From contig NZ_BDGT01000028.1 in the NCBI RefSeq assembly GCF_001748285.1, positions 1 to 64,000 on the forward strand: a stretch of 64,000 nucleotides of DNA, given 5' to 3'. Both the position numbers and the translations under genes were made by a program. The notes under the pieces are model-generated. The model worked only from the letters and a program-made list of their open reading frames with translations. It ran no database searches and was not told the origin of the DNA. Numbering within the stretch: the stretch's first letter is position 1; each line of letters starts with the position of its first letter. Origin of the DNA: Thermogemmatispora onikobensis. GTDB lineage: Bacteria > Chloroflexota > Ktedonobacteria > Ktedonobacterales > Ktedonobacteraceae. Shown piece by piece: positions 1 to 64,000 of this stretch.

Positions 1-137
1 AGCACACGCACCGCCGGCCCCTCACTGCGAAAGGTCGCTGAGGCTGCCAAATCAAAGACCCTGAAATGGCTCACGGCCTCTGGCTTCTCGACAGCGCGGC
101 TTTCCTGGCTGCTGTTGGCCTGCTCCTGCTGCTCCAT
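1..137 (-). CDS. N-terminal fragment of an unidentified protein, cut by the window edge
   Basis: An open frame starts with ATG at 137 and runs off the left edge with no stop (45 codons visible). A strong Shine-Dalgarno sequence (AAAGGAGG on the minus strand, about 12 bases upstream) supports the start. The visible part is Glu/Gln/Ser-rich (begins MEQQEQANSS) and then reads FRVFDLAASATF. It lies 81 bp downstream of, and on the same strand as, the DUF2249 gene at 219-461, so the two are probably cotranscribed. In such clusters the partner is often a small cupin or a hemerythrin-like protein, and the visible residues would suit a cupin start, but the fragment is too short to assign. No function is claimed. 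Confidence 0.6.
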   Translation of the reverse strand, partial: MEQQEQANSSQESRAVEKPEAVSHFRVFDLAASATFRSEGPAVRV

Positions 138-218
138 CTTGTCTGGATGCCTCCTTTGTTTGCTTAGACTATCCTCCCGGGGATCATCCTTGCCTGTCAA
201 TCGGTAATCGGAAGGAGG

Positions 219-461
219 TCAGCCAGCGCGCTTGACAATGCGAATAATCCACTCCTCTGGTCCCTGTTGCTCCGGTATCCAGTCGAAAGTCTCTGGATAT
301 TCGGCCAGCAATTGATAGCGCAGCGGGGCGGGATCGTGGTCGTTGATGAGGCGCAGCGCACTGCCCGGCTGCAGCGCCTCCAGGCGACTGAAAATGAGGG
401 GATGACGCTCACGGGGCACGATCGTGCGTACGTCGAGTGTTTCGGCAAGGTTGTCGCTCAT
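219..461 (-). CDS. DUF2249 domain protein (first copy)
   Basis: An 80-residue protein that is almost entirely one DUF2249 domain: a TLDVRTIVPRERHPLIF segment near residue 10, then LINDHDPAPLRYQL and a terminal EEWIIRIVKR strand. DUF2249 is a small domain related in fold to TusA/SirA and is often found beside NO reductases, NnrS proteins and hemerythrins; its biochemical role is unsettled. The start is set at the internal ATG at 461 because AAGGAG stands about 9 bases upstream; a longer frame to 512 lacks such a site. The gene precedes the partial gene at the left edge. It is read from the promoter region carrying the Crp-type box at 629-646. A second DUF2249 gene lies at 2608-2889 in the same putative regulon. 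Confidence 0.85.
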   Translation of the reverse strand: MSDNLAETLDVRTIVPRERHPLIFSRLEALQPGSALRLINDHDPAPLRYQLLAEYPETFDWIPEQQGPEEWIIRIVKRAG

Positions 462-603
462 AGTGTAAACTTCTCCTTCTGGTCTATCTATCTGCAATAA
501 GGTAACGATCATCTCTAGTGCGGGTCAGGGAGCGCTGTCCTGCGGGGGGCATCCGGAAGGAGATGCTCCCCAGCCGGGCAGGTTGTTCCCCTCTCTGCTC
601 CCA

Positions 604-674
604 AGTATGGCCATTTGACGGCGAAAATACCGTGACTTTTGTCGCAGCTTCGCTGCCCTTCTTCCCTCTATACT
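604..674. promoter_or_regulatory. Divergent promoter region with Crp/Fnr-type operator (box 629-646)
   Basis: The 18-bp box ACCGTGACTTTTGTCGCA at 629-646 recurs without a mismatch at 2991-3008. Read on the minus strand it contains TGCGA-N6-TCACG, the half-site spacing of a Crp-family operator (TGTGA-N6-TCACA). A TATACT at 669-674 on the plus strand and a CATACT at 604-609 on the minus strand place the box centre about 30-35 bp from each -10 element. That matches class II activation, where the operator replaces the -35 element. It would serve the Fe-S assembly gene (+) and the DUF2249 gene (-). The operator call rests on sequence identity and symmetry; activation is inference. Confidence 0.7.
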
Positions 675-837
675 TGCCTGTGAGGTGACGGTGAGCTGTC
701 GCTGCTCCGCTCTCTTCTTCTTCTTCTTCTTCTTCTCTTCGGGACCGACCTCGTCCCTCGAGGGAGACGCGGGGCAGCGCCCTCTGTAGACGAGACGCTC
801 TCCTGCTGGAAGAGTGGAGAAAGAAAGAAAGAGGTTG

Positions 838-1170
838 ATGGCGACAATGCTTGATGAGGAGGCTATCGAACGGGTCAAGCGCGAGATTTATGAAGCGCTG
901 CACGAGGTAGATGATCCCGAGCTCGGGGTCAATCTGGTCGATCTCGGCTTGATCTATGGTATCCAGTTGACGCCCGAGGGCTTTGTGACGATCCGCATGA
1001 CCCTCACTACGCCCGGCTGCCCCATGCATGAGTCTCTGGCGGACGGCGTCGGGGCGGCGCTGGCCCGTATTCCCGAGCTAACGGGTGGCGAGATCGAACT
1101 GGTCTGGGAACCACGCTGGACACCTGAGCGCCTGACCCCCGAAGGAAGGCGCCTGTTGGGCCTGGCCTGA
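838..1170 (+). CDS. MIP18/DUF59-family metal-sulfur cluster assembly factor
   Basis: About 110 residues covering the complete DUF59 (MIP18, PaaD/SufT-like) domain: EIYEALHEVDDPELGVNLVDLG, then MTLTTPGCPMHESL with the conserved Cys, and a C-terminal IELVWEPRWTPERL strand. Members help load Fe-S clusters onto apo-proteins or take part in SUF-type assembly. The ATG at 838 follows a purine-rich stretch ending GAGG. ATG 847 and a GTG at 814 are alternatives, and 847 has slightly better spacing. The gene is divergent from the DUF2249 gene and downstream of the Crp-type box at 629-646. It may therefore be induced together with the NnrS-like cluster, which fits a role in repairing or building Fe-S centres under nitrosative or oxygen stress (inference). 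Confidence 0.85.
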   Translation: MATMLDEEAIERVKREIYEALHEVDDPELGVNLVDLGLIYGIQLTPEGFVTIRMTLTTPGCPMHESLADGVGAALARIPELTGGEIELVWEPRWTPERLTPEGRRLLGLA

Positions 1171-1222
1171 GCGTTGAGGCAGCAGGCCGGTTCCAACAGG
1201 CGGGCCTGTCGAGGACTCGAAG

Positions 1223-2581
1223 CTAGCTGCGCAAGGTGCTCAGCTTCCACTCCAAATGGCGCACCACACTTAGCACATTAATGGCCGCACCCACCAGGCT
1301 GATCCCGACCAGGGCCGCGCCCAGGCAGATCAATCCTTCCCAGCTGAGGAGCACGGCGGGCAGTAACAGTACCAACCCGCCATTGAGCAGCCAGAAGCAG
1401 GCCCAGGCCAGGCGCTCGTGAACCAACTCGCGCATCAGCGGCACCTTCTGATGGCCGACCAGTGGCCCGTAGCGGCTATGCCAGACGAGGAAGGGCACGA
1501 TCTTGTAGAGGTAGCCGACAATGCTCTGCCCGGTCCAGCCAATGAGAAGACAGAGCAGGAGCGCAACCGGCCAGGCGGTCAGCGCGGAGCCGACCGTGAT
1601 CGCGATGGGCAGGGCTGTGGCCCCACTTATAAAGCAGAGTAGGGCCGCAAGACCGTGATACTGGGTCACGTCCAGCGGACGCCTTCGCCGATGGCGCAGC
1701 ATGCGCCAGTAATCCCAGCCAAAGAGCCAGGCGCTAAGAGTGAGAGAGATCGCCCCAGCTAACGCCAGCCAGGTTATCCCCTCCAGCAGGCCGAGCGCCA
1801 GGCCGATGATCCCCACATTCAACAGACCTAGCACCGCCCAGCCCAGACGGTCGTCGTGATCGTGCACCAAAGCAAAGAGACGCACCAGCGTATAGGAGAC
1901 CCCGATCAGGGTATTTGTCAACCAGCCAGCTACACCCAGGGTCACGTGCAGCGGCAGGATCAGCAGCACCCCCAGGCCCAAAAAGCCGTAAATGAAGTTG
2001 AGGGCCGCCGTCAGGCCGAGGGAAACGACCAGACACAGGTAGAGCAAGGCGGCAAAGAGGTAGAAGACTGTCAGAGGGCGCTTGCTGGCCTGGAACAAGG
2101 TGCTCGCTAGAATGATCACATAGCCGAGCACGGCCACGATGACCAGTGAGCCGCCGAGCGCGAGCAGTCCAGGCAGAAAGAGCCAGAAGCCACCCAGCAG
2201 TACCAGCACCCCAGCGAGATAGAGCGGATAAACTACTGGAGCCAGCGCTTTGAAGCGCAAGGGAGTAACGGCGATCACCGGCGTGAGCTGCTGTGAGGCC
2301 CCCAGGATGGTCATAGTCAGCCAGCCGAGCGTCACCGTGTGGACAAGAGCCAGGACGTGGGGCTGACCGCGGTTGATGAGGGCCTCGGGCAGCACGAAAG
2401 GCAGCAAGAGGCCGGCCAGGGCGGCCAGGCAGATGCCTGTGACCAGGAAAGGCAAGGGCACCCCGAGCGGGACGCCGCGCCGTCCCATCATCCCAGGCAG
2501 TCCACCAGCCTGCTGATCCGTCACTCTGAAAGCTCCCGGGCGAGCGCCTGCTCCAGAGGGTCCGCCGGTCATTGGCATCAT
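1223..2581 (-). CDS. NnrS-like / cytochrome oxidase subunit I-like polytopic membrane protein
   Basis: A 452-residue very hydrophobic protein with about 12 predicted transmembrane helices. The segment QPHVLALVHTVTLGWL followed by ILGASQQLTPVI resembles the His-bearing helices of NnrS-type and heme-copper oxidase subunit I-like proteins of Chloroflexota. A further conserved-looking His occurs in YKIVPFLVWHSRYGP near the C-terminus. NnrS proteins are heme-containing membrane proteins linked to protection from NO. The start is placed at ATG 2581, 26 bp past the stop of the upstream DUF2249 gene. A longer frame to 2653 would overlap that gene. It forms a two-gene operon with DUF2249 (2608-2889), driven from the Crp-type box at 2991-3008. 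Family placement is from motif recognition; heme binding is inferred. Confidence 0.75.
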   Translation of the reverse strand: MMPMTGGPSGAGARPGAFRVTDQQAGGLPGMMGRRGVPLGVPLPFLVTGICLAALAGLLLPFVLPEALINRGQPHVLALVHTVTLGWLTMTILGASQQLTPVIAVTPLRFKALAPVVYPLYLAGVLVLLGGFWLFLPGLLALGGSLVIVAVLGYVIILASTLFQASKRPLTVFYLFAALLYLCLVVSLGLTAALNFIYGFLGLGVLLILPLHVTLGVAGWLTNTLIGVSYTLVRLFALVHDHDDRLGWAVLGLLNVGIIGLALGLLEGITWLALAGAISLTLSAWLFGWDYWRMLRHRRRRPLDVTQYHGLAALLCFISGATALPIAITVGSALTAWPVALLLCLLIGWTGQSIVGYLYKIVPFLVWHSRYGPLVGHQKVPLMRELVHERLAWACFWLLNGGLVLLLPAVLLSWEGLICLGAALVGISLVGAAINVLSVVRHLEWKLSTLRS

Positions 2582-2607
2582 CGTTCTGCACCTGTCTCGC
2601 TGCGCAC

Positions 2608-2889
2608 TTATGATCCTCCAGGGATCTGCTGGCGCGTGAAGCGTACCACCCATTCATTAGGAGCCAGACAGAGTGTCTCGTGGCTGAAGCCACGCCCGCC
2701 AAGCACTTCGTAGAGCGGGACCGGCTCAAAGGGGGCCACGATCACCAGTGTTTCGCCTCTCTTCAGCGGCGTAGCGGCCTCCATAATGCGCACAAAAGGT
2801 TCATCGCCGCGCTCCAGGTCAGGGCGCACATCTAGCAGGGCTGTCGCCTGCTGGCGCCAGGTCTGAGCCTCTTCTTGGGCAGCGTCCAT
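2608..2889 (-). CDS. DUF2249 domain protein (second copy)
   Basis: A 93-residue protein with a short N-terminal helix (MDAAQEEAQTWRQQATALLDVRPDLERGDEPF) followed by the DUF2249 core (TLVIVAPFEPVPLYEVLGGRGFSHE, ending EWVVRFTRQ). The start ATG at 2889 is chosen over longer frames because AAAGGAGG lies 5 bases upstream. It is the first gene of an operon with the NnrS-like protein; the next start is 26 bp after its stop. The TusA-like fold of DUF2249 and its company with NnrS suggest a role in nitrogen-oxide respiration or defence, but no catalytic residue can be named. Confidence 0.85.
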   Translation of the reverse strand: MDAAQEEAQTWRQQATALLDVRPDLERGDEPFVRIMEAATPLKRGETLVIVAPFEPVPLYEVLGGRGFSHETLCLAPNEWVVRFTRQQIPGGS

Positions 2890-2965
2890 AAGCCTCCTTT
2901 CCGGCTCGGCAGGAGTACCGAGCATCTCACATTTACTTGGCTCGTCAATCGGCGCTACAATTCTG

Positions 2966-3039
2966 AGTGTACAGCTCGGGATAGGCTGGCACCGTGACTT
3001 TTGTCGCATCTGCAGACACGGCGCTGAGTTGACTACTTT
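2966..3039. promoter_or_regulatory. Divergent promoter region with second Crp/Fnr-type operator (box 2991-3008)
   Basis: This holds the second exact copy of the 18-bp box (ACCGTGACTTTTGTCGCA, 2991-3008). On the minus strand TACACT at 2966-2971 is centred 31 bp from the box centre and would drive DUF2249-NnrS. On the plus strand TACTTT at 3034-3039 is a weaker -10 candidate for the Crp/Fnr gene at 3070. The arrangement implies autoregulation of the regulator and control of the divergent operon. Box identity is seen directly; promoter use is inferred. Confidence 0.7.
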
Positions 3040-3069
3040 GTACAGGCAGGCAGCGTAGACGGGAAGGCG

Positions 3070-3774
3070 ATGACGATCGATATCGAGGCAGTACGCCGCA
3101 TACCAATGTTTGCCGCATTAGGGACCGAGGAGCTGGCGCGTGTGGCCGCGGTCACCAGAGAGCGGCGCTACGAGCGTGGTGAGTTGATTATCATGGAAGG
3201 AGACCGCGGAGGGGCACTGTATTATGTGCAGAGCGGACTGGTCAAGGTCTTCAAGCTTTCGCCCGAGGGCAAAGAGCAGGTCCTGCGTCTGATCAGCGCT
3301 GGCTATACCTTCAACGACGTGCCAGCGCTGGACGGTGGCCCCAATCCCGCGAGCGTAGCTGCTCTGGAACCAAGCACTGTCTATAGCGTTGGCCGCGAGG
3401 AGCTGCGTCGACTAATCAGAGAGCGGCCTGCGGTGGCGGAAGGAGTGATCGCCGCCCTGGCGCTCGCTCTCCGCCACCTGGTGGGCCTGGTCGAGGACCT
3501 CTCGTTCCGCCACGTGACCGCGCGGGTGGCGCGTATCCTCTTGGAGCAAGAGCAGGCCCTGGCTGAAGGTCGTCAGGCACGCCGCCTGACCCAGCAGGAG
3601 ATGGCCGCCATTGCGGGCACCGCGCGCGAGGTCGTAGGGCGTGCTCTCAAAGAGCTGGAGGCCGCCGGTACGATCTCCGTGCGGCAAGGGCGGGTTCACA
3701 TTCTCAACCAGGAGCGCCTGCGCTTCCTGGCCGGAGGCGGCCCCGGGCTGCTGCCTGACTTCGAAGCTTCTTGA
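3070..3774 (+). CDS. Crp/Fnr-family transcriptional regulator
   Basis: A 234-residue protein with an N-terminal cyclic-nucleotide-binding-like beta-barrel (about residues 12-125, including GELIIMEGDRGGALYYVQSG), a long dimerisation helix and a C-terminal winged helix-turn-helix (about 150-215). The recognition helix reads AREVVGRALKELE, with R186, E187 and R191 in the arrangement of E. coli CRP (RETVGR), which reads TGTGA half-sites. No N-terminal Cys cluster of the FNR type is visible, so oxygen sensing by [4Fe-4S] is unlikely. A heme or other effector, as in DNR or CooA, is possible. It sits next to an identical pair of TGCGA-N6-TCACG boxes controlling the DUF2249/NnrS-like and Fe-S assembly genes. 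An NO- or redox-responsive role is inferred. Confidence 0.92.
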   Translation: MTIDIEAVRRIPMFAALGTEELARVAAVTRERRYERGELIIMEGDRGGALYYVQSGLVKVFKLSPEGKEQVLRLISAGYTFNDVPALDGGPNPASVAALEPSTVYSVGREELRRLIRERPAVAEGVIAALALALRHLVGLVEDLSFRHVTARVARILLEQEQALAEGRQARRLTQQEMAAIAGTAREVVGRALKELEAAGTISVRQGRVHILNQERLRFLAGGGPGLLPDFEAS

Positions 3775-3988
3775 TCCACACCACTGGAGAGGAGCGAGCC
3801 GCCAGGCGGCGACCCTTCCGGGCCGATTCGTCTCGTTTATCCACTGGGCCGGTGCTTGCCAGGACCGAGCGGCATCAGCCACAATGGATAAGGGAGGCTT
3901 CTCTCCTGGCAAGGCCGACCTGCTGTTAGAAGACATGAGCGGAGCGGGCAATCTTGCCTGCTGGCACGATGAGAGAAGGGGTGACCGC

Positions 3989-4543
3989 ATGCTAGAGCAA
4001 CGTGAGACGCGGATCATCAACGGAGTGACACTTGCCCTGATGCAGGGCAATATCGTCGAGGTAGAAGCGGATGCCATTGTGAACGCTGCCAACTCAGCCC
4101 TGGCCGGAGGCGGCGGAGTCGATGGGGCCATTCATCGCGCCGGTGGCCCACAGATCATGGCGGAATGCCGCAAGATTGGCGGCTGCCCCACCGGAAGCGC
4201 TGTGGTGACCACGGCAGGGCGACTGCGCGCGAAATACGTCTTTCACGCCGTTGGTCCCATCTATGGAGTCGATCGCGAGGCCCCTCGCCTGTTAGCCAGT
4301 GCTTATCAGCGCTGCCTCGACCTGGCCGAACAGTATGGCCTGCAGAGTATCGCCTTTCCTTCGCTCAGCACCGGCGCCTATGGCTATCCACTGGACGAGG
4401 CCGCGCCCATTGCCCTGCGCACCATTATTACTCATGTGCTGAAGCCAACCTCGCTCAAGCGTGTCATGCTAGTGCTCTACGGCGAAGAGGCCTATCGAGC
4501 CTATGCCCGGGCGCTCGCCTCGCTGCTGCCTGCTCAGCGGTGA
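3989..4543 (+). CDS. Macro-domain (ADP-ribose-binding) protein
   Basis: A 184-residue single macro domain. The key motifs are AIVNAANSALAGGGGVDGAIHRAGG (ADP-ribose pocket, about residues 30-54), GSAVVTTAGRL, KYVFHAVGPIY and the SLSTGAYGYPLDEAA loop. This arrangement is typical of the MacroD/YmdB-like class, which hydrolyses O-acetyl-ADP-ribose or removes mono-ADP-ribose from protein. The start ATG at 3989 follows GAGAAGGGG at good spacing; the frame is open further upstream but without a better site. It is 214 bp downstream of the Crp/Fnr gene on the same strand and could be cotranscribed with it. Substrate is not predictable from sequence alone. Confidence 0.9.
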   Translation: MLEQRETRIINGVTLALMQGNIVEVEADAIVNAANSALAGGGGVDGAIHRAGGPQIMAECRKIGGCPTGSAVVTTAGRLRAKYVFHAVGPIYGVDREAPRLLASAYQRCLDLAEQYGLQSIAFPSLSTGAYGYPLDEAAPIALRTIITHVLKPTSLKRVMLVLYGEEAYRAYARALASLLPAQR

Positions 4544-5036
4544 AGCGGCGCCAGAGGCCGGGACCCGCTGGCGAAGCTCCCCCCTGGGCAGGAGAAGATC
4601 ACCTTCGGCACCGCAGCCGGCAACGCGATAGCGACCGTACTCCACCGTCACAGCGTGACAGCGAGAGCTGGCTGTCGAAGGCAGTAGCGAGGGAGCGATA
4701 AAAAGGGCGTGGCGTCACTGAGAACGGTCCCCCCATCTTTTCCTACTCGCTCCTGAGTCGCAAAGAACAAGGTCCCTGCTCACACAGAGACGTGGGCGCC
4801 GCTCAACGGTTCCCGGCAGCGCTCCGGCCTCAGCTCCACTCTTGTTTTTCGCAGGCCGGGCGCGCTATAGTTAGGGCAAGTCGAGTCTCCCCGTCCACTT
4901 TGCACCATCACAACAAGAAGCTTATGAAAGGACGCAACCGCCGATGGCTTCACCGGGCTGATCCGGTCGATCCGATCCCCAGGCCAACTACCGGTCTGCT
5001 CTGGTAGCCCAACACGACGGGTGCGCTAGGCATACA
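4544..5036 (+). promoter_or_regulatory. Intergenic region with a candidate promoter for the 5037 gene
   Basis: No convincing gene is seen in these 490 bp. A sigma-A-like promoter is possible at 4842-4871: TTGTTT at 4842-4847, an 18-bp spacer and TATAGT at 4866-4871. Its start would lie about 160 bp before the gene at 5037. The rest is GC-rich with purine-rich repeats. Confidence 0.4.
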
Positions 5037-5435
5037 ATGGCACAGGTGTTCATCACACTCCACTATTGGAATCAGTTTCTGGTCCTGGCGACAGGCGCGA
5101 TCACAACCATCTGGGGCTTTGTCCTCTTCTTCACCAAGAGGACCGAGACCCTCAATCCGGCCTGGCGCGTTGCCTTGATTGTCACAGGCTGCGTCGCGGC
5201 CCTGCAAGGTCTGCTCGGAATCATCATGGTCATCATGGGGCTGCGCCCTGGAACCGGCACGGGCCTCTACTGGCTCCATTATGTCTATGGAGCCATTGTT
5301 GTCTTCATCCTGCCCGTAGCCCTCACCTACAGCTCCAGCGGTAAAAATGTCCGGCGCGATGTCCTCATCTTCAGCATTGCGACCCTGATTCTCGTCGCGG
5401 CGGCCATTCGGGCTATGATGACCGGGCCTGCCTGA
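5037..5435 (+). CDS. Small four-helix membrane protein of unknown function
   Basis: 132 residues with four hydrophobic segments at about 10-32, 43-68, 77-97 and 107-126. The loops carry FFTKRTETLNPAWR and YSSSGKNVRRD. The second and third helices enclose GLRPGTGTGLYWLHYVYG, which contains a His that could bind a cofactor, as in small cytochrome-like proteins, but there is no recognised heme motif. I do not recognise the family; similar short four-TM proteins are common in Chloroflexota. The ATG start is the first of the frame, though its Shine-Dalgarno is weak. It lies 96 bp upstream of the SbcD-like gene on the same strand and may share a transcript. Confidence concerns its being a gene. Confidence 0.75.
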   Translation: MAQVFITLHYWNQFLVLATGAITTIWGFVLFFTKRTETLNPAWRVALIVTGCVAALQGLLGIIMVIMGLRPGTGTGLYWLHYVYGAIVVFILPVALTYSSSGKNVRRDVLIFSIATLILVAAAIRAMMTGPA

Positions 5436-5531
5436 TCTGCACCTGCTGGCCTGGACCTGAAGTTCTTCAAGCAACACCAGCTCAAGGGGCGGCTGCCCAG
5501 AAAGCAAGCAGCCAAGGGAGGACTCATCAGC

Positions 5532-6884
5532 GTGCGAGCATCCTTCATTCATGTCGCCGATATTCACCTGGGGTACGAGCAATACGGCGTCAGCGAGCGC
5601 TTCAACGACTTTGCCCGCGCCTTCTGGGAAATCATGGACGAGGCGGTTCGGCGCCAGGTTGACTTTGTCGTCATTGCGGGCGATCTCTTCAATAAACGCT
5701 CCATCGATGCCCGCACCCTGCTGCAGGCCATCGAGGGGCTGCGGCGTTTGCGAGAGCGCAACATCCCAGTGATCGCCGTCGAAGGCAATCACGACCGCAG
5801 CTATTACCGTGATGGCGTCTCCTGGCTGCAATTTCTCTGTCATCAAGGCTACTTGACCCTGCTGGCGCCGCAGATGCGAGGAGGCGCGCCGGTCATCGCG
5901 CCCTGGAGCAGAGAGACCATGCTTGGCTCGCATGTTGACCTGCTAGAGGGGCGACTGCGCATCTATGGTCTGCCCTGGCAAGGATCAGCAACCCTGCGCT
6001 GCCTGGAAGGGCTGGCCGAAGCCCTGGCGGGCGAGCATGCTCGCGAAGAGGCCGCCGGCCTCGAATACTGCTTACTTGTCATGCACACTGGCATCGAGGG
6101 GGTGGTGCCACGACTGCAGGGGCTGCCCTCACTGAGTCACTTTCAGCGTCTGCGCCCCTACATCGATTACGTAGCTCTGGGACACATCCACAAGCCCTAC
6201 GAATTTGAGAGCTGGATCTACAACCCAGGCTCGCCCGAGACCTGGAGCGCCGAAGAGGCTCAGTGGCAGGAACGAGGCTACTACTTTGTGGAAATCGACA
6301 CTGGCGACGCCCAGCCGGGAGGGAGGCCAGAGCGCCCTTGCTATCATCGGGCCACCCACCTGATCAACAGCCGTCGCCCCTTCGTCCGCTATGATCTGCG
6401 CGTCGATGGCCTGACAACTCCTGAAGCCATTTATGCCCGGCTCAGCGAGTTTTGCCAGCGCGAAGGACCTCGCTATGCGGGGGCCGAAGAACGCCGGCGT
6501 CCCGTCGTGCAGGTCCAGCTACTGGGAACGCTCGCCTTTGACGCCGACGCCCTTGATCTACAGCGCATGGAAGAACTGCTGCGCTCCTCTTTTCAGCCGC
6601 TGCATGCCCGTGTCGAAAACAATACCAGCGACCGTGATTATCTGCTGGACGGCGAAGGTCTGGATGGGCGCGATCGCTCCACCTGGCACGAGCTGGAGCG
6701 ACGTATCTTTGCCGAGCTACTCGGGCAGGACAGCCGCTATCTGCCGGCGAAAGAAGCCTGGGGGCAGGTCCTGGCCGAGCTGAAGGAGCGTGCTCTGCAG
6801 AAAGAGGACCCCGCTCTTCTGGCGCACTATTTACGGGAGAAGCGTGCAGAGCTGCTGAGCGGAGGCGAGCCAGCTCCTCACTAA
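5532..6884 (+). CDS. SbcD/Mre11-like metallophosphoesterase (DNA repair exonuclease)
   Basis: A 450-residue calcineurin-like phosphoesterase. The metal motifs are DIH (D10, H12), GDLF (D51), GNHD (N86, H87, D88), a conserved HTG (about residue 190) and GHIH (about 222-225), the order seen in SbcD, Mre11 and YhaO. The C-terminal half (about 280-450) corresponds to the capping region and accessory helices. The start is a GTG preceded by GGGAGG. Such nucleases process DNA ends, normally with an SbcC/Rad50-like ATPase. No such partner lies within this window, so it is either elsewhere or the protein is of the YhaO type. The downstream gene is convergent. Confidence 0.88.
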   Translation: MRASFIHVADIHLGYEQYGVSERFNDFARAFWEIMDEAVRRQVDFVVIAGDLFNKRSIDARTLLQAIEGLRRLRERNIPVIAVEGNHDRSYYRDGVSWLQFLCHQGYLTLLAPQMRGGAPVIAPWSRETMLGSHVDLLEGRLRIYGLPWQGSATLRCLEGLAEALAGEHAREEAAGLEYCLLVMHTGIEGVVPRLQGLPSLSHFQRLRPYIDYVALGHIHKPYEFESWIYNPGSPETWSAEEAQWQERGYYFVEIDTGDAQPGGRPERPCYHRATHLINSRRPFVRYDLRVDGLTTPEAIYARLSEFCQREGPRYAGAEERRRPVVQVQLLGTLAFDADALDLQRMEELLRSSFQPLHARVENNTSDRDYLLDGEGLDGRDRSTWHELERRIFAELLGQDSRYLPAKEAWGQVLAELKERALQKEDPALLAHYLREKRAELLSGGEPAPH

Positions 6885-6958
6885 GCTGCTCGACCGCCGC
6901 CCAGCCGCCTGCACGCTGGCGATTGTCGGGTGCGGCTTGCCTCACTCAACTCAAGGCG

Positions 6959-8155
6959 TCAGGGATGGAGATAATCAAGCGCTGTGCGCGTTAGCACCTC
7001 CACGGCCACTGGCAGGGCCTCCTCATCGATGTTGAAGTGCGGATGATGATGCGGGTAGACTGCCCCTTTTGCTTCATTGCGGGCCCCAACGATAAAGTAG
7101 CAACCAGGCACGGCGTGCAGAAAATAGGCCATATCATCGCTGCCGGTCGTCATCACGCGCTCGTCGCTATCGACCCGCTCGGGACCAACCGCGGCCTCCG
7201 CTGCCTGGCGCACCACCTCGGTCACCAGTGGATCATTGACGCAGGCCAGGCAGCCGTCGGCCACCTCGACCTCGCAGCTTCCCCGATGGGCGGCGGCGAT
7301 GCCCTGCGCCATCTCACGCAAGCGCTCGATCAGCCGCTGACGATGTCCCTCATCAAAGGTACGCAGCGTTCCCTGTAGGACCGCCTCCTCGGGAATAATA
7401 TTGAAAGCCGAGCCGGCGTGAACGCTGGCGATGGTCAACACAGCCCGCTCGAAAGGCGAGGTCTCGCGACTGATCAGGGTCTGGAGAGCGAGAATAATCT
7501 GCGAAGCGATCACCACCGGATCGATTGTTCCCTCGGGCATCGCGGCATGGCCGCCCTTGCCCTTGACGCGCAGCTCCAGGCGGTCGGCGGCGGCAAAGAT
7601 CGGGCCGCTACGCACCCCCACGCGCCCGACCGGGTGGCCGCTGAAGAGGTGCAAACCAATCACCCCATCCACGCCCTCCATCACCCCGGCCTGAACCATT
7701 GGCGCGGCTCCCCCGATCACCTCCTCAGCCGGCTGAAAGACAAACTTAACCGTACCTTTCAGGCGATCGCGGTGACGGCTCAAGAGGGCTGCCACCGCCA
7801 GGGCAATCGAGACATGCCCGTCGTGGCCGCAGGCGTGCATCTTGCCGTCGACCGTTGAACGATAGTCGACCTCGTTCAATTCATGGATGGGCAGCGCATC
7901 CATATCGGCGCGGATCGCCAGCGTGCGCCCGCCCTCGCCGGCGGTCCCGCGCAGCAGACCGACCACGCCGGTCCGGGCGATGCCGGTCTGCACCTCCAAC
8001 CCGAGCGCGCGCAGGCGACCGGCCACAATCTCGGAGGTGCGCACCTCCTCAAACGCCAGCTCAGGATGCTGGTGCAGATCGCGTCGCAGGGCCACCATAT
8101 CCGGTACCATCTCATCGATTTCCAACTTCAAAGTATCTTGCTCAGTAGAAGTCAT
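6959..8155 (-). CDS. M20D-family amidohydrolase (N-acyl amino acid / hippurate hydrolase type)
   Basis: 398 residues. Metal-ligand motifs of M20D peptidases are present: DMDAL (D84), MHACGHDGH (H107, C109, H111), QPAEE (E144, E145), a His in GLHLFSGHP and the terminal HHHPHFNIDEEAL. The dimerisation (lid) domain occupies about 185-300. The Cys in HACGH is typical of the amidohydrolase branch (hippurate, N-acetyl-diaminopimelate or IAA-amino acid hydrolases) rather than of carboxypeptidase G2. The ATG at 8155 is preceded by AGGAAGAGG. It lies 81 bp downstream of ychF on the same strand. Exact substrate is not determinable. Confidence 0.92.
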   Translation of the reverse strand: MTSTEQDTLKLEIDEMVPDMVALRRDLHQHPELAFEEVRTSEIVAGRLRALGLEVQTGIARTGVVGLLRGTAGEGGRTLAIRADMDALPIHELNEVDYRSTVDGKMHACGHDGHVSIALAVAALLSRHRDRLKGTVKFVFQPAEEVIGGAAPMVQAGVMEGVDGVIGLHLFSGHPVGRVGVRSGPIFAAADRLELRVKGKGGHAAMPEGTIDPVVIASQIILALQTLISRETSPFERAVLTIASVHAGSAFNIIPEEAVLQGTLRTFDEGHRQRLIERLREMAQGIAAAHRGSCEVEVADGCLACVNDPLVTEVVRQAAEAAVGPERVDSDERVMTTGSDDMAYFLHAVPGCYFIVGARNEAKGAVYPHHHPHFNIDEEALPVAVEVLTRTALDYLHP

Positions 8156-8236
8156 CCTCTTCCTCCTGGCAGAAGGACTGATTGAGCCGGTGGGCGGAGC
8201 CAGACCCAGACCTGGCTAACCTGACTGGCTCTCACC

Positions 8237-9409
8237 TCAGCGCCCCACATTAAAGCGGAAGTGAGCGATATCGCCGTCCTGGATCACGTAATCCTTCCCC
8301 TCGAGTCGCTGCAGGCCCTTGCGAGCTGCCGCCGCAAAAGAGCCACCGCAGGCCATAAAATCGTCGAAATGGGTAATCTCGGCGCGAATGAAGCCGCGCT
8401 CGATATCCGAATGGATCTTGCCGGCGGCCTCGGGGGCCTTTGCCCCTTTCGTCACCGTCCAGGCGCGCACCTCATCCTCGCCGACCGTCAGGAACGTAAT
8501 CAAATTCAACAAACGATAGCCGACCTGAATCACGCGCTCCGCTCCCAGCTTCGGCAGGCCGAGCGAAGCCAGATACTCGGCGGCCTCCTCGGGCGCCAGC
8601 TCGCTCAGCTCCGCCTCCAGACGAGCGGAGACCGCCACCGTCTCGGCCTCCTCGGAGCGTGCCCGTAGCGCCACCGTCGCCACGCCGCGCAGCTCGCCGA
8701 CCAGGCTCGCCAGAGCTGGCTCCCCCCCCTGGTGGATCTCCTCCAGCAAGGTTGCGGCCTCAGCGAGCACATCCTCGCTCACGTTCAGCACATACATGCG
8801 CGGCTTCATTGTCAACAGGAACAGCTCTTTGACAAGAGCCTGCTCCTGGGCGTTCAGCTCCAGACGGCGCACCGGTATGCCATTGCTGAGTGCCTCCTGC
8901 AAGCGCGCCAGTAACGCCAGCTCTTGCTGATATTTCTTCTCGCCCGACTTGGCTGCCTTGGCAGTGCGCTCGCTGCGGCGCTCGACAGTGGCCAGGTCAG
9001 TTAGCGCCAGCTCGCTATCGAGCTGCTCCAGATCGCGCAGGGGATCAATGCCGCCGAGCGGGTGAGGCACATTTTCATTAGCAAAGGTGCGCAGCACAAT
9101 GGCCAGCGCGTCGGCATTGCGGATATGGCCCAGAAACTCGGCGCTCAGGCCCCCCTTACGGGCCTCTTCGTCCTGTTGACCCATGCCGGCCACATCGACA
9201 AACTCCACCGTGGCATAGGTTACCTTCTTGGGCTTAAAAATCTCCGCCAGCGGCTTCACACGCGGATCGGGCACCTGAACCACGGCCGTATTGGCCTGCA
9301 CCGTCCTGGTCGCGTAGCCGCTAATAGGCGCCTGAGCGCCCGTCAGGGCGTTAAAAAGCGACGTCTTGCCACTCTGCGGCAGACCGACGATGCCTATTCT
9401 CAGAGCCAT
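8237..9409 (-). CDS. ychF: Redox-regulated ATPase YchF (OLA1 family)
   Basis: 390 residues. An Obg-related P-loop NTPase with Walker A GLPQSGKTSLF (about 9-19), DVAGM switch II, and the NVSE tetrapeptide replacing the NKxD guanine motif, which is the mark of ATP-preferring YchF/OLA1. A helical insertion spans about 130-210 and the C-terminal TGS domain begins near LITFLTVGEDEVRAWTV. These proteins associate with ribosomes and affect the oxidative stress response. The ATG at 9409 is used; a TTG three codons upstream is possible. An AGGAGGGG site lies about 11 bases before the ATG. Length is near the usual 363-396. Confidence 0.96.
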   Translation of the reverse strand: MALRIGIVGLPQSGKTSLFNALTGAQAPISGYATRTVQANTAVVQVPDPRVKPLAEIFKPKKVTYATVEFVDVAGMGQQDEEARKGGLSAEFLGHIRNADALAIVLRTFANENVPHPLGGIDPLRDLEQLDSELALTDLATVERRSERTAKAAKSGEKKYQQELALLARLQEALSNGIPVRRLELNAQEQALVKELFLLTMKPRMYVLNVSEDVLAEAATLLEEIHQGGEPALASLVGELRGVATVALRARSEEAETVAVSARLEAELSELAPEEAAEYLASLGLPKLGAERVIQVGYRLLNLITFLTVGEDEVRAWTVTKGAKAPEAAGKIHSDIERGFIRAEITHFDDFMACGGSFAAAARKGLQRLEGKDYVIQDGDIAHFRFNVGR

Positions 9410-9528
9410 AACGAACAAACCCCTCCTGACCAGCTATTCTTGACGCTTATTCAACCCTCCCTTACAATTAGGAGTGGTATTCTTGATTGCTCCTCTCTCT
9501 TTGTGGAACAACGCGGAGGTCGCTTCTC

Positions 9529-9765
9529 ATGCCATTGTACGAATATCGCTGTGGTGATTGCAAATCCCACTTCGAGCTCCTGGTCAGCCACCAGCAGGCT
9601 GACGACGTGGCCTGTGCCCAGTGTGGAAGCGAGAACGTCAGGCGCCTGCTCTCAGTCTTCGCAACGCAGCGCGTTGGAGCGGCGACAGCCGTGGGCCCGG
9701 GAGACTTCTCCGCCGACGCTGGCGGAAGCTGCAGTTGTGGTGGTGGGAGCTGTGGCTGCCACTGA
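9529..9765 (+). CDS. FmdB-family zinc-ribbon protein
   Basis: 78 residues beginning MPLYEYRCGDC, the hallmark of the FmdB/CxxC_CxxC_SSSS regulatory-protein family. A single zinc ribbon is formed by CGDC (about 7-10) and CAQC (about 27-30), followed by an Ala/Gly-rich linker and a second Cys-rich tail, GGSCSCGGGSCGCH. The ATG follows GGAGGT. Its 3-prime end overlaps the start of the next gene. The family is widespread and its function is uncertain; a zinc-dependent regulatory role is only an annotation tradition. Confidence 0.9.
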   Translation: MPLYEYRCGDCKSHFELLVSHQQADDVACAQCGSENVRRLLSVFATQRVGAATAVGPGDFSADAGGSCSCGGGSCGCH

Positions 9766-10321
9766 AACCTCTTCTCCCACTCAGCAGAGGCCGCAGAAGA
9801 AGGAGTCGCGCCTCTTCTTCAAGACCAGCTATCGGCGTGGCGTAATCGAGGCGGTCGTGATCTACACGCTTGGGCGCCTGGGGGCCTTGATCAGCCCGCA
9901 GGTCTTTCCCGACTGGCTGTTTGTGCTGTTGCCCCTTCTCTTCCTCTTCCTGCAGTACCTGGGTGGTCCGATCTGGGCAACCTATCGTATCCAGTCGACC
10001 AGGCGTGAGCGCATGAGCCGGCGCTTCTGGCTGCTCGGTCCACTCCTGGCTGGCCTCTGTTTCCTGATCGACCTGGTGATCTCGCTCACGCTTGGACTGG
10101 CCGTCAACGCGCTTGGAGGAGTGCAGCAAGGTCCAGCTCTCTGGCGCTTCTTTGCCAGCGGAGAGGCGCATCTCACCCTGAGCCAGTTCGCCCTCAATGA
10201 GCTGCGCACCGCCGTGGCCCTGCTGGCGCTCTACACCGTAGCCGTAGTCTGCACGCGCCTGGCTCAAGGCGGCTTCCTGCGCTTCACCATGCCGGCGGGG
10301 GGCCGACGGGTGACCCTCTAG
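9752..10321 (+). CDS. Predicted four-TM membrane protein, translationally coupled to the zinc-ribbon gene
   Basis: About 189 residues with hydrophobic segments near 45-68, 90-112 and 145-170 and conserved-looking basic loops (YRIQSTRRERMSRRF). The frame runs through the end of the FmdB gene, and no ATG is available before the first helix. A GTG at 9752, 11 bp before the upstream stop and just after GGGAG, is the most likely start; GTG codons at 9737-9743 are alternatives. The overlap implies translational coupling. I do not recognise the family. The C-terminus is GGFLRFTMPAGGRRVTL. Confidence 0.7.
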   Translation: MAATETSSPTQQRPQKKESRLFFKTSYRRGVIEAVVIYTLGRLGALISPQVFPDWLFVLLPLLFLFLQYLGGPIWATYRIQSTRRERMSRRFWLLGPLLAGLCFLIDLVISLTLGLAVNALGGVQQGPALWRFFASGEAHLTLSQFALNELRTAVALLALYTVAVVCTRLAQGGFLRFTMPAGGRRVTL

Positions 10322-10515
10322 CTCTCGTAGCCTCTCTGTCGCCCGCCCCTTCCCTGGCTCCCCAAGAAGAGGACAGCAAGCAGAGCAGCCGGGCGTCAAG
10401 AGAGCAACCACAGGCACGCCATAGGGAAATCGCCCCTGGCAGCTCCTCCAGCCAGGCTGGAGCCAGATCACGCGCTCGCTCGCTGCGGCGCAACGCGACG
10501 ATAGAAAAGAGCGCT

Positions 10516-10545
10516 GCGCGGGAAAAACAGCCCGCCGCGCTTTTT
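10516..10545 (+). terminator. Candidate rho-independent terminator after the membrane protein gene
   Basis: GCGCGGG (10516-10522) pairs with CCCG-CGC (10531-10540, one bulge) around an A-rich loop and is followed by TTTTT at 10541-10545. It is about 195 bp past the stop at 10321, so it would end a long 3-prime UTR. Confidence 0.5.
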
Positions 10546-11713
10546 CCCTGCTACGGTCAGCCGCCTGTTCATCGGCGGGATGAAACCACACGTGATCGAG
10601 GCTCTTGCTGACTGGTTGTGGTCGGTAGCCGCAGACTGCGGCATGACCCGCCCGACCCAGTCTGCTGGCATCGCCGTCCAGCGATTAGCGCTGAAAGCCC
10701 CTTCGCTAAAAGCCCCTTCCAAGAAGCGGAACGCCGGCAAGACCGGGAGCCAGTGGCTCCTTTCCTTGCCCCCATCAGCCATCAAAGCATTGGCGAAGAA
10801 AGCAAGCAGTAAAAGCGACCTCGAACATGGTGGCGGTCGTCCGAAGAGGAAGGCCGCTGATAAGTGAGCCTGCTCGCTCGCTGTGAAGGGCGAGCCAGGC
10901 TGAACGGCTCCTATTGGTCGCTGGTGCTGAACGAAGCGGGCCGGACTGGCGCGTAGCAGCCGCGAACAGCCGGCGCAACGGCGAACTTACCTGAGTCAGA
11001 GAGGTCGGCCTCCTCTCTGACGTAGGCAACGAGCATGATCCTCAACGATTCAAGCGGCAGCCAGCCAACAGAGCGTACTCATCCTGGCAGCGCAGGCCGA
11101 GGACGATCAGAGGACGGCCCTGTTGGTCCTACTGCTGGCCTGTGCTTCCCTGGCCTGGAAGCCAGGCTCCGGGCACGAAGCGAAAGAAGAGAGCGCCTAG
11201 CCTCTTATTCACGTCTGCACCTCCCACAGGAATCGGCGCGAATCAGCGCTGGCGCTCACGCTGGTTGCTCATCAACCGCCCCCAGGCGGGGGAGCGGAGA
11301 GCAAGAGGCGCTGAGCGAGCGGGAGGAGGTCCTGGCGAGGACCTGGATTGTGAGCAGCAGGCAGACGGCTCCGCCCCGTGCTGTGAGTGGCAGCCAGGGG
11401 CAGTGACCTGACCTACCAGCCGAAGCCTGCCGGGGTCTGACCTGTCAACCGACCTCGCCTCGTCGCGGCAAAGGAAGAGAGTGGGAAAGAGAGACCGGAT
11501 GGCCCGGTCAAAACAGAAGGGACACTGTTGAGGGGGCCAGGAGCCAGGCCTTGCGACGGTGCGACAGCGCCAGAGAGCCCACAGTGCCCACAGTGCCAGA
11601 GCGCAACGCCGTAGCGACGCGAACGAAGCGGACAAGTGAAAGCCGACGAAGCAGAAATGACCAGCCGGCAGAGAGAAACAGAAACGTGAATGGGAATCTC
11701 TGATCGAGCTTCT
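10546..11713. other. Long gene-poor interval (about 1.2 kb) between convergent genes
   Basis: Several short frames occur on both strands (for example 10580-10867 and 11035-11406), but they are Ser/Arg/Pro-rich, overlap each other and lack recognisable domains. One strong hairpin is present: GTCAGAGAGG (10995-11004) and CCTCTCTGAC (11012-11021), ten perfect pairs around TCGGCCT, without a T-tract. No RNA gene family is recognised. Confidence 0.5.
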
Positions 11714-12973
11714 CTACAAGAGACTCTTATTCAGAGTAGCCAGGAACTCCATATTATTCTGCGTCTTAGCCATCTGCTGTAGCAGGGCCTCCATTGCCTC
11801 CAGGCCGCGCTGCTCCGCCAGGGTAGAGAACATTCTGCGCATCAGCACCACGGCGCGCAGCGTCTTCTCATCGAGGAGGAGATCCTCGCGGCGCGTGCCG
11901 GAGAGGCTGATATCGATGGCTGGGAAGACACGGCGCTCGGCCAGCTTACGATTGAGGATCAGCTCCATATTGCCGGTACCCTTAAACTCCTCGTAGATCA
12001 CATCATCCATGCGGCTACCGGTATCGATCAGAGCCGTAGCGATAATAGTCAGGCTACCACCCTCCTCGACCTTACGAGCGGCGCCGAAGAAGCGCTTGGG
12101 AGGGAAAAGGGCGCTGGGATCGAGGCCGCCAGTGAGCGTACGGCCACTGGGCTGGACAGCCAGGTTATAGGCGCGGCTGAGGCGAGTGATGCTATCGAGC
12201 AAGACCACCACATCGCGCCCGCCCTCGACCAGGCGTTTGGCGCGCTCCAGAACCATTTCGGCCACGCGGGTATGGGCCTCCGTTGGCTCATCGAAGGTCG
12301 AGCTAATCACCTCGGCCTTCACCGAGCGCTTCATATCCGTGACCTCTTCAGGGCGCTCACCGATGAGGGCCACCATCAAATGGACATCGTCGTACTTCTC
12401 GGTGATCGAGTTGGCGATGGCCTTCAGGAGCATCGTTTTGCCGGCTTTGGGAGGAGAGACGATCAGGCCACGCTGACCGCGGCCAATGGGGGCGACCAGG
12501 TTGATGAGGCGACCGGCGATGTTCGTAGGACCGGTTTCCAGATCGAACATCTCGCGGGGGAAGATGGGCGTCAGGTTATCGAAGTGGGGACGCCGTTTGG
12601 CCTCTTCCGGGTTCATGCCATTGATCGCCTCCACGCGCAGCAGGCCATAGTACTTCTCGTTGTCCTTCGGCGGACGCACCTGGCCGGTCACCATATCGCC
12701 GGTGCGCAGGCCGAAGCGGCGGATCTGCGACTGGGAAACATAGACATCCATGTTTCCCGGCAGGAAGCGCTCCTGGCGCAGGAAGCCGAAGCCATCCTCC
12801 ACAATTTCGAGCACGCCGGCGCTAAAGATGTTGCCCTGCTGCTCGGTATGCTGCTGAAGAAGCCGGAAAATGAGGTCCTGTTTTTTGAGGGTTGTGTAGC
12901 CGGAAAGTTCGAGGTCGCGAGCGATCTCGCGCAACTCTGCGATTGTTTTGGTCTCTAGCTCAGCGATGTTCAC
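11714..12973 (-). CDS. rho: Transcription termination factor Rho
   Basis: 419 residues, the standard Rho length without an N-terminal insertion. Rho_N helical domain (about 1-45), cold-shock-like RNA-binding domain ([15 protein letters not shown] to about 125), and the hexameric ATPase with Walker [12 protein letters not shown], catalytic Glu in [12 protein letters not shown], Walker [12 protein letters not shown] and the Q/R-loop region [21 protein letters not shown]. It unwinds RNA and terminates transcription. Transcription is probably from the promoter at 13210-13238, giving a 230-nt leader. Rho is commonly autoregulated through its own leader, and this length would allow it. Confidence 0.98.
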
Positions 12974-13238
12974 GTTGCGTTGGGCGAATTATGTCCTTTT
13001 GGGAAAGAACACGCCCCCTCTCCTTTCTGGTTGAACCTAGATTTCATAAAGGCTGCTGGTGGGAACAGGTACATAACAGGCTTCCGCCTCTGAAAACCTG
13101 TGAACAGGTGGTGACCGTATGCTTGCTGTGCTGAAGTAATGTTTGTTTGGTTGCAGGACCCGGAAACGGATCGACAACCCGGGAGGTTCTGGTCCGGGGA
13201 GTCAGCTTCACTATACCACAGGCGCAAAGCAATGTCAA
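12974..13238 (-). promoter_or_regulatory. rho promoter and leader
   Basis: On the minus strand TTGACA (13233-13238) and TATAGT (13210-13215) are separated by exactly 17 bp, a near-consensus sigma-A promoter. The transcript would start near 13203 and have about 230 untranslated bases. Within the leader GGACC and GGTCC segments near 13155-13195 can pair. The remaining interval to 13661 shows only GC-rich sequence and no gene. Confidence 0.75.
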
Positions 13239-13661
13239 CTGCTCTAACCCTGGTTTTTGCCCGCTGCTGTCCACTTCTGTCCCTCTCTGCCCGCTTGCCT
13301 GGCCTGATGCCTGCCTCGGCTGGCCTGGGGTGGGCGGGCGAGTGGGCGGGCAGGCCAGAGGGGTGATCGGAGCAGGGCGGAGCCTGCGGACGGGCTGGTC
13401 TGCCAGTGCAGTCAGTGGGAGCTGCGGCTTGAGCGAGCGAGGCGCGCCCGAGTATTGACTGGCTGATCCGCGGGCAGGCGCGCGCGCAAGCGAGTGGGCC
13501 AGCAAGTGAACGAGCAGCTAGAGACGATTGACCTCCCCAGAAGGCGAGCGTCTCGCGGGTCAAAGCGATCCGACTCGCTTCCCGTACCCGTGATCGAGCG
13601 ATCGAGCGCTCTGATCGGCATTGGAGGCGGAGGCGGGATCGGCCAGGCCCCTTGCTGAGGC

Positions 13662-14171
13662 TTAGCGTGGCTGAGGCCGGACCCGGGCCTCTATCCAACC
13701 CGATTGTTGGACCATATCATAAAACGGAAACCACTGGTTGTCAATCCAATCATCGCAGAGGCGACGCTCTTCGTGCAGGCCGCGCCGATCCAGTTCATCG
13801 TTTACCACATTATGGGCATGCGGGTGGCGATAGCGGCGTGGCAAAGGAGAGCCGAAGCCGTGGGCGTAGTGCGCCAGCTCGTGGGCGATAGTGATGAGCA
13901 AGACCTGCTCTGGAACCAGTTCATGCTGTAAGAGGAGATTGATGCCAATAAAAGTGGTGCCGCTCTCTTCCGAGAGGCGGATCAGTCCCAGGCGGCGCTT
14001 CCAGGGCTGGCAATAGGCGATTTGCACCTCGTTGACGCGCGGAATGTCGGCAAAGTAGGTCTGCCAGATGTAGTCTAGACAGGGGGGCAGAGCGCGCTGT
14101 GGCGAGACTTCGGCCAGCGAACGGGTGCGAGCGGGGGCCTGGTCTCCAGGTGCTAGCGCAGATGGCAGCAT
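13662..14171 (-). CDS. SprT-like zinc metalloprotease domain protein
   Basis: 169 residues. The zinc-protease signature is HELAHYAHG (HExxH, about residues 85-93), followed by HPHAHNVVNDELDRRGL with a further His ligand, as in SprT/Spartan-like proteins. The N-terminal part YIWQTYFADIPRVNEVQI and the strand TFIGINLLLQHEL fit the SprT fold. The start is ATG 14171 with AGGAGG about ten bases upstream; an in-frame extension to 14294 lacks support. SprT-like proteins include DNA-protein crosslink proteases, but the bacterial members are poorly characterised. Confidence 0.82.
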   Translation of the reverse strand: MLPSALAPGDQAPARTRSLAEVSPQRALPPCLDYIWQTYFADIPRVNEVQIAYCQPWKRRLGLIRLSEESGTTFIGINLLLQHELVPEQVLLITIAHELAHYAHGFGSPLPRRYRHPHAHNVVNDELDRRGLHEERRLCDDWIDNQWFPFYDMVQQSGWIEARVRPQPR

Positions 14172-14472
14172 GGCCGCTGATCCTCCTCGACGATGTGATT
14201 CTGCTTGTGAGTTCAGTATAGCAGGGTGGTCCCAATAGGCGACCTGCTGGCCTCTCGTCCCCCTCACCCCAATTTTTGCTGGTGGTTGCCTCATGATTCC
14301 TGTCCACTGCAGCGCGCGTAAGCGTAAGATCGTGTATTATTTCTACATAGCATACCTTCTGGCCCGAGCATCGCCAGCAGTTTTTTTGACAGAGAGCATC
14401 GTTGTAGATGCGCCTCGTTATGAGGCACGAAGCAACTTTCCAGGCACTCGCCCGGAAAGAAGGTAGGCAACC

Positions 14473-14955
14473 ATGCAGTACACGCCAAGGAGAAGAAAAC
14501 GACTCATGCCCCGACAAGATAGCAGCGGTTCCAGTGTAACCGCCGCGGTGGGCTTTGGCGAAAGGAGTGGGGCCAGCCGGGCGCGGAGGAACGCCCTCTT
14601 CACACGTGGCCTGATCTGGGTCACGGCCCTGATCAGTCTCTCGCTCCTGCTCGGCTCGATTGCCCAGGCCTGGTCGAATAGTCGCTTGCTGGAGCAGGAG
14701 GCCGCCGCGCGCGCTCAATATGAGCAGACGCTGGCGCGTCATGACCAATTGCAGAAGTTGGTCGACTACTACAAAGACCCCTTCGTGATCGAGAGCGAGG
14801 CGCGCCAGCGTCTGGGATATGTGCGGCCCGGCGAGCACCGTGTGGTGATTGTCAGTCCGCCATCCAGCCAGCCGGCGGCCAGGTCCCACCCGGCGCCATC
14901 CACTTCCAGCGGCGGCTTTTGGTCCCAGTGGTGGGCGATCCTCTTCGGCAGTTAG
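14473..14955 (+). CDS. FtsB/DivIC-type septum formation initiator
   Basis: 160 residues. A basic cytoplasmic N-terminus (MQYTPRRRKRLMPR) precedes one transmembrane helix (about 45-67, GLIWVTALISLSLLLGSIAQ). A coiled coil follows (about 70-100), then the DivIC motif region LVDYYKDPFVIESEARQRLGYVRPGEHRVVIV and a Pro/Ser-rich tail. FtsB/DivIC links the divisome through FtsL and FtsQ/DivIB. The PFVIEExAR-like segment followed by a LGYVRPGE motif is typical. ATG at 14473 lies after GAAGGTAGGC; ATG 14506 is an alternative. Confidence 0.85.
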   Translation: MQYTPRRRKRLMPRQDSSGSSVTAAVGFGERSGASRARRNALFTRGLIWVTALISLSLLLGSIAQAWSNSRLLEQEAAARAQYEQTLARHDQLQKLVDYYKDPFVIESEARQRLGYVRPGEHRVVIVSPPSSQPAARSHPAPSTSSGGFWSQWWAILFGS

Positions 14956-15131
14956 TGGGGGGTGTGCTCTTCGCCCTCGTGGTCCCTGAGTCCAGCACAG
15001 CAAAGACTCTGCTCACGCTAGCGGGCATCTGGCTGCCCAGGCTGCTGCTGCGGCCCAGGCAGCCAGATGCCACAGCCCAGTAGCATAGAAGTAATAGCAT
15101 GACACAACAGGCTTGACGCCTTGCCTATAAT

Positions 15132-15441
15132 AAGACTAGACTATCATCAGTAACAAGCCTGCAACATTGTTAGTCTTTTGAGGTAGACAACGTGAAACGT
15201 GCTATCGCTGGCGACCACGTGAGCGTCTCCTACCCGCAGTGTCCGCGTGCTCTGACCCTTGCTTCGCGGACTTTTTGTGCATTTATGGGCCTTATGGAGA
15301 TGCTTATGCTTATGCGTGGACTTCAGCGTGTAACGCTGGAGCTTCGTAAGCTTGGTTGCGCAGCGATGCGTTTCGTTGTGTAGTATCTGGCATCTCCTCT
15401 GAAGCGGAACGCATCACAAGCGTTCCGCTTCTTCTGTTTTT
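15132..15441 (+). ncRNA. Putative structured non-coding RNA, not assigned to a known family
   Basis: This interval is dense in complementary arms. They are AAGACTA 15132-15138 with TAGTCTT 15171-15177; ACGTG 15198-15202 with CACGT 15216-15220; GTCCGCG 15241-15247 with CGCGGAC 15265-15271 followed by TTTTT. Next come GGAGATGC 15296-15303 with GCATCTCC 15390-15397, which close a multi-branch region. That region holds CTTCAGCGT 15321-15329 with ACGCTGGAG 15333-15341, AGCTT/AAGCT (15340-15352) and CGCA-GCGA-TGCG 15359-15370 with a GNRA loop. A 12-bp terminator hairpin ends it. A TATAAT lies at 15126-15131, without a good -35 element. A 63-codon frame (15192-15383, GTG start after AGGTAG) overlaps, but its Met-rich product has no recognised domain. 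It does not match tmRNA, RNase P, SRP or T-box signatures. Confidence 0.5.
15401..15441 (+). terminator. Strong rho-independent terminator
   Basis: GAAGCGGAACGC (15401-15412) and GCGTTCCGCTTC (15420-15431) form a perfect 12-bp stem around ATCACAA, followed by TTCTGTTTTT. It ends the structured element upstream of the amidotransferase-like gene. Confidence 0.9.
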
Positions 15442-15492
15442 ATAGCGCTCATTATTCATACTCGAAATCTTATATGAAAGGCTGTTAAGATC

Positions 15493-16266
15493 ATGCGTCC
15501 TTTGATCGGCATTCCGTGCCATCCGGCTTACCGGCATGGCTCTCAACGCCCGATCTACGGTAACAATCGGGCCTATGTCCATGCCATTGAGGATGCCGGG
15601 GGCGTTCCTGTGCTCATCCCGCTCGTTCATGATCTCTCCTCGCTGGAGGCTTTGCTGGCTCACCTCGATGGGCTACTCCTGCCCGGTGGGCAGGATATTC
15701 AGCCGCGTCGCTACGGGGAAGATCCGCATCCATGCCTTGGCGACACTGATCCCGCCCTCGATGAGTTTGAGTTGACGCTGGCCCATTGGGCCCTGCAAGA
15801 GGAGAAGCCGATTTTGGGCATTTGCCGTGGCCTGCAACTGCTCAATGTGGCTTTGGGGGGGACGCTCTATCAGGATTTAGAGAGCCAATATACTGGCAGC
15901 CTGCATCATATGAATCAGGATTTGCCCCGCAGCCAGGTGGTCCATCGGGTGCTCATCGAGCCGGGAACCTGCCTGGCGGCCATCGCAGGTGAGCGTGAGT
16001 TTTGGGCGAATAGTATTCACCATCAGGCCGTCAAGGAGCCGGGCAAAGGGGTGCGTATCGCTGCGCGCGCCGAGGATGGGGTGGTGGAAGCGATCGAGGT
16101 TCCAACCAGGCGCTTTGTTCTGGCTCTCCAGTGCCATCCCGAGGAGATCTATGGCCAGGTTCCCGCCTGTGCGCGTGTTTTCTCGGCCTTCGTCCGGGCC
16201 TGTGGTCTTAGCGAAGCAGCGCCTCAGCCCCAGCGTGCCCTGTCGTTGCCGGTCGGGGCTGCCTGA
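15493..16266 (+). CDS. Gamma-glutamyl-gamma-aminobutyrate hydrolase family protein (peptidase C26)
   Basis: 257 residues of the class-I glutamine amidotransferase-like fold. The nucleophile elbow is GICRGLQLLN (C111), and the His/Glu pair is CHPEE (H215, E217). LLLPGGQDIQPRRYGE is the oxyanion-region motif of the PuuD group. PuuD hydrolyses gamma-glutamyl-GABA in putrescine use, but many homologues have other or unknown gamma-glutamyl substrates, and no other puu gene is near. The start ATG has little leader after the terminator at 15401-15441; AAAGG stands about 16 bases upstream. The C-terminal 25 residues are a Pro/Ala-rich tail. Confidence 0.9.
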   Translation: MRPLIGIPCHPAYRHGSQRPIYGNNRAYVHAIEDAGGVPVLIPLVHDLSSLEALLAHLDGLLLPGGQDIQPRRYGEDPHPCLGDTDPALDEFELTLAHWALQEEKPILGICRGLQLLNVALGGTLYQDLESQYTGSLHHMNQDLPRSQVVHRVLIEPGTCLAAIAGEREFWANSIHHQAVKEPGKGVRIAARAEDGVVEAIEVPTRRFVLALQCHPEEIYGQVPACARVFSAFVRACGLSEAAPQPQRALSLPVGAA

Positions 16267-16652
16267 GTCAGCGTCGTGTGGTGGTAGACACCTTTCCCTG
16301 GCAACCCCTGGCGCCGGCCCGCTGTATGCCGTCCCTGTGCCTGTCCCTGGCAGGGGAGTGTGCGACAACGGGCCGGCGTGCCGTTGGCGGGCAATTCCGT
16401 CCTGAGTGGGGCTCCATGCGTGGGCTGCTCCGCTGCTCTGGCTCTGTGGGGGGCCAGCCTGGACCGGAGCGGTGTGATATACTAGGGAAGAATTCTGGTC
16501 CTTCTTGATTTGTTTGTTTGTTTGTGGGTGGATGTACCAGGGCCCGCCCTCGCTACCGTACAGCGGCAGGCTCAAGCTGCTTGCCACGGGGGAGAGTGTA
16601 GGATGGGGGTCCATGCTGCGCTAGCCAGCCAGCCAGCCAGTCAAGTGAAAGC
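16267..16652 (+). promoter_or_regulatory. Intergenic region with extended -10 promoter and microsatellites before the kinase gene
   Basis: TGATATACT at 16475-16483 is an extended -10 element (TGn-TATACT), placing a start near 16490. Downstream are (TTTG)4 at 16509-16524 and (GCCA)4 at 16624-16640, the latter directly before the kinase ATG. No gene is seen. Confidence 0.55.
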
Positions 16653-17957
16653 ATGATGGATTCTGAACGGCACCACGCTCCGGCCAGCGAGGATCTGGTC
16701 GCTGCCAGCGAGGAAGGGCAAGAAGCTTCCTCGTTGCTTGGTAGCAATCGCGAGCTGGCCATCCTCTATACTATTGCTGGCCAGCTCAATCGCAAGGTGA
16801 ATGTCCGCGAGGCGTTGCAGGAGGTCTTAAGCCAGGTGGCCCGTCTGCTAGGACTCAAGACGGGCTGGGTCTGGCTGCTTGACGAGGAGGGTGCGCCGTT
16901 TCTGGCAGCCTCGCAGTCCTTACCCCCCTATCTCGCCGATCACCCCGAGCGGATGACCGGGCGCTGTCTCTGCCTGGATACCTTTCTGGGGGGGAATCTG
17001 GCCAGGGCGGCCAATATCAATGTGCTGCGCTGCAGTCGCTTGCGCAACGCTGAACGCGAGGGTGATCCTTCTTCATGGGGTCTGCGTTTCCATGCCAGCG
17101 TTCCGATCCATGTCGGGGAGACGCCGCTCGGCGTGCTGAATGTGGCCAGCGAGGACTGGCGTGAGTTGCATTCAGCGGAGCTGCAGCTATTGCATATTAT
17201 TGGCGATCAGATCGGTCTGGCTATTCAGCGGGCACGCCTCTCGGCTGAGCATACGCGCGCCGCGGCCCGCCTGGCTGCCATTGAGGAGCGGAACCGGCTG
17301 GCGCGCGAGATCCACGATACTCTGGCTCAGGGGCTGGCGGCGATCGCTTTGCAGCTAGAGACCGCCGATGCTTTGCTTCCTACGCAGCCCGGGCGGGCCC
17401 AGACCGCTGTTCGCCGCGCGCTGGCTCTGGCGCGCAGCAATCTGGAGGAGGCGCGCCGCTCGGTGATGGACCTGCGCGCTGCTCCCCTACAGAACCATGC
17501 TCTGCCCGAGGCGCTCGCTCTCCTGGTCAGGCGCTTGCGCGTCGAGAGCGGGAGCCGTCTGGAGTATCGCTATGAACCGCCACCTGGACCGGGGCCGGGC
17601 GATGAACCAGGCCACTTTCCTTCTCTCTCGCCCCATTGCGAAGCCGGCCTCTATCGTATCGCTCAGGAGGCCCTCAATAACGCTCTGCGCCATGCCGCTG
17701 CTGAGCAGATCACACTCACGCTGGCTGTTCGTGATAAGATGATTGTGCTCCAGGTTCAGGATAATGGTCGGGGCTTTGATCCCGAGCGCGCCCAGGAGTA
17801 TGCACGCGCAGGTCATTTCGGGCTGGCCGGCATGAGTGAGCGGGCCCGCCTGCTTGGGGCCCAGATCAGCATTGAAAGCCTGCCAGGCTCCGGTACCTCC
17901 ATTAGCGTCTATCTGCCCTACCAGGGGCAGGAGCAAGAAAGGTCCCCCTGGCTATGA
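16653..17957 (+). CDS. GAF-domain sensor histidine kinase (HisKA_3/NarL type)
   Basis: 434 residues, no transmembrane segment. A GAF domain covers about 30-195, a HisKA_3 dimerisation helix carries the phospho-acceptor H221 in REIHDTLAQGL, and a HATPase domain (about 330-425) has EALNNALRHA (N box), DNGRGFD (G1) and GHFGLAGMSERA (G2). The GAF domain has a cysteine pattern C105-x-C107 and C127 (GRCLCLDTF and NVLRCSRL). It recalls Fe-S or redox-sensing GAF domains, although only three Cys are obvious. The Shine-Dalgarno is weak. The stop overlaps the response-regulator start (ATGA), so the pair is coupled. Confidence 0.93.
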   Translation: MMDSERHHAPASEDLVAASEEGQEASSLLGSNRELAILYTIAGQLNRKVNVREALQEVLSQVARLLGLKTGWVWLLDEEGAPFLAASQSLPPYLADHPERMTGRCLCLDTFLGGNLARAANINVLRCSRLRNAEREGDPSSWGLRFHASVPIHVGETPLGVLNVASEDWRELHSAELQLLHIIGDQIGLAIQRARLSAEHTRAAARLAAIEERNRLAREIHDTLAQGLAAIALQLETADALLPTQPGRAQTAVRRALALARSNLEEARRSVMDLRAAPLQNHALPEALALLVRRLRVESGSRLEYRYEPPPGPGPGDEPGHFPSLSPHCEAGLYRIAQEALNNALRHAAAEQITLTLAVRDKMIVLQVQDNGRGFDPERAQEYARAGHFGLAGMSERARLLGAQISIESLPGSGTSISVYLPYQGQEQERSPWL

Positions 17958-18628
17958 CGATTCGTATCTTGCTCGCCGATGATCATCCGGTCGTGCGCGA
18001 GGGCTTGCGGGCGGTGCTGGAGACGCAGCCGGATCTGACCGTGGTAGCCGAAGCCGCCAATGGAGCGGAAACCATCGCCCAGGCCCGCGTGACGCATCCC
18101 GACATTGTGTTGCTGGATCTTGAGATGCCCGTCTTGGATGGCGTCGAGGCTATTCGCCACTTGCTTGAGCTGGAACCCAGGCCGCGAGTGATCGTCTTTA
18201 CGGCTTTTGATAACGATGAGCGAATTCTGCACGCGGTGCAGGCCGGAGCCAGTGGCTATCTGCTCAAGGGAGCGCCACGTGAGGAGATCTTCCAGGCCAT
18301 TCGGGTGACAATGGGCGGTGGCTCACTCCTGCAACCGGTAGTCGCCTCAAAATTGCTGCGTCAGGTGAGTCAGCAGAGCAACGGGCCGCAAGCTGCTTCC
18401 TACCCGTACGAGCCACTGACCGAGCGCGAACTGGAGGTTCTGCGCTTACTGGCTCAGGGCCTGCCGAACAAGGAGATCGCCGCTCGCCTCGTTATCAGTG
18501 AGCGCACTGCCAAGTTTCACGTCAGCTCGATCATGAACAAGCTGGGAGCCACTAATCGCACCGAGGCCGTGGCCCTGGCCGCTCAGCGCGGTCTGATCAC
18601 ACTGCAGGGCCATTCGTCCTGGCGCTAA
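17954..18628 (+). CDS. NarL/LuxR-family response regulator
   Basis: 224 residues. The receiver domain has acidic D9/D10, phospho-acceptor D55 (IVLLDLEMPVLDG), Thr in VFTAF and Lys in YLLKGA. A LuxR-type helix-turn-helix (about 150-215) reads LTERELEVLRLLAQGLPNKEIAARL to ATNRTEAVALA. It overlaps the kinase gene by 4 bp and is surely its partner. Targets are unknown; no inverted repeat resembling a NarL heptamer pair was recognised near adjacent genes. Confidence 0.95.
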   Translation: MTIRILLADDHPVVREGLRAVLETQPDLTVVAEAANGAETIAQARVTHPDIVLLDLEMPVLDGVEAIRHLLELEPRPRVIVFTAFDNDERILHAVQAGASGYLLKGAPREEIFQAIRVTMGGGSLLQPVVASKLLRQVSQQSNGPQAASYPYEPLTERELEVLRLLAQGLPNKEIAARLVISERTAKFHVSSIMNKLGATNRTEAVALAAQRGLITLQGHSSWR

Positions 18629-18710
18629 CCTGAGCGAGCGAGCGAACGAGCGAGCCACGCCGGCAGCCTGCTCATGGCGGTCGCGGCCCGCTCTGCTCAG
18701 GAGAGGGAGC

Positions 18711-20156
18711 TCAGGGCAGCTGGTCGATATAGACGGTCTTCCACTGAGTAAAGAACTCGCGTGCCGCCTTCCCCTGCTCACGGGAGCCAGAGGAGCTGTC
18801 TTTCATGCCGCCGAAGGGCACCTGGAACTCCAGACCTGCCGACTCCTGGTTGATCTTGACGACGCCAGCCTGAATCTCGGAGGCGAAGCGCAGCGCCAGC
18901 GAGAGGTTGGTAGTAAAGAGGCTGGCCGATAGTCCGAAAGGGGTAGCGTTTGCCAGGGCCACAGCCTCCTCGAAGGAGGCGGCGGGCAGGAGGGCTGCTA
19001 CGGGGCCGAAAATTTCCTCCTGAGCAACACGGCTGCTCTGGCCGAGGTCCGTGACGATGCTGGGCCGGACGTAATAGCCCTCGCCATTGATCGTTGTCGA
19101 CTCGCCACCTGCCAGGAAATGCCCCCCTTCGCTGCGTGCCAGCTGCAGGTAGCCGCTCACTTTCTGTAGCTGATCCTCCGAGACCAGCGGGCCGACGCGC
19201 GTGTCCGGTTCCAGCGGGTCACCGAGTTTCCAGCTCTGGGCCAGGGTCGCAAGGCGCTCCTGAAACTCTGGGAGGATGGCCCGCTCGACAATCACACGGC
19301 TGGTGGCCGTGCACTTTTGTCCCGCGCTGAGAAAGGCGCCGCGTGCCACCTGCTCAACGGCGACGTCGAGATTGGCGTCTGCCAGCACAACTGCCGGGTT
19401 CTTGCCGCCCATCTCCAGTTGGACCTTTTTGCCGTGCTCGATGGCCTTATGCTGGAGGGCGCGACCGACAGCATTAGAGCCGGTGAAGGTGATGGCATCA
19501 ACTGCGGGATGGGTCACCAGGGGATCGCCCACTTCGGAGCCTTTGCCCAGCACCAGGTTAAGGACGCCAGGCGGCAGGCCAGCATCAAGGAGGGCCTGGG
19601 TGAAGTGGACCGCCGTTAGCGGCACCAGCTCGGCAGGCTTCCACACCACGGTGTTCCCATAAGCCAGAGCCGGCGCGATCTTCCAGGCAGGGATGGCAAT
19701 CGGGAAGTTCCAGGGCGTAATAACGCTGACCACGCCAACCGGCTCGCGACGGGCGTAGAGGAAGGTCACGCGCGAGCTGCTCGGATAGGTCTCCCCGTCT
19801 GGCTCCAAGGTCTGCCCCGCATAGTAGCGCAGGATAGAGACCGCGCGCCTGGTTTCCCCAATGGCCTCGGCCAGCGTCTTGCCCTCCTCGCGCGTCAGGT
19901 CACGCCCGACGCTCTCGGCACGCTGTTCCAACAGATCGGCGGCCTTGCGCAGAATCTCGCCCCGCGCTGGTGCTGGCGTTGCGCGCCAGGCGGCAAAGGC
20001 TGAGCGCGCGGCCTGCACCGCCTCAACAGCCAGCTCCGCCCCTGCCAGCGAGGTCCGTGCCACCACCTCACTCGGGTGGGCCGGGTTAAGATCGTCGCTC
20101 AGACGCACGCCATCGCGCCAGGTGCCACCGATATACGAACGTAGTTCAAGGGTCAT
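18711..20156 (-). CDS. NAD(P)-dependent aldehyde dehydrogenase, possible alpha-ketoglutaric semialdehyde dehydrogenase
   Basis: 481 residues, full-length ALDH. Key residues are N150 (ITPWNFP), K173 (VVWKPAE), the GSNAVGRAL nucleotide turn, E248 (LEMGGKNP) and catalytic C282 (SAGQKCTATSR). The start ATG at 20156 has AAGGAG ten bases upstream; a longer frame to 20255 does not. It lies 157 bp downstream of a FAH-family gene resembling 2-keto-3-deoxy-pentonate dehydratase. Those two enzymes are consecutive steps of the oxidative (Weimberg-like) pentose pathway, which yields alpha-ketoglutarate. The general ALDH call is certain and the substrate is inferred from context. Confidence 0.93.
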   Translation of the reverse strand: MTLELRSYIGGTWRDGVRLSDDLNPAHPSEVVARTSLAGAELAVEAVQAARSAFAAWRATPAPARGEILRKAADLLEQRAESVGRDLTREEGKTLAEAIGETRRAVSILRYYAGQTLEPDGETYPSSSRVTFLYARREPVGVVSVITPWNFPIAIPAWKIAPALAYGNTVVWKPAELVPLTAVHFTQALLDAGLPPGVLNLVLGKGSEVGDPLVTHPAVDAITFTGSNAVGRALQHKAIEHGKKVQLEMGGKNPAVVLADANLDVAVEQVARGAFLSAGQKCTATSRVIVERAILPEFQERLATLAQSWKLGDPLEPDTRVGPLVSEDQLQKVSGYLQLARSEGGHFLAGGESTTINGEGYYVRPSIVTDLGQSSRVAQEEIFGPVAALLPAASFEEAVALANATPFGLSASLFTTNLSLALRFASEIQAGVVKINQESAGLEFQVPFGGMKDSSSGSREQGKAAREFFTQWKTVYIDQLP

Positions 20157-20313
20157 AGACAGACCACTCCTTCCTCCGTCTCTGCTCAAGATAAGCACTG
20201 CGTAGCTGTTCATCTGTAAGTGAGGCCGATCGCTGGTCGCTGCCGGCCAGGGCAAGATCTGGCGCCTCTATGGAATGGACCATCTCGCTACAGCCGGCGG
20301 ACAGCTCGCCGAA

Positions 20314-21207
20314 TCAGCAGCACGGGCCTGCGCTCGCCGCCTGCAGGGCCAGTTTGCCCCGCACCACCCGGTTGCGCAGCCTTCCGAGACCGCTGATCGC
20401 GATGCTTACCAGGTCGCCGGCCTGCAGGGTAAAGGGTCGTTCTGGCACCAAAGCGGTGCCAGTACAGAGAAAGGCACCGGCGGGAAACTCATCCTCGCGG
20501 AAAAGGTAGACGACCAGCTCTTCCAGGCGACGCCGCAGATCAGCGGTCGAGCTGCGACCCTGCCAGCACAGTTGCCCGTTGCGCTCGATGGTCAGCTCGA
20601 TGCTCAGGGCGTAAGGATCGGGGATCTCCCAGGCCGGGATAATGGCCGGACCAAGGGCACAGCTGCCAGCGTAGACCTTGGCCTGGGGAAGATAGAGGGG
20701 GTTCTCACCTTCGATGCTGCGGGAGCTGACGTCGTTGCCGATGGTGTAGCCGACGATCTCCCCGTGGGCATTGATGACGAGCGTCAGCTCCGGCTCGGGT
20801 ACGTCCCAGTCGGAATCGGCACGCACTGCAATGGCGGCCTCGGGACCTGCCACCCGCCGCGGATTGGCCTTGAAGAAGAGCTCAGGACGCTCCGCGGTGT
20901 AGACACGCGCATAGATGTCGGGCGTGGCGCTCTCCTCGCGCCTCGCCTCCTCGGAACGCTTGTAGGTCACGCCTGCCGCCCAGACCTCGCTCTCTCCATC
21001 GATCGGCGCCAGCCAGGGCGGCCTGACCTCCACTGGCTCACCACGTGCAGCGACCGCGCTCAGCAAGGCGCGCAGCTCGGCGAGACGCAGGGTCCAGAGG
21101 TCAGAAAGACGCTGTCCGGCATCGGGAAAGGCCCGCACCGCGCCCTCGTCGGTGAGCAGCCCCACGCGCTCGCGACCGTCCGCAGCGCGGTAACGAATGA
21201 TCTGCAT
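20314..21207 (-). CDS. FAH-family protein, possible 2-keto-3-deoxy-D-arabinonate/xylonate dehydratase
   Basis: 297 residues with the fumarylacetoacetate hydrolase fold. Metal ligands are suggested by the Glu residues in [10 protein letters not shown] and by [21 protein letters not shown], and the SCALGP turn is present. The segment [20 protein letters not shown], unlike true fumarylacetoacetases, resembles KdaD-type 2-keto-3-deoxypentonate dehydratases. The start ATG at 21207 follows AAGGAG. It is the first gene of an operon with the aldehyde dehydrogenase and reads from the promoter at 21274-21302. Other FAH-family activities (acylpyruvate hydrolase, decarboxylase) cannot be excluded. Confidence 0.82.
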
Positions 21208-21273
21208 GGCTATGCTCCTTGTCCTTGCCCGTTGTAGCGACGTAGAAGCTTCAAAGGAAGTACATCTTCTAAC

Positions 21274-21302
21274 CATATAGCCCCCGTAGGCCAGCCTGTC
21301 AA
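21274..21302 (-). promoter_or_regulatory. Sigma-A-like promoter of the FAH-ALDH operon
   Basis: On the minus strand TTGACA (21297-21302) is followed after 17 bp by TATATG (21274-21279). Transcription would begin near 21267, giving a 60-nt leader before ATG 21207. The 320 bp between here and the methyltransferase gene at 21622 hold no gene. Confidence 0.7.
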
Positions 21303-21621
21303 CCTCTGCCAATCAGCAACTTCGCTGGTTCGCTGGCTCACTCCTCTGGTGCTCCCCCTGTTACTGGGAGTCGGCTCGCTCGTCATTATCAATGCATATT
21401 TATAAAGTACATTACTGTTCAGCTGCCGGTCGAACAGGGTCGAGCGTGCCGCCAGACCTGGCTCATGTGCCAATAGAGCGGCAAGCAACCTGAGAAGCGA
21501 TCGGGCAGGGCCAGGAAGGTCAAAGCAAGAGAGGGTAGCGCCGCTGCGAGCGAGCTGAAGTGCACGTAGCTGCGCGATGGTCTGCTGAGTGTGTACTGGT
21601 TGGGGAAGAGGACAGCGTGTG

Positions 21622-22470
21622 ATGGATCACACCCACCCTGAAGCACCACTCTCATACAGTGTTCCAGAGCTGGAGGAGCTACAGCATCTGTATCACGCAC
21701 AACACGGGCTCCTGCCGCCAGAGATTGATACCAGGCGTCTCAAGCGTGTCTTGCACCTGAGCTATGGCGATCTGGCCTGGCCACAAGCGCTGGCGCGTGC
21801 TCGTCCGTCCATCAGCGTCGTAGCGCTTTTTACCAGCGCCCAGGCCCTGGCTGCCTGCTGGCAACGGCTTGATGGAGCCATCTTGCGACGGCTAAACATC
21901 GCCGAGATCGATCTCGGCGGGCCCATTCCCTTTGCCGCCGACTTCTTTGATCTGGTGCATCTCTTCCTCATGGGTCCACTACTGCGCCCGGCGGCCTGGC
22001 CGACCTTATTACAAGAGTGTCAGCGCGTGCTGCGGCTCCGTGGTCAGATCAACATCGTCGCCTTTCTTGCCGGCCCCTCTTCCAGCAGCGCCTACCAGCG
22101 TCTCCGTTCCCTCGCCGTTGCCGCCTGGCAAGCGCTCGGTTACAGCTTTGCCAGCGTGCCTGAAAGGAGCACTGGCCCCTTCGTCGACTGCAGCGTTCAC
22201 CTGGGCCATCTCCTGCGGCAGCAAGGGTTTGGGCAAGTGCGCTATCGGCTCTATCCTGTAGACCTGGGCGGGTGGAACAATCCCATGGGCCGGGCCTGCG
22301 CTCGGCGTCTCCTGCAAGACCTGGCCCTGCAGAAGGCCCTCGTCCTGGAGCAGGGTGGCTGTGACGAAGCCACCTATGCCAGGCTCCTCACCGAGGCAGA
22401 GCGCGATCTCGAGACCGAAGCTTTCTGCGCCTCTGGGGTCCTCGTCTCGGTGACGGCGCGAAAGCGATAG
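21622..22470 (+). CDS. Methyltransferase-like protein with degenerate SAM-binding motif
   Basis: 282 residues, alignable along its length with the downstream methyltransferase (22478-23500). Both share an R/E-x-ID-x-x-R/G-x-(K/E)RVL entry, an FDL(V/L)H segment, AWP-x-LL-EC-RVLR-RG and a common C-terminal helical part. Where the neighbour has VLDVGCGSGEW (motif I), this protein reads VLHLSYGDLAW, so the glycine-rich SAM loop is lost. It may be an inactive regulatory partner or have changed its ligand. The ATG at 21622 is preferred over GTG 21589 on account of GGAAGAGGA upstream. The next gene starts 7 bp after its stop. Confidence 0.8.
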   Translation: MDHTHPEAPLSYSVPELEELQHLYHAQHGLLPPEIDTRRLKRVLHLSYGDLAWPQALARARPSISVVALFTSAQALAACWQRLDGAILRRLNIAEIDLGGPIPFAADFFDLVHLFLMGPLLRPAAWPTLLQECQRVLRLRGQINIVAFLAGPSSSSAYQRLRSLAVAAWQALGYSFASVPERSTGPFVDCSVHLGHLLRQQGFGQVRYRLYPVDLGGWNNPMGRACARRLLQDLALQKALVLEQGGCDEATYARLLTEAERDLETEAFCASGVLVSVTARKR

Positions 22471-22477
22471 AGCTATC

Positions 22478-23500
22478 ATGAGCCAGTCATTGACGAACAA
22501 AGGCCAGTCAAGCGGCCTTCAAGAGCAGCAGACTCGGCAGGCCAGCATGCGACGCAGGAGGGCATCCGCTCCCGCTCTCACAGGTCCTGCCGAGCTTCCT
22601 CCAGAAGTGCGCGAAGAAAGCATTCGCCATCGCTATCTTCTGCAAATGCAAGGCGGGCGTCTCTTCCCAGAAAATATTGATATCGAAGGTGTAGAGCGTG
22701 TCCTTGATGTGGGTTGTGGCAGTGGTGAGTGGGTTTTTGCCCTGGCGCGGCGCTATCCGCAGCTCTTCATCTGTGGGATCGATCTTGATCGGCGTCTGCT
22801 GCAGCGAGCGCAGGCCCGGCGCAATCGGGCTGGCCTGGGCCAGCTTGAATTTCGCCAGGCGGACTTCACCCGTCCTTTTCCTCTGGCCGAAAGCTCCTTT
22901 GACCTCCTGCACATGCGTGCCTGCGCGCGCTTTATCGCCGCCGACGCCTGGCCGGCGCTGCTCGCCGAATGCCGGCGCGTCCTGCGTCCCCGCGGTTGGC
23001 TCACCCTGGTCGAGATCGAACTCTGCGAAAGTAGCAGCAGCGCCTTCCTTGAACTGCGTCAGCTCTTCAATCGCTGCTGGTATCGGCTTGGCCATGCCCT
23101 GGACGAAAGCGGGCTCAGCTTTGGCGTTGCCAGCCGTCTCTACGGCATGCTCCTCGCGGCGGGCCTGCAAGAGGTTGCCTACGAAGTTCACATTGCCGAC
23201 CTGGGGCGGCAGCCAGGCCCCATGCAAGACGGAGAGGCCGGAAGCGCCGGGCCAGCGGGAACAATCACCACTCTTTTTCTACAACAATGCCTGGCCGAAG
23301 TCCGTCTGGCGGCTCCGCTGATCATTCAGCAAGGACTGATGAGCCCGACGGCCCTGGCCGCCCTGCTTGAGCAAGCCGAGCATGAGCTGCAGGACCCTGA
23401 TCTCTGGGGCTGGGGGATCATCATCTCAGCGTATGGCAGGCGTCAGGCGGAGGAACTTGGGCAGCCAGGAGGAATCAAGCGCCCGAGGGCAGCGCGCTAA
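22478..23500 (+). CDS. Class I SAM-dependent methyltransferase
   Basis: 340 residues. Methyltransferase core about 65-200 with motif I VLDVGCGSGEWVFALA, motif II CGIDLD, QADFTRPFPLAESSFDLLHMR and post-motif RPRGWLTLVEIEL. The N-terminal 45 residues are basic and disordered. About 100 C-terminal helical residues are shared with the preceding paralogue. Substrate is unknown; the context (a degenerate paralogue, then polyphosphate kinase) does not tell. Its last 26 bp overlap the 3-prime end of the convergent ppk gene. Confidence 0.9.
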   Translation: MSQSLTNKGQSSGLQEQQTRQASMRRRRASAPALTGPAELPPEVREESIRHRYLLQMQGGRLFPENIDIEGVERVLDVGCGSGEWVFALARRYPQLFICGIDLDRRLLQRAQARRNRAGLGQLEFRQADFTRPFPLAESSFDLLHMRACARFIAADAWPALLAECRRVLRPRGWLTLVEIELCESSSSAFLELRQLFNRCWYRLGHALDESGLSFGVASRLYGMLLAAGLQEVAYEVHIADLGRQPGPMQDGEAGSAGPAGTITTLFLQQCLAEVRLAAPLIIQQGLMSPTALAALLEQAEHELQDPDLWGWGIIISAYGRRQAEELGQPGGIKRPRAAR

Positions 23501-25643
23501 TGGTCGGGCCAGCCTCATCGCTATCGTCCTCCTCTAACAGAGGGTGGCGTAGAAACCAGGCCTGGCAATCCAGCGGTGGCTCACCCGGATGCGGACGAAT
23601 CCGGGCGTAGGTCCCATCCGGCAGCAGCTCGCGGGCATTGACCGTATCGGCCAGCAGCACCTCCAGCACTCGCTCACGGATGGCCTGACGCAGGCGGGGA
23701 TCTTCGAGGGGAAACAGGGTCTCCACCCGATTATTCAAATTGCGCTGCATCATATCAGCGCTTCCAAGAAACAGCTCCTCGGCGCCGCCATTGTAGAAGT
23801 AGAAGATGCGACTATGCTCCAGGAAGCGGCCCACGATGCTGCGCACGCGGATATTCTCACTCACCCCCGGGATGCCAGGTCGCAGGCAGCAGATCCCGCG
23901 CACAATCAGCTCCACCTGCACCCCGGCCTGGGAGGCCTCATAAAGCTTATAAATAATCTCCGGGTCAACGAGCGCATTCAACTTAAAGATCAGCAAGCCG
24001 TAGCCATACTCGCGCCGCAGACGGATCTCCCGCTCAATACGCTCCAGGATACCGCGGCGCAGACTGACCGGGGCCACCAGCAACTTACGATACGCATTCA
24101 AGCGAGAATAGCCGGTCAGCGAGTTAAAGAGATCCGAGATATCGGCTCCTATCACCGGATCGCAGGTCAGCAAGCAGAGATCCTCGTACGTACGGGCGGT
24201 CAGCGCATTATAGTTCCCCGTACTCAGGTGAACATAACGGCGCAGCCCATCGGGTTCGCGGCGCACCACCAGCGCCACCTTGGCATGGGTCTTCAAGCCG
24301 ATCAAGCCGTAGACCACATGGACGCCGGCCCGCTCCAATGCCCGTGCCCACTCAATATTATTCTCCTCATCGAAGCGCGCCTTCAGCTCCACCAGGGTGG
24401 CCACCTGCTTCCCATGCTCAACCGCTTCCAGCAAAGCATGCACCACAGGTGAATTCGTCCCCACGCGGTAGAGCGTCTGCTTAATGGCCAAGACCTGGGG
24501 ATCGGTGGCCGCGGCGCGAATGAAGTCCACCACCACGCCAAAGCTATCGTAAGGGCGATGCAGCAGCAGATCCTGCTCGCGAATAGCAGCAAAGAGATCG
24601 CCGCAGTACTTCGAGAGCAAGTGGGGCACGCGCGGAGTAAACGGTGGGTCCTTCAGATCGGGACGATTGAGGGCATGCAACTCCATCAGATCGCCCATGC
24701 CTAGTGGGCCATCGATCACCGTCAGATCCGAGGCCTCGATCTCCAGATTATCGAGCAACAAACTGCGGATGCGCGGCGGCATCGACGGATTGACCGCCAG
24801 ATCGACCACCGAGCCAAAGCGGCGCTCACGGACGCTCTTCTCCACATCCTCCAGCAGGTCCGAAGCCTCGTCTTCCTGCAGCTCGATATCGGCATCGCGC
24901 AAGACGCGGAAGGGATACGACTCCCAGACATCGATGCCTGGGAAGAGGCGGCTCAAGTGGGCGGCGATCACCTGCTCGATCCAGACAAAGGCCACCGGTT
25001 GCACGCCTGAGACCGTCCGGGCATGCAGCGGCAGCGGCACCTGGATGAAGCGGGGGAGGCGCGGAGGGACCTTCACCCGTGCAAAACGCTCGCCGTGGAC
25101 GGCATCGTTAATCACCACGGCCAGATTCAGACTGCGGTTCGAGATATGCGGGAAAGGATGACCGGGATCGACCGCCAGCGGCGTCAGCACCGGGAAAATC
25201 TCATACTCGAAATACTCAGCCAGAGCGGCACGCTGCTCCTCATCCAGCTGCTCATAATCGAGAATATAGATATGTTGCTCTGCCAGGCGTGGTAGCAGCT
25301 CCTGACGCCAATAGCGGCGCACCTCCTGTACCAGAGGGGCCAGGCGTCGACGCACCTCGCGTAGCTGCTCCTCAGCGCTCAAGCCGTCAGGACTGGGCGT
25401 TGTGGCGCGAGCGGCCACTTTATCCTTCAGCCCGGCCACACGAATCATCATGAACTCATCGAGGTTTGTATCGAAAATCGACAAAAACTTCACCCGCTCC
25501 AAGAGAGGATGGCGACTATCCTGGGCCTCCTCAAAAACGCGACGATTAAACTCAATCCAGCTCAACTCGCGATTGATATAGAGATCGGGTCGTTCCAGGT
25601 CCATCGAGGACGAGGTAGATGGGGAATGCGGCGGCTGCTCCAT
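23475..25643 (-). CDS. ppk1: Polyphosphate kinase 1
   Basis: About 722 residues, the normal size for PPK1. N domain with NRELSWIEFNRRVFEEA and FDTNLDEFMMIRVAGLK, head domain, then the two C-terminal PLD-like domains. These carry the phosphorylated His in GLKTHAKVALVVRRE and the second active-site His in FLEHSRIFYFYNGG. GSADMMQRNLNNRVE is also conserved. It makes polyphosphate from ATP reversibly. An ATG at 25643 is used; a GTG at 25667 and an ATG at 25604 are possible. The N-terminus is Ser/Pro-rich. No exopolyphosphatase is adjacent. Confidence 0.97.
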   Translation of the reverse strand: MEQPPHSPSTSSSMDLERPDLYINRELSWIEFNRRVFEEAQDSRHPLLERVKFLSIFDTNLDEFMMIRVAGLKDKVAARATTPSPDGLSAEEQLREVRRRLAPLVQEVRRYWRQELLPRLAEQHIYILDYEQLDEEQRAALAEYFEYEIFPVLTPLAVDPGHPFPHISNRSLNLAVVINDAVHGERFARVKVPPRLPRFIQVPLPLHARTVSGVQPVAFVWIEQVIAAHLSRLFPGIDVWESYPFRVLRDADIELQEDEASDLLEDVEKSVRERRFGSVVDLAVNPSMPPRIRSLLLDNLEIEASDLTVIDGPLGMGDLMELHALNRPDLKDPPFTPRVPHLLSKYCGDLFAAIREQDLLLHRPYDSFGVVVDFIRAAATDPQVLAIKQTLYRVGTNSPVVHALLEAVEHGKQVATLVELKARFDEENNIEWARALERAGVHVVYGLIGLKTHAKVALVVRREPDGLRRYVHLSTGNYNALTARTYEDLCLLTCDPVIGADISDLFNSLTGYSRLNAYRKLLVAPVSLRRGILERIEREIRLRREYGYGLLIFKLNALVDPEIIYKLYEASQAGVQVELIVRGICCLRPGIPGVSENIRVRSIVGRFLEHSRIFYFYNGGAEELFLGSADMMQRNLNNRVETLFPLEDPRLRQAIRERVLEVLLADTVNARELLPDGTYARIRPHPGEPPLDCQAWFLRHPLLEEDDSDEAGPTISALPSGA

Positions 25644-25809
25644 GCTCTCTTCAGATGACCTCTGCACCTTAGCCTGGCAGGCGTCTCCTTAGCTTTATGA
25701 TAGCACGCAATGTCCAGCGAGAGAGCAAGGTCCCAGTAGATAACGGCCCGCGCACAGGAGCTCCCCCGCGGCCGGTGCTCCCCCTCTTTGGCCGGAGGGA
25801 GTGCTCACC

Positions 25810-25839
25810 TTGACACTGGTAGCCCCCCTGATGTATCAT
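25810..25839 (+). promoter_or_regulatory. Sigma-A-like promoter upstream of tRNA-Leu
   Basis: TTGACA (25810-25815), an 18-bp spacer and TATCAT (25834-25839). The start would be near 25846, leaving about 105 nt before the tRNA. That leader has two strong hairpins: CAGGGGTG 25877-25884 with CACCCCTG 25901-25908, and GCAGCGT-GGAA-ACGCTGC at 25923-25940. Confidence 0.7.
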
Positions 25840-25951
25840 CACTCAGGTGAGAGCGTTTCATCCCCTTACCAGACAGCAGGGGTGTAGGAGCGAGGAGCAG
25901 CACCCCTGAAGCACGACGGCTGGCAGCGTGGAAACGCTGCAGGGCTATCAT

Positions 25952-26036
25952 GGGCGGTTGCTGAAATTGGTAGACAGGACGGACTTAGGATCCGTTGGTG
26001 CAAACCGTGAGAGTTCGAGTCTCTCACCGCCCACCA
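25952..26036 (+). tRNA. tRNA-Leu (anticodon UAG)
   Basis: A complete class II tRNA. Acceptor GGGCGGT pairs with ACCGCCC; the D-loop region contains AATTGGTAGAC. The anticodon stem ACGGA/TCCGT encloses CTTAGGA with anticodon TAG. A variable arm TGGTGCAAACC, a T-arm GAGAGTTCGAGTCTCTC and an encoded ACCA follow. It reads CUA-type leucine codons. Confidence 0.97.
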
Positions 26037-26500
26037 TCACAAAGATCCCGGGGTCACCTGCAGCGGGGGGTGGCTCCTTCCATTTGCCAGCGGAGCGGGG
26101 CGGAGCGCCTGCGCGCAGTGGTACCGACAGGGCAAGGCGAAGCACACAGACGGCACGAGGGCAGGCAACCAGGCAAGCACGCTTTATCTCACGTATCTGG
26201 CTCCCCTGAGTGCTCTTCCCCGCTGCAGTTCCCGTTTGGTTCGCGGTCTCGGCGGGTGGAGAAGTGAGCGCGTCGAGCGAGCAGCCCGAGGGAGGCAGGC
26301 GGGAAGCGGCAGAGGGTGACAGCTCTGCGTCGATCGAGCAAGCAAGACCAGATTCGTCCGTCGCATCTTGTTCTGTTGTGCCCTGTATCGAGCCATAGCA
26401 GATCAAACCACCGCTCAGCCAGTCAGTGGAGCAAACAAGCAAGCAGGCGGCACGCCGGGCGGCGCGTACGTACGATGATGATGCTTGTGTTGGAGGAACA
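26037..26500 (+). other. Intergenic region between tRNA-Leu and tig
   Basis: No gene, clear terminator or clear promoter was recognised in 460 bp. Short frames here are low-complexity and lack domains. Confidence 0.4.
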
Positions 26501-27985
26501 GTGAAGGTCACAGTTGAGAAATTAGCGAGCAGCGAAGCCATTCTAGATGTAGATCTCACCTGGGAAGAGGTGGAGAAGGCTTCGGAAAAGGCTTATCGTA
26601 AGCTGGTGCAGCAGGTTGAAATTCAGGGGTTTCGTCGGGGCAAGGCCCCCCGCTCCTTGCTCGAGCGCAGGTTAGGCAAGGAGTACATTTATCAGGAAGG
26701 TCTTGACGACCTGATCAGCGAGGCCTACCGTGAGGCGCTCAAGGAGCACCAACTTACTCCACTCGCGCAGCCGGAGCTGGATGCTCCCATGTTTGAGATG
26801 GGGCAGCCCTATCATTTCCGCCTGAAGGTTCCCATCCTGACCCCCGTAGAGCTGGGCGACTACCGCTCGCTACGCTTTGAGGATGAAGAGGTTATGGTGA
26901 CGGCGGAGGAGGTCGAGCGGGAACTGGAGGCGCTGCGTAACCAGTATGCGAGCTGGCAGAAGATCGAACGTCCTGCCCAGATGGGGGACCGCGTCACAGT
27001 CGATCTCAAACTGACGGTCGAGGGGCGCACCATTTCCGACTACAAGGAGAATCCCTTCGAACTGGCCGCCGATCGGCCCGGTCTCTTCGCCGGTATGGAT
27101 GAGCAAATCGTTGGCATGCAGGCCGGTGAGAGCAAGAGCTTCACTCTGACCATTCCCTCCGACTATGGCAATGAGGAGCTGGCCGGCAAAGAGGCCCACT
27201 ATGAGCTGACCCTCCATCAGGTTGAGGAGAAGGTCCTGCCCGAATTGGACGACGCCTTTGCCGCGCGCGTTGGCCAGTACGAGACCCTGGAGGACCTGCG
27301 CAAGGTCATCAGCGATGCCATCCAGGATCGCAAAGAGCGACAGAAGCGCCAGGAGCTGCGTGATAAGGTGCTGGAGGCTGTGGTGGCTCAGTCCAACATT
27401 GTCCTCCATCCGGTTCTGATCAAGGAGGAAGTCGAGGACATGCTGCATGAGCTGTCCCACATGTTGGAGAGACAGCGTATGTCGCTCGAGCAGTATCTCC
27501 TGCTGATGCGCAAGAGCCGGGAGGAATACATGAAGGAGCTGGAGCCGGACGCAGAGAGGCGCGTCAAGCAGCAGCTGGTCCTGGATGAGGTTGCCAGGCA
27601 GGAAGGGATCGAGGTCACGCCGGAAGAAGTTGAAGGCGTTTTTCGCATGTATGCCCAGGCGGGGCAGCCACTGCAGCGCAGCGAGGCCCAGGTGCGGGCG
27701 CTGATCATCACGCTGCGGCGCGAGAAAGCGCTTTCGCGCCTGGTAGAGCTGGCGACACGTCCGGCGGAGGAAAAGGAGCAGCAGGGCGAGGAGAGCGAAG
27801 AGCAAGCGCAGCAGTCAGAGGAGACAGCGAGTGAGGCCACTGTGGCGCAGGCGGAGGCCGACTCGGAGCCAGAGGGCGGGTCGGAGCCGGAGACCGGGCG
27901 AACCAGCGAGGCACCGTCTTCCTCTCCTGCTACAATAGTAGTAGAAGATGCGGGGGCACCGGCTGACACCGGAGGCCAGCAGTAA
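26501..27985 (+). CDS. tig: Trigger factor (ribosome-associated chaperone and PPIase)
   Basis: 494 residues. The N-terminal ribosome-binding domain contains QGFRRGKAPRSLLERRLG (the signature GFRxGKxP, about 44-61). The FKBP-type PPIase domain spans about 150-245 (MGDRVTVDLKLTVEG, PFELAADRPGLFAGMDEQIVGMQAGE) and the C-terminal helical cradle extends to about 430. A tail of about 65 residues is acidic and Glu/Ser/Pro-rich and is longer than usual. The GTG at 26501 is chosen because GGAGGAA lies just upstream; the frame is open to 26426. clpX follows 51 bp downstream, so the two are probably cotranscribed. Confidence 0.96.
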   Translation: MKVTVEKLASSEAILDVDLTWEEVEKASEKAYRKLVQQVEIQGFRRGKAPRSLLERRLGKEYIYQEGLDDLISEAYREALKEHQLTPLAQPELDAPMFEMGQPYHFRLKVPILTPVELGDYRSLRFEDEEVMVTAEEVERELEALRNQYASWQKIERPAQMGDRVTVDLKLTVEGRTISDYKENPFELAADRPGLFAGMDEQIVGMQAGESKSFTLTIPSDYGNEELAGKEAHYELTLHQVEEKVLPELDDAFAARVGQYETLEDLRKVISDAIQDRKERQKRQELRDKVLEAVVAQSNIVLHPVLIKEEVEDMLHELSHMLERQRMSLEQYLLLMRKSREEYMKELEPDAERRVKQQLVLDEVARQEGIEVTPEEVEGVFRMYAQAGQPLQRSEAQVRALIITLRREKALSRLVELATRPAEEKEQQGEESEEQAQQSEETASEATVAQAEADSEPEGGSEPETGRTSEAPSSSPATIVVEDAGAPADTGGQQ

Positions 27986-28036
27986 GACTCCAGCCAGGAC
28001 TCAAGCGTCGTAATTGAGGGAAAGGTAACAACGGAC

Positions 28037-29302
<1,266 letters not shown>

Positions 29303-29317
<15 letters not shown>

Positions 29318-29336
29318 CGCAGACTCATCTGTTTTT
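29303..29336 (+). terminator. Rho-independent terminator overlapping the end of clpX
   Basis: GATGAGTCTGC (29303-29313) pairs perfectly with GCAGACTCATC (29319-29329) around ATAAC, followed by TGTTTTT. The 5-prime arm encodes the last residues of ClpX and the TAA stop is in the loop. Confidence 0.92.
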
Positions 29337-29761
29337 CTCTTACTCTGACTCATTGCCTGCTTGCCGTCGAGCAAGCAATGACCGGTCGGGCAAGAGGATC
29401 AGGCCGGGCCGGCCAGGGCGGGACAGCAGGAAAGCGATCGAACGAGGACTGGGGTGAGGTGCCGGAGCGTCGCCTATGCTCGTTGCCGTTTCCGCTCCAG
29501 CTTCGCCACAGAGCGAAGGGCGGGCACGGCCAGGAGTGGCGAACAGAATGGAAACAGCCGGTCAGCACTGGGGTCTCTCCCAGGCTTCTCCCCTGGCCAG
29601 TCCTGTCCATTCCCGTTCGTCAATGGCTCGCTCTCATTCGTCTGATCACTGAGCCGTTTGCTTCTCTTCTGTGAGAAAGCTCTCGCAAAAATCAACAATT
29701 ATTCTTGTTGTTATAGTTTATATAGAGAAGAGAAATAATAGATAGTAGATAGGCGGAACTC
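29337..29761 (+). promoter_or_regulatory. clpX-lon intergenic region with AT-rich promoter and dyad
   Basis: The last 70 bp before lon are strikingly AT-rich. They contain CAACAA (29693-29698) and TTGTTG (29705-29710) as a perfect dyad with a 6-bp spacer, followed by TATAGT (29712-29717) and TATATAG. A repressor operator overlapping the lon promoter is plausible; no CIRCE element is seen. The remaining sequence holds no gene. Confidence 0.5.
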
Positions 29762-32413
29762 ATGAATGAGCAGCAACACCCATCGGTGGAGCCAGAGACG
29801 ATAGAGGTCTATCCGCTGGTAGCGCTCAAGAACATGGTTGTCTTCCCGCGCACGCGCATGTCCCTGGCGATTGCGCGGGAGAAGTCGGTGCGAGCTGTCG
29901 AGGAGGCGCTGTTACGAGCCGACCGCATGCTGGTCACGGTCGCGCAGCGTTCGCCGGAGATCGAAGATCCCCAGCCTGCGGACCTCTATGGCTGTGGGGC
30001 TCTGGTCGAAATTGTCACCGTGCATCGTCAGGCCGATGGGAGCCTGCAGGTGCTGCTCAATGGCCTGCGCCGTGTGCGTCTGTTGGAGTTTCAGGATCTG
30101 GAGCCGTTCATGCGGGTGAGCGTGGAAGTGCCTTCCGAGCCCCAGGCGCAGGGTCCCCAGGCCGATGCTCTCGTGCGTCATGCTACCAATCTCTTCGAGC
30201 ATTACGCCCAGCTTAATCGTCGCTTCTCGGTCGAAGACATCAATTCGATCGTGGCCATTAAGTCCCCGGCCCGTCTGGCTGATATGCTGGCGGCCCATGT
30301 AGTGAGCGATGTGACCCAGCAGCAGGATCTGCTTGAGACCTTTGATCCCCTGGCGCGCCTGGAAAAGGTCTGCGTCTTTATCGGCAACGAGATCGAGATT
30401 CTGGAGCTGGAGTCGGTGATCCGCAATCGCGTGCGTTCGCAGGTGGACCGCTCGCAGAAGGAGTTCTATCTGCGCGAGCAGTTGCGCGCGATTCAAGAAG
30501 AGCTGGGCATGGAGACGCCGTCGGAGGCCGATGAGTTGCGCGAGCGCTTGCGCCAGAAGAATCTGCCTCCCGAGGCGGCGGCCAAGGTGCGCAAGGAGAT
30601 CGATCGCTTAGAGCATATGCCACCGCAGTCGGCGGAGATCGCCGTGGTGCGCTCGTATATCGACTGGATGCTCGCCTTGCCCTGGAGCGAGCGCACGGTG
30701 GATAGTTTCGATCTGGAGCGCACGCGTCGCATTTTGGATGAAGATCACTACGGCCTGGAGAGCATCAAAGAGCGCATCATTGAGTTTCTGGCCGTGCGCC
30801 AGTTGCGTCTGCAGCGCTCCAGTGAGCAGGGGCAGCCCCAGCGTGGCAGCCAGGGGCAGATCCTTTGTTTCATTGGTCCGCCTGGCGTCGGCAAGACCTC
30901 CCTGGGTCAGTCGATTGCCCGCGCCCTGGGGCGTAAGTTTGTGCGCATTGCCCTGGGCGGCGTGCATGATGAGGCCGAGATCCGTGGGCATCGCCGCACC
31001 TATGTCGGTGCTCTGCCCGGGCGGATCATCCAGTCGATGAAGTCCGCGGGCGTGCGCAACCCGGTCTTTCTGCTCGATGAGATCGACAAGCTCTCGTCGG
31101 AGTATCGGGGTGATCCAGCGGCGGCCTTACTGGAGGTGCTTGATCCCGAGCAGAATTCACAGTTCGTGGACCATTATCTGGAGGTCCCGTACGATCTCTC
31201 CGAGGTCTTCTTTATCTGTACCGGCAACGTCAAGTACCAGATCCCGCGCCCGCTGGCCGATCGCATGGACATCATCGACGTTCCCGGCTACATGCTAGAG
31301 GAGAAGGTCAATATCGGCCTGCGCCACCTGCTGCCGAAGGTGCTGGCTGAGCATGGCCTGACCCCAGAACAGCTTAAGATCCCGCGCTCGGTGATGGAGC
31401 GCATCGTGACGGACTATACCCGTGAGGCCGGCGTACGCAATCTGGAGCGACAGCTGGCCACCATTTGTCGCAAGGCTGCTCGCCGGATCATTGCTCGCCC
31501 TTCCACCCACTTGCGCCTGACTACTGCCTCTCTCGAGCACTACCTGGGTATGCCCCGCTATTCGACGCCGCCCCTGAGTATGCGTATGCAGGTCGGGGCT
31601 GCAATGGGGCTGGCTGTGACCGAGAATGGGGGCATTCTCTTGCCGGTGGAGGTGGTCACGATGGCCGGCAAGGGCGACCTGCTGATTACAGGCCAGCTCG
31701 GCGATGTGATGCGCGAGTCGGCTATTGCAGCCCTCTCGTACATCCGCTCGCGGGCCACGGAGCTGAACATCGATCCCAATTTCCAGGACGTCACGGATTT
31801 GCATATCCATCTGCCGGAGAACGCCATTCCTAAAGATGGCCCGTCCGCCGGGATCACGATCGCTACAGCGCTGATTTCGGCCCTGACTCGCCGCCCGGTG
31901 CGCGGCGATGTGGCCATGACCGGTGAAATTACCCTCCGGGGACGGGTGCTCGGCGTCGGTGGCCTCAAAGAGAAGATCCTGGCTGCCCACCAGGCTGGCC
32001 TACGCCATATTGTGGTGCCCGCGGAAAATAAAAAGGACCTGATGGAGATCCCGGCCCGCATCCGCCAGCAGATGCGCTTTACCCTGGTGGAGACGATGGA
32101 CCAGGTGATTACTACGGCTCTGGCCAGCTCTTCCGCTGGAGAGAGTGAGGCCGACAGCGAGAGCCAGACGCTGGCGGAGTCACAGCCGCGTCCTTTGCTT
32201 GCCGATGAACGTTTACCGGCTTCGCGTGGGCGCTCGCGCTCGCGTCACGCCGCTATTGAAAACCGGAGGATTGAAGAGCCGGTCCGTCAGGGGGAAGAGT
32301 CCCAGGAGCCACCCTCGCTGATTCTTCCCGTGCAGGAGGATCACGCCGCCGACGCGCCACAAGCGCAGCTCGGGGCCCGCGCTCTGGATGAAACCTCTGA
32401 AGGAGAAGCCTGA
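29762..32413 (+). CDS. lon: ATP-dependent protease Lon (LonA type)
   Basis: 883 residues. N domain ([21 protein letters not shown] to about 310), AAA+ module with Walker [13 protein letters not shown] (about 370-381) and FLLDEIDKL, and a C-terminal protease domain. That domain has the catalytic Ser in [10 protein letters not shown] (about 695) and Lys in [11 protein letters not shown] (about 736). Unlike E. coli Lon, it carries an extra tail of roughly 100 residues, rich in Glu, Ser and Arg and probably disordered. It degrades misfolded proteins. It has its own AT-rich promoter after the clpX terminator. Confidence 0.98.
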
Positions 32414-32899
32414 ACGCTGCTCTCCCTCCCTGCCTCTTGCTCTGATCAGGGACCAAATTGATCCTCTACGAATCCCTGGGTGGGGCGTTTACTCTTAAGA
32501 AGGGAAATCTCTGAGCAGCGCTAAGTTGTCTGCGCAAAGAAGGAAGGCAGCCTATCATGTTCCTGTGCACGCTCATACGCTGGCAGCCATGCTGAGTCGT
32601 GCGTAGATCTGCCCGCTTCTTTGGAGCGCCCATGTCGCCGGACTCGCCTTTGATCGAGATGGAGAGAGCAGCAAAGACCTATGACCTGGGCAGATAACAA
32701 GGGTGGCAGGCAGAGGAGAAAACGGCTCACGGACAGGTAGAGGGATCATGTGGGGCAAAAGACTGCTGAGTGCTGCATCGGACAGGGTAGTCTGGGTGCG
32801 CGGTGATCCTGTGATTGCGCACTTGCTCTTGTGGCGATAGCGCAGAGTTTCCTGGCATTACAGTTCTCTCTTAGGAGAGAAGAAAGAGGGGCATTAATA
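32414..32899 (+). other. lon-DUF4870 intergenic region
   Basis: No gene was recognised. Near the end, TTCTCTC (32864-32870) and GAGAGAA (32875-32881) form a 7-bp hairpin directly before the ribosome-binding region of the gene at 32900. Confidence 0.4.
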
Positions 32900-33463
32900 A
32901 TGAGCTGGAATCCCACGCCTGGGCAGGAGCCCAATCAGCCGAGTAGTGGTCAGTATGGAGGCTATTCCTCGCAGCCCGGCGGCGCTTATGGCTCCCCTCC
33001 AAATAATCCTTACGGTAGCTCTCCCTCTGGTGCCAGCTATGGGCAGGCCCAGTATGGTCAGCAGCCCCATGGAATGAGCGGTGCAGCAAGCGCTCTTGGT
33101 CCCACCTCGATGGGCATGGAGGCCAACATGGCTGCCGGCCTTAGCTATCTGGTGGGTTGGATCACTGGGTTGATCTTCTACCTCTCAGAAAAGCAGAATC
33201 GCTTTGTGCGCTTCCACGCCATGCAATCGATCATCTGGTTCGCGGCTTTAACCATCCTTATAGTGGCCCTGGGCGTCTTGGGGATGATTCCCTTCGTAGG
33301 ACTCTTGACCTTCTGCTTGAGTGGGCTGGTGGGCCTGGTCGGTTTTGTTTCCTGGATCGTTCTGTTGATTATGGCCTTCCAGGGGAAGTACTTTAAACTG
33401 CCGGTTGTCGGCGACTACGCCGAACGCTACGCGAGCACGCCGCCCACCGGCGCCGGCCTCTAG
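32900..33463 (+). CDS. DUF4870-like membrane protein with Gly/Ser/Tyr/Pro-rich N-terminus (paralogue 1)
   Basis: 187 residues. About 70 residues of low-complexity sequence (MSWNPTPGQEPNQ, then repeated GGYS, NPYG, YGQ units) are followed by three or four transmembrane helices. The conserved core is GLSYLVGWITGLIFYLSEKQNRFVRFHAMQSIIWF, then FKLPVVGDYAERYAS. The core is typical of DUF4870/Tic20-like short membrane proteins: helix, E-(K)-x-NRFVRFHAxQS, helix. ATG 32900 matches the MSWxPN start of its two paralogues. Function unknown; the Gly/Tyr/Gln tail resembles condensate- or surface-interacting segments. It stands alone on its transcript or is read through to the next copy 280 bp away. Confidence 0.85.
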   Translation: MSWNPTPGQEPNQPSSGQYGGYSSQPGGAYGSPPNNPYGSSPSGASYGQAQYGQQPHGMSGAASALGPTSMGMEANMAAGLSYLVGWITGLIFYLSEKQNRFVRFHAMQSIIWFAALTILIVALGVLGMIPFVGLLTFCLSGLVGLVGFVSWIVLLIMAFQGKYFKLPVVGDYAERYASTPPTGAGL

Positions 33464-33743
33464 GCCCCCTGCTCAGAGGTAGATCCTGATAGATCCTTAG
33501 AGGGAGAAGGAGAGCGCTGCTGCAGTCCTCTCCTTCTCTGCCTTGCATTACCGCGGCTTCTCCTTTCTTCCCTGCCAGTCCCGCTGGCCGGAGCGCAGGC
33601 CAGCGGCAGCCCTCTTTTAATCCGCTGACCCTCCCTCTCCAGGTCCCCTGATCTCCTACAACTCTGGCCGCTCCCTGTGCGTAATATCATAAGGAAAGTA
33701 ATAAACAGAGGCATTGTCATTATCAAAGAGTGAGTGCAGAGGG

Positions 33744-34316
33744 ATGAGCTGGAAGCCAAATCCGCAGGAACCGACGCCGCCCTATGAGGACCCTCATCAG
33801 CCCTATCAGGGCTACCAGTACGGTCAGCACTATAGTGGTGGCTACGGACAATATGGTCAATATGGTCAGCAGCAACAGCAGCAGTACCACCCTGGCCGCT
33901 GGGGGGGACCGGGTTACTCGTCTGCCGAGAACGCGGCGATCGCCGCCGAGGCCAATACGCCGACTTCCTCTGGCCTGCCCGCAAACGTAGCGGCAGCCCT
34001 GGGCTATCTGCTCTTCTGGCTGAGCGGGCTGATCGTCTTCGTGACGGAAAAGCGCAATCGCTTTGTGCGCTTCCATGCCATGCAGTCGCTGATCCTCTTT
34101 GGACTCGTCACGCTGGTGTTGATCGCGCTACGTATTATAGAATTCATCCCTGTGATCGGGGCTGTTGCTGGTTTTCTCGATGCTCTGATTCAGCTGCTGG
34201 CTACCCTCGGCTGGGTTGCCTTGATCGTCCTGACTTTCCTGGGACGTCATATACGCTTGCCCATCATTGGAGACTATGCCGAGCGTTACAGCGGCCCGGC
34301 TGGCCCTGGCTTTTGA
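33744..34316 (+). CDS. DUF4870-like membrane protein with Tyr/Gln/Gly-rich N-terminus (paralogue 2)
   Basis: 190 residues and the same plan as its neighbour. MSWKPNPQEP, then a Tyr/Gly/Gln segment (YGQYGQYGQQQQQQYHPG), then ALGYLLFWLSGLIVFVTEKRNRFVRFHAMQSLILF, two more helices and IRLPIIGDYAERYSG. The start ATG at 33744 is chosen by alignment with the MSWNP starts of the other two copies; the upstream in-frame TTG at 33714 is ignored. Ribosome-binding sequence is weak (GAGGG too close). The three copies are diverged in the tail but conserved in the ENRFVRFHA core, an old tandem duplication. No partner gene suggests a role. Confidence 0.85.
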   Translation: MSWKPNPQEPTPPYEDPHQPYQGYQYGQHYSGGYGQYGQYGQQQQQQYHPGRWGGPGYSSAENAAIAAEANTPTSSGLPANVAAALGYLLFWLSGLIVFVTEKRNRFVRFHAMQSLILFGLVTLVLIALRIIEFIPVIGAVAGFLDALIQLLATLGWVALIVLTFLGRHIRLPIIGDYAERYSGPAGPGF

Positions 34317-34710
34317 AGAGGCTGCTAGAGGCTGCTGAGAAACTGAGCAAGCGGGTAAATGGCTCGCGGCAGCGCTGGCCAGCTCTTTCGCCTGGCCCGG
34401 CTCGGCTGAGCCGGGCTGGCGCGAGGAACATGGACCACCGTTCACCCAAAGAGTACAACCCTCCTCCGGCATCCCACGTAATATGGAAGACGACTGAAAG
34501 AGGACTCTGGGGTGCGGCGGGCCTGACTGAGGGCCAGGAGATCTCACCCAGCCTGGTCGAGGCGTCCTCTATCGCCATTGAGTATGGAAGGGACCCCCTC
34601 CCGAAGAGGGGCGCGCAGGGAAGGGAGCTGCCGTTTGCTCCTTCCGGGAAGGCGCTAGCTAGCTTCCCGGAAGGACAGAACAGGCCAGAGAGCAGGAGTA
34701 GTGATTGCCT
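34317..34710 (+). repeat. Intergenic region with perfect 12-bp inverted repeat before DUF4870 paralogue 3
   Basis: CCTTCCGGGAAG (34640-34651) and CTTCCCGGAAGG (34663-34674) are exact inverse complements with an 11-bp spacer. Each arm is itself built on TTCCSGGAA. No T-tract follows, and the element lies about 40 bp before ATG 34711, so it suits an operator or leader hairpin rather than a terminator. No gene is seen in this gap. Confidence 0.7.
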
Positions 34711-35337
34711 ATGAGTTGGAATCCGAACCAGCAGCCGGCGCAGGGGCCAGAATCACCACAACCCCAGCAGCCGGGACCCGGCTATGGGGGATATCGAGGA
34801 TACGGCGGGTACCAGCCTGGGCCGGGCAGCCCGCCCTATAGCTACAATCCTTACGGTCAGCAACAACAGCAACAACAGCAACAACAGTATTACACCTATC
34901 AACCGCCGTCCAGTGTCACACGGGCTGCCAGCGTCTTTGACCCCACCACGCTGAAAATGGATGCCAGGAGCGCGGCCCTGTTAAGCTACCTGTTCTGGTT
35001 TTTCAGTGGCATCATCATCTTTCTGGTGGAGCGCAAGAATCGCTTTGTGCGTTTTCACGCCGCGCAATCGATTCTCTGGTTTGGGGGACTCACCCTTCTC
35101 TTTGCCCTCGTGAGGGTGATCGGGCTGATTCCCTTCCTGGGGACCATCATTCTCGCCCTTCCTGTCAGCTGTGCCAGCGGTGTCATCCTGGCGGTTGGGG
35201 GACTCTCCTGGCTCTTCCTGATGGTGATGGCCTACCGTGGCTCCTACCTCAAGTTACCAGTGGTCGGGGATTACGCGGAGCGCCTGGCGAATCTCTTCAC
35301 GAAGAAACCGGCCCAGCCTACGCCGCCCACAGCCTGA
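34711..35337 (+). CDS. DUF4870-like membrane protein with Pro/Gln/Gly-rich N-terminus (paralogue 3)
   Basis: 208 residues. The N-terminal 70 residues are Pro/Gln/Gly/Tyr-rich and include a run of about ten Gln (encoded by alternating CAA/CAG). Then LLSYLFWFFSGIIIFLVERKNRFVRFHAAQSILWFGG and two further helices, ending LKLPVVGDYAERLANLF. ATG 34711 gives the MSWNPN start common to the set; TTG 34705 is possible and better spaced from AGGAG. It differs from the other copies by AAQS for AMQS in the core. The upstream inverted repeat (34640-34674) is specific to this copy. Confidence 0.85.
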   Translation: MSWNPNQQPAQGPESPQPQQPGPGYGGYRGYGGYQPGPGSPPYSYNPYGQQQQQQQQQQYYTYQPPSSVTRAASVFDPTTLKMDARSAALLSYLFWFFSGIIIFLVERKNRFVRFHAAQSILWFGGLTLLFALVRVIGLIPFLGTIILALPVSCASGVILAVGGLSWLFLMVMAYRGSYLKLPVVGDYAERLANLFTKKPAQPTPPTA

Positions 35338-35519
35338 CGGGGGAGGAGTGCGCGAGTGCGCGAGAGAAGGAGGCTGTGGGCAGGAGGCGCTCCGCGAAGA
35401 ACGCAGATCGGGTGACCTCACGGCGAGGCAGGCGGACAGACAGGCATACCTGTGTCACCCAGAGAAGCCCCCGTCGGCCTGGCGAAAGGGGCGGCTCTAG
35501 CAAGGGCGCCTGCCTCACT

Positions 35520-35915
35520 TCATGAGGAAGACGAAGGCGAAGAGGGTGAAGACAACCCCTGTTGTAGACGCTGAATAATCTCCTTGAGACGGCGCGTCTC
35601 GGCCTCGTGCTGCTCGCGCAGGCGGGCGATCTCCTGCTCCATCTCCTGCTGCATTTGCTCCATACGATCCTTCATATGGAGAATCGCCTCCACACCGGCC
35701 AGGTTCACCCCCAGATCGCGCATGAGCCGGCGGATGTGGATCACGCGCTCGATATCCTTATCGGAATAGAGGCGTGGGCTATGGGGGCTATTGCCTTTCC
35801 GGGCAGGAGAGATCAGCCCGAGGCGCTCATAGTGGCGTAGGGTTTGTTCATGCACCTGGGCCTTCTCCGCGGCGACGCTAATGATATACCAGGCACCATC
35901 ATCGCGCTCCGACAC
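35520..35915 (-). CDS. hspR: HspR-like MerR-family heat-shock repressor
   Basis: 131 residues. A MerR-type winged helix begins YIISVAAEKAQVHEQTLRHYERLGLISPAR, the HspR form, and continues RLYSDKDIERVIHIRRLMRDLGVNLAGVEAIL. A long coiled coil (about 83-118, MEQMQQEMEQEIARLREQHEAETRRLKEIIQRL) and a Ser/Pro tail follow. HspR represses dnaK/clpB-type operons by binding HAIR inverted repeats and uses DnaK as co-repressor in actinobacteria. Here it lies downstream of grpE and dnaJ on the same strand. No perfect HAIR element is found; see the CTTGCTC/GAGCAAG elements at 35979-36001 and 38587-38604. Confidence 0.88.
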   Translation of the reverse strand: MSERDDGAWYIISVAAEKAQVHEQTLRHYERLGLISPARKGNSPHSPRLYSDKDIERVIHIRRLMRDLGVNLAGVEAILHMKDRMEQMQQEMEQEIARLREQHEAETRRLKEIIQRLQQGLSSPSSPSSSS

Positions 35916-36352
35916 GGTACCTCCCTCCTTCCTTCCTTCCTAATGCTCAGGCCGTGCCTGGCCGCTGCCCGGCCTGCTCTTGCTCAACCTGCTGGAGCAT
36001 GAACCGAGCAGGCAGGAGAGCGGCGGGCGAGCAAAGCTGTCTGGCCAGCCTGCCATGCTACGTGAACGCATGAGCACGTCGCTCAAATCGGTTAGTGAAG
36101 ACAGGTGATCGCGCGGGCCAGCGGGCGATCACAGCAGATGATCGACCACAACGCTCATTCGATCATCATCAGCCTCTGAGACCAGCGATCAGACCGGGCG
36201 GGCGGATGGATCGTGCCCCGGGCACGCCAGGCCGAGTGAGCCGAGCCAGGTCAGGCTGGAAGTGGGCGACCAGTAGGGCTGCTGGCTGACGGCTGGTTGT
36301 CAGGTTGGGGCGGATCGCGCGAGACGAATCAGGCAGGGCGCGCACCGGCTGA
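35916..36352 (-). promoter_or_regulatory. dnaJ-hspR intergenic region with several inverted repeats
   Basis: TGATCGC 36106-36112 pairs with GCGATCA 36125-36131. GATGATCG 36137-36144 pairs with CGATCATC 36160-36167. CTTGCTC 35979-35985 and GAGCATG 35995-36001 form an imperfect dyad close to the hspR start. Five GATC sites fall within 36107-36184. No gene is seen. Confidence 0.55.
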
Positions 36353-37354
36353 TCAGGTGGCCGAACGAACCTCGACGTTGCGTGTACGGGCCAGCTGTTC
36401 AAAGAGCTGGCGCTCCTCATCACTGAGATGCATAGGCAGCACCACACGCACCCGGGCGTAGAGATTTCCCTGGCCCTCGCTCCGCAAACGAGGCATGCCT
36501 TTACCCGCCAGGCGGAAGAGCCGCCCGTTCTGCGTTTCCGGTGGAATAGTCAGCATCAACTTGCGCCCGTCGGGGAGGGGAACGAGTGCCTCGCCGCCCA
36601 GCAGAGCCTTGTAGAGATCGACATCGATATCCAGATAGAGATCGTCGCCGCGGCGTTCAAAGACCGGATCAGGCTTAACGCTGATGATCAAGTAAAGATC
36701 GCCGCGGGGCCCGCCTCCGATGCCGGGCTGGCCTTCACCGGCGACGCGGATGCGCGAGCCATTGTCAACGCCAGGAGGAATCTTGACCTGGATTTTCTTA
36801 CTACGTACGACCGTGCCCTGGGCGCCGCAGGTCGCACAGGCCCGGCCATGCACCTCGCCAATACCCTGGCAGACAGGGCAAATCTCAGTCGACTGTATAT
36901 TGAAAGTGCGCGTGCCGCCGGTGTAGGCTTCGCGCAGCGTCACCTCGACCGGCTGCTCGATATTGTCCCCGGCCCGCCGCCGGAACTCCTGGCGGGGCGT
37001 ACGAGCGCTGCGCCCGAAAAGCGCCTCAAAGAAATCGGAGAAGCCACTGTTACTATCGAAATCGATTGTTGAGGAGCGCCCACTGCCATAGGGGTAGGAG
37101 CGCCGGAAGCCTGAGAAACCGGCAAACTGATCCTGCCAATTGGGGCCGAGCGCGTCATACTTGCGTCGCTTCTCCGGGTCAGAGAGCACCTCGTACGCCT
37201 CATTAATCTCCTTAAACTTCTCCTCGGCGAAGCGGTCACCCGGGTTCACATCGGGGTGATATTTGCGGGCCAGCTTGCGAAAGGCCTTTTTAACCTCATC
37301 GGCGCTGGCCCCGCGAGCAACGCCGAGGATCTTATAGTAGTCTTTATATTCCAT
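36353..37354 (-). CDS. dnaJ: DnaJ-type co-chaperone with a reduced zinc region
   Basis: 333 residues. J domain at 1-70 with HPD (H33, P34, D35), a Gly/Phe/Ser linker (about 75-125), then a zinc region with only two CxxC motifs (C159-C162 and C173-C176; CPVCQGIG and CATCGAQG). Canonical DnaJ has four. The C-terminal substrate domains follow ([25 protein letters not shown] to [24 protein letters not shown]). It is intermediate between DnaJ (type I) and CbpA (type II). It works with DnaK, whose gene is not in this cluster. ATG 37354 has a GGGGCGGGCAG stretch upstream. Confidence 0.92.
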
Positions 37355-37756
37355 CTGCCCGCCCCTTTGTACGTTGAGAGCTGCTGGCTCTGATGGCTAG
37401 CTTCCCAGCTTCTGCCAGCGTGCTTGTATGCTTGCTTGCGGAGCCACTACGGATTGATCATCTTTGCAGAACCCTACCACGTTGCCTCCGGCCTGTGGCG
37501 ATCTCTGGTAATGGCTGGCCTGGCAGTCGGGACCGGAAGACAGGGAAAGGCCACGCTATCGTCTGGGAGCTTGACCAGGAAGGAAGGAGCGCTGTGCGCT
37601 GCAGCACAGCAAGCAGCGCTCTGCCGGGCCGCTCTCCTTTCTGTCTGCTCCGCGAGCGCATTGATGGATGATAGCCTGGTTCCTGGTTCGGCTGGCGTGA
37701 GCGTGACTGGAAGTCCCTTGCCTGGAGTGAGCCTTCCCCTGGCGGTCGCGACTCGG
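37355..37756 (-). other. grpE-dnaJ gap where dnaK would often be found
   Basis: Only 402 bp separate grpE and dnaJ. No part of a dnaK frame or other domain is recognisable in it on either strand; short frames are shadows with low complexity. Confidence 0.6.
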
Positions 37757-38482
37757 TCAGGCCTCCCCTGGCTGTTCGCGCTGTTCCTTCTTGCTAACGG
37801 CCACTGTCACCTTAACGCGGGCAGGGCGCAGTGTCTCATCGCTCAACTTATAGCCCTTGCGGACCTCCTCTACAACGAGGCCCTCTGGCTTCTCGCTGTC
37901 CTCGACGGCCTCGACAGCCTCATGGATATAGGGATTGAACTGCTCGCCCACTGTTGGCACCGGGGTCAGGCCCTCACTGCGAATCAGCTCGTTCATCTGC
38001 CAGGCCACCAGGCGCAAGGTTTGCTGCAGGCCCTGGCGATCCAGGCTATCCTGATAAACCAGCGCGCGATCCAGATTATCCATGACCTCCAGCAGCTTAT
38101 TCAGTAGCGCCTTCTTCTGCTGCAGGACGCGGTCGGCAATCTCGCGCTCACGCCGCTTGCGGAAGTTTTCCAGATCAGCGCGCTCGCGGACAAACTTGTC
38201 CCAGTTCTCGCGGGCTTCCTGGCGGGCCTGGGCGAGTTGGGCCGCCAGGTCTGCCAGCTGGGCCTCCAGTTGAGCGATGCGCTCCTCTAGCGTGGGGGCG
38301 GGCTGCTCCTCAGCCGCGGCAGCCGGCGTCTCGGCAGATTCAGCTGGAGCCGCGGCGGCGTCGGCGGTAGCTTCCGGCTGTTCCTTTTGTTGGGGCGTCT
38401 CTGCCGCCGGTTCCGGGTCCTGGCTTCGGAACGGTTGCTCTGGCTGTGGCCTCTCGGTAGTTTCCCTGGGTTCGTCCGTCAT
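37757..38482 (-). CDS. grpE: GrpE, nucleotide exchange factor of DnaK
   Basis: 241 residues. An N-terminal disordered Glu/Pro/Ala-rich region of about 65 residues is followed by a long coiled coil (about 66-130, EERIAQLEAQLADLAAQLAQARQEARENWDKFVRERADLENFRKR). The conserved GrpE head then reads LLEVMDNLDRALVYQD and FNPYIHEAVEAVEDSEKPEGLVVEEVRKGYKLSDETLRPARVKV. It drives ADP release from DnaK. Transcription is probably from the near-consensus promoter at 38634-38662, with a perfect palindrome in the leader. Confidence 0.96.
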   Translation of the reverse strand: MTDEPRETTERPQPEQPFRSQDPEPAAETPQQKEQPEATADAAAAPAESAETPAAAAEEQPAPTLEERIAQLEAQLADLAAQLAQARQEARENWDKFVRERADLENFRKRREREIADRVLQQKKALLNKLLEVMDNLDRALVYQDSLDRQGLQQTLRLVAWQMNELIRSEGLTPVPTVGEQFNPYIHEAVEAVEDSEKPEGLVVEEVRKGYKLSDETLRPARVKVTVAVSKKEQREQPGEA

Positions 38483-38586
38483 AACAACACTCCCCTCGTG
38501 CTTGGGTCTTGAGTCTATCTAGAATGGCACAGGGCGCAGCTAAGCGCCGCACCCCGCCAGAGGTTCTCTCTCGTTTGCTTTGCTAT

Positions 38587-38662
38587 GCTTGCTCCGGAGC
38601 AAGCGCTCTATTCAGGCGATTTACTATTGTTTTAGTATAAATTTTGAGCCAGCTCTTGTCAA
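38587..38662 (-). promoter_or_regulatory. grpE promoter with an 18-bp perfect palindrome in the early leader
   Basis: On the minus strand TTGACA (38657-38662) is 17 bp from TATACT (38634-38639), a near-consensus promoter starting near 38627. The palindrome GCTTGCTCCGGAGCAAGC (38587-38604) lies at about +23 to +40. It is a good candidate operator, possibly for HspR, although it differs from the actinobacterial HAIR sequence. A CTTGAGT HAIR-like half-site occurs alone at 38508-38514. Confidence 0.75.
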
Positions 38663-38796
38663 GTTGTGCCGAAACGAGCCAGCAACTGATTCTGGCCTTG
38701 CCTGGATGCCAGGGAGCGAGAGGAAGGCAGGAGTGGCCAGGTCAGGCGCGGGAAGGGAATGGGGCTGAGGAGAGAGGGGGGCAGGAAGCAGAGCGG

Positions 38797-39816
38797 CTAG
38801 TCGCTCTCGGTCAGCATCTGGGCCGATTCCTCCTGCTCTGTCTCGCTCTCCTGCCAGCGCGACCCGCGTTCAAGCAAAATCGGCCCAAAAAGGGTTTCCT
38901 GGCGGACGCTGATGCGCTCATGTTTCCACAGGTCGAGCATCGCGAGAAAAGTCACCACGATCAACAAGCGCGAAGCGCCTGGCTCTAGCAGTTCGCTCAG
39001 CCAGAGGCGCGGGGTCTGGCGGAGACGAGCGGTAATGACGGCAATGCGCTCACTCACGCGCACGCGCGCCTGGGGAAGCACCAGGCCCCCGTTGGCCTCT
39101 GCCTCGGCGCGGCTACGGGTCTCCAGCAAGCGGCGAAAGCTGCGGGCGAGAGCCTCAACCTCCAGGCCGACGAGAGTTGGCGGGGTCCAGGCCAGTTGGG
39201 CCTCAATGCCGGCCAGCAGGCTGGAGCGCCCATACGTCTGGAGGCCCGCCTCCGCTCGCTGGCGCAGGACTGAGGCGATCTCTTTGGCGATCTTATATTC
39301 CTTCAAATGGCGCTCCAGCTCGGCAGCCATTTCCTCGGCCTGACGCGCCTCCTCTGAGGTCTCTTGACGTGGATTGCGCGGCAAGAGGCTTTGCGATTTG
39401 ATAAACAGCAGACGAGCGGCGATGGCGACGAAAGCGGCCATATTGGCGATAGGCAGCTCCTCCTCGCGCCAGTGGCGCAGATAGGCCAGGTATTGATCTG
39501 TCACGGCCACCAGGGAGATCGTGGTGATCTCCATCTGGCGTTTCTCGATCAGGTAGAGCAGCAGCTCCAGGGGCCCCTCGAAAACTGGCAGACGCACAAT
39601 GTAGCCGGTTTGGGGCAGTCCCCAGAGTTCTGAGGCGCTCTGGAGAGGAGGCGGGGTGGAGCGCTCTCGCTCCTCGTGTTCTCTCGTCTGAGGCGCTGGC
39701 TGCTCCTGTTGGCTGTGGGCCTGGGCACGGCGCGGCCCGGGTGCTGAGTGAGCCAAAGGAGGGGAGGAAGTAGCCGCTGTCTGGGCCTGTCTGGTGCGCT
39801 CGTTGTTCTGTGTCAT
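38797..39816 (-). CDS. scpA: Segregation and condensation protein A (ScpA kleisin)
   Basis: 339 residues. The N-terminal 80 residues are a Gln/Pro/Glu-rich extension, then the ScpA core begins YIVRLPVFEGPLELLLYLIEKRQMEITTISLVAVTDQYLAYL. AARLLFIKSQSLLPR and the C-terminal winged helix (VVTFLAMLDLWKHERISVRQETLFGPILL) follow. ScpA bridges SMC heads with ScpB; no scpB is adjacent. ATG 39816 has GAGG nine bases upstream. It is the last gene of a probable M50 protease, HD protein and scpA operon. Confidence 0.93.
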   Translation of the reverse strand: MTQNNERTRQAQTAATSSPPLAHSAPGPRRAQAHSQQEQPAPQTREHEERERSTPPPLQSASELWGLPQTGYIVRLPVFEGPLELLLYLIEKRQMEITTISLVAVTDQYLAYLRHWREEELPIANMAAFVAIAARLLFIKSQSLLPRNPRQETSEEARQAEEMAAELERHLKEYKIAKEIASVLRQRAEAGLQTYGRSSLLAGIEAQLAWTPPTLVGLEVEALARSFRRLLETRSRAEAEANGGLVLPQARVRVSERIAVITARLRQTPRLWLSELLEPGASRLLIVVTFLAMLDLWKHERISVRQETLFGPILLERGSRWQESETEQEESAQMLTESD

Positions 39817-39982
39817 GCCGGCAAACCTCGTCTGTGGTGGGTGGCCTATAGCTGGACTGGTTGCTTGCTGCCAGCGCTGGCCTCTGGATGGGCCTTGGAC
39901 CAGCAAGGTCAGTATAGAGGGAGGATGGGGGACGGGTCAATCGCTCCCGCTCTCTCTGCGATCTATCGTCTCCCCGCCCAGG

Positions 39983-40558
39983 CTAAGATTGCTCATCAAC
40001 GCGATGCAGCTCGGAGGCAGGCCCATCTGGTTCGTGGTGGGTACGGATATAGAGCACTGTCCGCTCAGAGAGGCCGGCCTGAGCCGCGAGAGCAGCCCCA
40101 ACTTCAGCGTGCCACCAGGCGTAACCGAGCGCCTGTTGCCAGTGGGGCCGCTCTGGCTGTGGATAGACAGCCAGACGCGCCAGCAGGCGAGGGGCAAAGT
40201 GTTTGCCAAGCACGATCACGGGCCGGGTCCAGAAGGGCACGCGCCCATTCCCCTTGCCGACATCGTGCAGGAGGGCGGCGATCAGCAGCTCCTGATCGCG
40301 GCAGCCGCCCGCCAGCAAGCCGCGATAGACACGCAGACAATGGGCCTGGTCGGCGAGCGACATGCTCTCGAAAAGCGCAAGTGCGGCAGGGGGCAGGAGC
40401 GCGGCCACTTCGGCTCGTTCGGCACTGCTCAGGGGACGGCTGGGACCAAGCTGGGCCCAGACCTGCTTGAGACGATAGCCAAGACGCCCAAACCGCAGAA
40501 GCCCGCTCGAACGCTGTGGCCTGACTCTTAAGCTCTCCTGGCGCTGTTCTCCCCCCAT
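39983..40558 (-). CDS. HD-domain phosphohydrolase-like protein
   Basis: About 190 residues. The HD signature is present (DQAHCLRVYRGL, then LLIAALLHDVGKGNGRVPFW with His-Asp, and HHEPDGP near the end). HD proteins are metal-dependent phosphohydrolases acting on nucleotides or similar substrates; the substrate here is unknown. The start at 40558 is preferred because GAGG stands 5 bases before it and it begins 20 bp after the stop of the M50 gene. ATG 40603 would overlap that gene by 26 bp and has a weak ribosome site. It lies between the M50 protease and scpA on one transcript. Confidence 0.85.
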   Translation of the reverse strand: MGGEQRQESLRVRPQRSSGLLRFGRLGYRLKQVWAQLGPSRPLSSAERAEVAALLPPAALALFESMSLADQAHCLRVYRGLLAGGCRDQELLIAALLHDVGKGNGRVPFWTRPVIVLGKHFAPRLLARLAVYPQPERPHWQQALGYAWWHAEVGAALAAQAGLSERTVLYIRTHHEPDGPASELHRVDEQS

Positions 40559-40577
40559 TGGCGCCTCGCCCACCTGC

Positions 40578-41309
40578 TCAGAAGCTGTAGATTGCGCTGA
40601 CATTTGTGATGCTCAGGTTGGTTACCAGGCCAGCCAGGAAAAAAGCCCCGGTGCGGATATAGTCAGGGATATGGGCCAGGGGGAAGCCAGGCATCTGGGC
40701 GATCTCGGCGATAAAGGGGACAATAAAGAAAAGCGCCAGGATGATCAGGGGACCCCAGGGGCCAGAGCGCGCGAATTGCAGGGCCTGACGAGTGGGCAGC
40801 AGGATATAGACAATCTGGTAGCCATCGAGCGGGTAGAGTGGCAGAATATTCAGGATGGTCAAAGCCAGATTGGTGCAGCTGAAGACCATCAGGAATTGTG
40901 GTATGCGCAAGAGTACCGCATTCTCCGAGAGCAGCGGGTAGATGAGGCGAGCGAGCAAGGCAAAGATCAGGCCCAGCAACAGATTAGCAAGCGGGCCGGC
41001 CAGAGCAACTAACAAGGGACCGCTGGTACGTCCGCCGCGCAACTTCCAGGGATCGGTCTTCACCGGCTGGCCCCAGCCCAGGCCAACGGGTCCAAAGGTG
41101 ATGGGCATAAAGGCGAGAATCAGACACAGCAGCGTCCCGAGCGGATCGAGATGGCGGCGCAGACGCAGTGTATAGCGTCCCTCGACCCGGGGCGTTGGAT
41201 CGCCGAGCCAGATCGCCATTTGGGCGTGAGCGAACTCATGCAGCACGATGGCGATCAAAAATGAAACGACGATCATCAACGCCAGAACCACATTGATTTT
41301 CGTCTCCAT
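40578..41309 (-). CDS. Site-2 protease family (M50) membrane metalloprotease
   Basis: 243 residues with about five transmembrane segments. Zinc motif HEFAH (H24, E25, H28) lies in the first helix. The second conserved motif, NILPLYPLDGYQI, includes the LDG Asp ligand. The order and spacing fit the small SpoIVFB/RseP-like M50 group without PDZ or CBS domains. In many bacteria this gene precedes scpA, as it does here with an HD gene between. It probably cleaves a membrane-bound regulator; the target is unknown. The ATG at 41309 follows GAGGAGAG. Confidence 0.92.
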   Translation of the reverse strand: METKINVVLALMIVVSFLIAIVLHEFAHAQMAIWLGDPTPRVEGRYTLRLRRHLDPLGTLLCLILAFMPITFGPVGLGWGQPVKTDPWKLRGGRTSGPLLVALAGPLANLLLGLIFALLARLIYPLLSENAVLLRIPQFLMVFSCTNLALTILNILPLYPLDGYQIVYILLPTRQALQFARSGPWGPLIILALFFIVPFIAEIAQMPGFPLAHIPDYIRTGAFFLAGLVTNLSITNVSAIYSF

Positions 41310-41478
41310 CGCTCTCCTCGTTGTCGATATCGGATCTCTGTGCAGGCCCCGTAGAGGCTGGCGTGTGACTCCAGGCGCTTCTGGCCAGGGAGATCTGCCG
41401 GTGAGCTGAAGCCTTCTTGGCCTGGTGCCTCTGCTTCAGATGCTCAACCTCCTTCGGGTGGCGAACTGACAGATGCGT

Positions 41479-42399
41479 TTATGAACTGACCAGCAGGTCG
41501 ATCTCCATCGCTTCGCGGGCCAGGCGCGCCCGACTGAACTGCTGACGGGTAGCGAACTCGATACGCTCTAGCTTTTGATCATCGTAGGTTGGCTCGTGGT
41601 GGAAAAGAATCAGCTCGCGTACCCTGGCCAGTTGCGCCACTGTGGCCGCCATCTCATAGGTACTATGGCCAAAGCCGCGTCGCGAGTGGCGATAATCTTC
41701 GGGAGTATACTGGGCATCGTGGATGAGAAGATCGGCCTGTTCAAGAAAGGCCAGCATCTCGCTCTGGTACTCCTCTCCCCACTCCAGATCGGTAGCGTAG
41801 ATCAAGCGCCGCCCAGCGTGTTCGATGGCGTAAAGCAGCGAGCCATTTTGTGGATGGAGGGTCGTAAACCGGGCATGAATGCGGACCTCCTCCGGCAAGG
41901 GCGGCTCCCGCGCAGCCTGGCTTTCTTGCAGCAGGAGCGGCTGATTGCAGCCTGGTTTCCAAACGATCCACATATTATCTTCCAGGGTGTGGAAAGCTCG
42001 CTGCGATGGTAGCTGACGAATATCGACAGGAAAGTAGGGTGGCGACATGACGGGTATAACAAGCCCTTCGAGATCACGTCCAGCAAGGCGGGGGCCAAAG
42101 AAGTCGATGCTGACCGTTGGTTCATAGAGAGGAGCAAAGAAAGGCAATCCTTGCAGGTGGTCACCGTGAGCGTGGGTGATCAGCAGCGCGAGATGGAGCG
42201 CATGACCGTTGCTGCGCCGCAGCAGCGAATCGCCCAGGGCGATAATGCCGCTGCCGGCGTCCAGCACCAGCGTGCGCCCGCTGACGTCCACTTCGACGCA
42301 GGCGGTATTGCCACCGTAGCGCAGCGTCTGTGTTCCTGGTACCGGGTAGCTGCCGCGCACGCCCCAGAAGCGAACACGGAAACGCGGCTGCTCAGCCAT
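41479..42399 (-). CDS. Metallo-beta-lactamase-fold hydrolase (phosphodiesterase-like)
   Basis: 306 residues. It begins RFRVRFWGVRGSYPVPGTQTLRYGGNTACVEV and has the metal motif THAHGDHLQGL (H76, H78, D80, H81), a DLEWG segment, LLIHDAQYTPEDY, GFGHSTYEMA and LFHHEPTYDD. This set occurs in a broad bacterial group related to RNase Z/PhnP-like and cAMP phosphodiesterase-like enzymes. The start at ATG 42399 follows AAAGGAG. A TATAAT on the minus strand near 42449 is a likely -10. Substrate not known. Confidence 0.9.
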   Translation of the reverse strand: MAEQPRFRVRFWGVRGSYPVPGTQTLRYGGNTACVEVDVSGRTLVLDAGSGIIALGDSLLRRSNGHALHLALLITHAHGDHLQGLPFFAPLYEPTVSIDFFGPRLAGRDLEGLVIPVMSPPYFPVDIRQLPSQRAFHTLEDNMWIVWKPGCNQPLLLQESQAAREPPLPEEVRIHARFTTLHPQNGSLLYAIEHAGRRLIYATDLEWGEEYQSEMLAFLEQADLLIHDAQYTPEDYRHSRRGFGHSTYEMAATVAQLARVRELILFHHEPTYDDQKLERIEFATRQQFSRARLAREAMEIDLLVSS

Positions 42400-42633
42400 C
42401 AGTTGCTCCTTTGTGCCTGCTGACGTATTGCCTGTCGTTGCATGGTAATTATAGCTTGCGCTGCTCTCCTTGAAAAGGGCTGCTCTTCCCATGCGGCAGG
42501 TCGACCAGCAAGAGCGGTGGTAGCGGCAGACCGGGATCAGCTGGAGACCTGGGGAAGGAAGGATAACCGCCGCCTTACCTTCAGTCGTCATAGCTGGTAC
42601 AATCCTTAGCAGAAATATAGGACGAGGCGGAGC

Positions 42634-43416
42634 ATGCACCATCAGAAGAGACAGGTGTCGAACGGTATGAAGGCGACCAGAAGTCTGCCCTATGACGGGC
42701 GAACAGGGGGGGCCAGGCCGGACCGACGAGGGTGGCTGTCGGCAGTGGTTGTAGCGGTGGCGCTGGGGTCCCTGCTCCTGTTAGTGGCCTGCGGTGGCAG
42801 CTCGGCCCCCGATGCGCGGCAATTGCTCGCCGCATCCCAGGCGGCCATGCAAAAGGTTCACTCCTACCATTTCAATCTCCAGGTTGAGCACGCTGGCAGC
42901 AGCGCCACTCTGGTCATTCAAAGTGCCGATGGCGATCTGGTCGTACCCGATCGCTTGCAGGCCAATGCTGGCGCTCTTGTGCTTGGCTCGCTGGTGCAGG
43001 TGAAGATCATTGTGGTGGGCGGGCAGCAGTACATGACCGACCCTATTACGGGACGCTGGCAGACCATCAGTGGCCTGCCTGATCCCCGTGTGCTCTCTGA
43101 CTCGCGCACCGGCATTGCTGCCCTTTTGGGGCAGATTCGCAACCCGTCGACGCCTGGCGAGAGCAGCATCGGCGGGGTGGCTTGCTGGCAAATCTCCGGT
43201 AAGCTCGACGCCAGCTATCTGCGCGGCTTGCTGGGAGACCAGACGCGAGCTGGTTCGCTGCTGGACGCCGTGGTCTGGATCGGCAAGAGCGATCACCTGC
43301 TCTATCAGCTGCGCCTGACTGGCGTGGCTGCCGATGGCGATACCAACCAGACGGTGCGCACGTTGAAGCTCTCCAAGTTTAACGAAGCGATGACGATTAG
43401 TGCGCCAGCTATCTGA
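42634..43416 (+). CDS. LppX_LprAFG-like lipoprotein
   Basis: 260 residues. A long basic N-terminus leads to a signal sequence (about 35-52, LSAVVVAVALGSLLLLVACGG) with lipobox LVAC, so the mature protein is lipid-anchored. The body has the LppX/LprG pattern: LLAASQAAMQKVHSYHFNLQVEH, GDLVVPDRLQANAG, QQYMTDPITGRWQTI and WIGKSDHLLYQLRLTG. In mycobacteria such proteins carry lipids and LprG works with an MFS exporter. Here a DHA2-type exporter gene follows 54 bp downstream, which strengthens a joint role. ATG 42667 is an alternative start and gives a more normal signal length. Confidence 0.88.
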   Translation: MHHQKRQVSNGMKATRSLPYDGRTGGARPDRRGWLSAVVVAVALGSLLLLVACGGSSAPDARQLLAASQAAMQKVHSYHFNLQVEHAGSSATLVIQSADGDLVVPDRLQANAGALVLGSLVQVKIIVVGGQQYMTDPITGRWQTISGLPDPRVLSDSRTGIAALLGQIRNPSTPGESSIGGVACWQISGKLDASYLRGLLGDQTRAGSLLDAVVWIGKSDHLLYQLRLTGVAADGDTNQTVRTLKLSKFNEAMTISAPAI

Positions 43417-43470
43417 CGGCCCTTGGGGGCTGGGAGCTGCTGGTGCCTCCTGGTCACTGGAGGTGAATGG

Positions 43471-45312
43471 GTGCGCTCTCTTACAAGTGCTGGGCGCCGT
43501 CAGCGTGAGGTGTCGGGGCAGTTGTCCCTGCTGGGCCTGGTCTTTGTCTGTGCGGCTGTCTTCCTGACAGCTCTCGATCAGACAGTTGTCGTCACGGCGC
43601 TTCCCCAGATCATCACTGATCTGCAAATACCAATCTTGCAGCTCGACCGCGCTTCCTGGATTATCAGCGGCTACTTGCTGGGATATGTGATTGCGATGCC
43701 CCTGTTGGGGCAGCTGGCTGACCGTTATGGGAGGCGGCGCCTATTGCTCTTGTGCCTGGCCGTGTTTGCCGGCGCCTCGCTGATGTGTGGACTGGCTCCC
43801 TGGCTTGGCTCGCTCAATGATTTGAGCTTCTTGCAGGTGGTCGGCGTTGACACGCAATCGCCTGGCCTGGTCTGGTTAGTGGGGGCGCGCGTGCTCCAGG
43901 CGGCGGGCGGGGGCGCCATTGTACCGATCGCTATGGCGATTGCTGGCGACTACTATGGCGCGCGCGGTTTAGGTCCGGCTCTCGGGCTGATCGGGATGGT
44001 CACCGAGGCCGGGGGCGTGCTCGGCCCCCTCTACGGAGCCTGGATTACGCAGACGTTAGGGTGGAACGCGATCTTTCTGCTCAACCTGCCTCTGGTGGCC
44101 GTGCTCATGGTGCCGCTGGCTTTCTGGCTGCGGGAGCCGGCGCGGGTTCTGGAGACAGAGCGAGGGCAAGGGCGGAGGCAGCGGCCAGGGGTCGACCTGC
44201 CTGGGGCCGCTCTGCTTGGCGCTGCCCTCCTCTGTCTGAGCCTCGGCCTGGCCCAGGAGGCGACCCTCTTAACGGGGGGACAGCCCGGTGGCCTCCAGGC
44301 TCGCAGTGTGGCGGAGAGCGCCAGCGCGCACGGCAATCCTCTCTTGATCGGTCTGGCACTGCTTCTACTCGTCCTGTTGGTCCTCCTGGAGTTGCACTTA
44401 CAGCGAGCAGTGCCAGCGGAAGAAGGCCAGGCCGATCCTACGGGGCGAGGGCGCTGGTCCAGGCTGAAGCTTCCTGGTCGAGGGGCGCCCGTGCTCGACC
44501 TGCAGCTCTTTCGCCGCCTCTCCTTTGTCGCCGCGGCGGTGGTCAGCCTGCTCGTGGGGGCGGCTCTGATCATTGCGATGGTAGACATTCCTATCTTCGT
44601 TGCCACGGTGCTGGGGGAGACGGCCATTGCCAGTGGCCTTGCCTTGCTGCGGCTGACGGCGATGATCCCTGTCGGGGCGCTGGTTGGTGGCTGGCTCTGC
44701 GAGCGTCTGGGAAGCCGGCCTGTGGCCATCGTCGGACTCCTGTGCGCTGCGGCGGCGTTCTGGTTGATGCATTTGTGGCCACTGCACGTGGACTGGAACC
44801 AGATCACGCTGAGCACCATGCTCGGAGGCTGGGGCTTTGGGCTGGTTATTGCTCCGATTGGGGTGATAGCCCTGGATGCGGCGCGCGAGAGACGGGCGGG
44901 TCTGGCGGCGGCTCTCATCACCATGCTGCGGATAGTAGGCATGATTCTCGGCCTGGCAGCGCTCACTTCCTGGGGTCTGGGCTATTTTCGCGCCCTGGCC
45001 GCCGCTTTTGTGCCCCCGTCTGGGGCTACCCCTTTCAGCTCTGCCTACCTGCGTGCCTATACCGCCTATCTGGTCTCGGCAGCTCACACCGTCTATACCA
45101 CCATCTTCCTGGTAGCCGGTGTCCTCTGTCTGCTGGCCGTTCTGCCGGCTTTAGCCTTTCGAGAGAGCCAACCTGTGGCCTTCTTCAAGCGTACTTCAAA
45201 AGGGGGACAGGAATCTTCCCAAGCGACGACTGACCTGGTTCGGCCAGGACGGACCGCGGGCGAGAGCGGAGCCATCCCGGCGCCGGACCCAAGAGAAGGG
45301 GAGCAGCTATGA
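43471..45312 (+). CDS. DHA2-type MFS multidrug/lipid exporter (14 TM)
   Basis: 613 residues. MFS motif A LGQLADRYGRRRLLLL, an early TALDQTVVVTALPQI typical of DHA2 drug:H+ antiporters, GARVLQAAGGGAIVPIAMAI, and motif C-like GPLYGAWI. About 14 helices are expected, with a large cytoplasmic loop near 320-345. The start is GTG 43471 with GGAGG eight bases upstream. Its stop overlaps the next gene (ATGA). The upstream LppX/LprG-like lipoprotein recalls the mycobacterial lprG-Rv1410c pair that exports triacylglycerides; functional equivalence is inference. Confidence 0.92.
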   Translation: MRSLTSAGRRQREVSGQLSLLGLVFVCAAVFLTALDQTVVVTALPQIITDLQIPILQLDRASWIISGYLLGYVIAMPLLGQLADRYGRRRLLLLCLAVFAGASLMCGLAPWLGSLNDLSFLQVVGVDTQSPGLVWLVGARVLQAAGGGAIVPIAMAIAGDYYGARGLGPALGLIGMVTEAGGVLGPLYGAWITQTLGWNAIFLLNLPLVAVLMVPLAFWLREPARVLETERGQGRRQRPGVDLPGAALLGAALLCLSLGLAQEATLLTGGQPGGLQARSVAESASAHGNPLLIGLALLLLVLLVLLELHLQRAVPAEEGQADPTGRGRWSRLKLPGRGAPVLDLQLFRRLSFVAAAVVSLLVGAALIIAMVDIPIFVATVLGETAIASGLALLRLTAMIPVGALVGGWLCERLGSRPVAIVGLLCAAAAFWLMHLWPLHVDWNQITLSTMLGGWGFGLVIAPIGVIALDAARERRAGLAAALITMLRIVGMILGLAALTSWGLGYFRALAAAFVPPSGATPFSSAYLRAYTAYLVSAAHTVYTTIFLVAGVLCLLAVLPALAFRESQPVAFFKRTSKGGQESSQATTDLVRPGRTAGESGAIPAPDPREGEQL

Positions 45313-46520
45313 GCAGAGAGAGCAAAGGGCCTCGCTGGTCCGAGGAGCCAGAAGAGGATAGCTGGCCTGGCTATGACGAGGAGGTACCTCCGGGCCGTCG
45401 GGCGCAGCGCCGCGCTCGGGCCAGCGGCTACAACTACGAGGCCAGATACTGGCGGCCAGAGAGGGAGCGTCTGAGGCGCAGAAGGGCATCTCAATGGGGG
45501 GGGGAGGATGCTGAGGTAGAGGAGGTGGAGGGGGTTGAGGCAGGGAGAGAGGAGGAAGATCTCCTGTTTCCCAATGGGAGAGGAGACTGGGCGGTCTCCC
45601 ATCGCCGGCCCAGACGCCGCGGCCCTCCCTGGCTCTGGTTTCTCTTCGGCTGCAGCGTAGCCATCCTCCTGCTGCTGCTCGGGATCATCGTGGCAGTCTT
45701 CGCGGCCCTGCGCAGCGTCACTGGCAGCAGCCCCTTGCCGATCCTGGGCCCGACCGCCAACACCTATACCCAGACAAGCCAGCAGACGATTCCTGTCAGC
45801 AACCTTGAGCAGCTCACGATCAGCAGCCAGATTGGCACTGTTGACATCACTAGCGATTCCCGCCTGGCTACGCCGGAGCTGACAGTTGTTAAGCGAACAA
45901 AAGCAGCAGGCCAGGCCGAGGCAGATGAAGAGTTCAAGCGCATCAGCATTCAGGTTCAGCCGGGACCTGGCAGTTTGCAGGTCACAGCGACACTGCCGCA
46001 GAGTGAGGGTCTGAACGGCCCCAGCGACACCGTCGATCTCCAGTTCAGGCTGCCAGCGCAGGTGAATCAGAGCGTGACCCCCTTCAAGTTGAATGTCGAG
46101 CTGGCCGTGGGGGACATCCACATTCAGGGACTCACGGGCATGCTGGTCGTCAAGGATGAAGCAGGCAATATTACTGTGGAAAGGGCAACCTTGACCGATG
46201 GCAGTAGCCTGCGCACAGTCAATGGCCAGGTAACCTTCAGCGGGTCGCTCGATACTCGTCCTGTGGGCGGCGGGAAGCCGCTCTTCCAGATTCATAGTGA
46301 GGTTGGCCAGGTCAACGTCACCCTTCCAGCCTCTACCGCTGTGGTGGTGGATGCCTACGTGAACAGTGGCAAGATTGTGAGCGCCTTCCCTATCCAGGTC
46401 AGCACTAATGCTGGCTCTGCCACCTATTATGGACCGCTAGTACCAGGGAGCGGGCCTATGCCAGCGGCCCTCTTGCGCCTCGATGTCGGCACTGGCGCTA
46501 TCAATCTGCACAGTGCATAA
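45309..46520 (+). CDS. Single-pass membrane protein with DUF4097-like beta-rich ectodomain
   Basis: 403 residues. An N-terminal cytoplasmic part of about 105 residues is highly charged (Arg/Glu-rich). One transmembrane helix follows (about 108-135, WLWFLFGCSVAILLLLLGIIVAVFAAL), then a repeated beta-strand domain (LEQLTISSQIGTVDIT, VELAVGDIHIQGLTGMLVVKDEAGNITVE, SLRTVNGQVTFSGSL, INLHSA). That is the pattern of DUF4097/DUF2807 putative adhesin-like beta-helices. It is coupled to the exporter gene by a 4-bp overlap and may be part of the same envelope system. Confidence 0.82.
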   Translation: MSRESKGPRWSEEPEEDSWPGYDEEVPPGRRAQRRARASGYNYEARYWRPERERLRRRRASQWGGEDAEVEEVEGVEAGREEEDLLFPNGRGDWAVSHRRPRRRGPPWLWFLFGCSVAILLLLLGIIVAVFAALRSVTGSSPLPILGPTANTYTQTSQQTIPVSNLEQLTISSQIGTVDITSDSRLATPELTVVKRTKAAGQAEADEEFKRISIQVQPGPGSLQVTATLPQSEGLNGPSDTVDLQFRLPAQVNQSVTPFKLNVELAVGDIHIQGLTGMLVVKDEAGNITVERATLTDGSSLRTVNGQVTFSGSLDTRPVGGGKPLFQIHSEVGQVNVTLPASTAVVVDAYVNSGKIVSAFPIQVSTNAGSATYYGPLVPGSGPMPAALLRLDVGTGAINLHSA

Positions 46521-46576
46521 AGTAGCATATCTGTAGCGGACAAAAGATTCGTGCTATACTATGAGAGTGACGACTC

Positions 46577-47257
46577 TTGCTATGGGTAGCTCTTTATTTT
46601 CAGACTAGAAAGGCGGGGGATGTTATCGCACAGATCTTACATGTTGACATACCGTCACCGCTGGGCCGCCTTGAGGGCATTCTGAAGCCCGAGGAAGCGG
46701 GTGTCAAACCGCACTACGTCTCCCTGGTCTGTCATCCGCATCCGCTCTATGGGGGGACGATGGACAACAAAGTTGTCTTCAAGGTGGCCCAGATTCTTCA
46801 GGCTTTGCAGATCCCGGCGCTGCGCTTCAACTTTCGAGGGGTAGGGAGAAGTTCGGGTAGCTATGATGAGGGGAGGGGGGAAATGGATGATGTGCGCTAT
46901 GCGCTGGACTTCCTCAGCCATCGCTATCCGGGCCTCCCGGTCATTCTCGCGGGTTTCTCCTTTGGCGCCTATGTGGGCCTACGGGTAGGGGCCGCCGATG
47001 GCAGAGTGCAGGCGCTCATCGGCCTGGGTGTGCCTGCACGCAGCTTCGATGGCGACACCCTGCAGGGCTGCACCAAGCCCAAGCTGATTATCCACGGGAC
47101 TCGGGACGAAGTTGCGCCTTATGCTCTGACCGCGCGCTGGTTCGAGCAGTTACCGGCTCCCAAGACGATGATGGCGGTCGAGGGAGCGGACCACTTCTTC
47201 CAGGGACGGCTGGACGAAGTGCAGACGATTATTGCCAGCTTCGTTCAGACATTGTGA
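46577..47257 (+). CDS. Alpha/beta hydrolase (dienelactone hydrolase-like), start uncertain
   Basis: The core (about residues 24-226) matches a conserved bacterial alpha/beta hydrolase group. Motifs are SPLGRLEG, CHPHPLYGGTMDNKVV (oxyanion HPHP), LRFNFRGVGRSSG, nucleophile elbow GFSFGAYVG, acid IIHGTRDEV and a His in GADHFFQ. The only in-frame start before the conserved part is TTG 46577, yet a good Shine-Dalgarno (AAGGCGGGGG, about 46610-46619) stands later and is followed at 46620 by an ATG out of frame. A promoter-like TGCTATACT ends about 20 bp before the TTG. The true start or a sequence error is unresolved. Confidence 0.85.
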   Translation: MLWVALYFQTRKAGDVIAQILHVDIPSPLGRLEGILKPEEAGVKPHYVSLVCHPHPLYGGTMDNKVVFKVAQILQALQIPALRFNFRGVGRSSGSYDEGRGEMDDVRYALDFLSHRYPGLPVILAGFSFGAYVGLRVGAADGRVQALIGLGVPARSFDGDTLQGCTKPKLIIHGTRDEVAPYALTARWFEQLPAPKTMMAVEGADHFFQGRLDEVQTIIASFVQTL

Positions 47258-47681
47258 CAGCCAGGTGACAACCTGCTTGCCAGCCTGTCTGCCATTTCCG
47301 GCCCACCGCAGGCCAGCCTCCCCTCCATCTGCTCCTTGCTTGCCTCCACTTGCCAGGCTGGCGGGAAGCAGCGCCGGCCCGGTCTGGCAGTGGTTTCGTT
47401 GGCGCTGTTGGCGCCTGTGAGCGGGCAAGCGTTTCAAACGTTTGCTGCTTTTCTCTCTTGCTCTGTTTTCTCCGCTGCAGCTTGCCTGTCCGATTGTTTG
47501 GCTTATCCGGTTCCTCGCAGCACGAGCGGGGGCGACGCCTTCCTGAGTGATAGCACGCTTGTTGAGAGAGGTACAATAGCAGGCAGAGAAGAGCATTAGA
47601 TCGCTAGCTGTTTGCCATTGTGGGCAGAGGCGGGTGTGCAAAGGAGCAGACCCTCCCCTGTCTGGGAAGGAGGAGACCACT
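47258..47681 (+). promoter_or_regulatory. Intergenic region before tspO with a 21-bp dyad
   Basis: GCAAGCGTTTCAAACGTTTGC at 47425-47445 is a near-perfect palindrome (one mismatched pair) and resembles a repressor operator. A TACAAT at 47572-47577 may be the -10 of the tspO gene. No gene was recognised in the gap. Confidence 0.5.
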
Positions 47682-48359
47682 ATGGCGCTCACGCTCAAGC
47701 GAGCCGTGAACAGGCCGAAGAGAGGGGGGAGTTGGGAGAGCCGGGCGAGAGAACTATTGGCGCGGGAAGCAGGCCGGCCCTGGCGCTGGTATCATGGATT
47801 GCTCTTCTATCTGCTCGTGCAAGGGCTGACCTTCGCTCTGAGCGGCCTCGTCAATCGCTGGCAGGGGAGGAGGATCAGCAGCCCGGGGCAGCTTCTCGGA
47901 GATGTAGCCTATTTCAAAGCACTGAGACAATCGATCTTTGCGCCGCCGGCCTGGGTCTTTGGGCCAGCCTGGACGATCAACAACCTGGCAGCTATCTGGG
48001 GGCTGCTGCGAGTTCTCAACAAGCCGGCCAGCAGCGAGGGGCGGACAGCCTACCTGGTTCTGCAGGCCGCCTCATGGCTCGATTATATCATCTTCAGCGC
48101 CGCCTATTTCGGCCTGCGCTCACCATTGAACGCGCTCTTGCTGACGCTGTTCATGCTGGGTCTGACGGGAGCGAGCGTGCTTGTGGCCTTGCTTCGTCTG
48201 CGTGATACGCTGGTTGCGCTCTCGCTGGCCACCCTCTTCCTCTGGCTATTGGTAGCCTCCACGGCGGCGATCTTTCAGGCGCTGTGGAACCGCGACGCCT
48301 TCTACGGGGTGGGGCCGTTTGCCGAGCCGATGCCGCGCCTCCTGAAACAGACAAAGTAA
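47682..48359 (+). CDS. TspO/MBR-family membrane protein
   Basis: 225 residues with five helices. Diagnostic TspO segments are PPAWVFGPAWTINNLAAIWGL (the W-x-PP-x-x-FxPxW motif region) and the last-helix sequence LFLWLLVASTAAIFQALWNRD. The N-terminal 40 residues are an extra basic extension. TspO proteins bind porphyrins and lipophilic ligands and influence stress responses. ATG 47682 follows AGGAGG nine bases upstream. The gene ends at a very long hairpin terminator shared with the convergent gene. Confidence 0.85.
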   Translation: MALTLKRAVNRPKRGGSWESRARELLAREAGRPWRWYHGLLFYLLVQGLTFALSGLVNRWQGRRISSPGQLLGDVAYFKALRQSIFAPPAWVFGPAWTINNLAAIWGLLRVLNKPASSEGRTAYLVLQAASWLDYIIFSAAYFGLRSPLNALLLTLFMLGLTGASVLVALLRLRDTLVALSLATLFLWLLVASTAAIFQALWNRDAFYGVGPFAEPMPRLLKQTK

Positions 48360-48367
48360 AGCAATTG

Positions 48368-48436
48368 AAAAAGCCGGTCTGCGCAGCCGCTGAGTGGCGG
48401 TCGATCGAGACCGCCGCGGCTGGCAGCCGGCTTTTT
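48368..48436. terminator. Long bidirectional terminator hairpin
   Basis: AAAAAGCCGG (48368-48377) pairs with CCGGCTTTTT (48427-48436). Inside, CAGCCGC/GCGGCTG and GGCGGTC/GACCGCC extend the stem with small bulges. A-tract and T-tract on the two ends permit termination on both strands, as expected between convergent genes. Confidence 0.9.
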
Positions 48437-48493
48437 CTTCACCAGCGTGTGTCTGACTGAGCCTCCTCCGGGGGCTTCTGTCCTGCGCTCAGG

Positions 48494-50218
48494 CTAGGAA
48501 TGCTGAGCGATGTAGACGTCAGCCCACAGCTCAGGCGGGAAGAGACCCTGAGCGTTGAACTTCATGCCGATCACATACGGCTTGAGCAGGCGCACACCGA
48601 TGCGCTGATCAAGCGAGAGCCAGGCAACGTCGTTGACCAGTTGCTGCTCTGCCTGGTTGTAGGCCTGGTAGCGGGCCGAGCCGTTGTCCATAGCGTCAGC
48701 CGCCTCCAGATTCTTCTGAACCTGCTGCTGCTGAGCGGCATCGGTGGAATTGTTCTGGCCGTAGTTGACCTGGTTGTTGGGAGAACCCTTATCGAACTGG
48801 AGCGTCAGCCAGTCCTGGGGATCGGGATAGTCGGCGATCCAGGCGATCGACCAGAAGCCGATGCCCTTGGGGTTCCCCGGAAGCGCGTTCAAGTCCTCCA
48901 GCAGCTTATTGAAGTCGGTGGCCACGGGCTTCACGGTGATCCCGAGCACGCTCTGCCACTGGCTGGTCAGCGTCGTGATCTCGTTGGTCACGTCCTGAGA
49001 GCCGGTGGGGTAGTAGAGCTGCAGCGGGGGCAGCTGGGATGGGCTGGAGAGGCCCATCTCCTTGAGGGCCTGCTGCAGGAGCTGATTGGCTTTGTCCTTG
49101 TCGCCCGCGGTTGAGGTGACGCCCGCCGGGCCAGTCAGGCTGGCGTTATAGCCCGGCATCCCCTGCGGCACGATATGATATGTCGGCTTGCGGGTGTTCT
49201 TCCAGATGGCCGACATGATCTGGTCGCGGTTGATGGCCAGCGAGAGCGCCTGGCGGAAGTGGACGTTATCATAGGGCTTGACCAGGTAGTTCATGCCCAG
49301 GTAGTCGATCGAGAGCTGTGGCGTCTCGCTGTACTCACCGGTCCTGGCGCGCGCCTGCTGGATGTTGGTGATGGGGATCGGCGTGATATCGACCTTGCCG
49401 GTCTGGTAGACCTGGTAAGCCGTCTTCACGTCCTGATAGAAGGGCATGATGATCTGCTGCAGCTGCGGCTTGGGCCCATAGTAGTTGGGGTTGGGCACAA
49501 AGACGATCTGCTTATTGTGCTGGTAGGACTGCACCTTGAAGGGGCCAGTACCGCCGCCCTCGTCAAGATGGTCGGTCCAGCTCTTGCCGTACTTCTCAAC
49601 GATGCTCTTCTCCACCACATAGGAAGTGGGGTAAGCCAGCGCGTCCAGGAAGTAAGCGGCTTTCTTGCTGAGCGTGATGCTGATCGTCTGTGGATCGGGC
49701 GTTTTCAGGCTGTCGTTAATGATGGTCTTGATCTTGCCGGTGCCCAGCAGATCGGAGTCCTTGATCAAGTTCAAATAGCTGCCAGCGACTGGCGACTTCG
49801 TGGCCGGCTGCAAGGCGCGGTCAATGCTGTAGGCCACGTCTGCTGAGGTAACTGCTGTGCCATCGCTGAACTTGACGTTCGACTTCAGATGGAAAGTATA
49901 GGTGAGGCCGTCGGAAGAGATGTCCCACGATGAGGCAATCTCCGGCTGCACGTTGAGGTTCTCGTCCAGCGTCACCAATCCGGTGAAGACCAGGTTAATA
50001 GCGGTCGACGAGGGAAGATCGGTCACCAGTGCCGGATCGAAGGTCTCGATATCCTGGACACCGGCGTTGGTAAAGATAAACTTTTGCTGGCTGGCTGGCG
50101 CCTTGGTCGTGGTGGTGGTGCCGCTCTGTCCGCCGCCACCGCAGGCGACCACAAAGAGGGTAAGCACCCCCAGAAGCAGCAAGCGAAAAACGCCTGTGGT
50201 TACCTTCTGCTTCCTCAT
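48494..50218 (-). CDS. Peptide/oligopeptide ABC transporter substrate-binding lipoprotein (SBP_bac_5)
   Basis: 574 residues. A signal with lipobox VVAC (LLLLGVLTLFVVACGGGG) is followed by a Thr-rich linker and a family-5 solute-binding domain. Motifs include DVAYSIDRALQP, YHIVPQGMPG, FRQALSLAINRDQI and LTLQFDKGSPNNQVNYGQNNS. It captures peptides or nickel/sugar-like ligands outside the membrane. No permease or ATPase genes are adjacent, so it is an orphan binding protein. ATG 50218 has AAGGAG eleven bases upstream. A structured leader candidate lies 108 bp upstream. Confidence 0.93.
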   Translation of the reverse strand: MRKQKVTTGVFRLLLLGVLTLFVVACGGGGQSGTTTTTKAPASQQKFIFTNAGVQDIETFDPALVTDLPSSTAINLVFTGLVTLDENLNVQPEIASSWDISSDGLTYTFHLKSNVKFSDGTAVTSADVAYSIDRALQPATKSPVAGSYLNLIKDSDLLGTGKIKTIINDSLKTPDPQTISITLSKKAAYFLDALAYPTSYVVEKSIVEKYGKSWTDHLDEGGGTGPFKVQSYQHNKQIVFVPNPNYYGPKPQLQQIIMPFYQDVKTAYQVYQTGKVDITPIPITNIQQARARTGEYSETPQLSIDYLGMNYLVKPYDNVHFRQALSLAINRDQIMSAIWKNTRKPTYHIVPQGMPGYNASLTGPAGVTSTAGDKDKANQLLQQALKEMGLSSPSQLPPLQLYYPTGSQDVTNEITTLTSQWQSVLGITVKPVATDFNKLLEDLNALPGNPKGIGFWSIAWIADYPDPQDWLTLQFDKGSPNNQVNYGQNNSTDAAQQQQVQKNLEAADAMDNGSARYQAYNQAEQQLVNDVAWLSLDQRIGVRLLKPYVIGMKFNAQGLFPPELWADVYIAQHS

Positions 50219-50325
50219 AGGTTTGATACTCCTTCCCGCACCATTCGGATATGTCATTCCCACAGTTCGCTGTCTGATGGCTGAAGGAGAAGCGTCCTCG
50301 GTGGATATTTGATCAGTGACACGTG

Positions 50326-50440
50326 CTGGTGACGAAACACCAGGGGTTGCAACGAGCAAGGCAGAGAACCCTGGCACCAGCAGCACCCCATTCCGGGTGC
50401 GGTTCTCTCCTCATTGACCCCTTGAGTACTACGTCACCAG
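50326..50440. promoter_or_regulatory. Nested four-helix hairpin, candidate structured leader (riboswitch-like)
   Basis: Four nested complementary pairs: CTGGTGACG 50326-50334 with CGTCACCAG 50432-50440; AGGGGT 50342-50347 with ACCCCT 50417-50422; AGAGAACC 50363-50370 with GGTTCTCT 50401-50408; GCACCC 50383-50388 with GGGTGC 50395-50400. All are perfect. The element could lie in the leader of the substrate-binding protein gene (minus strand) or upstream of the isochorismatase-like gene (plus strand). It does not match riboswitch consensus sequences that I know. Confidence 0.55.
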
Positions 50441-50621
50441 GGGAAAAAATCTCACAATGTGTTATGGCTCTGGTTTGGTTTTCCCTGGGAAGAAAGTGCC
50501 AGGACAAGTGATCGCTAACCTGTTCTCTCCTTCACTTTCTGCGACTCCTGCGGCTTGATAGTGATACAATGATCACAACATGCTGTTTGGTAGGAGCCAA
50601 GAGTTGGCCCTGGTGAGCTTT

Positions 50622-51308
50622 ATGGATCATTACACCGTGCCTGATTTTACTGCTGTTGCTCTCATTGTAATTGATATGCAAAGAGACTTTCTCGATGGCC
50701 TGCCGGCGGGAGTGGCAGGAACTGTAGCAGTTGTGCCGCGCATTGTGCGTCTGCTGCAGGCTTTTCGGGCGGCAGAGTGCCCAATTGTCCATATCGTGCG
50801 TATCTATCTGGCAGATGGCTCGAATGTCGATCTCTGCCACCGGGCGGCGGTGGAGCGTGGAGCCGGCTGGACCCTGGCCGGTTCCCCAGGTTGTGAGATC
50901 GTGCCAGAACTGCTGCCTGATCGCTTCTCGCGTCTGGAGGTGGAGCGCCTGCTGGCCGGCCAGGTTCAGTATCTCTGGCCGCGCGAGGTGGTCATCTACC
51001 AGCCGCGCTGGGGAGCCTTCTATCGCACTCCACTGGAGGACTATCTGCGTCGGGCCCATGTTTCGACGCTGGCGATCTGCGGCTGCAATTTCCCCTATGC
51101 TCTACGTGCAACTCTCTACGAGGCGAGCGAGCGCGATTTCCGCCTGGTCTTAGTAGAAGATGCGGTCTCCGGTTTGTATGAGCAGGGCAAGCAGGAGCTG
51201 CAGACCATCGGGGTCTCAATCATGAGGAGTGCTGAGGTCGTGGCTGAGCTGCAGCGCCTCAAGGCTGACGCGAGGGAGGTGGCCGGAGACAAGCCTGGAG
51301 GGGAATGA
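50622..51308 (+). CDS. Isochorismatase-like cysteine hydrolase
   Basis: 228 residues. The catalytic Asp is in LIVIDMQRDFLDG (D18). The Cys lies in LAICGCNFPYALRATLYEASERDF (about 152-155), with the family TLYEAxxRDF motif after it, and EDAVSGLYEQGKQEL closes the fold. Members hydrolyse amides, ureido compounds or vinyl ethers; the substrate here is unknown. ATG 50622 is preferred (GGTGAG upstream). ATG 50580 lies only about ten bases past a TACAAT (50565-50570) and would require nearly leaderless translation. Confidence 0.85.
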   Translation: MDHYTVPDFTAVALIVIDMQRDFLDGLPAGVAGTVAVVPRIVRLLQAFRAAECPIVHIVRIYLADGSNVDLCHRAAVERGAGWTLAGSPGCEIVPELLPDRFSRLEVERLLAGQVQYLWPREVVIYQPRWGAFYRTPLEDYLRRAHVSTLAICGCNFPYALRATLYEASERDFRLVLVEDAVSGLYEQGKQELQTIGVSIMRSAEVVAELQRLKADAREVAGDKPGGE

Positions 51309-51379
51309 CAAGGGATGGGGAAAGGCCAGTGGTTCTGGCGGCGCTACCTGGCTGTCTGCCTGTCTATCGGGAGTGTTAG

Positions 51380-52717
51380 TCAGAGGGCTTCCTGCCAGGA
51401 CGAGCGGCGCAGGTCGGCCTCGGCTATGCTCTGGGGATGGGGAGCGTGAGCTGTCGGGACCTGGTCATTGCCAGGAGTGGCCAGCAGCTGCAGAGCACGT
51501 GCCTGGCTGAGGATGCCGTAGCGTAGCTTGAGGGCCAGAATGCGCTCGACGGCGGCGTTGATCTGGCTTTCCTGCAGCTCTCCTTTGAGGACAGTCTCTT
51601 TCAGCGCAGCCAGCATGTTGCGCGTCTCGCTTAGACCGCGCGGACCGAGCAGGAGGTCCTCTCCGGCCTTGATGGCCAGGACGGCTGCCTGGGCCAGGGG
51701 GTAGGTGTTGCTGATGCCGCCCATCCAGAGGGTGTCGCTGATGGTCACGCCCTCGAAATGGAGACGATTGCGCAGGAGGTCGGTGACCACGGCTGGGGAG
51801 AGCGAGGTAGGCAGACGCGGGTCGAGCTGGGGGTTGAGGATATGGGTGGTCATGACCATCGGGACAATCCCTTCGTTGACGAGGGTGCGATAGGGGACAA
51901 GGTCGATGCTGGCTAGCTGAGCCAGGCTGCGGTTATCGTTGGGCAGCGCGCGGTGAGGGTCGACGCTGGCCGCACCAAGGCCCGGGAAGTGCTTGAGGCA
52001 GCCGATGACCCCGCCGTCGGTCAGACCTTGAAGGTAGGCGCGCCCCATGTTGGTGACCAGCGTCGGGTCGGAGCCGAAGGTCCGCTGGGGAAGACCGGGG
52101 TTGTTCGCATTGGTGAGAACGTCGACGATGGGCATGAAGTTGACATTGAGACCAAGAGCCTTGAGGGTCTGGGCAGCGGCCAGCCCTTGGCTGTAGGCAT
52201 ATTGGGTGCTGCCACTGGCACCGATAGCGGCCTCAGAAGGGCGCTCGCCAGTAATCCGGCGCAGTTCGTTGACGTAGCCACCCTCAAAGTCGGTGCTGAT
52301 GAAGAGAGGGATATGGGCGTGAGCTTGCAGGGTGGTGTTGAGAGCTGTGAGCTGGTCCCTGCTTTCGACGTTGCCGTTGTTGTTCTCGATGAGAACGCCT
52401 GAGACCTGGCTGGTCTCGATCATCTGCTGCAGGTCGGGGTTGTAGCTGGCCCCGGAGAACTCAACAATGACCATCTGGCCAAGCTTTTGCTCAAGGGTCA
52501 GATTGCGTACGATGCCACGAGCAAGCTCATCGAGCGTCGGAGTGGCCGCGGATGGGACCACGGTGGGCACGGTCGGACTGGCTCGGACTGTTGCCGACCC
52601 TCTCGTGGAGGGGAGGAGCTGCCCGCTACCAGGCGAGCTGGTGACGGTGCTGCAGGCGTTGCTGCTGAGCAAGAAGAAAAGCAGTATAAGCAGGAAATAG
52701 CGTTTGCTGATGTGCAT
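51380..52717 (-). CDS. Secreted glycoside hydrolase family 3 (beta-N-acetylhexosaminidase type)
   Basis: 445 residues. Signal peptide (MHISKRYFLLILLFFLLSSNAC) with a possible atypical lipobox, then a Ser/Thr/Pro linker to about residue 58. The GH3 barrel follows: LEQKLGQMVIVEF, FISTDFEGGYVNELR, KHFPGLGAASVDPHRALP (the Asp-His dyad loop typical of NagZ-like enzymes) and the nucleophile Asp in TISDTLWMGG. It lacks the C-terminal domain of larger GH3 enzymes, as NagZ does. Likely acts on GlcNAc-containing glycans such as peptidoglycan fragments or chitin. The start at 52717 removes a spurious 101-residue extension. Confidence 0.92.
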   Translation of the reverse strand: MHISKRYFLLILLFFLLSSNACSTVTSSPGSGQLLPSTRGSATVRASPTVPTVVPSAATPTLDELARGIVRNLTLEQKLGQMVIVEFSGASYNPDLQQMIETSQVSGVLIENNNGNVESRDQLTALNTTLQAHAHIPLFISTDFEGGYVNELRRITGERPSEAAIGASGSTQYAYSQGLAAAQTLKALGLNVNFMPIVDVLTNANNPGLPQRTFGSDPTLVTNMGRAYLQGLTDGGVIGCLKHFPGLGAASVDPHRALPNDNRSLAQLASIDLVPYRTLVNEGIVPMVMTTHILNPQLDPRLPTSLSPAVVTDLLRNRLHFEGVTISDTLWMGGISNTYPLAQAAVLAIKAGEDLLLGPRGLSETRNMLAALKETVLKGELQESQINAAVERILALKLRYGILSQARALQLLATPGNDQVPTAHAPHPQSIAEADLRRSSWQEAL

Positions 52718-53043
52718 CTGACCTGGCCTTTGGGAGCGAGGCGAGCCGACGACCCGCCCTGAATTCTCTTCTGGCTCTGGGAACGAGCGAGGGCCAGACG
52801 AGCATAGAGACCGGTACTTTTTTCCCGTTTGTCGGAGCAGCCTCGCGAGGGGAGGCTCCTCGCCTCGGTCGAAGCGGGAGGCCAGATCGCGCTTGTGGTC
52901 TGGACCAGGGACAGGGCCGGGCCGGCCCAGCCCGCGAGATGAGAAGAGCGTTCCCAGGGGCGGCAGCCTCTGCAGACTGCCGTACTGAGAACGCGCTCCT
53001 CTCCGCCGGCTCCTGTTCAATTGTCCCGGCGTAGCCGTAGTGG
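52718..53043. other. Intergenic region between GH3 and acyl-CoA ligase genes
   Basis: GC-rich sequence with short palindromes such as GGGCCGGGCCGGCCC; no gene or clear terminator was recognised. Confidence 0.4.
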
Positions 53044-54777
53044 CTATGGCCTGGCTTCCTGCAGTCCCAGCTCTTTGACGGCCTGCTCGCGGAGCAAGAA
53101 CTTCTGAACCTTGCCGCTGGCCGTCATAGGGAAATTGTTGGTGAACAGAAAATAGCGTGGTATCTTCTGGTGACTGATCTGGCCCTGGCAGAAAGCGCGC
53201 AGCTCCTCGGCGCTGAGCTGGGCGCCCTCGCGCGGGCGAATCACGGCGGCGATCTCCTCGCCGAAAAAGGGGTCCGGCACGCCGATCACCTGGGCTTCGG
53301 CCACGCCTGGATACTGCAGCAGGAAATCCTCAATTTCCGCCGGATAGATGTTCTCCCCGCCGCGAATGATCATCTCCTTCAAGCGGCCCACGATGCGCAC
53401 ATAGCCCTGTTCATCCATCGTCGCCAGATCGCCGGTATGGAGCCAGCCGTCACTATCGATGGCCTCTGCAGTCTTCTCCGGCATCTTGTAGTAGCCCTTC
53501 ATCACCAGGTAGCCGCGACAGCAGAGTTCTCCGGCTGTCCCGCAGGGAACCACTGCGCCGCTCGCCGGGTCCACGATTTTGACATCCGTGTAGGGCAACG
53601 GTACCCCGACCGTACTGGCCTTCAGCTCAAAGCTATCGTCCGGCAGGGTCTGCGTGATCACCGGAGAGGATTCCGTCAGTCCATAGACGATGGTGATGTC
53701 GGCCCCGATCTGCTCCTTGACCTGCTGCATGAGCGTGAGCGGTACCGGCGCCCCTCCGGAGGTCACAGCCCGCAGTGTCGAAAGATCATAGCGGTCAAAA
53801 TCGGGGTGCTGGAGGAGGGCCAGCAGCATGGTCGGCACGGCTCCGAGCAGCGTGCAGCGCTCGCGGCTGACAATCTGCAGGGTCTTGAGGGGATCGAAGG
53901 CCAGCATTGGTACCAGCGTCGTGCCCATGTAGAGGCAGCCCAGCACCGCCAGGACGCAGCCAGCGGTGTGGAAAAAAGGCATCGGGTTGCACACGCGGTC
54001 GGCGGGAGTACCATTGGAGCGGCGTACGAAGAGCATGGCGTTGTTGAGGACATTGCGATGCGTCAGCATGGCCCCTTTAGGGAAGCCGGTCGTGCCAGAG
54101 GTATACTGGATCTGGACGACATCGTCGGGGGAGAGGCTGCGCTGGCGCTCACGTAGAGCCTCTAGAGGAATCGCTGTTCCTGCGGCCACCAGCTCGCGAA
54201 AGAGGGCGGGCCGCCAGTCGCGCTGCTGAGCCAGAGCTTCGGGCAGAGGACCGATCAGACAAACGTAGCGTAGACAGGGCAAAGTCTCGCTGCGCACAAC
54301 ACCAGGGGGACCGGCGGGAGTCGCCAGCCGACGCACCGTCTCCAGACAGTCGTGGTCACGGATGCGCGCCATGAAGAAGAGGGCGGCGACATCGCCCTGC
54401 CGAAGCACGTACTCCAGCTCACGCGCGCGCAGGACGGGATTGACGGTCACAAGCACCAGCCCGGCCTTGGCCGCCGCCATCTCTAGCAGCAGCCACTCGG
54501 GGAGATTCGCAGCCCAGACGGCGATGTGCTCGCCTTTGTGCAGGCCCAGAGCCAGAAGACCGCGCGCCACCGCCTCGGCGTGCTCGCGCAGGTCACGATA
54601 GGTCCAGCGCAGATCGAGTGCTCCACCATACTCGGGATAGCCGCTATAGACGACGGCCTCGCTTGAGGGCAACTCTTCAGCACGATGATCCAGCAGGTCG
54701 CCAATGGTCATATTCAGAAGGGGAATTTCGGCAGGCTCGCCCTGCCAGTGGGAGAGACCAGCGGTGGTCAGGCCCAT
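53044..54777 (-). CDS. AMP-forming acyl-CoA ligase (fatty acid CoA ligase type)
   Basis: 577 residues of the ANL superfamily. A3 motif IQYTSGTTGFPKGAMLTHRN, A5 YGLTESSPV, A7 WLHTGDLATMDEQGYVRIVGR and A10 with catalytic Lys in PMTASGKVQKF. It activates a carboxylic acid as acyl-AMP then acyl-CoA; similarity is to medium/long-chain and 2,3-dimethylmalonate-type ligases. It lies at the edge of a block with a thioesterase, two MaoC proteins and an SDR, all plausible acyl-CoA enzymes. No ribosome site of note; ATG 54777 begins a normal N-terminus. Confidence 0.93.
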   Translation of the reverse strand: MGLTTAGLSHWQGEPAEIPLLNMTIGDLLDHRAEELPSSEAVVYSGYPEYGGALDLRWTYRDLREHAEAVARGLLALGLHKGEHIAVWAANLPEWLLLEMAAAKAGLVLVTVNPVLRARELEYVLRQGDVAALFFMARIRDHDCLETVRRLATPAGPPGVVRSETLPCLRYVCLIGPLPEALAQQRDWRPALFRELVAAGTAIPLEALRERQRSLSPDDVVQIQYTSGTTGFPKGAMLTHRNVLNNAMLFVRRSNGTPADRVCNPMPFFHTAGCVLAVLGCLYMGTTLVPMLAFDPLKTLQIVSRERCTLLGAVPTMLLALLQHPDFDRYDLSTLRAVTSGGAPVPLTLMQQVKEQIGADITIVYGLTESSPVITQTLPDDSFELKASTVGVPLPYTDVKIVDPASGAVVPCGTAGELCCRGYLVMKGYYKMPEKTAEAIDSDGWLHTGDLATMDEQGYVRIVGRLKEMIIRGGENIYPAEIEDFLLQYPGVAEAQVIGVPDPFFGEEIAAVIRPREGAQLSAEELRAFCQGQISHQKIPRYFLFTNNFPMTASGKVQKFLLREQAVKELGLQEARP

Positions 54778-55041
54778 AGCGTCTGCTCCTGGGGGACACT
54801 AGCAGGAACAGGATGAGGTGGCGAGAGACGTGAGGGGGACTGCTCTGCTCGTCTGATAGCCTGTCCACCTTCACGCCTGCCCGCTCTCCTGTTCCCGCAG
54901 CCGATGCAAGCAAGCCTTCCTGCCTATCAGTACCTGTGAAGTGGAGCCAGATGGCCCGCTATGCTGAACAAGGAACGTCAGCGTTCTTACTGGTAGGTAG
55001 GGTACCTGCTGGAGCAGAGGCTGTCAAGACCTGTAGATGAA

Positions 55042-55509
55042 TCACTCGGACACCTGGGATGAAGACATGAGTGGGTTGATGGCCTCGGGCGGACGCGGTA
55101 CCACGGCGAGGGTACAGCGCGAGATACAAACCAGCTTCTCCTGTTCGTCCTGAATGCGGATCTCCCAGACCTGGGTGCTGCGTCCGCGGTGGATGGGGGT
55201 GGCGATGGCGGTGAGACGGCCCTCGCGCTTGGGACGCAGGTGGTTGGCGTTGATTTCCAGTCCCAGGGCCATCTGCTCCTCCATGTTGATATTGAGGGCT
55301 GTGCCGATGGAGGCCGCCGTTTCGGCCAGCAGCACCGAGATGCCGCCGTGCAAATAGCCGGCCTGCTGCTTATGGCGCGGCCCAATCGGCATGCTCAAGA
55401 CCACGCGCTCCTTGTCGGCACTGACCAGCGAGATATCCAGGGCTTCCCACAGGGTGCCAGCCCGCGTGCCATTGAGGCGCTCAACGATTTCCTGGCTCGA
55501 CAGTTCCAT
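55042..55509 (-). CDS. PaaI-type hotdog thioesterase
   Basis: 155 residues. Single hotdog domain with QQAGYLHGGISVLLAETAASIG, the HGG-x-x-x-x-x-x-E/D active-site helix of the PaaI/YbgC-like DUF4442 group, then LGLEINANHLRPKREGRLTA. It hydrolyses acyl- or aryl-CoA. It lies on the opposite strand from the MaoC genes and 264 bp upstream of the acyl-CoA ligase on its own strand, so ligase and thioesterase may be cotranscribed. The ATG is at 55509; the Shine-Dalgarno is weak (GAAAG). Confidence 0.92.
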   Translation of the reverse strand: MELSSQEIVERLNGTRAGTLWEALDISLVSADKERVVLSMPIGPRHKQQAGYLHGGISVLLAETAASIGTALNINMEEQMALGLEINANHLRPKREGRLTAIATPIHRGRSTQVWEIRIQDEQEKLVCISRCTLAVVPRPPEAINPLMSSSQVSE

Positions 55510-55727
55510 CTATGGCTTTCCTCTGTACGTTCGTTGTTTTTGCAGCTCTGGTGCGGGTACAATTACAATACCCTGTACAGCAGGCGCATGCGGACGCCTG
55601 GTCTGAACCGTCGCCCCCTCCCAAGGCGGGCGATGGGCCGCCAGGCCGCAGCTCGGTTGCCGTCGTTTCGTCCATCATTATATACTATTTCTGGCTACTT
55701 GCCGTACTGCCGAAAAAGAGGTGTCTG

Positions 55728-56177
55728 ATGTTCGACCAGAGCAAGATCGGGCAGAGTTTTCCCCCATTCACCTATCAGGTGGAGCGCTCTAAGATTCACG
55801 AGCTGAATCTGGCGATCGGCGATGAAAACCCGCTCTATCATAGCAAAGAAGCGGCGCAAGCGGCGGGCTACCCCGATGTTCCGGCCTCGCCGACGACGCC
55901 GACGACCTTCCAGTTCTGGGGCAACACTGACTTTGTCAAGCACCTGGTGGCGATCGGCGTCAATGTAATGCGTATCATCCACGGTGAAGAGGAATACGAG
56001 TATCTGGCGCCGGTCTATGCTGGGGATGTCTTGACCGGTGTGACCACTCTTGTGGATGGCAAGTCACGTCAGAGCAAGGATGGCTCGTCGATGGATATTC
56101 TGACGCTGGAGACTCGCTATACCAATCAGAGCGGGCAGGAAGTCCTGAAGGCGCGTCAGGTGCTGATCGTTCGCTAG
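55728..56177 (+). CDS. MaoC-like dehydratase, N-terminal (FAS1-DH region) type
   Basis: 149 residues. Hotdog domain with QVERSKIHELNLAIGDENPLYHSKEAAQAAGYPDVPASPTTPTTF and later YEYLAPVYAGDVLTGVTTL, the MaoC_dehydrat_N family, like mycobacterial HadA. Such subunits lack full catalytic residues alone and pair with a MaoC partner such as the gene 39 bp downstream. The start at ATG 55728 follows AAGAGGTG. The pair would dehydrate 3-hydroxyacyl thioesters. Confidence 0.9.
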   Translation: MFDQSKIGQSFPPFTYQVERSKIHELNLAIGDENPLYHSKEAAQAAGYPDVPASPTTPTTFQFWGNTDFVKHLVAIGVNVMRIIHGEEEYEYLAPVYAGDVLTGVTTLVDGKSRQSKDGSSMDILTLETRYTNQSGQEVLKARQVLIVR

Positions 56178-56216
56178 CGCGACGAGAGTCGAGAGAGCGA
56201 CCAAAGGAGTTCATTG

Positions 56217-56672
56217 ATGACAACGGAAGCCAAACTTCCTACGAAGCGCTATTTCGAAGACGTCCAGGTCGGCGATGAGATTCCCCGGCTGGTGAAGGCG
56301 CCTGTGACCCATCTGCAGCTTGTGCGCTATGCTGGCGCCTCGGGAGATTTCAATCCCCTTCATACCGATCCCAAGATCGGGGAGATGCTTGGCATTGGCG
56401 GCATTATTGCGCATGGCATGCTGATCATGGGTTTTCTCGGGCAGCTGCTCAGCGACTATGTGGGGCCGACGGCTCTGCGCAAGTTCGGCGTGCGCTTCAA
56501 GAGTATGACCCGTCTTGACGACGTGATTACCTGCAGCGGAACGATCACCGAGAAATACGAGGCAGACGGCGAGGCGCGCATTGCTGGCAAGGTCCAGGCG
56601 GTGGATCAGAACGGCGATGTCAAGGCAAGCGGGACCTTCGTAGCGGCCCTGCCCAAGCGCGGCGGCGAGTAG
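56217..56672 (+). CDS. MaoC-family (R)-specific enoyl hydratase/dehydratase
   Basis: 151 residues. Hydratase-2 motif YAGASGDFNPLHTDPKIGEMLG (catalytic Asp and His), followed by IAHGMLIMGFLGQLL. Like HadB, it can act with the preceding MaoC-N protein. ATG 56217 with AAAGGAG seven bases upstream; TTG 56214 is in frame. The ribosome-binding site lies in the 39-bp gap after the previous gene. The SDR gene follows 186 bp downstream. Confidence 0.93.
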   Translation: MTTEAKLPTKRYFEDVQVGDEIPRLVKAPVTHLQLVRYAGASGDFNPLHTDPKIGEMLGIGGIIAHGMLIMGFLGQLLSDYVGPTALRKFGVRFKSMTRLDDVITCSGTITEKYEADGEARIAGKVQAVDQNGDVKASGTFVAALPKRGGE

Positions 56673-56858
56673 GCAGGCGGAGTGGACTCGCCCCGCTCTT
56701 TATCTGCAGCGTTCGATCTGTTCCTCTCCGCAGAGGAGCGCAGCGGAGAGCAGAAATGAGCAATGAAGGCGAGCAGCGGCGCTCGCTTGGTGGCAGGCGG
56801 GCCGCTGCCCAGTCGTCTATCTATCCTGATCTGAGTGAAGAAAGGAAGAGTCAAGGCA

Positions 56859-57686
56859 ATGGGTTTGCTTGACGGTAAAATCGCCATTATCACCGGCTCT
56901 GGACGCGGCATCGGAGCGGCTGCTGCGAAGCTGTTCGCGGCGGAGGGGGCCGCTGTTGTGGTGAGCGATCTTGATCAGGGTCCCGCTGACGAGACGGTAG
57001 CAGCTATTCGCAATGCCGGTGGCAAGGCTATCGCTGTAGCTGGCGACGTGACTGATCCAGCCTTCCCGGCTCAGCTGATCAAAACCACCCTCGACACCTT
57101 TGGCGGCCTCGACATTATCGTCAATAATGCCGGCTACACCTGGGATGGCGTCATTCACAAGATGACCGATAAGCAGTGGTACGCCATGCTTGAGGTGCAC
57201 AATACGGCTCCCTTCCGCATCCTGCGGGAGGCTGCCCATTTTATTCGGGAAGCGGCCAAGCGTGAGCAGGAGGCCAATGGGCGCGCCAATCCGCGTAAGG
57301 TGGTCAATGTCTGCTCGGTCTCGGGGCTGCATGGCAACGCAGGCCAGGTGAATTATGCGACGGCGAAGGCGGGCATCGTCGGCCTGACGAAGACGCTGGC
57401 GAAGGAGTGGGGGCGCTACAATGTACAGGTGAATTGCGCCTGCTTCGGTTTCATTGAGACGCGGCTGACGGCGCCCAAGGAGGGCGGTGAGAAGATTGCG
57501 CGCGAGGGTGAGGAGGTTGAGCTGGGTATTCCCGGTCAGATGCGTCAGATGGCTACGATGCTGATTCCGCTGGGGCGCCCGGGAACGCCCGAGGAGGCTG
57601 CGGGAGCCTTGCTCTTCCTGGCCTCTCCGCTCTCAAACTATGTCTCTGGTCACGTCCTGGAGGTCACTGGCGGCAGCTCGCTATAG
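56859..57686 (+). CDS. SDR-family 3-oxoacyl reductase (FabG-like)
   Basis: 275 residues. Rossmann motif TGSGRGIGAAAAKLFA, DVTDP, NNAG, catalytic Ser in VCSVSGLHG, and YATAK with Tyr and Lys. The tail shows LGRPGTPEEAAGALLFLASPLSNYVSGHVLEVTGG, the usual FabG-type ending. Residues 180-225 carry an insertion with EGGEKIAREGEEVELG. Following MaoC-N/MaoC, it would supply the 3-hydroxyacyl substrate by NAD(P)H reduction. ATG 56859 is preferred over GTG 56835. Confidence 0.93.
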   Translation: MGLLDGKIAIITGSGRGIGAAAAKLFAAEGAAVVVSDLDQGPADETVAAIRNAGGKAIAVAGDVTDPAFPAQLIKTTLDTFGGLDIIVNNAGYTWDGVIHKMTDKQWYAMLEVHNTAPFRILREAAHFIREAAKREQEANGRANPRKVVNVCSVSGLHGNAGQVNYATAKAGIVGLTKTLAKEWGRYNVQVNCACFGFIETRLTAPKEGGEKIAREGEEVELGIPGQMRQMATMLIPLGRPGTPEEAAGALLFLASPLSNYVSGHVLEVTGGSSL

Positions 57687-57829
57687 GCGACGACTCTCCC
57701 GCAGTGAGCGAGCGCCCCGATCGGCTTGCCTGTCTGGCGGCGTCGTGAGGCATGAAGCGGCGGCCTGGCTCAGTCGCCGGCCACACACACAGCCCACATA
57801 GCCCACACAGCTACGCAGGCTGACCTGGA

Positions 57830-57874
57830 CCCGCCGATCCGCTGGCGTCCCTGGCCATCGGCGGGTTTTCTTTT
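57830..57874 (+). terminator. Rho-independent terminator after the SDR gene
   Basis: CCCGCCGAT (57830-57838) and ATCGGCGGG (57857-57865) form nine perfect pairs, followed by TTTTCTTTT. Confidence 0.9.
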
Positions 57875-57991
57875 GAGGTTGAGGTTGCTGCCCCCATGCG
57901 TGATCTGGTCTGGGTAACCAGCCTATGGGCTGGGGAGACTGCCAGTATCGGGCGAGCCGGGAATGAGGCCAGGCTACCTGCTAGACTTTCG

Positions 57992-58012
57992 ATGCCAGAT
58001 CTGGCATACTAT
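57992..58012 (+). promoter_or_regulatory. Candidate pheST promoter -10 overlapped by a perfect palindrome
   Basis: ATGCCAGATCTGGCAT (57992-58007) is a 16-bp perfect palindrome whose last base begins TACTAT (58007-58012), a -10 candidate. A poor -35 candidate (TAGACT) is 19 bp upstream. Transcription from here would give a leader of about 1 kb before pheS, including the T-box. Confidence 0.45.
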
Positions 58013-58180
58013 AGCTTGAGCGCTTACAGGCAGAAGAACTGCAAGGGAAGACTCACTCTGGTCGCCAGATGCGATGCGAGCGCGCTTGGCGAGGAAACCA
58101 GGCCAGGTGGACCTTGCCTTCAGTTCAGAAAGAATGTGCCAGCCTGCACAAGGGCGAAGAGATCAGAGAGAAAGGCGTTG

Positions 58181-58755
58181 AAAGGGAGAGTACGCGCACA
58201 CCGGGAGGTAGGGTCAGCGCTCCACCGGGGCAAACAAGCGGTGGAGATGAGGCAGAGAGAAAGGGCCAGTGGCTGCGAGCCTTTTCGCCGATCCGCTGCG
58301 CGGAAGTTCACCCTGGAGCTGGCTGCTGAAGGGGGCTGACGCTCTTACAACAGAAGAGCGCGGCTGAAGTCCGGCCCCGGTAGGCAGTCCCGGCTCGTCC
58401 CCGTTAACGGACGAACCGAGTGGGATTGCTGGACGCTCCGCTCCTGCCTGGCGGGCAAAGGCCACACTCGCGCCTGCCGCCGGACGTCGGTGGGTGGACA
58501 GACGAACGGACGGGCAAGCGAGCGAGCGAGCGAGCGAGATGAGGCAATCCAAAACGGGTGGTACCGCGGAGTCATGCAGCACGACGGGCTTGTTCCTCTC
58601 AGCTGTGGCTGCCATGCCGCTCTGTGAGAACAGAGCGCCAGCAGAAAAACACTGCAGCACAGCGGGAGATGAGGACATGATCCTGTTGTGGTAGACCAGC
58701 ACGACTGGCAAGACCGGCAAGCTTCGTCCCAGTTGACGAGTGTGCCGGTTTTTTT
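58181..58755 (+). promoter_or_regulatory. T-box leader with UUC (Phe) specifier, controlling pheST
   Basis: Stem I is recognisable. Helix AGGG 58183-58186 pairs with CCCT 58311-58314. The specifier loop has AGTA (58189-58192) opposite GAAGTTCA, with specifier TTC at 58307-58309 followed by A. The next helix is CGCGCA 58193-58198 with TGCGCG 58297-58302. The T-box sequence GGGTGGTACCGCGG is at 58556-58569. The terminator is ACCGGCA 58713-58719 with TGCCGGT 58743-58749 and seven T, and its 5-prime side contains TTCGTCCC (58723-58730). Uncharged tRNA-Phe should favour read-through. The distance between stem I and T-box is longer than usual and includes hairpins (58340-58360 and about 58366-58490). 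Confidence 0.88.
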
Positions 58756-59025
58756 GATTCGGCCAGCTGGCTGGACCCTGGCCAGCAACGACTCAGGACA
58801 GCCTGTCTACTTGCTTGCTTGTCTGATTAATTGTTCGTTCGCTTGCCCGCTGGCCTGCACTGGCGTCGCTCTCCGGCCTTGCCAGCAAGCAAACAAGCAA
58901 GTCTGTCTGCCTGCCTGTCTGGGATGCTGGGGACGGCCCGTCTCCTGGCCTCTCGCAAGAGAGGGCGCTGGGGTTCCTCTTGCGGACCTTGTGCAGGCTG
59001 CACTGTGCTGCTGAGAGAAGGATGG
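58756..59025 (+). repeat. pheS leader end with 4-bp periodic low-complexity sequence
   Basis: After the T-box terminator the sequence alternates GCTT/GCCT/GCAA-type tetranucleotides, especially around 58803-58922, up to the pheS ribosome site. No gene. Confidence 0.5.
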
Positions 59026-60078
59026 ATGGCTATGATTGAACAGCTTGATGCATTGTTGGCTCAGCTCGATGCTTTACAGGAGCGAGCGCTCCGCGAGCTT
59101 GAGGCGATTAACAGCTCGGCAGAGCTGGAAGACTGGGATGTTCGCTATCTGGGACGTCATCGCGGCGAGCTGAAAAATTTCTCGACCCTCATTCCGAAGC
59201 TGGGCAAGGCGGAGCGCCCGATCATTGGCCAGAAGATTAATGCGGTCAAGGAGAAGCTCGAAAGCGCGCTGGAGGCCCGCCGTCAGGAGCTGCGCGACCG
59301 GGAGCTGCGTGAGGCCCTGGAGCGCGAGCGCCTCGATGTAACCCTGCCAGGCCGGGCGGTGCCGGCGGGCCACATGCATCCCATTTCGCGCACGATTCTG
59401 GAGGTGGCACGCATCTTCACTCGCATGGGCTTCCAGGTCGTGCAGGGACCCGAGATCGAAACGGACTATTATAACTTCCAGGCTCTCAATATCCCGGCGG
59501 ACCATCCGGCCCGCGATATGCAAGATACCTTTTGGATTGTGCCCGGCGAGATCCTGCTGCGTACTCAGACCTCGCCGATGCAGATCCGTGTCATGCAGGC
59601 GACACGCCCGCCTGTGCGGGTCATCGTGCCCGGCAAGGTCTTCCGCCACGAAGCCATTGACGCCTCCCACGAAGCGATGTTTCACCAGATCGAGGGCCTG
59701 CTCGTCGATGAGCAGTGTACGATGGCCAACCTCAAAGGGAGCCTGGCCCGCTTCGCTCGTGAAATGTTCGGTGAAGATCGCCGCGTCCGCTTCCGCGGCA
59801 GCTACTTCCCATTCACGGAACCCAGCGCGGAGGTTGATATCGACTGCATTCTGTGCAAGGGCAGCGGGTGCCGCCTCTGTAAATACACTGGCTGGCTAGA
59901 GATCCTCGGCTCCGGTATGGTGCATCCGCGCGTCTTGCGCGAAGTTGGCTATGATCCACGCAAATATCGCGGCTATGCCTTCGGTATGGGTGTTGAGCGC
60001 ATCGCCATGCTCAAGTACGCCATCGGCGAAATCCGCCTCTTCTCGGGGAATGACTTGCGCTTCCTGCGTCAGTTCTAG
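59026..60078 (+). CDS. pheS: Phenylalanine-tRNA ligase alpha subunit
   Basis: 350 residues. N-terminal coiled coil (about 1-95), then the class II catalytic core. Motif 2 region is PVRVIVPGKVFRHEAIDASHEAMFHQIEGLLVD, followed by RGSYFPFTEPSAEVDI and motif 3 GYAFGMGVERIAMLKY. A four-Cys insertion CILCKGSGCRLCKYTG (about 273-288) could bind zinc; similar insertions occur in several PheS proteins. It charges tRNA-Phe with the beta subunit. ATG 59026 (after GAAGG) is used; ATG 59032 is equally possible. Expression is under the T-box. Confidence 0.97.
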   Translation: MAMIEQLDALLAQLDALQERALRELEAINSSAELEDWDVRYLGRHRGELKNFSTLIPKLGKAERPIIGQKINAVKEKLESALEARRQELRDRELREALERERLDVTLPGRAVPAGHMHPISRTILEVARIFTRMGFQVVQGPEIETDYYNFQALNIPADHPARDMQDTFWIVPGEILLRTQTSPMQIRVMQATRPPVRVIVPGKVFRHEAIDASHEAMFHQIEGLLVDEQCTMANLKGSLARFAREMFGEDRRVRFRGSYFPFTEPSAEVDIDCILCKGSGCRLCKYTGWLEILGSGMVHPRVLREVGYDPRKYRGYAFGMGVERIAMLKYAIGEIRLFSGNDLRFLRQF

Positions 60079-60246
60079 CGAAAAGAACTGGCGCGAAAGA
60101 TCACATAATCACACAAAAAAGTGGAATATAGCGATTAGAGTAGCAGCCAATTCTATAGGCAAGAGGAGCGAGAGGTCAGTAGGCAGGCAGACAGGTAGGC
60201 ATACAGACAGGCAGGAAGGAAGGAAATCAGTGAGGAGTTACCAGCG
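60079..60246 (+). repeat. pheS-pheT spacer with degenerate GGCA/GACA/GGAA tetranucleotide repeats
   Basis: From about 60177 to 60227 the sequence is a run of AGGC, AGAC and GGAA units (for example AGGCAGGCAGACAGG, then GGAAGGAAGG), ending close to the pheT ribosome-binding site. Confidence 0.7.
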
Positions 60247-62826
60247 ATGAGAGTGCCACTGAGCTGGTTAAAAGAGTACGTTGAGATTACCCAGTCGCCG
60301 GAAGAGCTGGCCCACACCTTGACAATGGCGGGGCTTGAGGTAGAGACGCTGGACTACATTGGGGCTGACTGGGGGGACCGCGTTATCACTGCACAAATTA
60401 CGCATCTGGAGAAGGTGCCTGGCTCTGATCACCTGAGCTACACGCGCATCGACACCGGGAGCGGAGAGATCGGTGTCATCTGCGGCGCTCCCAACATCAA
60501 AGAAGGGGACAAGGTGCCGCTGGCCCTGCCGGGGGCGCGCCTCGGCGACCTTACCATTGGGGTAGCGCGCAAGATGGGCTATGTCTCAGAGGGCATGCTG
60601 TGCTCGCCGCGCGAGCTGGGTCTGGGCAGCGACCACTCGGGGATCTTCATTCTCGACCCGGAGACGCCCCTGGGGGTCAGGCTTGCTGACCTGCTCTCCG
60701 ATGTAGTGCTGGAATTTGCCATCAAAGCCCATCGGGGCGACCTCTCTTCGATCATCGGCATTGCGCGTGAAGTAGCGGCCCTGACCCGCAAGCCTCTGCA
60801 CCTGCCGGAGCCGCGCTTCAGCGAGCAGGGGCAGCCTGCGGCGGAGCTGGTCGAAGTGACGGTCGAGGATACGGAGCTGTGCCCACGCTATAGTGCGCGG
60901 GTCATCAGTGGCGTCAACATTGGTCCCTCACCCGGCTGGATGGCGCGGCGGCTGCTGATGGCGGGCATGCGTCCGATCAATCTCATTGTTGACATCACCA
61001 ACTATGTCATGCTGGAGGTAGGCCAGCCGCTGCATGCCTTCGACTACGACCTGGTGCGCGAGCGGCATATTATTGTCCGCCGGGCCCGTGATGGCGAAGA
61101 GATCACCACGCTCGACGGCGTCCAGCGGCGCCTGAGAGGCGATATGCTGCTCATCACCGATCCCCAGGGGCCGACGGCCATTGCTGGCGTCATGGGTTCG
61201 GCCATCAGCGAAGTGAACGAAGGGACCACCCGCATTCTTCTGGAATCGGCGAACTTCAAGCCGGCCAGCATCCGACGGACGGCAGTGGCGCTGGGCCTGC
61301 GCACGGAGTCCTCCAGCCGCTTTGAGAAGGGTCTTGATCCAGAGCTGACCATCTTCGGGGCCAACCGCGCGGTTCAGCTCATGGTCGAGCTGGCGGGGGG
61401 CCAGGTGCATCCGGGCATCGTTGATGTCTATCCCCGGCCTGTGGAGCCGCGCACTATTCTCTTCTCGCCTTCCGAGGTCGACTGGCTGACGGGCCTCAAG
61501 GTCACCTCGCGCCAGGTCCATGACGCCCTCAGCGCTCTCGAGTTCAAAGTCGAAGAGGTCTCTGCCGCTGCTGACGCTGCTGGTGGTGAGCAGCTCCTGC
61601 GCGTCACCGTGCCGACCTTCCGCGGTGACATCGGGGAAGGGGCCGATCTGGTCGAGGAGGTCCTGCGCATGATCGGCTACGATCAGTTGCCGGCCATCGT
61701 GCCCGAGGGGCCGCTGCCGGAGCCACAAGGCGACCACTGGTTTGAGCGCGAATACGAGGTCCGTGAGATCCTCATCGGCCTTGGACTCCATGAGATCCTG
61801 ACCTATGCGATGACCAGCCGCCAGCGCATGCTCAACCTGCTCGCCGAGGTCAACGCCCGCACAGCCCAGGTCTTGCTGCAGAAGCCGGCGGATGACGGTC
61901 GGACTGGCTGGATTATTGCCGGCCCGGAAGCGAGTGCCAGCTCTGGCAACGGTGCCCCGGCAGACAGCAAAGAGCCTTTCGAGGCCCGTGCGCTGCCAGC
62001 GGTGACCATTACCAACCCGCTCAGCAATGAGCTGGAATGCATGCGTCTGACACTGCTGAGCGGGCTGATGGAGACTCTGCAGGAGAACAGCAAGCGCAAT
62101 CGGGCGGGCTTGCGCCTCTTCGAGATTGGGCGGCGTTATCTGCCCCGGGGAGCGGGCGAGTTGCCCGAAGAGCGGCACTGTGTGGGCATTGCTCTCTCTG
62201 GGCCAGCGGCCATTTCCTGGGTACCGGAGCTGGCGCGCCCGGCAGACTTCTACGATCTGAAGGGCCTGGTTGAAACGCTGCTGGAGCGTCTGCACATCAA
62301 GCGCTATCGTTTCTCTGCTGCCCAGCATCCGACCTTTCACCCCGGACGCTGCGCCCTGCTGGAGGTGGAGCGACCAGGCACGGATGGCGGCGAGCGTTTC
62401 ACCCCGGTTGGTTTCCTGGGCGAGGTGCATCCGCTGGTGCAGCAGCGCTACGATCTCCCTCACCGCACCTATCTGGGCGAGCTGGACCTGGAGACCCTCT
62501 ATGCCGCGGTCCCTGAACGCCTCAACTATGCCTCCATTTCGCGTCACCAGGAGCTGACACGCGACCTGGCGGTGGTAGTTGATCAGCAGGTACCGGCCCG
62601 CGCAGTGCAGGAAGCCATCGAACGCCACGGCGGCGAGCTGCTGCGTACGGTGGCGCTCATTGATGTCTATACGGGGGCGCCGATCCCTCCGGGCAAGAAG
62701 AGTCTCACCTATACCTTGCTCTATCAGGCTCAGGATCGTACCCTCACCGATGCCGAGGCCAATGCCCTCCAAGAGCGCATTGTGGCCGCCCTGCACGAAG
62801 AGTTTGGGGCTGCCCTGCGGAGCTAG
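60247..62826 (+). CDS. pheT: Phenylalanine-tRNA ligase beta subunit
   Basis: 859 residues, longer than the typical 790-810. It has the N-terminal domain and EMAP/OB domain (about 40-150, AQITHLEKVPGSDHLSYTRID), B3/B4 editing domain (RPINLIVDITNYVMLEVGQPLHAFD), B5 (about 400-480), a catalytic-like core and a C-terminal FDX-ACB anticodon domain ending YTLLYQAQDRTLTDAEANAL. An insertion of about 45 residues rich in Ala/Gly/Ser (about 555-595) accounts for part of the extra length. The ATG has GAGGAG ten bases upstream. It is 168 bp after pheS, across a (GGCA)n-like repeat. Confidence 0.97.
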   Translation: MRVPLSWLKEYVEITQSPEELAHTLTMAGLEVETLDYIGADWGDRVITAQITHLEKVPGSDHLSYTRIDTGSGEIGVICGAPNIKEGDKVPLALPGARLGDLTIGVARKMGYVSEGMLCSPRELGLGSDHSGIFILDPETPLGVRLADLLSDVVLEFAIKAHRGDLSSIIGIAREVAALTRKPLHLPEPRFSEQGQPAAELVEVTVEDTELCPRYSARVISGVNIGPSPGWMARRLLMAGMRPINLIVDITNYVMLEVGQPLHAFDYDLVRERHIIVRRARDGEEITTLDGVQRRLRGDMLLITDPQGPTAIAGVMGSAISEVNEGTTRILLESANFKPASIRRTAVALGLRTESSSRFEKGLDPELTIFGANRAVQLMVELAGGQVHPGIVDVYPRPVEPRTILFSPSEVDWLTGLKVTSRQVHDALSALEFKVEEVSAAADAAGGEQLLRVTVPTFRGDIGEGADLVEEVLRMIGYDQLPAIVPEGPLPEPQGDHWFEREYEVREILIGLGLHEILTYAMTSRQRMLNLLAEVNARTAQVLLQKPADDGRTGWIIAGPEASASSGNGAPADSKEPFEARALPAVTITNPLSNELECMRLTLLSGLMETLQENSKRNRAGLRLFEIGRRYLPRGAGELPEERHCVGIALSGPAAISWVPELARPADFYDLKGLVETLLERLHIKRYRFSAAQHPTFHPGRCALLEVERPGTDGGERFTPVGFLGEVHPLVQQRYDLPHRTYLGELDLETLYAAVPERLNYASISRHQELTRDLAVVVDQQVPARAVQEAIERHGGELLRTVALIDVYTGAPIPPGKKSLTYTLLYQAQDRTLTDAEANALQERIVAALHEEFGAALRS

Positions 62827-63483
62827 CGAGGATGAGGAAGGCACGGCAGCCAGCCGCTACAGGGTAGAAGGTTGCCCTGCCGACCGGGGTTAAAAAAAGC
62901 GCACGCTTTCTGCTTCACCAGCGAGGAGGCGGGTGAGCAGCCATCGCTCTGAAGGATGATGCGCTGGCTCTTGCCCGCCTTGTGCTTTCTGGTACCGATC
63001 GCTTCCCTCTGGCAATCCTTCTATAAAGGTGATATAGTAGAGAAACGTGGCTGATCATTTTTCCGGCTGCACCTGACTCACTGAAAGGGGCTTGCCGGCA
63101 TCATCAGGTAAAGAACTGCTGCCTCCGCTCGCTCTGAAACGCTGACCGCCGCTTGGATCGTCGTGCCTGGTCAGCGCAGTGATGAGCGAGCGGACCAGAT
63201 GCCAGCGGAATGGGTGAGGTCGAGCGGGGCGATAGTCTGGAACGTGGGGCAAGCGAGTGGAGGAAAGGGTAGCGACCGAGCTGGGGGCTGAGGCTCACCA
63301 GGCGTTTTCCTGGATGAGGAGAGGGGGGAGGAGGGGGGAGCGAGGCGAGGGCTGAGGCTCAGCGGCTGACGTGGCGGAGAGCTGATCGTACGCTAAGGGG
63401 TGTGGGAAGGAAGGCAGTGACTCTGGCGGGCGGCGCATCCGTGCGTTGAGTACCGGCAAGGCTGGGGAAAACAGAGTACGTCT
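62827..63483 (+). other. Intergenic region after pheT
   Basis: No gene was recognised. AAAGCG-CA-CGCTTT near 62892-62912 is a weak hairpin. A TATAGT at 63033-63038 could be a -10 element. GA-rich repeats lie at 63310-63360. Confidence 0.4.
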
Positions 63484-64000
63484 ATGAGTCAGTGTTTGCG
63501 TTGCGGCAAGCCATGCGCAGCAGATACGAGCTTGTGTGAAGAATGCCGGGCGCGCCTGCTACAGGCGGGGCAGCCCTCGGACCGGGGCGAAGGGCGTGAG
63601 CGGAGCGCTACGTCGGTGACTTCTGCCGCCAGGCGGGATGCGGCTGCCAATGGAGAAGAGGCGGATACAGAGCCTCCGCATCGGGAACGCCGAACTGATC
63701 CCGAGGCGCAAGTACCCACTCAGCAAGGGCCTGTGACCCCACCGCCGGAGGTTCCGCCCGATTTCTTGCTCTCCCAGCTAAGGCAGCCAGCCAGCAATGG
63801 GGAGGTTGGGAGCGATCCGGCTCTGGAGATGAGCGAGGCGGCAGAGTTTATCAGCGAGAGTGACCCTGGTGCGCTGAGACTGCCTCGTCCTTCGCGTCTG
63901 ACCCCACTGGTTGAGCCTGATCTCTCTTCCCTGGATATCCAGCGTCAGAATACCCCGCTGGTAGCGCCTCCGTCGGGCCACGGTCAGATCTCGTCTGCTG
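63484..64000 (+). CDS. Zinc-ribbon protein with long disordered region, cut by the right edge
   Basis: An open frame starts with ATG at 63484 and continues to the window end without a stop (172 codons visible). The N-terminus is a zinc ribbon: MSQCLRCGKPCAADTSLCEEC, with Cys pairs at 4/7 and 18/21. The next 150 residues are Pro/Glu/Ser/Arg-rich and predicted disordered (for example PPPEVPPDFLLSQLRQ). Such an arrangement (short zinc ribbon, long linker, then a transmembrane or catalytic domain) is frequent in Chloroflexota, so the functional part is probably beyond the edge. No strong ribosome site is visible. Confidence 0.75.
   Translation, partial: MSQCLRCGKPCAADTSLCEECRARLLQAGQPSDRGEGRERSATSVTSAARRDAAANGEEADTEPPHRERRTDPEAQVPTQQGPVTPPPEVPPDFLLSQLRQPASNGEVGSDPALEMSEAAEFISESDPGALRLPRPSRLTPLVEPDLSSLDIQRQNTPLVAPPSGHGQISSA

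Follow-up and report, generated by a model that had tools for sequence, protein, structure and literature searches.

Two short palindromic boxes in a 64,000-nucleotide stretch of the Thermogemmatispora onikobensis genome (contig NZ_BDGT01000028.1, positions 1 to 64,000; hereafter the window) are predicted operators of a Crp/Fnr-family regulator encoded at 3070..3774. We assign a probability of roughly 0.83 to the reading that this regulator binds both boxes and activates neighboring genes from class II positions, likely in response to a nitrogen-oxide signal. The boxes are very probably the regulator's own sites, because in relatives from soil and hot springs the box recurs next to the regulator gene and keeps a constant distance to gene starts. 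The case is built from sequence comparison, which brings out the operator, its association with the regulator gene, its fixed spacing from -10 elements and the accompanying gene sets.

The sequence ACCGTGACTTTTGTCGCA occurs as exact copies at 629-646 (box A, between the genes for DUF2249 protein a and an Fe-S assembly factor) and 2991-3008 (box B, between the genes for DUF2249 protein b and the regulator), neither being assigned a strand. As the original prediction held, the two 18-mers are identical and read TGCGA-N6-TCACG on the minus strand; moreover, they are the only copies in the whole assembly (5,556,502 bases in 112 contigs, 95% complete). Within the window there are two matches at three or fewer mismatches, versus a mean of 0.02 in 100 dinucleotide-preserving shuffles, none of which reached two. 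The 18-mer pair is real, but it is not the conserved unit. Orthologues of the adjacent Crp/Fnr gene instead define a 16-bp palindrome, TGYGAC-N4-GTCRCA, which corresponds to 631-646 in box A (CGTGAC-TTTT-GTCGCA) and 2993-3008 in box B. Both window copies are one-mismatch versions of this palindrome, by virtue of the CGTGAC half. Box A is invariant in all six genomes of the genus and has a counterpart at the equivalent position in G009, G045 and G042, and box B is found as two-mismatch versions in four of five genus-mates.

The prediction was open to challenge if orthologous promoters lacked the box, and a scan of these regions found it upstream of the regulator at zero or one mismatch in all 15 lineages tested. 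Permuted half-sites were found in a mean of 0.12 of the 15 regions (359 permutations), and the only high-scoring permutations were the near-synonyms TGCGAY (10 regions) and YGTGAC (five regions). The spacer is 4 bp in every region, with spacers of 0-3 and 5-8 bp in none; across the 30 half-sites the third base is C in 19 and T in 11. Outside the genus, the boxes of both promoter regions are exact in G009, G042 and G045; in G035 and in G044 one is exact and the other has a single mismatch. A second regulator copy in G033 (51% identical, C145) also has an exact box upstream and lies beside a DUF2249 gene; G045 also carries a second copy at 51% identity, and G058 a homologue at 43%, and the stretches examined for these two contained no box at one or fewer mismatches. 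Among 47 genomes, the regulator is present in 18 of 19 that carry DUF2249 genes and in 10 of 11 that carry NirK. In the exception, G044, a box lies 131 bp from a contig end, at which the regulator gene would be expected to start.

These data bear on two other accounts of the boxes. Identity over 18 bp in the window is what chance or a recent duplication of functionless sequence might leave, but this origin is highly improbable given that the box is retained in all 15 lineages, with regulators outside the genus only 44-69% identical to that of the window, and keeps a fixed spacing to -10 elements. It is also quite unlikely that the box is bound by some other protein, whether a paralogue from the Crp/Fnr family or an SpdR-like response regulator of the Fis type. 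The window genome does encode two more Crp-type matches, one with the helix SRESVNK, and the SpdR site, given as CTGCGAC-N5-GTCGCAG in the available part of PMC4830024, has a nearly identical half-site. However, a 5-bp spacer is seen in none of the 15 regions, the box lies in the 3070-type regulator's own upstream region in every lineage tested, and no box was found ahead of the molybdopterin-enzyme operon in 10 genomes that lack this regulator.

Binding by the 3070 regulator is also consistent with its protein sequence. The gene (plus strand) encodes 234 amino acids that place it in the CRP/FNR superfamily, with a cNMP-type sensor domain and a Crp helix-turn-helix (PF00027, E 3.2e-23, 81.9 bits; PF13545, E 9.2e-15, 54.8 bits; both over cut-off), and Foldseek agrees. 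The predicted recognition helix AREVVGR begins at residue 185, and its R186, E187 and R191 are invariant in a 16-row orthologue alignment. This pattern is consistent with a TGnGA half-site under the R180/E181 rule, as given in the available part of PMC1274295. The protein scores 85.6 bits against the NCBIfam equivalog for cAMP-binding CRP, below the cut-off of 266. A phosphate-binding Arg-Ser pair characterizes the sensor domain of cAMP-binding CRP, and at the place taken as aligned with it, in the segment GGPNPAS, the orthologues instead have invariant P93 and A94. The cysteines that hold the oxygen-labile Fe-S cluster of FNR are likewise missing, there being no cysteine in the window protein and at most one in any of the 16 rows.

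A class II activator site is centered near -41.5, which is 32 bp from the center of the -10 element. Measuring from hexamer center to box center, we found CATACT (604..609, minus strand) for DUF2249a at 32 bp and TATACT (669..674, plus strand) for the Fe-S factor gene at 33 bp from box A, and TACACT (2966..2971, minus strand) for the operon of DUF2249b and a membrane protein at 32 bp from box B. All three are invariant in six of six genus genomes. The hexamer TACTTT on the regulator side (3034-3039) lies 36 bp from box B and is not conserved in the genus alignment, so that the four predicted -10-like hexamers are all present but only three are maintained. On sides facing away from the regulator, TANNNT occurs at 32-33 bp in 15 of 16 cases, and it is at 33 bp on six of six Fe-S sides. 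The same hexamer is found at 32-33 bp from 16 of 25 further boxes, versus a mean of 1.26 and a maximum of 5 at other offsets; these 25 were drawn from 28 by leaving out a two-mismatch site in G027, the near-identical L084 and the second L047 box. Widening the hexamer to [TC]ANNNT, a choice made after seeing the data, raises the count to 22 of 25 (mean 2.59, maximum 8).

Class II spacing is therefore found on the sides away from the regulator and not on the regulator's own side, where TANNNT appears at 32-33 bp in one of 16 orthologous promoters and the box center is only 29.5 bp (G029 and G038) or 30.5 bp (G018) from the start codon. Because of this missing element and the closeness of the start codon, the regulator gene itself, if it is controlled from the box at all, would not be subject to class II activation. 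The proposal that each box serves divergent genes as a class II site thus stands for the DUF2249b operon, the Fe-S factor gene and, with the weaker CATACT, DUF2249a, such that the predicted geometry holds on three of the four window sides.

An arrangement in which the 3070 regulator sits on the box as a repressor of its targets until a signal releases them would fit the regulator side, with its box near the start codon and no -10 element at class II spacing. We nevertheless consider repression unlikely, since the -10 elements of the target sides sit at the distance characteristic of class II activators, and we infer activation, as we do binding itself, the signal and any effect on the regulator's own gene. 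In the activation model, a regulator dimer would bind TGYGAC-N4-GTCRCA centered at about -41.5 or -42.5, acting from box B on the DUF2249b/membrane-protein operon and from box A on both the Fe-S factor gene and DUF2249a.

The genes that would be controlled in this way encode the following proteins. DUF2249 proteins a (219..461, minus strand; PF10006, E 9.9e-28) and b (2608..2889, minus strand; PF10006, E 5.5e-19) were both given starts chosen by homology. The Fe-S assembly factor (838..1170, plus strand) is of the FeS_assembly_P or SufT type (PF01883, E 1.9e-19), and its score of 90 bits against TIGR02945 is below the cut-off of 143. The remaining protein (1223..2575, minus strand, start provisional) is a multi-helix membrane protein that had been called NnrS-like. 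Pfam lends this label no support, as the protein matches no Pfam family even at E 10 and is not recognized as NnrS (PF05940) by Pfam or NCBIfam; the score against PF05940 of a homologue in G009 that is 22% identical is E 0.0098 (15.7 bits, cut-off 28). Its AlphaFold model (pLDDT 80.5) most closely matches CcoN of cbb3 oxidases and the NO reductase NorB in the PDB, and a haem-copper-oxidase-like fold is predicted. Overall, the original interpretation is largely right: it is supported in its operator and in three class II sides, but not in the NnrS assignment or in the class II site for the regulator itself.

Boxes in related genomes extend the gene set. A box precedes an operon for a molybdopterin oxidoreductase of the NasC/FdhF type in seven of 17 genomes with the regulator and none of 10 without it (one-sided Fisher 0.022); the count leaves out a match at -52 in G001 because it lies in a coding part of the stretch. 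The corresponding region has no box in the other 10 regulator-carrying genomes, including five genus-mates. For this molybdenum enzyme both nitrate reductase and formate dehydrogenase are plausible identities: its best NCBIfam score is to NasC (806 bits, cut-off 1100), it passes the cut-off for formate dehydrogenase alpha (685 versus 666), and its closest PDB entries are formate dehydrogenases (571 bits; NapA 397). Among 11 NirK-like genes, three (G041, G033 and G045) are preceded by a box at one or fewer mismatches and three more, including that of G042, by a two-mismatch box, with none at two or fewer mismatches in the regions from G016, G031, G035, G044 and G039 (101 bp). The one NirK-like protein scored reached 194 bits (cut-off 296), and G000 gave no NirK match at E≤1e-30. 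Further DUF2249 genes in relatives also follow a box; two candidates, G035 C70 and G044 C333, were rejected as they lie some 700-860 bp away. Because the box precedes molybdopterin operons, NirK-like genes and DUF2249 genes, nitrogen oxide or nitrosative stress is the most likely signal.

Exact palindromes elsewhere in relatives were sorted by position. Seven (L086, L093, L094, L096, L100, L101 and L102) were dismissed as chance because they lie inside open reading frames. Of the others, L085 coincides in part with the 5′ end of a histidine-kinase open reading frame, and L095 precedes a PIN-domain protein.

A motif search across the window's own genome recovered boxes A and B and yielded no convincing additional target. 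TGYGAC-N4-GTCRCA at one or fewer mismatches occurs at 31 places, compared with 61 for the reversed pattern, and the two exact palindromes among the matches listed were both rejected as internal to open reading frames. An AT-centered search at two or fewer mismatches gave 12 places including the two boxes; four of the ten others (C10, C5, C20 and C29) were inspected, and all are inside or overlap open reading frames. The regulon in this species looks local, comprising two promoter regions.

Beyond the order the upstream scan gives a weak signal, and most homologues there have no box. The box occurs in two of 62 homologues at one or fewer mismatches (one of 359 permuted patterns reaches two) and in five of 62 at two or fewer (15 of 359 reach five). 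By eye, L299 and L304 have a box 3′ of the regulator, before grpE/dnaK-like and glycyl-radical-enzyme-like genes, neighbors that count against a pure nitrogen-oxide reading. In four distant Chloroflexota homologues, a small ferredoxin-like open reading frame was seen, also by eye, after the regulator, reminiscent of frdX, a target of HcpR.

Other features also resemble HcpR, namely the lack of FNR-type cysteines and the fold of Porphyromonas HcpR 9day_B (TM 0.66, 22% identity). The operator resembles the CRP-like site of HcpR in part: frame and spacing agree, but the third half-site base here is C or T, with C commoner. The available part of PMC1274295 gives the HcpR operator as wTGTGAnnnnnnTCACAw, notes the absence of FNR-type cysteines and describes regulons that reach nar and nrf in some species. 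The Hcp gene (PF03063) was found in none of 47 genomes (five of 14 control genomes were positive), and Hcp was therefore rejected as a core target. DNR, whose structure 3dkw is among the fold matches of the regulator, recognizes TTGAT-N4-ATCAA rather than TGYGAC-N4-GTCRCA. The NnrR operator, ctTTGcgnnnncgCAAag, also differs, although the targets listed for DNR/NnrR in the same partial source, nitrite reductase and NnrS-type proteins, appear to overlap in class with those described here (PMC1274295).

Two further systems share the DUF2249 connection. With a pLDDT of 75.5, the AlphaFold model of the regulator is of middling quality and was used solely for fold matching; its best match is a Thermus Crp-family protein, 4ev0 (34-35% identity), which may or may not be DnrT. 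In its genes, and perhaps in its fold, the circuit resembles that of Thermus DnrT, a Crp-like factor required for a DUF2249 gene (DrpA) and for nitrate-respiration promoters in the available part of PMC6282519, although DnrT acts with DnrS. In Haloferax, DUF2249 genes are co-induced with the main denitrification genes and so also fall within a denitrification regulon, but the archaeal motif is CGAAYATDKTYG and the candidate regulators are of the bacterioopsin-activator type, as described in the available part of PMC11218638.

The kind of system is thus already known, and the circuit itself is uncharacterised and probably nitrogen-oxide-related; this regulon was absent from the literature searched. 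A bolder reading, which we regard as somewhat doubtful when all of its parts are taken together, is that these proteins are nitrogen-oxide regulators forming a lineage of their own within the Chloroflexota, neither HcpR nor DNR/NnrR. Such a lineage would lack FNR cysteines and cAMP contacts, would use GAC-N4-GTC class II operators, and might extend beyond Ktedonobacterales into other Chloroflexota (leads L267, L295, L312 and L324). DUF2249 and haem-copper-oxidase-like proteins would be its recurrent partners and could shape the signal, as proposed for DrpA/DrpB in Thermus.

For the soil and geothermal Chloroflexota of this order, which is large and has received little study, the analysis provides a regulator with a predicted operator, a gene set and a promoter geometry open to testing. 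DNA evidence that goes beyond gene neighborhood also links this regulator to the unexplained DUF2249 proteins and to a divergent, predicted haem-copper-oxidase-like protein.

The identical 18-mers predicted at 629-646 (box A) and 2991-3008 (box B) are both exact, and no third copy is present anywhere in the assembly. Box A lies between the divergent genes for a DUF2249 protein (DUF2249a, 219-461, minus strand) and an Fe-S assembly factor (838-1170, plus strand; Pfam FeS_assembly_P), while box B separates an operon for a second DUF2249 protein (DUF2249b) and a membrane protein (2889 to 1223, minus strand) from the gene for a Crp/Fnr regulator (3070-3774, plus strand). Pfam agrees with the original prediction on both DUF2249 proteins, the Fe-S factor and the Crp/Fnr domains. 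The closest named genome is that of Thermogemmatispora carboxidivorans PM5, whose regulator is 97% identical. Two further features of the locus are local: a macro-domain gene downstream of the regulator (3989-4543) is matched, among the cluster loci examined, in the genus only, and a run of TTC trinucleotides (712-737) in the Fe-S factor leader, 3′ of the -10 element, is missing in the five genus-mates.

The membrane protein had been called NnrS-like. Membership in that family is not borne out, as no Pfam match was found even at E 10. The label was nonetheless a fair guess at how the protein works: the closest fold to its AlphaFold model (pLDDT 80.5) is CcoN of cbb3 oxidases (TM 0.65-0.71), and the NO reductase NorB is also similar (TM 0.62).

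Regulator orthologues are present across the order, many keeping the same neighbour genes, and a palindrome precedes their start codons (for example, GCTGCGACCTTTGTCGCAGC in the relative G045). We searched 450 bp upstream of the regulator in the window and in 14 genomes outside its genus, a set that leaves out five genus-mates, G016, G044, the extra regulator copies in G045 and G033, and a homologue in G058. The core TGYGAC-N4-GTCRCA occurs with at most one mismatch in all 15 regions and exactly in five, as the original prediction required of orthologous promoters. Permuted half-sites (n=359) occur in a mean of 0.12 of the 15 regions, the two top-scoring being near-synonyms of the true one (TGCGAY, 10; YGTGAC, 5), and replacing the 4-bp spacer with 0-3 or 5-8 bp gives no matches in these regions.

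Among the genus-mates, the box upstream of the regulator has one mismatch in G003 and two in G001, G002, G004 and G005. The G016 contig begins within the regulator gene and that of G044 stops before it. The second regulator copy in G033 (51%) has an exact box; no box with at most one mismatch was found in the stretches examined for the second copy in G045 (51% identical) or the G058 homologue (43%). The window boxes are themselves one-mismatch forms, with the GTCGCA half intact and the other half reading CGTGAC. Like the window, three genomes (G009, G042 and G045) are boxed in both promoter regions, there with exact boxes, and G035 and G044 each have one exact and one single-mismatch box. At two loci (L045 and L048) a second box-like sequence, TATGACAAAAGTCGCT, lies near the first on the DUF2249a side of the Fe-S box, which suggests paired operators on that side.

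Each box had been predicted to serve as a class II site for -10-like hexamers on both sides. With a spacing of 32 bp, the site would be centred at -41.5, as is usual for class II activation. When TANNNT hexamers were tallied at each offset from the box centre, 15 of the 16 promoter sides facing away from the regulator had one at 32 or 33 bp; in four of the 16 (G041, G018, G033 and G040) no full DUF2249b match was seen beside the regulator. On this side G018 has a weak TACTCT and a better TATACT at 30. The Fe-S side has the hexamer at 33 bp in 6/6 cases. On the DUF2249a side the count is 0/6, but CATACT is present at 32-33 bp in the window and G009. Among 25 further boxes, independent of those that revealed the spacing, 16 have TANNNT at 32-33 bp on either side, compared with 1.26 on average, and never more than 5, at other offsets.

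The regulator's own side has the hexamer at 32 bp in only 1/16. Within the genus, both box A -10 elements and the TACACT of box B are invariant (6/6), and the TACTTT upstream of the regulator varies. In the window, class II geometry holds on three of the four predicted sides. Because the box centre is just 29.5-44.5 bp from the regulator start codon in five lineages, any self-control must be of another sort than class II, possibly repression.

Boxes in relatives extend the apparent target set. Exact palindromes are located upstream of a membrane subunit gene followed by a molybdopterin oxidoreductase gene (G041, G033, G042), a NirK-like copper protein gene (G041), and DUF2249 genes (G039, G045), and they also separate a PhzF-like gene from that of the Fe-S factor (G035, G044). 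The DUF2249 genes of G031 and G016 likewise have a single-mismatch box upstream. The G041 copper protein has Cu nitrite reductase as its best NCBIfam model (194 bits against a cut-off of 296). In G035 and G044 the PhzF-like gene thus occupies the place that DUF2249a has in the window.

Orthologous molybdopterin-enzyme regions have a box with at most one mismatch in 7/17 genomes with the regulator and 0/10 without (one-sided Fisher 0.022), although two of these ten stretches are short (461 and 1,400 bp) and in two of the ten genomes the enzyme has just 61% identity to the query. In G031 the box is ∼1.9 kb upstream of the enzyme, with an ambiguous gene layout between, and in G045 it precedes an extra 440-aa ORF ahead of the membrane subunit. 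Four genus-mates (G001, G002, G004, G005) keep the orthologous enzyme without a counted box. Three of 11 NirK-like regions have a box with at most one mismatch and three have one with two (G042, G038, G029); the other five, one just 101 bp long, have none at up to two mismatches. Across 47 genomes, the regulator accompanies DUF2249 in 18/19 and NirK in 10/11, counting as regulator presence any match of at least 44% identity, truncated copies included. In the window's genome NirK is unmatched at E≤1e-30 and the molybdopterin enzyme is represented by just a 48%-identical paralogue, so the regulon there appears, in an assembly that is 95% complete, to have shrunk to the two local promoter regions.

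By sequence, the boxed molybdopterin enzyme is assigned to the NasC/FdhF group. Its top NCBIfam score is for assimilatory nitrate reductase NasC (806 bits, below the cut-off of 1100), whereas it passes the formate dehydrogenase alpha cut-off (685 versus 666 bits), and the nearest solved structures are formate dehydrogenases (571 bits, versus 397 for nitrate reductase NapA). However, these enzymes carry RLCMSSA (Cys-Met), whereas the two aligned formate enzymes show His at the second of these positions, after Cys or a residue that could not be read (probably selenocysteine). Cys-Met, the nitrate-reductase form, is found in 27/30 loci, RFCM paralogues included, the remaining three giving an unrelated frame. 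This counts against formate dehydrogenase. Either substrate is possible, nitrate being somewhat likelier than formate.

The predicted recognition-helix residues R186, E187 and R191 proved invariant among orthologues. In CRP-type proteins, a comparative study (PMC1274295) links R180 and E181 to the site bases G3 and A6, which fits a TGnGA half-site. The regulator contains zero cysteines, which excludes an FNR-type cluster. Pro-Ala occupies the segment expected to hold cAMP phosphate contacts, a position we take from CRP residue numbering.

From the gene sets we infer that the signal is a nitrogen oxide, because they comprise genes for NirK-like proteins and perhaps a nitrate reductase in relatives, a membrane protein resembling NorB/CcoN, and DUF2249 genes. 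Low oxygen or formate is a possible signal instead. For nitrogen oxides, two reports describe DUF2249 genes co-induced during Haloferax denitrification (PMC11218638) and the Thermus DUF2249 protein DrpA as a proposed nitrate sensor under the Crp-like factor DnrT (PMC6282519).

Outside the order, boxed loci are leads only. In 300 bp upstream of 62 distant homologues, a box with at most one mismatch occurs in two (1/359 permuted patterns reaches 2) and with at most two in five (15/359 reach 5). By eye, TAYGAC-TTTT-GTCGYA is present at L267, L295 and L312, adjoining DUF2249 and Fe-S homologues and a hemerythrin-like ORF at L295; at L324 the homologue diverges from a membrane-subunit/molybdopterin-enzyme pair, with TAGGAC-AAAA-GTCTCA. 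Exact palindromes also lie 3′ of distant homologues at L299 (6021) and L304 (5666), both with a -10-like hexamer 32 bp away; the genes that follow resemble, by eye, grpE/dnaK and a glycyl-radical enzyme, apparently unrelated to nitrogen oxides. Directly 3′ of the homologues at L267, L277, L295 and L312 is a small 4Fe-4S-ferredoxin-like ORF (by eye) resembling frdX of the regulons of HcpR, a Crp/Fnr regulator with N-oxide targets.

Among the open-licence papers listed (in one search 20 of 658), none describes this regulon in its title or the opening of its abstract, although a subscription paper or regulon database could list it. Neither Crp nor nirK occurs in the accessible part of a 2026 Ktedonobacteria genomics paper (PMC13374853), nor 'Chloroflex' in that of the 2005 comparative study (PMC1274295). 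The system belongs to a well-known kind, in which a Crp/Fnr regulator uses class II sites and has N-oxide-like targets. Within the papers searched, the novelty lies in the form of the operator, in the lineage and in a link, at the DNA level, to DUF2249 and to a protein of haem-copper-oxidase-like fold.
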